37,517 bases of DNA from Candidatus Eiseniibacteriota bacterium (GTDB lineage Bacteria > Joyebacterota > Joyebacteria > Joyebacterales > Joyebacteraceae). The notes under the pieces were generated by a model that ran no database searches, was not told the origin of the DNA, and worked only from the letters and a program-made list of their open reading frames with translations. The translations under genes were made by a program, and so were the position numbers. Shown here in pieces: positions 1 through 37,517 of the stretch. The stretch's first letter is position 1, and every line of letters starts with the position of its first letter. The stretch lies in contig JAUVLP010000011.1 in assembly GCA_030600655.1 (NCBI GenBank), positions 1 to 37,517 of the forward strand. The letters are read 5' to 3'.

Positions 1-1316
1 CAAAGCCCGAGGATGAAGAGAGTAACGGAAATGTAGAGAGGCGTGACGCCCGGGTCGTGTCTGTAGGAAAGGACGCTGGCCTCGTACGGGTTCTCGAGGA
101 CCAGTGTCACACCTTCGATCTCGAGCGGCTCGCCGGCCGAAAGGTTGCCGATCTCAATGGGGTCTTCGACCGCGGCTGGATCCTCATCCTCCTCAGCAGG
201 CGGCTGCCACTTGAGCGGAACGTGGGGTACGATCGGAACGGGCTCGTGGTACTTTTCAAAGAGCGTTCCAACGTAGAGTGCACCCGGGAAGAACATTCCC
301 TCGACGGATTCGAGCGAGAACGGCACGTACGCTTGTGCGGTGATGCGCTCGATCTCCTCGCCGTTACTCAGAACAACGACGTCGTACTCCTGCTCGTATG
401 CCATCTGGTAGAACGTGAGGCCCGAGATCCTGAGCGGCCGGTTCACCTCTACGATCAGCGACCTCGGTGCTGCTGTAGCGCGTGCGCCTTCCTCACGTGC
501 GGTGAGATGGCTCAGCCAGTCCTTAGGATAGTACTTCTCACTGTGAAGCTCCCACTCGGTAACGAACTTATCGAGGGTGATTTCGACGTAGTGGTTTTCC
601 CAGCCCAGGGTGTCACGTCGTGCTGCGGCGAATGGATGTAGGCTTCCTATGCTCCAGTCGGCAAGTCTGTTGCTGAACTTGAAGAGGCCCGTCTCGGTGC
701 TGAGTGTCGCCACGGTCTCGGGCTCGCCCGGCCAGAGCGTTACATCACCCTCGAAGGAAAGGACGGCAGAAAGCATGAAACCAACGATGGCGATCGCCAG
801 CGCCAGGTGGTAGAGCATACTCACTCCCTCCGGCCACGGCCCGCGCCGCGCGGTGATCGCGTTTCCTGTGTCCGAGAGGATTCTGTACCGCTTCGCGGCG
901 AGAACCTTCCGAGCACGCTCGATGCCACCGGAGTCCCCTCCTGTGCCTCCCGCCAGATCCACGGTCCCGGCGTTACTCGGGATCCGCGTGGGCGACCCCG
1001 CGCCCCGGCGCCCCGACAGCCTGACGATGCTGCCGACAACGAGGTTAAGGAAGAGCAGCAGCCCCAGAATCAGAAAGTACTTGGTGTGGAAAAGGTTCAG
1101 GAGTCCCATTTTCGAGAAGGCGAGGTACCTGGTCTCACCCCACGATTCAATGTAGGTCTCCGCTCCATATCCCTGGGGGAAGACCGAGCCGATCACCATT
1201 GTGGCTCCCATAACGATGAGGAGCCAGACTGCAAGGCGCAACCTTGATAACTCACGGAACAACCAGCGCCAGGGTGCGCCCCAGGCCGAACGTGTCTTTC
1301 TTCTCTGTCCAGTCAT
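1..1316 (-). CDS. resB: ResB-like cytochrome c biogenesis protein (3' end runs off the window)
   Basis: Manual minus-strand translation from ATG at 1316 is open to position 1: MTGQRRKTRSAWGAPWRWLFRELSRLRLAVWLLIVMGATMVIGSVFPQ...; membrane segments and 'RPLRISGLTFYQMAYEQEYDVVVL' are ResB-like; adjacent to CcsB/ResC. Not in the ORF track because no stop lies in the window. Confidence 0.85.
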   Translation of the reverse strand, partial: MTGQRRKTRSAWGAPWRWLFRELSRLRLAVWLLIVMGATMVIGSVFPQGYGAETYIESWGETRYLAFSKMGLLNLFHTKYFLILGLLLFLNLVVGSIVRLSGRRGAGSPTRIPSNAGTVDLAGGTGGDSGGIERARKVLAAKRYRILSDTGNAITARRGPWPEGVSMLYHLALAIAIVGFMLSAVLSFEGDVTLWPGEPETVATLSTETGLFKFSNRLADWSIGSLHPFAAARRDTLGWENHYVEITLDKFVTEWELHSEKYYPKDWLSHLTAREEGARATAAPRSLIVEVNRPLRISGLTFYQMAYEQEYDVVVLSNGEEIERITAQAYVPFSLESVEGMFFPGALYVGTLFEKYHEPVPIVPHVPLKWQPPAEEDEDPAAVEDPIEIGNLSAGEPLEIEGVTLVLENPYEASVLSYRHDPGVTPLYISVTLFILGL

Positions 1317-1328
1317 GAGGTCCCCCTG

Positions 1329-2213
1329 CTATCCGTAGACGTGAAGACTCGGAATGCCAAAGAGCTTGGCGAGCCACGAGACGCCGATGAACGTAGTTAT
1401 CATACAAAGGAACGCCACAATCATGATAATCGAGGACGGAGCACCCTTCCACTTGGGTCGCACTCTCGCATGAAGATAGAGGGCGAATGCGAACCACGTA
1501 ATCAGGGACCAGGTCTCCTTGGGATCCCACTGCCAGTAGACGCCCCAAGCCTCGTTTGCCCATGCCGCGCCTGAGATGATGCCGAACGTCAGCATAGGGA
1601 AGCCGAAAAGTACCAGCTGGTGGACGGAGCGATGGAATTTTGGCAGATTCTCCCGCGTGATCCCGTAGTCGCGCGTGGAGCCCATCTTCCACATCAGGAT
1701 CTGGAGCAGGTAAGATATTTCGACCGCGAATGCGACGACGAAGATCGCGTACGATGCGAATGCAATCGCGACGTGCCACGGGAACCAGGTACTCTGCAGC
1801 GCAGGGTAGAGCGGCTTGATCGCCGGGTTCTGCCCAAACAGCGCGTAGGCGACTGCGCCGCCTGCGACCAGAGCAACGAACAAACCCGGAAGGCGGACTT
1901 TCCTGTGCCATTCAGTTATGAGATAGGCGAGAACGGCTGTCCAGGCGAAGAACGAGAGGCTCTCGTAAAGCGTCTGGAATGGGGGCCGGCCTCCTAGTAC
2001 GACGCCGCGAAGGACTATGACCACGGTCTGGCAGACCGCGGCCGTCACGAGAGCCGTTGTGGCTCCTCCTCGCACGACGCGGATTTTCGGAAACACGAGG
2101 TGCAGAATATAGAACAACACTGCCACCATGTAGAACCACAGTGAGGCCCACAGGAAGCTGTGCTGGATCGCGAGCCGTTTGATGTCTGTCTGTATCAGAA
2201 TCTCAGGATCCAC
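1329..2213 (-). CDS. ccsB: c-type cytochrome biogenesis protein CcsB/ResC (heme handling, WWD family)
   Basis: Multi-TM protein with WGVYWQWDPKETWSLITWFAFALYLHAR (tryptophan-rich WWD motif); next to resB. Confidence 0.93.
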   Translation of the reverse strand: MDPEILIQTDIKRLAIQHSFLWASLWFYMVAVLFYILHLVFPKIRVVRGGATTALVTAAVCQTVVIVLRGVVLGGRPPFQTLYESLSFFAWTAVLAYLITEWHRKVRLPGLFVALVAGGAVAYALFGQNPAIKPLYPALQSTWFPWHVAIAFASYAIFVVAFAVEISYLLQILMWKMGSTRDYGITRENLPKFHRSVHQLVLFGFPMLTFGIISGAAWANEAWGVYWQWDPKETWSLITWFAFALYLHARVRPKWKGAPSSIIMIVAFLCMITTFIGVSWLAKLFGIPSLHVYG

Positions 2214-2227
2214 GGTGCCTCCTCCAT

Positions 2228-3757
2228 TTAGCGCAGGACGACGATCTTCCGCTGGTCGCTCACGCGACCATCCGAGAGCACCACGAAATAGACGCCGGAC
2301 GCCACGCGCGTCCCCGCGTCATCTTTCATGTCCCATGTTTCTTCGTGTTCACCGGGGCCTCCGGTCCACAGTCTCCGGACCAGCTTCCCCGTGATGCTGT
2401 AGATGCCTATCTTCCCGGCTGGTCTCCCGGACACTGAGAAGCTCAGTCGGAGTTCCGACGAACACGGCTGTGGCCACGCGGACTGAAGCGCGAGTGCTCC
2501 GAGCGGCCCGTCGTCCGTGATCCCGGTTCCGGAAGCTACTGTTGCCGGCGCTGTCTCGACTGTCAGTGCCCCATCGCTGAACGAGAAGTAGTACTCGTGG
2601 TCGCCCGGTTCAAGTCCCACCTCCAGCTCGAAAGCAACGCCAACGGCATAGTCCCGATCGGGTCCGGGGCAGCTCATCACGTGGGCATCCCCATCGATCA
2701 CGACGTCTCTCACTGCCGCGAGATGTCCATCGCCATCTGAGTACGTTACGTCGAAGCGTATGAGTGTATCCGGGAATACTCCGGTCACAGGTTCGGCGAA
2801 TGGACCCGCCAGCACCGGAGCAGTGTTGGCTCCAGGCGAAAGTCCGTCGGAACGTTGGTAGAAGGAATATGTGTTCGTGTAGTCGTTCGTCCACCTCTCT
2901 GTGGTGATGATCGATGTGGCCGTGCCTGCGCCTGCGCCATAGTAGCCGCTCGGATTATCCGGGCCGAAATCCGGATGCGCAATCAAGTCTGCAATGCTGC
3001 ACCGCATATGCAGTTCACCGCCGACGATATCCGCTTCGATGTCGCCGACACGCACGAAGCTCGTATCGCGAGCATCGATAGAGAAGAGTCCGGTCGACAC
3101 GATGAGAGGCACGTCGGCGTAGACCATGGCGAGTGCGATACTGTCGACTGGTGCATCGGGGTTTCCGACGAGGACTGAGTAGATGTACCAAGGACCGAAC
3201 AGCCCACCCGATGTGGGCCAACTCCCCGTGGCATTCGAGATAGACGCATAGATGTAGTCGTCCGAGTACCCGAACCGCGCGCCTGTGAGATCAAGGGCGT
3301 ACGTGTCGAAGTCGACGGCATCTCCGGCCGGCTCATCACCAGGGTCAACCATGAGATTGACGGGCGGCGGGAAGATGTCTGCGTAATTCTTCGGTGCGGT
3401 GAACGTCGCGGCGGAATCGCTCGCGACCAGGAAGTAGTACAGAAGTTCTCCATCCGGCATCGGGTAGGCTGCCTCCCACGTATCGGGGCTCCCAGTGACT
3501 GCGTCGAGCATGATGGCCGTCCATGTTGCCTGGGCGTCGGTAGAGAAAAACACCGACGCATCGCCGGCTGCCACGGGTGGTAGATCGTCCGTGATGTCGG
3601 CATTGACAATGACATCTGCGAGAGGGACCGGAGCGCTGGTCGCTATGTCATCGATGAGTGGGGGAGTGGTGTCGCGTGTCACTGTCATTGCGGGTAGGGC
3701 GAATGCAATCGCCAGAACAGCCACTGCGACGAACGCGTACGGGGTTGCTGGTTTCAA
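2228..3757 (-). CDS. Secreted protein with FlgD-like Ig C-terminal domain
   Basis: N-terminal signal peptide (YAFVAVAVLAIAFALPAMTV); C-terminus GKIGIYSITGKLVRRLWTGGPGEHEETWDMKDDAGTRVASGVYFVVLSDGRVSDQRKIVVLR is typical of FlgD-like/T9SS-type C-terminal domains. Confidence 0.8.
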   Translation of the reverse strand: MKPATPYAFVAVAVLAIAFALPAMTVTRDTTPPLIDDIATSAPVPLADVIVNADITDDLPPVAAGDASVFFSTDAQATWTAIMLDAVTGSPDTWEAAYPMPDGELLYYFLVASDSAATFTAPKNYADIFPPPVNLMVDPGDEPAGDAVDFDTYALDLTGARFGYSDDYIYASISNATGSWPTSGGLFGPWYIYSVLVGNPDAPVDSIALAMVYADVPLIVSTGLFSIDARDTSFVRVGDIEADIVGGELHMRCSIADLIAHPDFGPDNPSGYYGAGAGTATSIITTERWTNDYTNTYSFYQRSDGLSPGANTAPVLAGPFAEPVTGVFPDTLIRFDVTYSDGDGHLAAVRDVVIDGDAHVMSCPGPDRDYAVGVAFELEVGLEPGDHEYYFSFSDGALTVETAPATVASGTGITDDGPLGALALQSAWPQPCSSELRLSFSVSGRPAGKIGIYSITGKLVRRLWTGGPGEHEETWDMKDDAGTRVASGVYFVVLSDGRVSDQRKIVVLR

Positions 3758-3842
3758 GGTGCACTCCTGTTGTCGAGCAGGCGCACTGTACGTGCCCGCG
3801 GTGATTCCTTCCCGTGTCAGCCGGCGCGGCGTCCCGAGATCC

Positions 3843-4262
3843 TTACTCTCCGCCGGTCGCCTTTTCGCTGAGCCTGTAAACTATCTCCCCGTCCTTGATC
3901 ATGCCGCACTTCTCGCGTGCGACCTTCTCGATGGTCCGGGGGTCGCTCTCAAGATTGTCCCGACGCTGGATCGTCGCCGCCCTTACCTCTTCGAGAACAT
4001 TGATCTCATCCTCGAGATCTGATCGCATGCCTCTGAGTCGGAGTATGGCGAAGAAGCCGGTGTCCCCCATGACAACGGCTACGAGGAACCAGAGAGCGAT
4101 CGCCCACGCGAGGATGCCGACCACTCTGGCGGGTGTTCCACTCCCATAGTCAGGGATGACTCCTCGCAGAAACCGCGGAGTCTTTCTTGCCTCGACCTTG
4201 GGCCGCGCCGGCTTCCTGCGCCTATTTGTCCCGGAAGAATTGGGCACACCTGTTCCCTTCAC
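3843..4262 (-). CDS. Septum formation initiator family protein (FtsB/DivIC-like)
   Basis: Single TM followed by a short coiled coil and the FtsB-like 'NLESDPRTIEKVAREKCGMIKDGEIVYRL' motif; sits next to eno, as ftsB often does. Confidence 0.85.
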   Translation of the reverse strand: MKGTGVPNSSGTNRRRKPARPKVEARKTPRFLRGVIPDYGSGTPARVVGILAWAIALWFLVAVVMGDTGFFAILRLRGMRSDLEDEINVLEEVRAATIQRRDNLESDPRTIEKVAREKCGMIKDGEIVYRLSEKATGGE

Positions 4263-4270
4263 ACATTCTG

Positions 4271-5661
<1,391 letters not shown>

Positions 5662-5743
5662 GTGGAAACGGCCGTTGGGCGTAGTCTTAGTGCCGCACAG
5701 AGCGTCGTTTTCCAACTATTGATGGAGGGTCAGGAATTGCCTT

Positions 5744-5772
5744 GACACACAGAAGCGGGAACAGTAGACTAG
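5744..5772 (+). promoter_or_regulatory. Sigma-70-like promoter for the HTH-aminopeptidase gene
   Basis: TTGACA (5744-5749) - 17 bp - TAGACT (5767-5772). Confidence 0.6.
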
Positions 5773-5863
5773 ATGCGCTGGACATTTAGACCGCGCTGTG
5801 GCAGTGGATAAGGTGCGTCGGACTCGACGCGCCCCACGATCGCTTCTGAGAGGATACTGCAAC

Positions 5864-7399
5864 ATGGAACAGGAAGGCCTTCAGAGGCAACAGGTTGACC
5901 AGAGATCACCTGAGCGTGATCTCACTGTGATAGAACACGAAGGCCAGATCAAGGCACTCTCTAACCCGGAGCGGGTTCGCATTCTCACGCTGTTGATCGA
6001 ACGTCCCGGTACGGCCAAGCAGGTCGCCGACTGGATCGGCGGCACACGTGGTCGTGTTCACTACCACGTGAAGGAGTTGGAGAAAGCGGGGCTTGTCCGG
6101 ATAGTGGCGAAGGTTGAGAAGGGCGGCGTGCTGGAAAAATACTACCGGGCGGTTGCCAGAAACTTCTATGTGGCCCGTGGTATCGGTGAGCACGCCGGAC
6201 TCTCAGGTGACGTGCAGCGCGTGATCTCCGAGAGTATGCTCGGTTGGAGGCGGAAGCAGATCCTCGAGATTGACCAGGATGAGATCGCAGTCAAGGTGGC
6301 GCGCGACTGCCTCCAGATCAAGGTCGATGACGTTGTTCTGATCAAAGGCGAGTTCGTACACCGCGACATCATGGAGCCTCTTAGTCGAGCATTTGAGTCG
6401 CTAGGGGCGCACTGTCTCGTGACATTTGGCGACTGCTCGGACGATGAGTATATCCTGAAGTGGAAGGAAGACCTCGCGGCTGTCATCGTGATCGAACAGC
6501 CGGTCCACTACCCCGGGGAAGAGAGTGGGACGATCGACCAGCAGCTGCACGGGACGAAGCGTCTTGATTTCATGAAGGGACTCGTCGCAAGAGGCATGGA
6601 GCATCTATATGCGGGTGTTCCCGGATACCCGCTCGAGAACCCCGTTTGTCGTGCGCTCCTCGATGCTGGGAAGCGGATTATCTACATGGGATATCCCACT
6701 CCCGAGAAGGCCGAGGTCATGGGCTTGGACTACAGGCACCTCCACGACGCGTGGTGGACGGCGCTGGATGTCGACTATCAGGCGCTCGCGGAGCGCTGTC
6801 GGGAGTTGGGCGATCTGCTCAGCGGAAGCCGTGAAGTCAGAATCACGTCGCCGGGTGGTGGCGATCTTACGTTCCTCGTCGAGGGGCGGGAGGTGTTTCT
6901 AGACGATGGCATCATCTCCGACTGGGAGGTGGAGCGCGGGCGTGGTTGGGGACACCTGCCTGCCGGCAAAGTCATCGTCGCTCCCGTCGCAGGGACTGCG
7001 AACGGCACTATGCACTCGGAGATGACAGACTACTTCGGCGTCGCTATCCGCGACATCCGTATCGAGTTCAAGGACGGCGAGATCGTATCTGCGTCGGCAG
7101 GCGAGAACGAGGAGCTCCTAGCTCTGGTGTTGTCGGAGAGCAGTAGTGATAGTGGGAAGGCTGGTGGTTTTGAGATTGGAGCTAATCCGGAAGTCCGCAA
7201 TCCGGTCGGCTACACTGTCTGGGACAGCAAGTCGTACGGCGACGCTGCTCTCTGGATCGGAGACAACAGATTGATCGGCGGTGAGAACGAGGCCACGTTG
7301 TCGTGGGGCTTCATGATCGTTCGGCCGACTGTCTATCTGGACGGAAGGAAGATATTGGAGGAACGCGAGTTCGATATCCGGCGTAGTACTGGCACCTGA
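5864..7399 (+). CDS. N-terminal ArsR-type winged-helix domain fused to an M29-like (thermophilic) aminopeptidase domain
   Basis: N-term: IKALSNPERVRILTLLIERPGTAKQVADWIGGTRGRVHYHVKELEKAGLVRIV (wHTH). C-term: VRITSPGGGDLTFLVEGREVFLDDGIISDWEVERGRGWGHLPAGKVIVAPVAGTANGTMHSE...FEIGANPEVRNPVGYTVWDSKSYGDAALWIGDN resembles M29 aminopeptidase. Start at ATG 5864 preferred over the ORF-track start at 5798. Confidence 0.75.
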   Translation: MEQEGLQRQQVDQRSPERDLTVIEHEGQIKALSNPERVRILTLLIERPGTAKQVADWIGGTRGRVHYHVKELEKAGLVRIVAKVEKGGVLEKYYRAVARNFYVARGIGEHAGLSGDVQRVISESMLGWRRKQILEIDQDEIAVKVARDCLQIKVDDVVLIKGEFVHRDIMEPLSRAFESLGAHCLVTFGDCSDDEYILKWKEDLAAVIVIEQPVHYPGEESGTIDQQLHGTKRLDFMKGLVARGMEHLYAGVPGYPLENPVCRALLDAGKRIIYMGYPTPEKAEVMGLDYRHLHDAWWTALDVDYQALAERCRELGDLLSGSREVRITSPGGGDLTFLVEGREVFLDDGIISDWEVERGRGWGHLPAGKVIVAPVAGTANGTMHSEMTDYFGVAIRDIRIEFKDGEIVSASAGENEELLALVLSESSSDSGKAGGFEIGANPEVRNPVGYTVWDSKSYGDAALWIGDNRLIGGENEATLSWGFMIVRPTVYLDGRKILEEREFDIRRSTGT

Positions 7400-7446
7400 C
7401 GCCCAGATGGGCCGGTCCGGGCGCTGACGCCCGAATGGACCGGTCC
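7396..7446 (+). repeat. Imperfect tandem repeat (23-nt core, 28-nt period)
   Basis: CTGACGCCCAGATGGGCCGGTCC (7396-7418) and CTGACGCCCGAATGGACCGGTCC (7424-7446), 20/23 identical; the first copy contains the stop codon of the upstream gene. Confidence 0.7.
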
Positions 7447-7456
7447 AAGTGGGGAC

Positions 7457-7478
7457 GCCCGAAGAGATTGATTCGGGC
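7457..7478 (+). terminator. Hairpin, possible terminator or attenuator
   Basis: GCCCGAA-GAGATTGA-TTCGGGC, 7-bp perfect stem; no U-tract. Confidence 0.35.
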
Positions 7479-7752
7479 AGATGCCCGGGGCGCCGGGTGC
7501 GGGAGTCCGGCGCTCCATGTTGCCTGACCTGGATGAACCTGTGAATACACGGCGACCAGGAATGGGCTGACCGACTCCGGGGAACCCGCTACAGCGGGGC
7601 GTATTTCGTCCGTTTGAGTTCCGATGGCAGGAATGGTTGCTACAAGGAGGTGCGAAAGCTGGTGTTACTGAAGTGGGGGTCGTCCATGCGGGGGACATGA
7701 TGCGAGGATGACTCGATAGCTGTAGCACAGGCAGCATTCCTGACTTACGATG

Positions 7753-7780
7753 GGGGGGCACAACGTGTCCCCCTTGTCGT
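7753..7780 (+). terminator. Strong hairpin followed by a T-rich stretch
   Basis: GGGGGGCAC-AAC-GTGTCCCCC (9-bp stem with one G-T pair) followed by TTGTCGTTT; immediately upstream of the 7797 gene. Confidence 0.45.
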
Positions 7781-7796
7781 TTGCGAGGAAATTCGC

Positions 7797-8882
7797 TTGA
7801 GAAAGCAGTCCGACATCGAGCTATGGATCATAAGCAACCTCTCACCGCAGTTGACGACCACGGCTGAACTCACGTATGAGCGGATGGAGTCGCAGTCCGG
7901 CGAGTGCCTGGCTGTTCTGTACCAGCCACTCGATCACACGAAGCGGGCGCACTGGCACGATGTGGCGATCGTGAGTGCGTTCTCGCGGGCGATGGGAGGC
8001 GCTGAGAGCGTCCTCGATATAGGGCCCGGTGATGGATGGCCGTCACTCCGGATGGCGGATCGCTTTTCCAGGATCACCGGTATCGATCCGTCTCCAAGGC
8101 GTGTGCGCATCCAGCGTGAGAACGCGGCGCGTCTGGGGATCAAGAATGTCGAGTTCCTCGTGATGGATGCCGAGGCGATGTCGTTCGATGAAGCATCGTT
8201 CGACGGCGTTTGCGCGGCCTCCTCGATCGAGCAATGCGACGATCCGGCAGCAGCGCTGGCCGAAGTGCATCGCGTTCTCAGACCGGACGGGATGCTCGCC
8301 ATGGTGTTTGAGGACTACTCGGAGTATTTCCCCGAGAGTGACGGAGATGAGGAGATCTGGGTTGAGCGTGCTCGCGGTGCGGACGGTTCCGATGAGCACG
8401 TTCTCTTCTATCAGCTCCGCACGAAATCGCCGCCGCGCGAGGTGAAATATGGGCTCTCCCTTGACCGAGTGGGACTTGCGGGGATTCCGGAGCTATCGAA
8501 GGCTCTCGATGAAATGGTTGAGAAGCCCATGCCGCTCGATCTTCGAGCTGATAGCGGATCGAAGCGTCCGGGTAGACTGAGCATTCCGTTCTTCGAGACG
8601 TTCGCGCCCTTTGTAGCATCGGCAGCCTGCTATGAGCTGAACCACCTGACAAGCACAACGCTCGACGAGGTTCTTGGGCTCCTCGGCTTCAGCGAGATCA
8701 GACATCTGGATCAGCGTATCCCATCGGTGCTCGAGGCCTTCGACACAGTCGAGAGCGAAGGACAATTGGAAGGGTGCGCCTCCACATTTGTGGAGGTCTG
8801 TGAAAAGATTGGGGCTCGGGCGGCGGAGGATGCGACACCGGGTCAAGGCAGCTTTGTGATTGCACGAAAGTCATTCCGCTGA
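7797..8882 (+). CDS. Class I SAM-dependent methyltransferase (TTG start)
   Basis: ESVLDIGPGDGWPSLRMADRFSRITGIDPSPRRVRIQRENAARLGIKNVEFLVMDAEAMSF...SFDGVCAASSIEQCDDPAAALAEVHRVLRPDGMLAMVFEDY, a canonical methyltransferase motif series. Confidence 0.88.
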   Translation: MRKQSDIELWIISNLSPQLTTTAELTYERMESQSGECLAVLYQPLDHTKRAHWHDVAIVSAFSRAMGGAESVLDIGPGDGWPSLRMADRFSRITGIDPSPRRVRIQRENAARLGIKNVEFLVMDAEAMSFDEASFDGVCAASSIEQCDDPAAALAEVHRVLRPDGMLAMVFEDYSEYFPESDGDEEIWVERARGADGSDEHVLFYQLRTKSPPREVKYGLSLDRVGLAGIPELSKALDEMVEKPMPLDLRADSGSKRPGRLSIPFFETFAPFVASAACYELNHLTSTTLDEVLGLLGFSEIRHLDQRIPSVLEAFDTVESEGQLEGCASTFVEVCEKIGARAAEDATPGQGSFVIARKSFR

Positions 8883-8897
8883 TTCCAGGAGGGATCA

Positions 8898-9575
8898 TTG
8901 CCACACGACGAGAGACCGGCGTCCCACGTCTTCTGGGAGCGATGCATACGAGAGACTATCGCGGGCGGTATTCCCGAGAAGTGGGGGAAATCGATCTTTG
9001 ATCAAGACAGTCAACTCGCACTCGAGTTCCTGGACCTGCTCCCGAATGGGGGAGATGTGCTGGATTTCGGGTGCGGGCTTGGTAGAAACGCAGTCAGCCT
9101 GGCGAGACGCGGGTATCGCACTGTCATCTGTGATGTGGTCGACGAGGGCGTTCGCTACTGTGAAGCGAACGCGCGCGACGAGGGGCTCGCGAATATCACC
9201 AGCGCAGAATTCGATGGGAGCCGGATAGGACTGGACGATGCCGTCATGGATGGAGTGCTTGCATGGAGCTGCCTCGATCACGTGACGCTCCGGCACTCCG
9301 AGGAGCTGGCGATGGAGCTGGGGCGGGTTGCGCGTCGTGGGGCTCTACTGCTCGTGGCGTTCGATGAGGACAAGAGTGACGATCCGGACTCCGAGAGCCG
9401 CATTCTGGATGACGGCACGCACCAGTACATCGGGGGCAAGCGTGAAGGGATGCTCTTTCGCCCGTACTCGAATGATGAAATACGGCGTCTCTTTTCGAAT
9501 GACTGGGAGGTCGTGCGATTCATGGGAGAGGACACGTTGGTCCCGAGGCGGGCGCTGTTCAGGCGGTCCGGGTAG
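8898..9575 (+). CDS. Class I SAM-dependent methyltransferase (TTG start)
   Basis: GGDVLDFGCGLGRNAVSLARRGYRTVICDVVDEGVRYCEANARDEGLANI; SD-like CAGGAGGGATCATTG. Confidence 0.88.
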   Translation: MPHDERPASHVFWERCIRETIAGGIPEKWGKSIFDQDSQLALEFLDLLPNGGDVLDFGCGLGRNAVSLARRGYRTVICDVVDEGVRYCEANARDEGLANITSAEFDGSRIGLDDAVMDGVLAWSCLDHVTLRHSEELAMELGRVARRGALLLVAFDEDKSDDPDSESRILDDGTHQYIGGKREGMLFRPYSNDEIRRLFSNDWEVVRFMGEDTLVPRRALFRRSG

Positions 9576-9714
9576 TCGTTTCTCCGAATCCAATCTTGCC
9601 GGGCGGCATCAGAACTGCAGAACGGCAGCGCAGGGGGCGTGAGGGTCTGATCAGTGTCGATCCGGATCTCACCAAAAGGCAGATGGGACTGACACAGAAT
9701 CTTCTGGAGGACGG

Positions 9715-9903
9715 ATGCCGATATTCGAATACATGTGCGACAGCTGCGGAACGGTCTTTGAGGAACTCGAGTCCGTTACCAACCGGGACAAGCCTCACGA
9801 GTGTCCGGCTTGTGGGAAGAAGAAGGGGCGGAGGATAGTGTCGACGTTTGCGACATCTGGTGGAGGCCCAGCCGCGTCGTGCGGAACCGGGGGGGTTACC
9901 TGA
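9715..9903 (+). CDS. FmdB-family zinc-ribbon protein
   Basis: MPIFEYMCDSCGTVFEELESVTNRDKPHECPACGKKKGRRIVSTFATSGG: two CxxC knuckles and the typical MP.FEY.C..CG start. Confidence 0.9.
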   Translation: MPIFEYMCDSCGTVFEELESVTNRDKPHECPACGKKKGRRIVSTFATSGGGPAASCGTGGVT

Positions 9904-9968
9904 GGCTAGCTTGAGGCGCCCGGTTCGGGCGACCAGCTGCAGCTGTATCAGAATCAAATGTGCGACGC

Positions 9969-9996
9969 GCCCGGGGCATCAGCCCCGGGCATTTCT
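9969..9996 (+). terminator. Hairpin terminator
   Basis: GCCCGGGGC-ATCA-GCCCCGGGC, 9-bp perfect stem and tetraloop, followed by ATTTCTCT. Confidence 0.55.
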
Positions 9997-10135
9997 CTGG
10001 CGCACCGGGCATGGCGCACGTGCAGAACGTGGCACTGGCAATCTCCGCACGGCTGTGGTACAGTAAAAGTGCCTTCCGCGGCCGTCCATCGCGGCGGCCG
10101 CCGACCGGGTTCACACGCCCCGAAAGGAGGTCGCA

Positions 10136-11494
10136 ATGCGACACAGCTATCGGTTCCTTCTCTACCTCGCAGTGATCCTACTCCTATCTGCTCCCGCTTC
10201 AATCTGCCAGGCCAATCCCGGGTACTACGGTGTCTTCTGGTATGACGATATGGCGGATGGTCCGGGTGATTGGAGCCACGAGGATCTGACCGTTGGAGTG
10301 GGAACCAGGTTCCACATCGACACCTATCTTGCGTTCGACGACCCGCTCCACGAGACGGACTACTCGTGGTGGTGTGGTACCTTTGACTACGACGCCGATG
10401 GTGGCTACGGGAACAGCTGGGACCAGCAGCTGAACCTGCCGCCGATCGTAGTCACTCAGACAACGGTGGAGAATATCTCATGGGGCGCCATCAAGGCGCT
10501 CTACCGCGCGTCGGATGAGGGAGAGCGACCGAGCAGAGAGAGGCACGGAAGATCGGACGCGTATCCCATCCTCACATTCGCCTACAGGTACGATTCTGAG
10601 CCCGGGTACGATTACACCTATGTTCAGGCGGAGAGCCTCGGTGTGTTCGTCAACCTCAATAACGGCTACGACGGTACGAGCAACGGGTGGCAGGACTACG
10701 GCACCTACGGGTTCGAGCTCATGGAGTACGATGATCCGCTCATGCTGCGTTTCCGATTTGTCTCGGACGGGGCGTGGTCGGATGAGGATGGGGACTACAA
10801 CTCAATCGGTGGGGCCTTCCACGTCGACAACATCAAGGTCTATGACTTCTACGATGGAACCATCTACTTCTTTGATGATGTTCAGAATGGAAGCCTTTGT
10901 TCGCCTGGTGTGCCGGACGCCGCCGGTGACTACTGGCATCTCGTGGACGACGTCTGCTCGTCGAACGTAATACCATCGTGGTGGTGTGGCGATGACGCGG
11001 ATACGAGCCTGATTCCGCCGAATCTCAAGAACGCGCTCTACACGCCGGGCATCGACATCAGCGGGGCATGGACCTGCACGGTCCGCTTCGCACTTCATGC
11101 CGAGGTTCCGACAGTCGACAACGACTACTGGACGGACTGGGTGATCGTTGATGGCATCGCCTACCAGACTGGCGCGTGGTGGGGTGACTTCGCGGGCTGC
11201 GGTGGCTTTGGCACGCCCGGTCTGAACGGTACTGACATCAGTGGGCTTCTGCCTGCAAGTGAAGCCAAGGTCATGTGGATCTTCCATACAACCGACAACG
11301 GCTGTGGTCCCGGGGCTGCTGGGGGCGCCGGCATCAACATAGACGACACATGGCTGGAGGGCTACTACACGCTGGGGGAGCCGGGACAGGCCGAGCTCGA
11401 GGCCCTTGCTGAGCGGAACGGGAGAGTCTCAGAGACAAGAAAGAGGCTGGCTCGCTATCAGGTCTCAGAGCTCTCTCCGTACAGTAAATTCTAG
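10136..11494 (+). CDS. Secreted hypothetical protein, aromatic/Asp-rich
   Basis: Signal peptide MRHSYRFLLYLAVILLLSAPASICQA; good SD (GAAAGGAGGTCGCAATG); internal SWGAIKALYR motif. Confidence 0.8.
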   Translation: MRHSYRFLLYLAVILLLSAPASICQANPGYYGVFWYDDMADGPGDWSHEDLTVGVGTRFHIDTYLAFDDPLHETDYSWWCGTFDYDADGGYGNSWDQQLNLPPIVVTQTTVENISWGAIKALYRASDEGERPSRERHGRSDAYPILTFAYRYDSEPGYDYTYVQAESLGVFVNLNNGYDGTSNGWQDYGTYGFELMEYDDPLMLRFRFVSDGAWSDEDGDYNSIGGAFHVDNIKVYDFYDGTIYFFDDVQNGSLCSPGVPDAAGDYWHLVDDVCSSNVIPSWWCGDDADTSLIPPNLKNALYTPGIDISGAWTCTVRFALHAEVPTVDNDYWTDWVIVDGIAYQTGAWWGDFAGCGGFGTPGLNGTDISGLLPASEAKVMWIFHTTDNGCGPGAAGGAGINIDDTWLEGYYTLGEPGQAELEALAERNGRVSETRKRLARYQVSELSPYSKF

Positions 11495-11533
11495 CGCAGC
11501 AGTTGAGTTGCCGTGCAGGAGACCCTGGCACTA

Positions 11534-12091
11534 CTACTCGGATGAACCCGCCGGCTCAAGTGGCGACGGGGGGGCCGGCCGCTCGGGCGCGGACTCCGGC
11601 GCTTCCTGATGCTTCGGCGCGTCGCGTACGACGCGATCACCCATGATCTTCGCCTTAGGGTCTACCCACGTTGTGCCACCGTCCTCGATGAGGTCGCCCT
11701 TGATAACTCCGTATACCTTGAGGTTGCCGCCGCGGTTCTGTACGTCGCCAGCCACTGCTCCACGGATCGTCGTGTCTCCACTCTCGATCAGAAGGTCGCC
11801 ACTGATCGCTCCGTTCACCGTGAGAGTTCCGGCCAGCTGAGTGGCGTCTCCGGCGAGGGCACCACGGACTATGGCCTCGCCGCTCTCCATGATCAGATCC
11901 CCGGAGCAGGCGCCGTTGAGTACGAGCCTGCCGCCCTTGATCACAGCGATGTCTCCGACGCATGACCCGTTTATCGTCTGTTTGCTATCGACGACCATGC
12001 CTCCGCTTATCACCCCTCCGTGCACGTGTTTCATCGTGTCGACTCCTCTTTCAATGTGTTCAACCATCGTGCTCTCCCAAGGTGCGTCCAC
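11534..12091 (-). CDS. Polymer-forming (bactofilin-like) beta-helical protein
   Basis: Repeats such as GAISGDLLIESGDTTIRGAVAGDVQNRGGNLKVYGVIKGDLIEDGG; typical polymer-forming cytoskeletal repeats. Confidence 0.75.
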   Translation of the reverse strand: MDAPWESTMVEHIERGVDTMKHVHGGVISGGMVVDSKQTINGSCVGDIAVIKGGRLVLNGACSGDLIMESGEAIVRGALAGDATQLAGTLTVNGAISGDLLIESGDTTIRGAVAGDVQNRGGNLKVYGVIKGDLIEDGGTTWVDPKAKIMGDRVVRDAPKHQEAPESAPERPAPPSPLEPAGSSE

Positions 12092-12115
12092 GACCCTGGA
12101 GAAGGGAATCCCCGG

Positions 12116-12706
12116 CTACTCCAGAGTGATGGTGACGTGCTCGTCGTCCTCTTCGTCGCGGACTTCCAGGATCGTTCCATCAAACGCCGGGTCCTGGGCC
12201 ATCTTCAGGATCTTCTCTATGTCGATGTCGAGGTTGTCATCGAGCACCTCCTTCACCTCGTCCAGAGATTCGTGCAGCGCCTCAGAGACGGTTGCCTCGA
12301 CCCGGGTGCCGAACTCATCTCCCATGTCGAGACCGTCCATTGCAGCATCGAAATCCTTCATCCCCGTGCGGAACTCTCGCCGCGCACGGGCCTTGGCAGC
12401 GCGGGCCTTCGCCTTGGCCTCGCGGAGTCTCGTACGGAGTTCCTTGCGATGGCCGTTCGATACACGGAAGCCGGATGCGTGCGGCGCGAACTTGAATCCG
12501 AATTTGAGCAGAGCGAGCGGGATCTTGACGTCCACTTTCTTCTCGCCATTCTCTTCGACCCTGATGTGCAGCCATTTGCGCCTGGTCTGGCGCTCGTTAG
12601 GCTTCGACTCGGCTCTGTCGAGCGCTGCTATCAGTCTGTTGGCTTCGTCGGCAGTTATCTTCCCGGTCTCGAGAAGCTTGAGTATTCTCAGAGTTTCTTC
12701 CTTCAT
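12116..12706 (-). CDS. SHOCT-like domain protein
   Basis: N-term MKEETLRILKLLETGKITADEANRLIAALDRAE (SHOCT-like); start ATG 12706 after GGAGACGGAAGGC. Sits between DUF2089 and bactofilin-like genes. Confidence 0.75.
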   Translation of the reverse strand: MKEETLRILKLLETGKITADEANRLIAALDRAESKPNERQTRRKWLHIRVEENGEKKVDVKIPLALLKFGFKFAPHASGFRVSNGHRKELRTRLREAKAKARAAKARARREFRTGMKDFDAAMDGLDMGDEFGTRVEATVSEALHESLDEVKEVLDDNLDIDIEKILKMAQDPAFDGTILEVRDEEDDEHVTITLE

Positions 12707-12797
12707 GCCTTCCGTCTCCTTCCAGGGGGTATGTCTCTTGATCTTCGCCAGTTGAGCAACGTTCGGCCATAGGTCCGGCGTGGGGCAGACGGCGGCG

Positions 12798-13172
12798 CTA
12801 AGCGGCCGCGTCATCCAGTTTCCGTACGAACTCATCCGCATCTATCTCTCCTCGTTCGAGCCTTGCCAGGAGTTCCTCTCTGAACTTCGGATCCACATCC
12901 GGCTCAGGCGTGAAGCCGAGCTTCCTTACAATCTCATCGAGCCTGCTTCGAACCGTGGGGTACGAGATGTTGAACTCTCGCTCGAGTTCCTTGAGATTGC
13001 CACGGGACTTGAGGAAGATCTTGACCATCTGAAGCTGCGGCCCAGTGAGAACCGAAAAGGCGCAGGTCTCGAAACTCCCGCGAATGGTGACCTCGCAGGA
13101 AGGGCACGTGAGCTCTCGAATGACAAGCTCCCCGTTGCAGACGGGGCAGGCTTCTGGTGACCGATGAATCAT
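12798..13172 (-). CDS. DUF2089 family protein (zinc ribbon + HTH)
   Basis: CPVCNGELVIRELTCPSCEVTIRGSFETCAFSVLTGPQLQMVKIFLKSRGNLKELEREFNISYPTVRSRLDEIVRKLGF; start ATG 13172 with GGAGGTGAAT SD. Confidence 0.88.
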   Translation of the reverse strand: MIHRSPEACPVCNGELVIRELTCPSCEVTIRGSFETCAFSVLTGPQLQMVKIFLKSRGNLKELEREFNISYPTVRSRLDEIVRKLGFTPEPDVDPKFREELLARLERGEIDADEFVRKLDDAAA

Positions 13173-13225
13173 ATTCACCTCCTGGAAGCTGATGTACATT
13201 GATAAACTCAAGCCGCATATGAGTA

Positions 13226-13277
13226 ATCTTAAGCTCCAACCTTAAGAATGTCAAGGTCTTTCTTGAGCTTCTTCAAG
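13226..13277 (-). promoter_or_regulatory. Promoter of the DUF2089 operon with embedded inverted repeats
   Basis: Minus strand TTGACA (13249-13254) - 17 bp - TAAGAT (13226-13231); perfect inverted repeat TCTTAAG-N7-CTTAAGA (13227-13247) within it; second inverted repeat CTTGA-N6-TCAAG (13262-13277) upstream. Confidence 0.65.
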
Positions 13278-13397
13278 ATTGAGATGAGAAATGTGTAAGC
13301 GGTTCCTCAGAAAGGACACGGAAGGTCACTGGTGCTGGACTGTCCAGGAGCGAGTGGAGGCATGGAGGTACGGCGGTCTGGTGTTGGGCAATGTGTT

Positions 13398-14153
13398 CTA
13401 CGGGCGGCGTGAGCTTCCCGTTCTGCCGGATTCCCACGGGCGCCAGAGGTCGCGCCAGCGGCGCTGCTCCGGAGGGGTCTGGGGGGAGTCAGGGTTGTAC
13501 CTTGAGAGGAGGGAGCGGTGGCCGGTCGTGAGGAGGATGGCGGTCAAGCCGCCGGCAATGGCCAGGAGACCGACTCCGGTCAAGGCACAGATCACGGTGA
13601 CCGAGATGTTCTGGACGGTGATGCCGATGGTGAAGGCTGGGTTGTGGAGCGTCAATATGGCTGATTTCCTGAAGAGAGAACGGGGCCTTCTCTCTCCGTC
13701 GATGAGGAGCGGGAAGAGGTGAGCATGGATGAGAATCCAGAAAACGGTTGCCCAGATGATGAGTCCTGCGAACAGCATACCGGGGATGGACGCACGTCCC
13801 CCGAGGTGGCTGTAGAAGTCGATGTTGATCCAGAGGATGATGGCAATGGCTGTGTCTACGAGTCCGATGACAAGGGCAGGCCTGAAGAAGAGGCGGAAGC
13901 CGGTGAGAAGGTCGCGGAGGGAGGGGTTCTCACGGCGGGTGATCCTGGACGCGAGATAGAAGAGCCCGGCAGTGGCCGCGGGAGCCGTGACAATGGGCAG
14001 CGAGAGCAGGATCCACAGGAGATTGGCCAGGATCAGGAGGCCTATGTGATCGTAGGTCAGCCAGAAGAACTGCTTGAATGCCGGGCGTAGGAGATCTGCG
14101 GCCGAGGGTCCGGGCGAACGGTCGCGATTACTGCCGGGTGACTCAATGAGCAT
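13398..14153 (-). CDS. YesL/DUF624-like multi-TM membrane protein
   Basis: Five or so hydrophobic segments with 'LRPAFKQFFWLTYDHIGLLILANLLWILLSLPIVTAPAATAGLFYLASRITRRENPSLRDLLTGFR', typical of YesL. Start at MLIES (14153) after GAGGAACACGTG. Confidence 0.7.
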   Translation of the reverse strand: MLIESPGSNRDRSPGPSAADLLRPAFKQFFWLTYDHIGLLILANLLWILLSLPIVTAPAATAGLFYLASRITRRENPSLRDLLTGFRLFFRPALVIGLVDTAIAIILWINIDFYSHLGGRASIPGMLFAGLIIWATVFWILIHAHLFPLLIDGERRPRSLFRKSAILTLHNPAFTIGITVQNISVTVICALTGVGLLAIAGGLTAILLTTGHRSLLSRYNPDSPQTPPEQRRWRDLWRPWESGRTGSSRRP

Positions 14154-14452
14154 CACGTGTTCCTCTTGCTGCACTGCTAGGGGTACGAGACAGGCATTCA
14201 AGAACGACGGGGGCCGATGATAGCGCCGGGACGTCGGAGCTGCAAGAGCAGAGGCACCGCTCTATGGGTGTGGACCGTGGATGACGGCTCCCTTAGGCAT
14301 GTTTCCTGCATGGTTTGTGCGGCGTGACTACACCAGTGAACAAACAGCTATAACGCAGCGCACTGATACAAAGTGGAGTCGGTGCACGGCCGGACTCGGG
14401 CGTGGCCGATAGGGTCTCACTTGGCGCAACACGATTCACGAGGAGAGATACA

Positions 14453-15826
14453 ATGAGACGCGGGATGGCATTTCGACTGAGTGCGACGCTTCTTGCGGTG
14501 TGTCTGCTTGGAGCCGCAGTGGTCACGGGGTCTCTGGCTGCGGTCCGGCCCGGGGCTGAGTACGTTGTTCTGGTCGATTGCACAGGAACAATGCGGTACG
14601 CAGGCAGAGGAGCGGCGACACTTGCTGTTCTTGAGAGCTTTCTGGAATCCCTTAACGAGGGCGATCGCGTTACGGTCTATGGGTACGGTGAGGAGCCGTT
14701 TCCGGCTCTGCCAGACTACCCGGTGACGATTGATTCGCCGGCTGCCGGTGCTGCGATCGCCGGGGAACTGCGCTTGCCGTTTGCGGCCAATCGTACCGAC
14801 ATCACTCGCGGACTCGAACTTGCGTGGCAGGAGCGAGGGAGAGTATTCTCTCGCGCTCTCTCGGCTGGGAGTACAGCGCCGGGCGGGAGCGCGTGCGTAA
14901 TCCTGCTCACCGATGGCAAGCTCGTTCCTGTCTATGATGACTATGCGCAGTACGATGAGATCTACCATGAGAGCAGAGCGCGGCTCCGTCAGCTCGGAAG
15001 ATTGTTTGCTGACGCCGGGATTTCTATCTACTCGGTGGGTCTCGGCAAGGCGGAGAAGGTCGACGGCAAGCTTCTGACTCAGGTATCCGAATCAAGCGGC
15101 GGCTTCTACTGCCATGCAGCTACGAGCGATGACCTCATGAGAGTGTTCGCGAGTTTGATGGACGGTGTCATTGCCGCGGCCGCTGTTCCGGTGGAGGTTG
15201 GCGGAGCAGAGGCTCCGATGGTGGCGATGACCGATGGAGACAAGACCCTGACGGTAGCGGAGGACGCTTCGGTTTCGGAACAGGAGCAGTGGAACAGCCT
15301 TCTTGGCGGGATCGTCGAGGAAGCATCGGCCGCCGGGAGGGGGCAGACAAGTCGCGTAGAGGCTGCGTTTTCCCAGTCGTTCGGCGACCTCGGTTCACAA
15401 GTCTACCAGGGGATCATTGGAGTGCTGGGCGTCATGATAGGGTTTGTGGCGATCGGCGTGCACAGGCGGCAGTCATGGACGAACGTCTTCACGAAGGAGC
15501 TGCTTCGAAGAGAGATCCGGGTCAAGGGGTACCTTCGCCGCGTAGTCCCGGATGGGGTCATAGCCGCTCTCAGCAACATCGCGATAGAGAACCCGGGGCT
15601 GCCGGCAATCGAGGTCGGCGCGGGCACTTGCTATGCAGAGGAACTCCGCGAGACGCTCATGGAATTCGCTGGAACAGCGGACGGTTCACCGCCCATCCTG
15701 AGAGTTCTGAAGGGATCTGTTCAGGTGGCCGGCGAGTTGGTCGATGACGCGAGAGTTCTGGTGGATGGTGACATCATTGAGTGTGAGGGCAAGGCGTACA
15801 AGTATCTGAGAGGACAGCGCCGGTAG
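14453..15826 (+). CDS. von Willebrand factor A domain membrane protein
   Basis: Signal peptide, VWA-like EYVVLVDCTGTMRY...SACVILLTDGKLVPV, TM (GIIGVLGVMIGFVAIGV), C-terminal FHA-like beta-rich segment. Confidence 0.7.
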   Translation: MRRGMAFRLSATLLAVCLLGAAVVTGSLAAVRPGAEYVVLVDCTGTMRYAGRGAATLAVLESFLESLNEGDRVTVYGYGEEPFPALPDYPVTIDSPAAGAAIAGELRLPFAANRTDITRGLELAWQERGRVFSRALSAGSTAPGGSACVILLTDGKLVPVYDDYAQYDEIYHESRARLRQLGRLFADAGISIYSVGLGKAEKVDGKLLTQVSESSGGFYCHAATSDDLMRVFASLMDGVIAAAAVPVEVGGAEAPMVAMTDGDKTLTVAEDASVSEQEQWNSLLGGIVEEASAAGRGQTSRVEAAFSQSFGDLGSQVYQGIIGVLGVMIGFVAIGVHRRQSWTNVFTKELLRREIRVKGYLRRVVPDGVIAALSNIAIENPGLPAIEVGAGTCYAEELRETLMEFAGTADGSPPILRVLKGSVQVAGELVDDARVLVDGDIIECEGKAYKYLRGQRR

Positions 15827-16024
15827 GCCGTTCGTCGCGCGTGTGTTCTGGTGGAAGTCGTACGGATTTGCGGTTGAGGGCCTACGCAGGGCGTCCTGAC
15901 GCTGCAGGGCTACACGGTGATTGTCAGATCGGGAAAAGAGGAGTAGGATTGCAGTAGCGATCGCTGATGCGGCGGTTCCCACCGATACTACCATTGCCGC
16001 CTGACTCCAGCAGGGGAGGTGGTC

Positions 16025-17317
16025 ATGCGAAGAAATGCTACTGTCGTCCTTCCCGTGATTCTGGTCATTTTGTGCTGGTCGACCGGGTTTGCGGTCACGC
16101 ACGTTACTGATGGCGCAGGTGGCGGTGATTATCTGACAGTGCAGGAGGGTGTCAATGCCGCCGCGAATGGTGACACCGTCCTTATCATGCCGGGCATGTA
16201 CTGTGAGCTGGTCATCGTTGACGGCAAGTGCTTGACCTTCGAAGGTCAGGGTCCATCGGTGACTCAGATCTTCTGGGACGGACTTGAGCCTACCATGGAG
16301 TTCCTGAACACGCCCCCGCCGCAGGAGTCACGGATAGCCGACATCACGGTCGCACATTCGTTCGATCTAAGGCAGGTGCACACCGTCGTCTGGAGCGGGA
16401 GCATCATTGCCTTCGATAGTGCCGTCATCGGTGGGGGCGCCATCGGCGAGGCGCATCCGTCTGCAGTTCCTCCGGTCGTTCACACCGGGATCGAGGCGTA
16501 CGACTCTACGTTTGACTGGATAATCGTTAGCGGAGATCGGGCCAGCACGATCGAAGGCTGCACGGTCAGTACTCAGGCTGTCCTGTCCGGCTGGTATGAG
16601 GACGCCGTGACTATGGGGGAGCTGCCGGTTACGAGCTCCGGATCATCGTACGAGTATATCGAGATCGCCGGCCTCTGCACTTTCGAGAGCACCGGTGACA
16701 CGGCGGGCGACGTATGGATATTCGGTGGGTTAGCCACGTCGTCAACGGTTGTGATCGACGGTGGCGATCTCGGCGCCGTCGTCATGCGATACGACAACGA
16801 CGTGACGCTGAACGATTGCATCATCGGGGATGTCAGTCGTCACTGGGGCGAGTATCCCGGCTTCCCGCTACGGATGACAGAATGTCTTGTCACGGACGAG
16901 GTCGACATGTTTGGCGACCCCGGTGGTTGCCGCCTGATCCACAACACATTCCTCGGTTGGTTCTACTACGACGCTGAGGACGCTTCACCCTACAGCGCGA
17001 TTCGGAGCAACATCTTCGACTGGTATACAACCATCGTCGGGCCGGTGAGCAGCAGCAATCTTGCGGTAACCCACAACGACTTCGCATACGAGCCGTGGAC
17101 GCACATCGGAGTGGAGGCGGATTCGCTTTTCGCCAACATCTGGTACGAGGACCCTCGCTTCTGTGGAGTCGACCACACGATAGAGGACTGCTCGCCATGT
17201 GTGCTGGCGGCGCATGATGGAGGCGACATCGGAGCCTTCGGTGTCGGTTGCGAGTGCTCGCTCCCGAACGCGGTCGAGACGATGTCGTGGGGAAGAATCA
17301 AGGGGTTATACAGGTAG
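16025..17317 (+). CDS. Secreted right-handed beta-helix (pectate-lyase-like) protein
   Basis: Signal peptide; GGGDYLTVQEGVNAAANGDTVLIMPGMYCELVIVDGKCLTFEGQG is the typical beta-helix N-term; ends exactly with VETMSWGRIKGLYR. Confidence 0.8.
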   Translation: MRRNATVVLPVILVILCWSTGFAVTHVTDGAGGGDYLTVQEGVNAAANGDTVLIMPGMYCELVIVDGKCLTFEGQGPSVTQIFWDGLEPTMEFLNTPPPQESRIADITVAHSFDLRQVHTVVWSGSIIAFDSAVIGGGAIGEAHPSAVPPVVHTGIEAYDSTFDWIIVSGDRASTIEGCTVSTQAVLSGWYEDAVTMGELPVTSSGSSYEYIEIAGLCTFESTGDTAGDVWIFGGLATSSTVVIDGGDLGAVVMRYDNDVTLNDCIIGDVSRHWGEYPGFPLRMTECLVTDEVDMFGDPGGCRLIHNTFLGWFYYDAEDASPYSAIRSNIFDWYTTIVGPVSSSNLAVTHNDFAYEPWTHIGVEADSLFANIWYEDPRFCGVDHTIEDCSPCVLAAHDGGDIGAFGVGCECSLPNAVETMSWGRIKGLYR

Positions 17318-17336
17318 TTCACGCTATATGAGAGCA

Positions 17337-17374
17337 CAACAGCTCCTCCCGACGTGGGAGGAGCTGTTGCTTTT
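17337..17374 (+). terminator. Rho-independent terminator
   Basis: CAACAGCTCCTCCC-GACGT-GGGAGGAGCTGTTG, perfect 14-bp stem, then CTTTT. Confidence 0.9.
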
Positions 17375-17413
17375 CCATGCTGGTGTGCCGCGCCGGGGAG
17401 TCGGTCCCCGCAG

Positions 17414-19897
17414 CTACTCCACGAACTCTCCTGCAGCCATTCTGAAATGTACCATGTCGGTAAGGCTGCCGCCGCCTATGTCAAGCAACCGCCAGAGTCC
17501 CAGTTTGACTGAGACACCGTCCATGATGAGGTCCATGAAGTCCTTTGGGGTCCGGTAGAGAACCAGGGTCGCGTCCTCCGTTGTAGTGCCGGCCGACTCG
17601 CAGGCATAGGCGATAGCATCGGTCAGCCCGCCCAGCTCGTCGATGAGCTTGAGTTCGAGCGCCTGGTTGCCGGTGTAGACGCGTCCCTCGGCGATCTCGC
17701 GAAGCTCTTCCTTGTCTATCCCGCGTCCGTCGACGATCCTGTCCAGGAATTCGTCATACATCCACTGGATGTGATCGTTGGCGACCTCGTTCTCCTCCTC
17801 TGTAAGCCTGCGCGTTGAGGAGAAAGCATCGGCGAACTCGCTGCTCTTGAAAGTCTCGTGTGTCGCGTCGATCTTGCCGTAGAGTCCGGCGAGCGACGGC
17901 TTCATCATCACGACACCTATGCTGCCCGTGATCGTGAGCGGGTCGGCGAAGATCCTCTCCGCCGCACAGGCAATGTAGTAGCCGCCGGAGCCCGCGATAT
18001 CGCCCATCGAGACGATGAACGGCTTTTTCTCCGCGAGCTTCTTCGTCTCGGCCCAGATGATGTCGGATGCGAGCGCGCTTCCGCCACCACTGTCGACTCG
18101 GAGGACGACCGCCTTGATCGAGTCATCTTTCCGTGCCCGGCGGAGCTGCTTCACCAACGTCTCCGAGCCTATCGACTCGCCGCCCCATATCGGATCGTTC
18201 CCACCTCTGCCAACGTTGATCCCGCCGTACGCTCCGATGACGGCGATCTTCGGCCCGTAGTTCCAGTCGTAAGCTTTCTTAGTCCAGCCAGCGACGTCGA
18301 CGGTCGATATTCCCTCCGGCTCATCCGGCACGTCCCCGCCGGCGAGCTCCAGCGCGGCCGCCTTTGCATCGGCGTAGAAACCGAGGACGTCGATGAGACC
18401 CGTGCTGAGAGCGTCCGGCGGGGTATAGGGGCGTCCGTCGGCGAGCGTTTCCATCTCGCCGTAGGTCATGTCGCGCCCGTCGGCCATCGCGCTCACCGTC
18501 TCACGGAAGTTGTCGTCGATCATCGACTGGACTTCCTCACGCTGCACGTCGGTCAGAGGACCTGCACCTATCGAGTGGAAGGTGCTCTTGTATTTCCCGG
18601 CCGAGATGTAGTCCCATTCGACACCAAGCTTCTCCGTGGTTCCCGTGTAGCGCATGATGTTGACGTACTGCCCCAGTCCCTCGATGGCCGCGATTCTCGG
18701 CATGACTATCACATCGGCCGCCGAGGCGAGGTAGTACTCCGGCGTCCCGGCGCCGTACTCGAGGAATGCTACGAAGCGCGTACCGTGTTCCTCGCCGGCT
18801 GAGACGACTGCGTCCCGGAGCTCCTGGACGAGCGCGCTCGGACCGCCCATGAATCCAGAGCCGAGGGGCTTGATATTGAGAAGAATGCACTCTACAGATG
18901 AGTCTTCCGCGGCTTTCCGTATGTCGCGTATCAGCCGCTGGACTCCACCGCGCGGCTTTCCGAAGAGACTCCACCGCGACCCGTAATCGTTCAAGGGCCC
19001 GGAGATCTCGATCTCGGCCACCTGCTCCCCCGGCTGCAGGATCGTGCGAAGCCGTTGGTAGGACGTTCCCACTTCAACTGTGTAGATGGTCTCGGACGTT
19101 CCCTTCTGGCTTCTCGTTGAGGCGCCGCCGCCGAGGTGGGTCGTATTGAACCAGAGACCGAAGCTGGTCTCCTGTTCACGGTTGTCGCCGTCGGAAAGCG
19201 ACTGAACAGAACCTCTGAGCAGGACACCATCCACTAACTCGGCCTCAAGTCCTGCGGTGTAGATGGCATCCTCGATATCCTGTCCGTCAGCAACACTCGC
19301 GTCGGTCATGAGAGTCAGGCGATTGCCTATCGGTCGGACGGCCAGCCCTGCGGTGTATGTGATGGGAGCCGCTATCTCGCCGAAGATCTTGGGTTCGGAG
19401 AGATTGGTGACCGTGCCGCCCAGGGAGAGGAAATCGACGGGACGATACATGATGCCGACGTCCCAAGTGCCCGTCTTGAGTTCATCGCCGAAATCGGGGC
19501 GGAACCAGCGGTAGTCGAATCCGATCGCCAACTTGCGGAACTCACCAATCGCCATCCCTATGACGAATGTGTCAAGAGCATCGTCGCCCGGAAGTGAGGT
19601 AGATCCATCTCCACCTTCTGCGGGCCCCCACATCTGGCTGTGCGAATATCCGAAGCCGACGCACGACGCTTTCATGGCGAGTCTGTAGTCGGAGAATTGC
19701 TCGCCGGCCGTTGTGTACGATGAGTAGCATCCTGACTCATTGTACATCCCGAGACCTGCGGGATTCACGAATATGGCGGTCGCATCGTCGTTCAGTGCGA
19801 CCGAACTCGCTCCACTCAACCAACTGTCGGAGAGTGGCGTCGCTGACGCCATGACAGAGAGCAGAACAACAAGCAATACAACCAGCAGAGAACGCAT
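17414..19897 (-). CDS. sppA: Signal peptide peptidase SppA (67 kDa type) with N-terminal beta-barrel-like domain
   Basis: Lys region ISAGKYKSTFHSIGAGPLTDVQREEVQSMI and Ser region VSMGDIAGSGGYYIACAAERIFADPLTITGSIGVV are SppA hallmarks; first ~290 aa (SGASSVALNDDATAIFVNPAGLGMY...) look like a PorV-type outer-membrane barrel. Confidence 0.88.
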   Translation of the reverse strand: MRSLLVVLLVVLLSVMASATPLSDSWLSGASSVALNDDATAIFVNPAGLGMYNESGCYSSYTTAGEQFSDYRLAMKASCVGFGYSHSQMWGPAEGGDGSTSLPGDDALDTFVIGMAIGEFRKLAIGFDYRWFRPDFGDELKTGTWDVGIMYRPVDFLSLGGTVTNLSEPKIFGEIAAPITYTAGLAVRPIGNRLTLMTDASVADGQDIEDAIYTAGLEAELVDGVLLRGSVQSLSDGDNREQETSFGLWFNTTHLGGGASTRSQKGTSETIYTVEVGTSYQRLRTILQPGEQVAEIEISGPLNDYGSRWSLFGKPRGGVQRLIRDIRKAAEDSSVECILLNIKPLGSGFMGGPSALVQELRDAVVSAGEEHGTRFVAFLEYGAGTPEYYLASAADVIVMPRIAAIEGLGQYVNIMRYTGTTEKLGVEWDYISAGKYKSTFHSIGAGPLTDVQREEVQSMIDDNFRETVSAMADGRDMTYGEMETLADGRPYTPPDALSTGLIDVLGFYADAKAAALELAGGDVPDEPEGISTVDVAGWTKKAYDWNYGPKIAVIGAYGGINVGRGGNDPIWGGESIGSETLVKQLRRARKDDSIKAVVLRVDSGGGSALASDIIWAETKKLAEKKPFIVSMGDIAGSGGYYIACAAERIFADPLTITGSIGVVMMKPSLAGLYGKIDATHETFKSSEFADAFSSTRRLTEEENEVANDHIQWMYDEFLDRIVDGRGIDKEELREIAEGRVYTGNQALELKLIDELGGLTDAIAYACESAGTTTEDATLVLYRTPKDFMDLIMDGVSVKLGLWRLLDIGGGSLTDMVHFRMAAGEFVE

Positions 19898-19993
19898 CAC
19901 TGCCTCCATGAATAGTTGCCGCGCATGGGTTTTGAGTCAAATGCGGGTTGCCGCGTGCGATACATCTTCCCCCCAGCCGCACGCGCTTCCGCG

Positions 19994-21199
19994 CTAAAAA
20001 ACCGTATCCAGACGGAGGATGACTTTGATGTCGGCATCCTCAGTGGTGGCCGGTCTTGCCACATCTATTCTTATGTTGCCGGCGCCCGGTGCGTCAATCC
20101 TTATGCCGATACCGACGTCGTAGTTCATTTCGTCGGAATCGTAATCGACAGGTGCTGTGCTGAACCAGGCGCGTCCGGCATCGGCGAAGTAGATGATCTC
20201 AAGATCATTGCTCGCGCGAACGCCGTAGTCCAGGGATGCGAAAAACAGGTGCTTCCCCTCGAACTCGTTGTAGTCGTAACCTCTCAGATTACCTATGCCG
20301 CCAAGGTGAAAGAGCTTGTGCGAGGGGAAACAGGTCCCGCTCGCGGTTCCCCAGGAGGCTCTCAGTTTCAGAGTCTGCGTGGGAGAGATCCGGAAGTAGC
20401 GGCGAGATTCAAGGAACACCTTGTCATAGTCGTAGTCTCCGCCGGTCATGCCGCCGGCGTACTCGGTGATAAGCACGACTTTCCAGCCGGTGTTCTTGAT
20501 CTGATCGTGGTTGTCGTACGTGATCGTACTCGTGAAATTCTTCAGCACGCCTTCATACTCCTCCGCTCCGGCCAGGATGCCGCGTTCGAGGGGCGGGTTC
20601 TCCTCCCAGTCGGCCTTTGTGCGGAACGTGCTCCAGATATGCTGACTGGTTGTGAGCGAGGCCAGCTCATCGTTTGCGTACTCCATGCGGATCGAGCTAC
20701 CGGGAGCGAACTCGTGCTCCGCGAAGATCGTGAAGCCTTCGCGTCGGAAGTAGTTGCGGAACTCCTGGCGGGCCAGGAGGGCCAGGAGGTTGTTCTCGAC
20801 ATCGGTGATCATCTGCGCATCTTCGCGGGTCCAAGCCGTCTGATCGTAGAACGACACACCCAACGAGAACGAATCGGGAGAAAAGAGCGGCTGCTCGACC
20901 AGAATGGAGTAGTACTTGTCTGCTCTGGCCGACGGCCAGCCTGCACGTGCCAGTAGGTGGGGATGCATGCTCGCAAAACGTTGGTACTCCACTCCCGCGT
21001 AGAAGAGCAGGCCGTCCACCCTGTTGTAGTAGATGTCAACCACGGGCTGGAACCCCTCACCTTCGTCCCATCCAAGAAGCTCCGACGTGGTTACTGATAT
21101 GAAGGCTCTGTCGTCGTCGGATTCCGCTCCCGCAACTGGGTAAGGCGCAGTGAGAGCAAGCAGGGCTGCTATCAATGAAATCACTGTGAAACGCAGCAT
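19994..21199 (-). CDS. Omp85-family (BamA/surface-antigen D15-like) beta-barrel protein without obvious POTRA domains
   Basis: Signal peptide; LFHLGGIGNLRGYDYNEFEGKHLFFASLDYGVRASNDLEIIYFADAGRAWF matches the Omp85 RGY/F motif and C-terminal strands; only 401 aa. Confidence 0.75.
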   Translation of the reverse strand: MLRFTVISLIAALLALTAPYPVAGAESDDDRAFISVTTSELLGWDEGEGFQPVVDIYYNRVDGLLFYAGVEYQRFASMHPHLLARAGWPSARADKYYSILVEQPLFSPDSFSLGVSFYDQTAWTREDAQMITDVENNLLALLARQEFRNYFRREGFTIFAEHEFAPGSSIRMEYANDELASLTTSQHIWSTFRTKADWEENPPLERGILAGAEEYEGVLKNFTSTITYDNHDQIKNTGWKVVLITEYAGGMTGGDYDYDKVFLESRRYFRISPTQTLKLRASWGTASGTCFPSHKLFHLGGIGNLRGYDYNEFEGKHLFFASLDYGVRASNDLEIIYFADAGRAWFSTAPVDYDSDEMNYDVGIGIRIDAPGAGNIRIDVARPATTEDADIKVILRLDTVF

Positions 21200-21291
21200 G
21201 GTCTATCCTCTGGGGACACGGTTGTGAACAGCATATCACTGCAGATGGCTCATCCTACCGATAGGACGACATTCGTGTGCGAATGGTTTCA

Positions 21292-22065
21292 CTAATCGCG
21301 GATTATAATAGTATCAGTGAAGGCGTCGCTGCTGCAACGACGAACGTAGAGTGACTCGATCTTGGGGAACGTGAGGAAAACGTCGCCGGCAAGACGCTCA
21401 GTCAGCGATGCCAGACGGTTCTTCTCCTCCATATCTACCTCTCCCGTGAAAAGGTACTCCATGTAGAGGTTTGGCCCGTCACCTGCGAGGCCGATTATGC
21501 GCGGAGGACTCAGGGTGGGACTGGAGCCCGTTTCTTCCTCAAAGGCCTTGAGGCGCGTCCGCAGTTGCTGGTCGAACTCAAGATCGACGATCCGTCGGGA
21601 GAGACCAGTGAGACAGATCCTGTTGAGGCCGATCGCGTCGCAGAGCGCGCGCGGTCCCCGCTCCCACACATTTCCTCCGGCTGTGTGATAGAAAGCTGCG
21701 TAATCGTCGTTCATTCCCAGCAGATAGGCTGGGAGGCTGTCCGAGATGTAAGGAGTAAGTCTCATCTCGCCCTCCCAGTCGGGTGGCATCAGCCAGATCC
21801 GGTAGAAAGAATGGTAGTGGAATCCATCGGGGTGATAGAAACGCGTTGAGGTGTCCTCGACCATGACATAGATGCCGTCACTCCGCCCGGACCATCCGAT
21901 CGGAACCTTGGCTGTGTCGGCTTCGACCACGCGCCACGTTGCAGGGATCACGTCTTCGACTTGCGCGATGAGACTTCTGAGCCCCGTCGTCACAGGCGTG
22001 GTCGCCCCCGCTGCGGTCGCAGCGAGCAGAACGGCCGCCAGCATCATCACCTCTAGTTTTCTCAT
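21292..22065 (-). CDS. Secreted hypothetical protein
   Basis: Signal peptide MRKLEVMMLAAVLLAATAAGA; start codon overlaps the rlmN stop (ATGA), suggesting translational coupling. Confidence 0.65.
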   Translation of the reverse strand: MRKLEVMMLAAVLLAATAAGATTPVTTGLRSLIAQVEDVIPATWRVVEADTAKVPIGWSGRSDGIYVMVEDTSTRFYHPDGFHYHSFYRIWLMPPDWEGEMRLTPYISDSLPAYLLGMNDDYAAFYHTAGGNVWERGPRALCDAIGLNRICLTGLSRRIVDLEFDQQLRTRLKAFEEETGSSPTLSPPRIIGLAGDGPNLYMEYLFTGEVDMEEKNRLASLTERLAGDVFLTFPKIESLYVRRCSSDAFTDTIIIRD

Positions 22066-23150
22066 TTGATGTCCGGAAGTACACACAGTTGACCGCAGCC
22101 TGCTGCGATGTCACCCCCGCGGCTTGTCCTTTGGACAACCGTGGGGCACCGCTGCTTCAGGCGTGCAGCGAAGCGGGCGAACGACGCATCATCGGGGGGC
22201 GCGTAAGCTGCACCCTTAACCTCATTGTAGCAGATGAGATTGACCTTGGCTAACAGGTCTTCCGCAATCCTGCCCAGCATGGTGGCCATTTCGAGTGAAT
22301 CATTGACTCCCTTCAATAGAACGTACTCGATCGTTATCAGTCTCCCGACAGTCTTCGTGAAGTATTTCAGAGCATCCATCAGTTCGCCAAGGGGATACCG
22401 CTTGGCAATCGGCATGAGATGCGCACGAAGTTTCTGCGTAGGCGCATTGAGCGAGATCGCCAGATTGATCTGCAGGCCCTCGCCGGCGAGCTGTCGGATG
22501 CCGGGGATGATTCCGACCGTCGAGACTGTTATTCGGCGCGCTCCGATAGCGAGACCCCACGGCGCGTTGGCTATCCGTATCGCTCTCATGAGGGCATTGT
22601 AGTTGTCGAGCGGCTCGCCCATTCCCATGAAGACCAGATTGTTGAGTTTGATGGGCGCCAGACGTCGCTGGAGTTGAAGGATCTGCTCGATTATCTCGCC
22701 GGGAGTGAGGTTGCGTTTGAGTCCCATCGCGCCGGTTGCGCAGAAGCGGCAGCCGAAACGACAACCGACCTGGGTCGAGATGCATCCGGTATGCCGCTCA
22801 TCGTCGGTCAGAATGACTGCCTCGATTCGTGCGCCGTCGGGGTACTCAAGCAGGAGTTTCTCGGTGTCGTCGATGGCCGACCGCTCCGAGTGGACGACCT
22901 TGGAACGGGCCATGGTCGCCTTCGAATCGAGGGCGGCCTTCAACTCCTTCGGGAGGTTCTTCATCTCGGAGAGATCCCGGATGCCCTTGGAGAAAAGCCA
23001 CCCGGCCATCTGATCGGCGCGGTAGCGCGGCTGTCCCAGTTCGGCGATCAGCTCTTCGAGTTCCGACAGAAGCATACCCTTGATGTCAGGAATATCGTTC
23101 TTCACTACCAGATCCTTGTGATCGTGTGTCGTTGCGCAGTGCACGTGCAT
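22062..23150 (-). CDS. rlmN: 23S rRNA (adenine-C2)-methyltransferase RlmN
   Basis: Radical SAM CRFGCRFCATG, FMGMGEPLDNYNALMRAIRI, and RlmN-type C-terminus; exact start uncertain. Confidence 0.96.
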   Translation of the reverse strand: MHVHCATTHDHKDLVVKNDIPDIKGMLLSELEELIAELGQPRYRADQMAGWLFSKGIRDLSEMKNLPKELKAALDSKATMARSKVVHSERSAIDDTEKLLLEYPDGARIEAVILTDDERHTGCISTQVGCRFGCRFCATGAMGLKRNLTPGEIIEQILQLQRRLAPIKLNNLVFMGMGEPLDNYNALMRAIRIANAPWGLAIGARRITVSTVGIIPGIRQLAGEGLQINLAISLNAPTQKLRAHLMPIAKRYPLGELMDALKYFTKTVGRLITIEYVLLKGVNDSLEMATMLGRIAEDLLAKVNLICYNEVKGAAYAPPDDASFARFAARLKQRCPTVVQRTSRGGDIAAGCGQLCVLPDIK

Positions 23151-23366
23151 CGCTCAAGTCATCGGCACTGATCCTCAGACTCACCTCTATCATACACCCC
23201 AATGTGTGTTTCTGGAAGCCGCGGCAGGCCAAGGGCGCACTTTCGAGAGAACGGCGTTTCTGGACAGCGCAGGAAGATGCCGCGGGGCTTGACTGCCGGT
23301 GCTCTCTAGTGTTAGCTCTTGTCGCGGTGGTATAGGGAAAGAGCGCCTGCCTGTGCGAGGGATCAC

Positions 23367-23840
23367 ATGACACGACTTGCCGACATCATATGTCAACTGG
23401 GCGACGCGACGAGGTCGCGTATCCTTTTCGCAATCGTTGATCAGCGGAAAAATGTCTCACAGATCGTCGCCGAGCTGGCACTCACGCAGCCGCAGGTCTC
23501 CTATCATCTCAGGAAGCTGAAGGACGCGGGGCTCGCTGTAGAGGAGAGAGAAGGGCGCTGGATATGGTACCAGGCGGATCGGGCGACGCCGGATGCGTGT
23601 GTGCGGGAGTTTCTGGATCTCCTGGCGAGGTGGTCGGGGGAGGCGGACGACGAGGAATCCGTCGCCACACGCGAGAATCCTGTCGCCACACGCGAGAATC
23701 CTGTCGCTGCACGCGACCGCTTCGTCGCCGTGCCCGGCCATCCAGCCACAGCCCCCGAGCATACTGAGGGGGCCGTGCGTCCTTCCACCAAGCCTTCTTC
23801 TGGAACAGAACAGGACGAGCTGGAGGATTTCCTGCTCTGA
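23367..23840 (+). CDS. ArsR-family transcriptional regulator with repetitive C-terminal tail
   Basis: LGDATRSRILFAIVDQRKNVSQIVAELALTQPQVSYHLRKLKDAGLAVEEREGRWIWYQ wHTH; tail VATRENPVATRENPVAARDRFVAVPGHP. Confidence 0.85.
   Translation: MTRLADIICQLGDATRSRILFAIVDQRKNVSQIVAELALTQPQVSYHLRKLKDAGLAVEEREGRWIWYQADRATPDACVREFLDLLARWSGEADDEESVATRENPVATRENPVAARDRFVAVPGHPATAPEHTEGAVRPSTKPSSGTEQDELEDFLL
23661..23744 (+). repeat. 21-bp in-frame tandem repeat within the ArsR gene
   Basis: GTCGCCACACGCGAGAATCCT twice exactly (23661-23681, 23682-23702), then degenerate copies GTCGCTGCACGCGACCGCTTC and GTCGCCGTGCCCGGCCATCCA. Confidence 0.9.
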
Positions 23841-23919
23841 GCAGCGCTGGAGGTTTCTAGCTGCGGGGCTTCTACAAGTCTGCATTCCCGAACCAGCTTC
23901 GCCAAATGCGGGATTCTCG

Positions 23920-23949
23920 TTGACAGGAGGGCCGTGCACGCGCTAGTAT
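23920..23949 (+). promoter_or_regulatory. Sigma-70-like promoter upstream of 24095 and the sigma-54 activator
   Basis: TTGACA (23920-23925) - 18 bp - TAGTAT (23944-23949). Confidence 0.5.
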
Positions 23950-24094
23950 CGAATTGGACTCGTGAAATCTGTACAGGATCCCCCCATGTAGCGTCAACCC
24001 GCCGCCGGCGGGGCATGTCGACGCACACCCTACGGCGACGGAAAATGCTGTAGCAGTACGAAGCTACTCCTCAGAAACCACAGGGAGGTAACCT

Positions 24095-24445
24095 ATGCGC
24101 ATTAAGTGGGTACTTATCCTGCTTGTGGTCCTCGCGCTGGGTTCGCTACTTGTTGCTGGAGCCGCGAACTCAGCTATTCGGACGGGAGGTCCGTCCGGCA
24201 GCTCTCAGGTGCCCTCTTCGATCACGTACAGGGATGATGATGGGGAACTCGGTGGTGACGATGATCGTTGGGGCGACACGGCGCCAGCCGAACCAGAGGA
24301 AACTCCGGATCCGGAGATTCCGGGTGAGTCGGGCGACGCGGGAGACGATGCTGACGGACAGACTGAAAGGCAGTTCGTTGCTCAAAACGAACTGTGGAGC
24401 ATGCGGATGCGGATGATTCTGAACTGGATGTTCAGGGTTCTCTGA
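24095..24445 (+). CDS. Small secreted/anchored acidic protein
   Basis: SD AGGGAGGTAACCT before ATG; signal/anchor MRIKWVLILLVVLALGSLLVAGAA then Asp/Glu/Pro-rich region. Confidence 0.65.
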   Translation: MRIKWVLILLVVLALGSLLVAGAANSAIRTGGPSGSSQVPSSITYRDDDGELGGDDDRWGDTAPAEPEETPDPEIPGESGDAGDDADGQTERQFVAQNELWSMRMRMILNWMFRVL

Positions 24446-24495
24446 GTGTTCTGATGTTCATCCGAATCTCCTGACCTCAGCGCGGGGACAGGGCC

Positions 24496-27400
24496 ATGAG
24501 CAACAAGAGAAATGACAGTGCGCCGGAACGCGAGATGTTGAAAGCGTTCGAGAAAGCGCTCGAATCGCGGAGCGGCAGGGACGCCGCAGTCGCGGCCATG
24601 CGCCTGGGCGATGTCTATCTCGAATCTGACAGCTATACAGACGCGCTGAGCTATTTCGAACGGACCGAGGCCGGTGAGCTTCGTGAGAAGCTCACCGACC
24701 CTGAGTCTGCGGGTCTCCTGGTCAACATCGCGAAGTGTTACCTGGGTCTCGGCAGCTACGATGACGCCAGGCGCTACTGCGCGAAGCTGGACGATCTCGA
24801 TCTCAGTGATGATGATGGATCAGCATGGGCGGAAGCGAACGTCGTGCTCGCCCGCGTCGAGATCGAGAGCGGCCGTTACGATGATGCGCTGCGGGCGGCC
24901 CAGAAGGCCTACGAAATTCTGAAGACGAGGGCTGAGAGTCCGCTTCTGGCAGAGGCAGGCAAGATTCTCGGCATCGCGAACGCCGAACTGGGCAACATCA
25001 AGGCGGCACGCGACTATTTCACCGACTATCTGGTAACACAGAAGCGTCTCGGCAATGAGGCCGGACTCGCTTCCGCCTACAACAACCTCGGCGTGCTGGC
25101 CAAGCGGTCGGGTGATTTCCACGGAGCGCTTGAGTCTATCGAGAACGCTCTCGCCATCGACCGGAAGCTTGGTCATGCGATGGCGATCGCCGATCGTCTT
25201 ACGAACCTCGGTATCATTCTCTACAAGCTCTCCCGCTGGAGCGAAGCGGAAGAGAAGCTGAACGAAGCGCGTAGCCTCTACGGGCGGATCGGTGCGACTC
25301 GTGGCCTCGTGGCAGCGGAGTCCGCGCTGGGCAACATCTTCCGCGTGCGGCGCGAGTGGGGTGAGGCACAGAGGCTTTTCCAGAACGCCCTCTCTGCAAG
25401 CCAGGAGAAGGGGTACTTGAGGGCCGAAGCTCTGGCTCTGGAATTCATCGGCCATTTGGAGATGGACCGCGGTGAGCATGAGAAGGCGCTGAGGAGCCTC
25501 AATCGAGCGCTTGGGTGTGCATACAGGCTTTCGTCGAACAGCGATGTCGTCGGTGAGGTTCTGAGACGACGCGCCGAGGTCTACATGGAACTCGGCCGGT
25601 TCGACGAGGCGGAGCGTGACTGTGCAGACGGCATCAAGCTCACGCGTGAGATCAACGACAGTCTCGAAGAGGGTGCAACACTACGCGTGCTGGCCAGCGT
25701 CTGCTATGCCAAGGGTGAACGGACGGCCGCCGAGGTCCTCATTCACAGAGCTGAGGAGATACTACGTCGCATTGGGGAATCGTTCGAGCTGGCAAGGGCA
25801 GCGCTTGCGGAAGGCATTGGTCTCAGGGAATCGTCGACCGGTGAGGAACCGCCGATCGATCTTATAGAGGCGAGACTCTCGTCCGCAGCTGCAGCCTTTG
25901 CACGTATCGGTCTCCCGAACTGGGTGGCACAATGTGAGTTCGAACGCGGCAAGGCGCTCAAGTCGAGCGGACGGCCGGATCGCGCGCGCAGGTGGTTGGA
26001 GAGCGCAAGACTCAGGTTTGAGGCGGCGCACGACTGTCACGGCCTCGCTGAAATCGATGCCGCACTCATGGAACTGGATGTGGTTCTGGCTGACGCAGGA
26101 GTCGCGCGGCGGGGTCGGTATGCACTGATCGCTGAGGGTTATAGATTTCTCGAGACGGCAGAACCGAGCCCCGATGATCTGCATCACTTAGCCGGGGAGT
26201 TGGCCGGAGCTCTGTCCATCGACCGTCTGGTTCTCCTCCAGATTGTGGGTGGAGGGACGCCAGCGGTGGTTACGTCTGTCGACAGAACGGGTCGAGGAGT
26301 CTCGGATGCGTGCCGTTTTGTGCGCACGACCGTATCGAAGCGCGGCCACTCGCGTCCTCTTGTCGTGAGCAACGGACACTCAGACGGTGCGTTCACTCCA
26401 GCCGAAGTCGGCGCGCTTGCGTTGATACCGGCGGAAATCGGTCTCGACGGCAAACCGGTCTACCTTGTGTACGTAGACCGCTCCCGGACCGACAGATCAG
26501 TTGCTTTCACACAGAGCGATGTTGAATTCGTCGGCGCGGCCGGTCGGATGCTTGGCCTCATGCACTCGCGCGTCGGCGGGTTCACCGCCACGCCGTCGAC
26601 AGGGGAGGAGGCCGACAGGCTCCTTGATTCAGCGGAGACGGTTGGGCTTATCACCCGAAGTCCCGAGATGATCCAGATACTCGTGACCGTCGAGCAGCTG
26701 AAGGACAGCCACGTGCCGGTTCTCATACGTGGCGAATCGGGTGTGGGCAAGGAACTGATCGCGAAGGCCATTCACTCCGGCAGCAGGACGGCGACCGGAA
26801 GGTTCGTGGCTCTGAACTCCGGGGCCATCGCTCCGAATCTCCAGGAGAGCGAGCTCTTCGGCCACGTCCGTGGCGCTTTCACTGATGCCGACCGCGATCG
26901 TCAGGGTCTTGTCGAGGCCGCGGCGGATGGAACCCTCTTCCTCGATGAAATCGGTGAGATGAGCCCCGGACTCCAAGTGAAGCTCCTGAGATTCCTCCAG
27001 AATGGCGAGTTCAGGAGAGTGGGGGAGAGCGTTACGAGGACAAGCAACGCCCGAGTCATTTCTGCCACGAACAAGGACCTTCGGCAAGAGGTGGAGAACG
27101 GCGGATTCAGGCGAGATCTCTTCTACAGACTCTGCACCATTACAGTTGAGCTTCCCCCACTGAGGGAGCGCCCGGAGGATATCCCGGCTCTGATGGATCA
27201 CTTCCTTGAGTACTACGCGAAGCGTGAGGGAAAAGCGATCGCGGGGTTCAGCCGGGAAGTGAAGGAGCTCTTCCTCAGGTATGGATGGCGGGGGAACAAC
27301 GTGCGGGAGTTGGAGAATGAGGTCCGTCGCGGTGTCGCGCTTACCAAGAGCGGCGAGACCATCGGCATCGACAAGATGAGCCCCGAACTGAAGGTTCGCG

Positions 27401-27594
27401 CTGAAGGTGGAGCCGGTAGCGAACTCGATGAGAGTCGCCCCCGGTCGCTCAAGGATGAGGTCGTTACATTGGAACGAAGCCGGATTCTCGAAGCGCTGGA
27501 TCGCACGGGGTGGAACAAGCAGCAGGCAGCTCAGATCCTGGGGATGTCCCGCACGGGTCTGCATGCGAAGATGAAGAAGTACGGAATCGGATAG
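24496..27594 (+). CDS. TPR-repeat sigma-54-dependent transcriptional activator (AAA+ domain, Fis-type HTH)
   Basis: Multiple TPRs (e.g. LASAYNNLGVLAKRSGDFHGALESIENALAI); GAF-like segment; Walker A RGESGVGKELIAKAIH; GAFTDA loop; Walker B GTLFLDEIGEM; C-terminal LEALDRTGWNKQQAAQILGMSRTGLHAKMKKYGI (Fis HTH). Confidence 0.95.
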   Translation: MSNKRNDSAPEREMLKAFEKALESRSGRDAAVAAMRLGDVYLESDSYTDALSYFERTEAGELREKLTDPESAGLLVNIAKCYLGLGSYDDARRYCAKLDDLDLSDDDGSAWAEANVVLARVEIESGRYDDALRAAQKAYEILKTRAESPLLAEAGKILGIANAELGNIKAARDYFTDYLVTQKRLGNEAGLASAYNNLGVLAKRSGDFHGALESIENALAIDRKLGHAMAIADRLTNLGIILYKLSRWSEAEEKLNEARSLYGRIGATRGLVAAESALGNIFRVRREWGEAQRLFQNALSASQEKGYLRAEALALEFIGHLEMDRGEHEKALRSLNRALGCAYRLSSNSDVVGEVLRRRAEVYMELGRFDEAERDCADGIKLTREINDSLEEGATLRVLASVCYAKGERTAAEVLIHRAEEILRRIGESFELARAALAEGIGLRESSTGEEPPIDLIEARLSSAAAAFARIGLPNWVAQCEFERGKALKSSGRPDRARRWLESARLRFEAAHDCHGLAEIDAALMELDVVLADAGVARRGRYALIAEGYRFLETAEPSPDDLHHLAGELAGALSIDRLVLLQIVGGGTPAVVTSVDRTGRGVSDACRFVRTTVSKRGHSRPLVVSNGHSDGAFTPAEVGALALIPAEIGLDGKPVYLVYVDRSRTDRSVAFTQSDVEFVGAAGRMLGLMHSRVGGFTATPSTGEEADRLLDSAETVGLITRSPEMIQILVTVEQLKDSHVPVLIRGESGVGKELIAKAIHSGSRTATGRFVALNSGAIAPNLQESELFGHVRGAFTDADRDRQGLVEAAADGTLFLDEIGEMSPGLQVKLLRFLQNGEFRRVGESVTRTSNARVISATNKDLRQEVENGGFRRDLFYRLCTITVELPPLRERPEDIPALMDHFLEYYAKREGKAIAGFSREVKELFLRYGWRGNNVRELENEVRRGVALTKSGETIGIDKMSPELKVRAEGGAGSELDESRPRSLKDEVVTLERSRILEALDRTGWNKQQAAQILGMSRTGLHAKMKKYGIG

Positions 27595-27664
27595 GCGTGG
27601 TGTCTCGGCGGGACGGTGTGGGCCTCTCGTCGACGCGGCTGCAGTACCGAGAGGATGTTCCCAG

Positions 27665-27690
27665 ACCGGGCCGGAAGCGGCCCGGTTTTC
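27665..27690 (+). terminator. Rho-independent terminator of the activator gene
   Basis: ACCGGGCC-GGAAGC-GGCCCGGT, perfect 8-bp stem followed by TTTCGTT. Confidence 0.8.
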
Positions 27691-27791
27691 GTTGCTGCTT
27701 CAAGCTGCCCGGCCGGCCGCATCAGCACAGGTTTTCGACACGCGTCTGTGCGTCACCGGAAGGCCTCCGAGACCGTCAGATCTTCGACGGA

Positions 27792-27886
27792 GCGTCACAA
27801 ACGTGACACTTGCGTAACCACTGTTGTAGAAGGAAGTTACCATGAGCTGCACCCGCATCGGTCGTGAGGCGTCACGAACCTGCCAC
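27792..27886 (+). repeat. Two copies of an 18-bp element, candidate activator-binding sites
   Basis: GCGTCACAAACGTGACAC (27792-27809, containing perfect inverted repeat GTCAC-AAAC-GTGAC) and GCGTCACGAACCTGCCAC (27869-27886): 15/18 identical. Confidence 0.45.
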
Positions 27887-27999
27887 CGTTCGCTCGGGTG
27901 ACTACTGGTCATCTAAATTACCAACAGCGTAACTGACGAACAGTGCATGGTTTAGCAGGGATGTGCAGATGCACGAATGGGGAGCCGATCGGCACGAAC

Positions 28000-28014
28000 T
28001 GGCACGATCTCTGC
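28000..28014 (+). promoter_or_regulatory. Candidate sigma-54 (-24/-12) promoter
   Basis: TGGCACGATCTCTGC: matches TGGCACG-N4-TTGC with one mismatch (C for T); GG and GC separated by exactly 10 nt. Confidence 0.55.
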
Positions 28015-28820
28015 CCTTAGAAGGGTTAGAACTTTGACAACAGGGCTTGGAAGGGGGTGTGGCCGTGAGTGAAATTATCAGGGGGGCGAGTCCGGTCGCT
28101 CTATGGCCCTCCTCCCTTCCAAGAACCACAGGCTCTCCGGATTCATCGGGGAGATGACATAGAACAGAGAGAGTAGTCATGCCGAGCGCGGCGAGAGTTA
28201 AGATAATAACCGTGATCCTGCTCATCGGAATAGCCTCGCCGTTCCTCGGCTGAACTTGAGCAGCTGTCGATTCCCTGGCACCTGGCGGCAGCTGAGAGAA
28301 ATAGAGAAGAAGAACGAACAACAGCAAGGAGTGACACCGACGAGACAAGACTGACTGCTCTCCACCCGGATTCCATCCGAACGGCGACCTTGGTCAGAAG
28401 CACTCTCCTCCCAGGATGGGATCCAGCCCACGAGGCCGGCAGGCGCGAACGATCTTCCACAATCCGCCTGCCGGCTGTTCTACGCTCGGGAGTCATAGTG
28501 CGATGTAGCGTGTAATCCAAGTAGACAGTTGTGAGAAAGTGCGGCGTGGCCATGAGGCGGCGCCGCACTCCGTATTGTGCCCGCACGCGCTTCTGTGGTG
28601 GAGTTGACGTGCGCTCCACGTGAACTGGTCGCCAACTTGCTTCCAACAGGCTGTCCAGGGAACGCAGTCGATCTGCGGTCAGCGGCGACGCCGGTTCCCG
28701 GTTGCTGATTTCTGTCCCCAGTGCCCAGTCCCCAGTTCCGAATCATCAGATCTTCCCCAATGGGTCATTCCAACCGTGCCATCATCGATTACGCAGAGCC
28801 GATTCGACCTGCGAGAGGAA

Positions 28821-31286
28821 ATGCACCGCGTCGCGTCCGGCTTCGAGTCGTCCGTCAGTCGCTTTCGATTGGAGAGCGCGATGCCGGACAAGGGCATCAG
28901 ATCGACCAACATCGCCGTCACTCTTCCGTTTCTTCTGATTGAAGGCATCAGGTTTGAAGGCGACCGCAACGCTGCGAGAGCGATGTCTCTGGGGAATGCA
29001 TTCGCCACGGCGCATTTCCTCTCGCAGGACGAGTTTCTGGACGGCACAAGGGGTGTCGACCCGAGAGCGCTCGGCTTTTGCGACAGCTGCCTGTGCGAGT
29101 TCGTTCGCCTGTACACTGAGCTCTTCCCACGGGAGAGCGAGTTCTGGCAGCACTACGAACGGTTCATGGATGAGTACTTCTTGAGCCTTGAGTGGGAGCT
29201 GTCGATTCACGACGAAGACGGAGGTTTCGGAGCCGTCGGGGATGACGAGCTCAACAGGACGCTCCTCCTTCTGGGAAGGAAGATGTCACCGCTGAAAGTC
29301 ACCGCCGCAGCGGTGGCCACTCTTGGTGGGCGTCCGGATCTCCTTCCGGCCATGGAGCGGCTGATCGAGGAGTACCACGCTGGTTACCAGCTGGCTGATG
29401 ACCTGGTCGATCTTGGTGAGGATCTGGCGGCAGGCCGTCCGTCGGCGACTGTGTGGATGCTGCTCAGGTGGAGCGGTTGTAAGGAGCTTCCCCGGAAGCT
29501 CTCCGCGAGAGGTCTTCTCAGGATGGCGGCCGAGTCAGGTGCTCTTGAGAGAGTAACCGGGACAATGGAGCTGTGTTACTCGCAGGCTCGAAGCACAGCG
29601 GAGAATTTTCCTTGTCCGCAGCTTGCTGAGTTTCTGAGTACTGCGCTTCGCGATGCCACTCTCGGCAACGCTCGAATGACGCGTCGTCTCTCACTCGAGG
29701 CGCAGGCTGTCGCGAGCAGTTCCGGGCACGGGAAAACTCGTAACGGCCAGGAGTCGCCCGACTTGCTCACACGCGCGATCCTTGCGGGGTACGAGCTTCA
29801 TACGTTCAGCGTAGACGGAAAGGCATTCGCGTTCGATCCAGCGTCCGGCTTCTTCTTTGAAGCAGACGCCGTCGCGGCAGACACAATCAGTTGGCTCAGG
29901 AGAAGGGCGTTAGTGACCGAGCGAGCGGTTCTCGAGCTCAATCACGGCGCTGTCTCCGTCCAATCCGCCATCTCCGAGGTGGCGGGGCTGGCGCCGGGCG
30001 GGAAGCCCTGGCGGAGTGGGAAGCAGGTCGCGGAGATCAAGATTTCCATCAAATCGTTGGCGCTTAACGTGAGCAACGCCTGCAACCTCTCGTGTTCTTA
30101 CTGCTACCTTGGAGCAATGGCAGCTTCAGATACGGGTGGTGGATGTCGCACAGAGAACAGGACCTGCGAGACCATGTCGGAGGAGGTGGCTTTCAGGGCC
30201 ATTGACCTCCTGATACGCGAGTCGTTCGGAGAGCCGGAGATATCGATAATCTTCTTTGGCGGAGAGCCGCTACTCGCGACAGACATGCTTCGTCCAGTCG
30301 TTCGCTATGCGCGAGAGCGTGCCGCGGAGGTGGGTCGGAAGATCCGCTTCCATATGACAACGAATGGAACCCTACTCACGTCCATCACCGCCGAGCTCCT
30401 CGCCGAGCTCGGGATCGACGTCATGGTCAGCATGGACGGCTGCGAAAAGGACCATGATGCAAACCGGCGATTCCGAAACGGCAAGGGATCCTACGCGGAC
30501 ATTGTACACAACCTGACAGAGTTGCCGCCTGGTTTCAATGTGGGAGTCAGGGCGACGGTGACGGAGTCATCGGAACCTCTGACAGAGCTTGTGGCGCATC
30601 TTGCGGGGCTCGGTTTTTCCACCGTGCATCTGGCTCCCGTCAGCGGACCGAGTATGAGCAGGGAGTTTGCTGAGCGGCTCTGCTCTGAGTTTGAGGGGCT
30701 TGCCGAGGCTGAACGCGACTTGTTGCTGAGTGGCTCGCGTCCATCTGTGAGTAGTTTCACCGAGCCGATAGTGCTTCTGGCGCGTGGGTCCCGCCGCGAT
30801 TCCCCGTGCGGCGCCGGGGCGCGCTACCTCTCTGTTGCGACGGACGGGACACTCTACCTTTGCCACAGATTCGCCGGTGATGATCGCTTCGCTGTCGGAC
30901 ACGTGGCAGGTGGCATCGACCGTCGGGCGATCACGTCATTGCTCAAGAAGCTGCGGGCAGCGTCGTCCGCTTGCCTGGACTGCTGGGCGCGCGATCTGTG
31001 CGGAGGACCCTGCCATCACGATCTTGACACGATGCCGGAAGAAGCATCGGGGCACGATGCGGTGCGATGCATCGTCAGGAGGAGAATCATTGAGCTTTCG
31101 ATGTGGTTGTACGCAGGGCTGTCTGAGGGGCAGAAGAGGCGGTTACGTGGACGAGCGCGGAGCGGGGCTGATGACGCAGCGGGTGTGCGGGACTGTCCAC
31201 CGGGAGGAGCAGATGGCGAAGTGAGTGTGCGGGATTGCCCGCCTGGAGGAGGGGGTGGCGAAGTGAGTGTGCGGGAGAGGGGGTGA
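28821..31286 (+). CDS. RiPP maturase: class-1 isoprenoid-synthase-like domain + RRE-like region + radical SAM/SPASM domain
   Basis: N-term Asp-rich motifs FLSQDEFLDG and GYQLADDLVDLGEDLAAGRPS; RRE-like YELHTFSVDGKAFAFDPASGFFFEADAVAADTISWL; radical SAM CNLSCSYCYLGA and IIFFGGEPLLAT; SPASM-type CGAGARYLSVATDGTLYLCHRF...CLDCWARDLCGGPCHHD. Start uncertain (ORF from 28620; alternatives ATG 28821 or ATG 28881 with GGAGAG SD). Confidence 0.88.
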   Translation: MHRVASGFESSVSRFRLESAMPDKGIRSTNIAVTLPFLLIEGIRFEGDRNAARAMSLGNAFATAHFLSQDEFLDGTRGVDPRALGFCDSCLCEFVRLYTELFPRESEFWQHYERFMDEYFLSLEWELSIHDEDGGFGAVGDDELNRTLLLLGRKMSPLKVTAAAVATLGGRPDLLPAMERLIEEYHAGYQLADDLVDLGEDLAAGRPSATVWMLLRWSGCKELPRKLSARGLLRMAAESGALERVTGTMELCYSQARSTAENFPCPQLAEFLSTALRDATLGNARMTRRLSLEAQAVASSSGHGKTRNGQESPDLLTRAILAGYELHTFSVDGKAFAFDPASGFFFEADAVAADTISWLRRRALVTERAVLELNHGAVSVQSAISEVAGLAPGGKPWRSGKQVAEIKISIKSLALNVSNACNLSCSYCYLGAMAASDTGGGCRTENRTCETMSEEVAFRAIDLLIRESFGEPEISIIFFGGEPLLATDMLRPVVRYARERAAEVGRKIRFHMTTNGTLLTSITAELLAELGIDVMVSMDGCEKDHDANRRFRNGKGSYADIVHNLTELPPGFNVGVRATVTESSEPLTELVAHLAGLGFSTVHLAPVSGPSMSREFAERLCSEFEGLAEAERDLLLSGSRPSVSSFTEPIVLLARGSRRDSPCGAGARYLSVATDGTLYLCHRFAGDDRFAVGHVAGGIDRRAITSLLKKLRAASSACLDCWARDLCGGPCHHDLDTMPEEASGHDAVRCIVRRRIIELSMWLYAGLSEGQKRRLRGRARSGADDAAGVRDCPPGGADGEVSVRDCPPGGGGGEVSVRERG
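31183..31282 (+). repeat. 42-bp tandem repeat (two full copies and a partial third) at the 3' end of the maturase gene
   Basis: 31183-31224 and 31225-31266 share 35/42 nt; partial third copy GTGTGCGGGAG from 31267. Encodes VRDCPPGGADGEVS/VRDCPPGGGGGEVS/VRERG. Confidence 0.9.
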
Positions 31287-31471
31287 TGAGTTTGAAGCAC
31301 ATGAAGCTGGCGAACGGCGCAAGAGGGGTGGCCGAAGTCGCGGGGAAGGCAGAGGTGAGTGAGGTATGTTTCGTCGATTACTCGCAGTGTCCTTCGTCGG
31401 ATCTCTGCTGGATTCTGGATGCAGGGTGTGGATGCGATAAGCATGACAACTGTTTCATAGACACGGGGTAA
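31286..31471 (+). CDS. Ranthipeptide-like RiPP precursor A (61 aa, six Cys)
   Basis: MSLKHMKLANGARGVAEVAGKAEVSEVCFVDYSQCPSSDLCWILDAGCGCDKHDNCFIDTG; ATG overlaps the maturase stop (TGATG). ORF-track start at 31235 lies inside the maturase gene and is not preferred. Confidence 0.8.
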   Translation: MSLKHMKLANGARGVAEVAGKAEVSEVCFVDYSQCPSSDLCWILDAGCGCDKHDNCFIDTG

Positions 31472-31511
31472 TCGGTGCGTGGACAGCCGCGTGCGGGAAG
31501 GAGATCAAGGG

Positions 31512-31679
31512 ATGAATCATCTCAGGCTGGCGAACAGCGGTTCAGATTCGTGTGGTGCAGCGCCTGATTCGCTTCTGTGCTACATCTTCGTTGATTGGGG
31601 AGACTGCGGTTCTGTTGATCAGTGCGGGTTTGACTTTTGTGGCTGTGGCAACAGAGACATCTGTCTCGTCGACTACTAG
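31512..31679 (+). CDS. Ranthipeptide-like RiPP precursor B (55 aa, seven Cys)
   Basis: MNHLRLANSGSDSCGAAPDSLLCYIFVDWGDCGSVDQCGFDFCGCGNRDICLVDY; SD GGAAGGAGATC upstream; shares H(M/L)(K/R)LAN leader and FVD(Y/W)..C.S.D.C...CGC...D.C core with precursor A. Confidence 0.8.
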   Translation: MNHLRLANSGSDSCGAAPDSLLCYIFVDWGDCGSVDQCGFDFCGCGNRDICLVDY

Positions 31680-31691
31680 GAGGGAAATACG

Positions 31692-33116
31692 ATGGCCGTG
31701 GGTGAGTGTTCTGCGGGTGGCGTAGCGAGGCGATCGACATGTGTCATCACCGTCGCGGCAATCCTGTGTGCCGGGGCACTCACCGCGGCGCAGCCGGATG
31801 CCCGTGCGGGCGCATCCGCAGCAGCAGCGCAGGTGGATGCCGGTGTCGTGACTATGGACAAGCTGTGGGTGACGAGCCTCGACATTCCCGGGGCAAATAT
31901 CGCCAACGCGCTTCTTGCTGATCTCAATGGAGATGGGGCTAGCGAAGCCCTCGTGACGATGGGAAAGGGAAGGGAATCCTCCACGGTGGTCGCCCTCGAC
32001 CTGGAATCCGGGGCTGAGATCTGGCGTGTCGCTCATGCGGATCCGGCCAACTCGCTCACGGCCGATCTTCTCGCATCTCCGGGGGAGGAGGTCGTGACGT
32101 GCTCTGGGAACAGGATTCTGGTTCAGAACGGTGCGACGGGCGAGATCCTCGCCGGGCGCGAGCTGCTTGGGAAGGTTCGTGGCATCGGTGTCGTACAAAC
32201 GACATCCGGAGAGCAGCTCATAGCTCTTACTGTTTGCGGCGATGAGAGTGATGACCTCGTGGCTATGGGGCTTCCCGGATTGGCCGTGCGTTGGAGAAGG
32301 ACGGTTGCGCACGACGGGAGCGCGTTCGGGGATGGGGTGTCCAAGCTTATGTGCGCTGACATTGATGGGGACGGAGCGTCAGAGATTCTGTTTGTGGAGA
32401 ACGCGAACGTTCTCAGATGTGTCTCATCGGCCGGCGAGGATCTCTGGAGCACGAAACTGGGAGATAAGGGCCGCATGTATCCTGAGGGTGTCGCCAGCAA
32501 TCCGCCCGTTGTCGCGGATCTGACAGGCGACGGATACAACGAAGTTGCTGTCGGTTGCTTCGCCGGCGCGCTCGTTGTCCTTGACGGGGAGACGGGTGAT
32601 GAACTGGTTCGAATGCGGTTCGGCAACGAGTCTCACAAGGAAGTGCTCGCAAAGAGACGGTTTCCACGCTTCATCAGAAATGCGATCGCAAGAACAGGGG
32701 AACCGATAGGCGAGATGGTGCCTATCGAGGTGGACGGATCGACCGGCAGTGAACTCGTCTTTGGCTGCAGTGATGGCCTGTTGTATGCGGCGGCGCCCAA
32801 GTGGGAGAAGCGCGTCTGGGAACTCGATACCGGGGGCGATGTCTACGATGCTCCGGTGCTCGTCGAGCTGGCAGATGCCGGCTCGGGGGGGGACATTGTG
32901 CCGTATCTGGTGGCTTGGCATGAGCGGCGCGTCGGAGTGCTGGCGCTTGGGACAGGCGAAGAGATTGTCGCTCTTCCTGACGGGGTGGGGGCATCCGATG
33001 TGCTCGTGTACGATGTGAACGATGACGGCCGAGATGATCTAATCATCGTCAGCGCGAGCGCGCAGAGTGTGATGGCGGTGGAATTCCGCGCCGTGGTAGA
33101 CGAGGGGGAACGATGA
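31692..33116 (+). CDS. Secreted FG-GAP/VCBS-type beta-propeller protein
   Basis: Signal-peptide-like N-term; Ca-binding repeats DLNGDGASEALV, DIDGDGASEILF, DLTGDGYNEVAV, DVNDDGRDDLII; SD AGGAGGG overlaps the precursor B stop. Confidence 0.8.
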   Translation: MAVGECSAGGVARRSTCVITVAAILCAGALTAAQPDARAGASAAAAQVDAGVVTMDKLWVTSLDIPGANIANALLADLNGDGASEALVTMGKGRESSTVVALDLESGAEIWRVAHADPANSLTADLLASPGEEVVTCSGNRILVQNGATGEILAGRELLGKVRGIGVVQTTSGEQLIALTVCGDESDDLVAMGLPGLAVRWRRTVAHDGSAFGDGVSKLMCADIDGDGASEILFVENANVLRCVSSAGEDLWSTKLGDKGRMYPEGVASNPPVVADLTGDGYNEVAVGCFAGALVVLDGETGDELVRMRFGNESHKEVLAKRRFPRFIRNAIARTGEPIGEMVPIEVDGSTGSELVFGCSDGLLYAAAPKWEKRVWELDTGGDVYDAPVLVELADAGSGGDIVPYLVAWHERRVGVLALGTGEEIVALPDGVGASDVLVYDVNDDGRDDLIIVSASAQSVMAVEFRAVVDEGER

Positions 33117-33153
33117 GTGGCGGGAGATTCGTCGAATCGACAGAGGGGAATCG

Positions 33154-33813
33154 ATGAGAATTGTAGAATTCTCCGATGTCGGGAAACAGTTCCGGCGTCG
33201 CGGGCAGCGGTTGGATGCACTGAGAGACCTCAGCTTCACGGTGGCGTCGGGGGAGGCAGTCGCTCTCGTTGGTCCGAACGGAGCAGGGAAAAGCACGGCG
33301 CTCCGCATCGCGGCCGGACTTCTGATGCCATCACGTGGGCGGGTCGTTGTCTGCGGCTTCGACGTGAGGCGCGCGCCGGTGCATGTCAGGCGCCGTGTCG
33401 GAGTTTCTCTGGGCGCCGAACGCTCGTTCTACGCAAGGCTGACCGCAAGGATGAATCTCGCGTTCTTCGGGCGCCTGGCTGGGCTCTGGGGGAGCGAGTT
33501 GTCTTCTGCCATGGGCTGCGTCGCGAGCGAGCTGGATCTGGAGCCGTGGCTGAACATGCGTGCCGGGCGATTGTCCAGGGGAACGGGAGCGCGGCTGGCT
33601 GTCGCGAGAGCCCTCCTTGGTGCCCCGTCGCTTCTTCTTCTTGATGAACCGTTCGCTTCTCTTGACGTTGCCGGGTGTGCTCTTGTGTGTTCCGCGATCG
33701 AGCGAAGGCTGCGGAACGGATGCGCTCTCGTGATGGCGACTCACAGAGTGGAGGGGTCGCAGTTCTGCGAGCGGATCGTTGAGCTGCCGCTACCTGGGGT
33801 GGCGCGCGCATGA
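33154..33813 (+). CDS. ABC transporter ATP-binding protein
   Basis: Walker A GPNGAGKST, signature LSRGTGARLAVARALL, Walker B LLLLDEPFASLD. Confidence 0.95.
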   Translation: MRIVEFSDVGKQFRRRGQRLDALRDLSFTVASGEAVALVGPNGAGKSTALRIAAGLLMPSRGRVVVCGFDVRRAPVHVRRRVGVSLGAERSFYARLTARMNLAFFGRLAGLWGSELSSAMGCVASELDLEPWLNMRAGRLSRGTGARLAVARALLGAPSLLLLDEPFASLDVAGCALVCSAIERRLRNGCALVMATHRVEGSQFCERIVELPLPGVARA

Positions 33814-34625
33814 TGTTACGGGGCGCCATCAGTATCAGCTGGGCGTTCATCGTGAGGAGCGCCGCGACCTATGCAAGCTACCGGTCGAAGCTGTTTCTGG
33901 GGTTTGCGTCACTTCTCCTGTCGGCCATCACCTTCCTGTTTGTGGGAAGGGTTGTAGAGCTTGCGGGGTCCGGTTTCGAGGACAGAGTTGGGATGACCTA
34001 CACGGCTTTCGCGCTCATCGGCGTGGTCGTGCACGGAGTATCTGCTTCCGGGCTGCACGTCTTCCGCAAGACGGTCAGGCGGGAACAACTGCAGGGTACC
34101 TTCGAGCAACTCGTATCGAGCGGCAGGCCCGTTGTCTCGCTCGTGCTTCTTGCCGGGCTGTCAGAGATCGTGATCGCTCAGGGCGTGGCACTTGGACTGG
34201 CCGCAATTGCTGCAGGTCTCCTGGGTGTGGCGATTCCGGTCACACTCCCTGCGCTGACGGCGGTGGTGCTCTACTCTCTGACGATGTGCGGGATCGGATT
34301 CATCTCGGCCGGACTCACGATGATCTTCAAGGAAGGAGAGCCAGTGTCGTGGGCGTTCGGGGCGCTCTCGGGGCTGTTGGGTGGTGTCTACTTCCCAGTA
34401 TCTCTTCTCCCTGTCTGGTTGCGGAGAGTGGCGTGGATGCTTCCAACGCCGCACGTTCTTTCGGTTGTCCGTGCCGGGTTTCGCGGGTCGGTCCACGACG
34501 CGGACACGGCCACTCACCTCATCTTTCTCTCCATTTCGGCTGCGGTCTCAGTCGCGATCGGTCTCGTGGTTCTCAGGCGCGGTTGCGATCACGCCAAGGT
34601 GACCGGGACACTCCGTGAATATTGA
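33810..34625 (+). CDS. ABC-2 type transporter permease
   Basis: Six or so TM segments; ATGA overlap with the ATPase gene; 'SWAFGALSGLLGGVYFPVSLLPVWLRRVAWMLPTPHVLSVVR' typical of ABC-2 permeases. Confidence 0.9.
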   Translation: MMLRGAISISWAFIVRSAATYASYRSKLFLGFASLLLSAITFLFVGRVVELAGSGFEDRVGMTYTAFALIGVVVHGVSASGLHVFRKTVRREQLQGTFEQLVSSGRPVVSLVLLAGLSEIVIAQGVALGLAAIAAGLLGVAIPVTLPALTAVVLYSLTMCGIGFISAGLTMIFKEGEPVSWAFGALSGLLGGVYFPVSLLPVWLRRVAWMLPTPHVLSVVRAGFRGSVHDADTATHLIFLSISAAVSVAIGLVVLRRGCDHAKVTGTLREY

Positions 34626-34650
34626 CACCGCACATCCGGAGCCGTATCTG
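34622..34650 (+). promoter_or_regulatory. Sigma-70-like promoter for the two-component genes
   Basis: TTGACA (34622-34627) - 17 bp - TATCTG (34645-34650). Confidence 0.45.
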
Positions 34651-34743
34651 TTGTCCGTGTCTCCCGCTCACCGCGATTGTCCTTGCTCTCCGTAGCTTTC
34701 GTGGTGTCTAATCAAACACTGATTCATCGAATTCTGCGACGAT

Positions 34744-36651
34744 TTGCCGACCGTCGTGGTCGGTGCGCGAAGGAACCGAAAGACCGTCCGCCTGGAGTCC
34801 TTCTTGAGAACGTTCCGAAACACATACATCCCCATCACGTCTATCATCGTCGCTATTTTCGTCGTCGCGGCCGTGGTGGTGTTTACTTCAATGCGCGATA
34901 TCGATAGAGGACGGCAGCACGTGGCGGACGGGCTGGAGCGCAAGGCCGGCGCTATGCTCATGTTTCTGAGTACCGATTTCAGAACCGAACTCGTGTCGCC
35001 GCGATGGCAGTTGTCGCGTCTGGAGTTCTTTCTCTCAGAGGCTGCCAACCGCGGCCAGGCTGAATACCTGGCCCTTCTCGATTTCGACGGAACCGTCGTC
35101 GCGCACAGCGATACCACGATGGTCGGGGCGCCTCACATCGGGTGGTTGCCGGGGAAAGATGAGCTTGACGCGCCACCCATCCGCAGGAGGCGCGTCACCA
35201 TTGACGGGCATACGCTTCAACAGTACGTGGCGGCCTTCGATGTACATCCCGCTATGCTCTGTGAGAGGCCGCCACGGAGGTTCGGTCACAGGATGAGGCC
35301 GCCCTGCGATATAGAGGCTGTCGCCGGGCGCCTGTCGGAGCTTCTGAGAAGGCCGGTCGATCTGTCGCATCCAACGCGCCTTTACGGCGTTGTGGCACTC
35401 GACCCCACGGAGATAGAGAGAACATTCCTACTCTCTCGCGATCGCACGGTTCTACTCGGCGCTATCCTGATCATCGTTGGTGGAGCGGCCATCTACTTCC
35501 TCTTCGTAGTGTCCGCATACCGCTCGACGCAGACTGCGCTTGCGAACATGCGCACATATACGGACAACGTCATAGAGAGCATGGCGAACGGGCTGATATC
35601 CGTCGATGCCGACGGCCGCGTTGTGACCATCAACTCACGAGCGCGTGCCCTGTTCGGACTGGGTGACGCGAAGATTGCCGGACGACGCCTTGATGGTGTG
35701 GCGGGTATCGAGCCGGGTTCCGAGCGTGCCGGATTGGATCTGGTGCTTCGGGGCGAGAAGGATATAGTTGAAGTAGAGGGGACAGCCACAGTAGCGGGTG
35801 AAAAGATTCCTGTCTCGGTCAGCGCATCGCTGCTCCGGGACGAGGACGGCGAGCGAGCGGGAACGGTTCTGCTCTACCAGGATCTGCGCGAGATCGAGGC
35901 GCTCGAGGCCGAGCTGGAGCGAGGACGTCACCTCGCCTCCCTTGGCAGGCTGGCGGCCGGCGTGGCTCACGAGGTGCGGAATCCCCTCAGCTCGATCAAG
36001 GGATTCGCACAGTTCCTGCGCAGCAAGTTCAGCCCTGGCTCCGAGGAAGAGCGATATTCCGATATCATGATCGAAGAAGTTGAGCGACTCGATCGAGTCG
36101 TGCAGGAGCTGCTTGATTTTGCGAAACCTGTCGTTGCTGAGATCCGACCGGGTGACACCAATGCGATCGTCGAGGACGCGCTCTCGCTCGTGTCGGAGGA
36201 CGCGGACTTCAAGAACGTCAGAATCGTCACCAATCTGTCTGATGGGCTGCCGCGCATCCTCGTGGATTCGAGGCAGGTGCGCCAGGCACTCCTCAACGTG
36301 CTTCTGAACGGCATGGAAGCGATGACGGATGGCGGGACACTTACGGTAAAGACGAGAATTGTTGTTCCCGAAGACGGCGCGATCGCGGCGACCGCGGGCG
36401 AACGACCGGAGCAGGTCGCCATCGACATCGCAGATACGGGTGATGGGATGAGCGAGCAGGAACTCGCGAAGCTGTTCGAACCGTTCTACACGACGAAGCC
36501 GACCGGGACCGGTCTTGGATTGACGATAGTCTCACGACTCGTGGAACAGAACGCCGGGCATATCCATGTTGTGAGCGAAAAGGGGAAGGGGACTACGTTC
36601 TCCATGGTGTTCAGAACTACGCCCGGGGAATCAAATACAGATTCGAGCTAG
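34744..36651 (+). CDS. Membrane sensor histidine kinase (NtrB-like, PAS + HisKA + HATPase)
   Basis: Two TM segments flanking an extracytoplasmic region, PAS-like segment, LAAGVAHEVRNPLSSIKGFAQFLRSKF (H-box), VRQALLNVLLNGMEAM (N-box), GTGLGLTIVSRLVEQ. Confidence 0.93.
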   Translation: MPTVVVGARRNRKTVRLESFLRTFRNTYIPITSIIVAIFVVAAVVVFTSMRDIDRGRQHVADGLERKAGAMLMFLSTDFRTELVSPRWQLSRLEFFLSEAANRGQAEYLALLDFDGTVVAHSDTTMVGAPHIGWLPGKDELDAPPIRRRRVTIDGHTLQQYVAAFDVHPAMLCERPPRRFGHRMRPPCDIEAVAGRLSELLRRPVDLSHPTRLYGVVALDPTEIERTFLLSRDRTVLLGAILIIVGGAAIYFLFVVSAYRSTQTALANMRTYTDNVIESMANGLISVDADGRVVTINSRARALFGLGDAKIAGRRLDGVAGIEPGSERAGLDLVLRGEKDIVEVEGTATVAGEKIPVSVSASLLRDEDGERAGTVLLYQDLREIEALEAELERGRHLASLGRLAAGVAHEVRNPLSSIKGFAQFLRSKFSPGSEEERYSDIMIEEVERLDRVVQELLDFAKPVVAEIRPGDTNAIVEDALSLVSEDADFKNVRIVTNLSDGLPRILVDSRQVRQALLNVLLNGMEAMTDGGTLTVKTRIVVPEDGAIAATAGERPEQVAIDIADTGDGMSEQELAKLFEPFYTTKPTGTGLGLTIVSRLVEQNAGHIHVVSEKGKGTTFSMVFRTTPGESNTDSS

Positions 36652-36757
36652 TGGCGTCCTGGGAATCGCGTACCGGCTTGAGCCGGCGGTTGTTGTGCCA
36701 GGGCAGCGTGGCGTGCGGGGGCAGCCGATACCAGATCGCATATAGGAGCAAGTCCGG

Positions 36758-37517
36758 ATGGTGGAGAAGCACCTCAGAATCCTTGTGGTTGATGACCAGT
36801 CGAGTGTGCGTGAACTCCTCAAGGCCGTCCTCGAGAGCGATGGTCATAAGGTAGACGTTGCTCCCGATGGGGAGAGCGGCGTCGAAAAGCTGGCCGGTGG
36901 GTTTCACGACCTGGTCATCATGGACATCCGGATGCCGGGCATCAACGGCATTGATGCCTTGGGACGGATGAAGAAGGCGAGCCCGGACTGCGGCGTCATC
37001 ATGATGACGGCCTACGCATCGGTTGAGACCGCCGTCGAGGCCATGAAGCTTGGGGCATTCGATTACATCACGAAGCCGATAGATATCGACGAGGTCCGTT
37101 CGGTTGTGTCGAAATTCACCGATGAGTCGTCCGGGGCGGCTGAGGAGAAGCCACCCGAGATCGAGCCGTCGAGCGAGATCATAGGAACGAGCGCCGCGAT
37201 GCGGGAGGTGCTGGAGCTGACTCGCCGGGTCGCCACGAGCGATGCCACGGTTCTCATCCTCGGCGAGAGCGGGACAGGCAAGGAGCTCATAGCGCACGAG
37301 GTACACCGGACGAGTTCACGTGAACACAAACCATTTGTAGCCGTGAACTGTTCGGCCATCCCCGGAGGTCTTCTCGAGAGCGAGCTGTTTGGTCACGAGA
37401 AGGGCGCTTTCACCGGCGCCGGCCGGCAGAAGCGGGGGCGGTTCGAGCTGGCGGTGGGTGGGACCATCTTCCTGGACGAGATCGGCGACATGTCGTCCGA
37501 GCTACAGGCCAAGTTGC
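36758..37517 (+). CDS. NtrC-family sigma-54 response regulator (3' end outside window)
   Basis: Translated manually: [68 protein letters not shown]...[20 protein letters not shown]...[50 protein letters not shown] upstream. Confidence 0.95.

Follow-up and report, generated by a model that had tools for sequence, protein, structure and literature searches.

What is made by a locus in which the gene of a large maturase is followed by those of two small Cys/Asp peptides, a secreted propeller, an ABC ATPase, and an ABC-2 permease? The window analysed here is the whole 37,517-nucleotide stretch of contig JAUVLP010000011.1, and its source genome is a member of Ca. Effluviviacota, a seep-dwelling bacterial phylum. 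The close spacing and overlap of the same-strand genes after the maturase, as described in the original prediction, was borne out (Table 1): the maturase stop overlaps the start of peptide A (TGATG, 31284-31288), the Shine-Dalgarno sequence of the propeller gene overlaps the stop of peptide B (31677-31683), and the ABC ATPase and permease genes overlap at ATGA (33810-33813). The same gene order was observed in relatives wherever the contig was long enough. The TPR-sigma54-activator-HTH_8 regulator adjoins the locus in every genome with enough contig, every long contig has the kinase and response regulator downstream, and gene order in Ca. Effluviviacota is conserved beyond the locus too (rlmN, sppA).

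Table 1. Coordinates of the features in the window.
Feature	Position	Strand	Basis or remark
TPR-sigma54-activator-HTH_8 transcriptional regulator	24496..27594	+	Pfam; synteny
Sigma-54-type -24/-12 site TGGCACGatctCTGCC (predicted)	28000..28015	+	
Structured-RNA-like element, conserved	28019..28155	+	Alignment, fold, model search
Micro-ORF MPSAARVKIITVILLIGIASPFLG, 24 aa, hydrophobic	28179..28253	+	
Second sigma-54-like site TGGTCGCCAACTTGCT (predicted), conserved	28626..28641	+	
Bifunctional maturase (predicted)	28821..31286	+	Likely true start GTG 28776
Maturase domain 1, residues 1-310, trans-IDS-like/PalQ-like prenyltransferase (predicted)	28821..29750	+	
Maturase RRE region, residues about 326-400	29796..30020	+	Alignment to TIGR03906/TIGR03974 and CteB 5wgg
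Maturase radical SAM and seven-Cys SPASM domain	30048..31070	+	
Precursor peptide A, 61 aa	31286..31471	+	
Precursor peptide B, 55 aa	31512..31679	+	
Secreted FG-GAP/PQQ_2-type beta-propeller	31692..33116	+	Pfam
ABC transporter ATPase	33154..33813	+	Pfam
ABC-2 type permease	33810..34625	+	Pfam
PAS-HisKA sensor kinase, downstream, conserved	34744..36651	+	Functional tie to locus putative
Response-regulator gene, cut by window end	36758..37517	+	NtrC-like label from position and length

The maturase probably starts at an in-frame GTG at 28776, about 15 residues upstream of Met28821, because homologues conserve residues before this Met. The RRE, radical SAM, and SPASM parts expected of it were all detected, the RRE by alignment to the QhpD, SCIFF, and CteB models. 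The alignment to TIGR03906/TIGR03974 begins at model position 2/1, and the best PDB match of residues 326-765 is CteB (5wgg, CteB residues 7-450). The radical SAM motif is C421xxxC425xxC428, the SPASM Cys are C663, C681, C718, C721, C727, C731, and C750, and all ten cluster Cys are invariant. The PapB model (NF047865) gave 263.9 bits, below its curated cut-off of 340; the QhpD model (TIGR03906) gave 254 bits, also below its cut-off (453). The radical SAM half falls between PapB and QhpD in score and makes up a clade of its own, and its commonest outside relative is QhpD. PapB accepts CXnD sequences in which Cys precedes Asp and n is 0-6 (PMC9413430).

The small Cys-rich ORFs next to the maturase are conserved alongside its homologues. 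Peptide A has the leader KHMKLANG and one core Trp (C-W), peptide B has the leader NHLRLAN and one core Trp (D-W-G), both cores have five C...D pairs, and a third precursor, C, is present in some relatives. In the cores, five Cys and five Asp alternate strictly (Cx2-4D), and these ten positions are invariant in the alignments of 18 A-type and 19 B/C-type peptides. Conserved precursors with the CxnD/E pairs of PapB-type ranthipeptides are adjacent to the maturase. Peptides A and B are under purifying selection, with pN/pS within the genus of 0.09-0.32 and 0.07-0.15, respectively. Homology and conservation thus give good support to a ranthipeptide-like pathway with Cys-to-Asp thioethers. This part of the original prediction is supported by the PapB/QhpD homology, the conserved precursors, and the spacings that PapB accepts; its count of six links in peptide A does not, and it left the N-terminal domain unexplained. 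Five pairs are conserved instead. Peptide A shares its sixth Cys only with members of its own genus and of one further genus, and the predicted mass change is therefore -10 Da and not -12 Da.

The isoprenoid-synthase-like fold proposed for the N-terminal domain was confirmed with an AF2 model (pLDDT 84), whose top 25 Foldseek matches in the PDB were all polyprenyl synthases; it is the fold of the trans-IDS-like peptide Trp prenyltransferases. D70xxxD74 and Q190xxD193D194xxD197xxxD201 are invariant, and the domain therefore has the Asp-rich motif residues and the Gln before the second motif known from PalQ/ComQ. With a profile built only from Effluviviacota N-terminal domains, PalQ-like Paenibacillaceae proteins, 15/20 of which adjoin an NHLP precursor ending in Trp, scored 60-92.5 bits. 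The reverse profile gave 49-92 bits, and hhalign 99.7% (E 3e-26). In the control, for which the two prenyl synthases encoded in the window's own genome alone were used, the values were 11.8 and 6.6 bits (hhalign 7.7%), so the domain is closer to PalQ-like proteins than to these canonical synthases. By sequence comparison, it is homologous to PalQ, a Trp prenyltransferase of RiPP precursors, and it is predicted to be a peptide Trp prenyltransferase, not a generic isoprenoid synthase. A generic polyprenyl synthase domain was rejected, since there was no Pfam match and the profile is remote from both synthases of the genome itself. These two genuine synthases could supply prenyl donors.

A single Trp was observed in 38/38 peptide cores at three alternative positions, and cores without the usual Trp gain a new Trp at D-W-C. 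The one-Trp rule is partly a matter of common descent, as Trp replacement was seen in only two lineages. ComQ and ChrPC accept an internal Trp. Every characterised trans-IDS-like peptide prenyltransferase modifies Trp (PMC13290415), and a terminal Trp is strongly preferred by PalQ (PMC10853753, PMC13290415). The Trp of the present peptides is internal, unlike that preferred terminal Trp, which counts against prenylation. The radical SAM half may crosslink the peptides while the N-terminal domain is a non-catalytic pseudo-synthase for substrate holding or dimerisation. PalQ-type enzymes form dimers (PMC10853753), the second position of the first Asp-rich motif varies, and Pfam polyprenyl_synt does not recognise the domain. 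However, the two Asp pairs, K159, and the Gln that precedes the second motif do not vary and are also present in a standalone PalQ-like homologue, the first motif of PalQ itself is DxxxD (D89/D93), and no core lacks its one Trp, so we consider a pseudo-synthase unlikely.

The maturase was found in 19/20 Ca. Effluviviacota genomes examined and in 8/8 genera, and the only genome without it is 57% complete. In these genomes the precursor peptides are confined to the maturase locus, which is nearly always single-copy, occupies one fixed chromosomal position, and is vertically inherited in the phylum. Such phylum-wide presence at one position is unlike an accessory natural-product cluster. The combination of a predicted stapling/lipidating enzyme, peptides, exporter, and secreted propeller was found in Ca. 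Effluviviacota and not elsewhere. An ordinary antimicrobial ranthipeptide (bacteriocin) cluster would share the layout of RiPP and ABC-2 exporter, and a comparable cluster in L088 contains ABC transporters and a CAAX-type protease, but a universal, vertically inherited locus without a recognisable immunity or peptidase gene makes this highly improbable. No leader protease gene was found near the locus. The B cores keep 67-79% identity across genera vs. 41-47% for the maturase. A bacteriocin is less likely than a conserved envelope function, since the system is fixed phylum-wide and shows little change in its B core. The peptides could also be quorum-sensing pheromones (ComQXPA/PalQXP-like), with the PAS-HisKA kinase and response regulator encoded downstream as their sensing system; these two genes are syntenic here, and a histidine kinase occurs in PalQ-type clusters (L056 among them). 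Nevertheless, pheromones diversify fast, in contrast to the B cores, and the kinase synteny may reflect general gene-order conservation only; this role is quite doubtful.

The propeller has a Sec-type signal-like N-terminus and is conserved among relatives. Its AF2 model (pLDDT 85) matched generic BamB/PQQ-ADH/rhamnogalacturonan-lyase propellers in Foldseek, which is not diagnostic. The peptides might be small subunits of a secreted propeller enzyme similar to quinohemoprotein amine dehydrogenase (QHNDH; gamma on the beta propeller), with their Trp converted to a redox cofactor. The relationship to QhpD points this way, as does the qhp operon, in which a thioether radical SAM enzyme and an enzyme modifying Trp are likewise encoded together with a small protein bearing the Trp, a beta subunit, and an ABC exporter, and C-x5-W in peptide B equals the Cys37-to-Trp43 spacing of QhpC. 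On the other hand, the propeller matched no NCBIfam QhpB-type models, peptides A and B matched no NCBIfam model including QH_gamma (NF037958), and the Trp-acting domain is a relative of prenyltransferases, not a QhpG-type flavoprotein. The haem domain of the alpha subunit (PF09098) was found in 0/20 genomes, which rules out quinohemoprotein amine dehydrogenase itself; a similar enzyme is very unlikely.

Upstream of the maturase, TGGCACGatctCTGCC is conserved at the same relative place in 15/15 aligned loci and also upstream of five more. Within the window alone, the sigma-54 pattern was no better than in shuffles, so only conservation counts. Most relatives have a site similar to TGGTCGCCAACTTGCT, which lies 117-308 nt before the maturase. 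Expression of the locus is probably sigma-54-dependent. The RNA element folds with 26 pairs, six of them with changes on both sides, and its model was found in 20/20 Effluviviacota genomes and 0/59 others, once per maturase locus and twice in the genome that has two operons. Rfam yielded no more than a sub-threshold mir-485 match, treated as chance. The micro-ORF occurs in 15/15 loci with 14 invariant residues, as well as in the two G005 copies and a further four loci, with variation mostly at third codon positions. Its reading as a selenocysteine-containing lipoprotein (stop TGA after ...FLG) was rejected because further stops follow at once.

We hypothesize that the locus yields two exported peptides (one to three in relatives). 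The leader (K/N)HLRLANG would be bound by the maturase RRE. The radical SAM/SPASM half would join Cys to Asp by up to five thioethers per peptide, given the PapB/QhpD homology and the invariant alternating C/D pattern. The fused PalQ-like domain would move an isoprenyl group onto the single Trp, in view of the PalQ homology and the one-Trp rule. The ABC-2 transporter would export the product. In the weakest step, the product and the co-encoded propeller probably work together in the cell envelope, and the product possibly docks on the propeller, as in quinohemoprotein amine dehydrogenase. The propeller is tied to the peptides only by gene order, which in this phylum extends past the locus. A bifunctional maturase giving thioether-stapled, Trp-prenylated exported peptides is, on balance, somewhat probable. 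The fuller picture, a hybrid RiPP from one enzyme that is a fixed phylum-wide envelope component docking on the propeller, with its sigma-54 promoter, leader RNA, and micro-peptide, is plausible but tentative. If this is correct, the maturase would be, as far as found, the first natural fusion of a Trp prenyltransferase and a thioether-forming radical SAM enzyme, and no description of such a fusion was found in the literature searched. One polypeptide would staple and lipidate the same peptide, and stapled lipopeptides could be made with its help. In addition, this uncultured phylum would have a RiPP as part of its fixed core, in contrast to an accessory natural product; the words RiPP and radical SAM are absent from the text of the phylum's published description.

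Among known systems, freyrasin PapA-PapB (NF047865) shares the RRE-radical SAM-SPASM maturase and C-x(n)-D pairs with Cys before Asp, whereas the present enzyme forms its own clade below the PapB cut-off, with mixed CxnD spacing of 2-4, an extra N-terminal domain, and a secreted propeller. QhpD/QhpC (TIGR03906) likewise represents a radical SAM family forming Cys-to-Asp/Glu thioethers; Trp modification is coupled to it, and its operon also encodes a beta subunit and an ABC exporter (PMC7876137). Unlike qhp, there is no haem alpha subunit or QhpC match here, the CxnD spacing is short, the QhpD score is below cut-off, and a prenyltransferase domain takes the place of the flavoprotein QhpG. Of the SCIFF/CteB maturases, CteB (5wgg) is the PDB entry that best matches the C-terminal part, but this system has six-Cys SCIFF substrates, no Asp pairing, and no prenyltransferase domain. 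PalQ-PalX and ComQ-ComX share the homologous domain, the Asp motifs, the Gln before the second motif, and a single Trp in the substrate; PalQ/ComQ stand alone and have NHLP-type or ComX precursors as substrates, whereas here the predicted prenyltransferase is fused to a radical SAM maturase and paired with Cys/Asp-rich peptides.

Maturase, precursor peptides A and B, propeller, ABC ATPase and ABC-2 permease lie at the originally predicted coordinates, and the TGATG, stop/SD and ATGA gene overlaps are as described. For the maturase, an in-frame GTG at 28776 is a likelier start than Met28821, because residues upstream of Met28821 are kept in homologues. In one genome (G013), an extra ORF of 437 aa lies between the permease and a sensor kinase (L047 12018-13331).

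Annotated features of the maturase locus
Feature	Position in window	Strand	Remarks
Structured-RNA-like element	28019-28155	+	Conserved; hairpin region GGGGGGCGAGtcCGGTCGCTCT nearly invariant
Micro-ORF MPSAARVKIITVILLIGIASPFLG	28179-28253	+	24 aa, hydrophobic, conserved; downstream of the RNA element
Maturase	28821-31286		Pfam: Radical_SAM
Propeller	downstream of peptides A and B		Pfam: FG-GAP/PQQ_2
ABC ATPase and ABC-2 permease (exporter)			Pfam: ABC_tran and ABC2_membrane

Relatives with names in GTDB are Ca. Eisenbacteria/Ca. Effluviviaceae MAGs; the genome's phylum is Ca. Effluviviacota, known from marine seeps (PMC11323493). In a profile search the maturase was present in 19 of the 20 phylum genomes examined, in 8/8 genera and in 13/13 good-quality genomes, and the sole genome without a match is 57% complete. 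The block adjoins rlmN-sppA in all genera allowing the test and is therefore ancestral and vertically inherited. Peptide profile matches in the phylum genomes were restricted to the maturase locus; in one fragmented genome the peptide lies on another contig, which presumably continues the locus contig. One genome, G005, has two paralogous operon copies, L050 (G005:C56) and L054/L055 (G005:C89/C76), with one A-type peptide seen with each. At L053 (G016:C108 3901-6472), the prenyltransferase and radical SAM parts occupy two overlapping reading frames, either by a frameshift or as a natural split.

Upstream of the maturase, a sigma-54-type site (about 820 nt away, kept in all loci aligned) is followed 5'->3' by the structured element and then the micro-ORF (24-26 aa across loci); most relatives have a second sigma-54-like site. 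The structured element, which matches no Rfam family, has a single copy at each maturase locus; it was found in 20/20 phylum genomes and in 0/59 others, with two copies in G005. Structured element and micro-ORF sit upstream of each of the two G005 maturase copies and, since they co-duplicate with the operon, are probably part of it.

Peptides A and B are genuine and under constraint: within-genus pN/pS is 0.09-0.32 for A and 0.07-0.15 for B. Both carry the leader motif K/N-H-L-R/K-L-A-N-G N-terminal of the core. The cores have five conserved Cys, each followed by Asp at n = 2-4; the positions kept across genera are C25 D28 C32 D36 C38 D42 C47 D51 C53 D56 in A and C23 D28 C32 D36 C38 D41 C45 D49 C51 D54 in B and in C, a third precursor of some relatives. 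The sixth pair of the original prediction is kept in a few relatives only. PapB forms Cys-Asp thioethers with n = 0-6 and does not accept transposed residues (PMC9413430), so the order and spacing kept here are those that a PapB-like enzyme would require. The peptides could also be pheromones or bacteriocins, a reading disfavoured because the B core is highly conserved (67-79% identity across genera vs 41-47% for the maturase) and the system is universally present.

Pfam recognises the radical SAM domain of the maturase; in NCBIfam, PapB (263.9 bits) and QhpD (254 bits) rank first and second, each below its cut-off. The PDB match of this half is CteB. None of the three radical SAM Cys and none of the seven SPASM Cys varies. 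A tree that includes 78 relatives places the Effluviviacota maturases in a fully supported, long-stemmed clade of their own, with QhpD and the single bona fide PapB lying outside it; the exact attachment of this clade is uncertain among long branches. In a cluster of Actinobacteria UBA7524 (L088 980-7731), which also has ABC transporters and a CAAX-type protease, an unfused PapB-like radical SAM gene adjoins a peptide (CSVLDLCWSYDGSGWCPNYDVCNYDFKTRCPVYDSCNADYS) that shows this alternating pattern as well. A locus of Actinomycetota (L121 1223-4270) has a tandem pair of QhpD/PapB-like radical SAM genes and no recognised precursor.

The AlphaFold2 model of the N-terminal domain is all-helical and confident (pLDDT 84), and its 25 PDB matches at E <= 0.001 are all polyprenyl synthases. 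In the first genome sample, one standalone homologue was found outside the phylum (L056 6711-7646), adjoining a histidine kinase and a RiPP precursor that has an NHLP leader and a C-terminal Trp. This is the same arrangement as PalQ-PalX-PalP, in which PalQ is an experimentally characterised Trp prenyltransferase (PMC10853753). With a profile made from Effluviviacota domains alone, 20 PalQ-like proteins of Paenibacillaceae reached 60-92.5 bits, and 15 of the 20 are encoded next to an NHLP precursor with terminal Trp; the reverse profile gave the Effluviviacota domains 49-92 bits, and hhalign yielded 99.7% (E 3e-26). The genome's own two prenyl synthases scored 11.8 and 6.6 bits. Trp-ending NHLP precursors adjoin PalQ-like genes in many Paenibacillaceae genomes (L184-L203); five of these 20 loci have no such neighbour in the stretch examined, so PalQ-like enzymes may have other substrates. 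D70, D74, Q190, D193, D194, D197 and D201 are invariant, standalone homologue included. According to a review, every characterised trans-IDS-like peptide prenyltransferase acts on Trp, and these enzymes have in common a Gln that directly precedes the second Asp motif (PMC13290415). Among the best 79 loci of an 84,980-species scan, only those of Effluviviacota fuse this domain to a radical SAM enzyme.

Each of the 38 peptide cores has a single Trp, found in the context C-W for A-type and D-W-G for B/C-type cores. Two genomes lack Trp at its usual place, G005 in A (in both copies) and G010 in C, and carry a new one at D-W-C. In ComX pheromones, too, Trp is the sole shared residue (PMC5331326). 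The rule is suggestive of Trp modification and no proof of it, because shared ancestry leaves just two informative replacements.

We hypothesize that the peptides are probably stapled and prenylated in the cytoplasm under leader guidance, that the ABC-2 pair would export them, and that the product would act in the envelope. Gene order is what suggests a tie between the propeller and this pathway. In the qhp system, a radical SAM thioether enzyme works in complex with a Trp-modifying enzyme, alongside a beta subunit and an exporter (PMC7876137). The layout of the qhp system is closely parallel to that of the present locus, but none of the 20 phylum genomes has the qhp alpha subunit.
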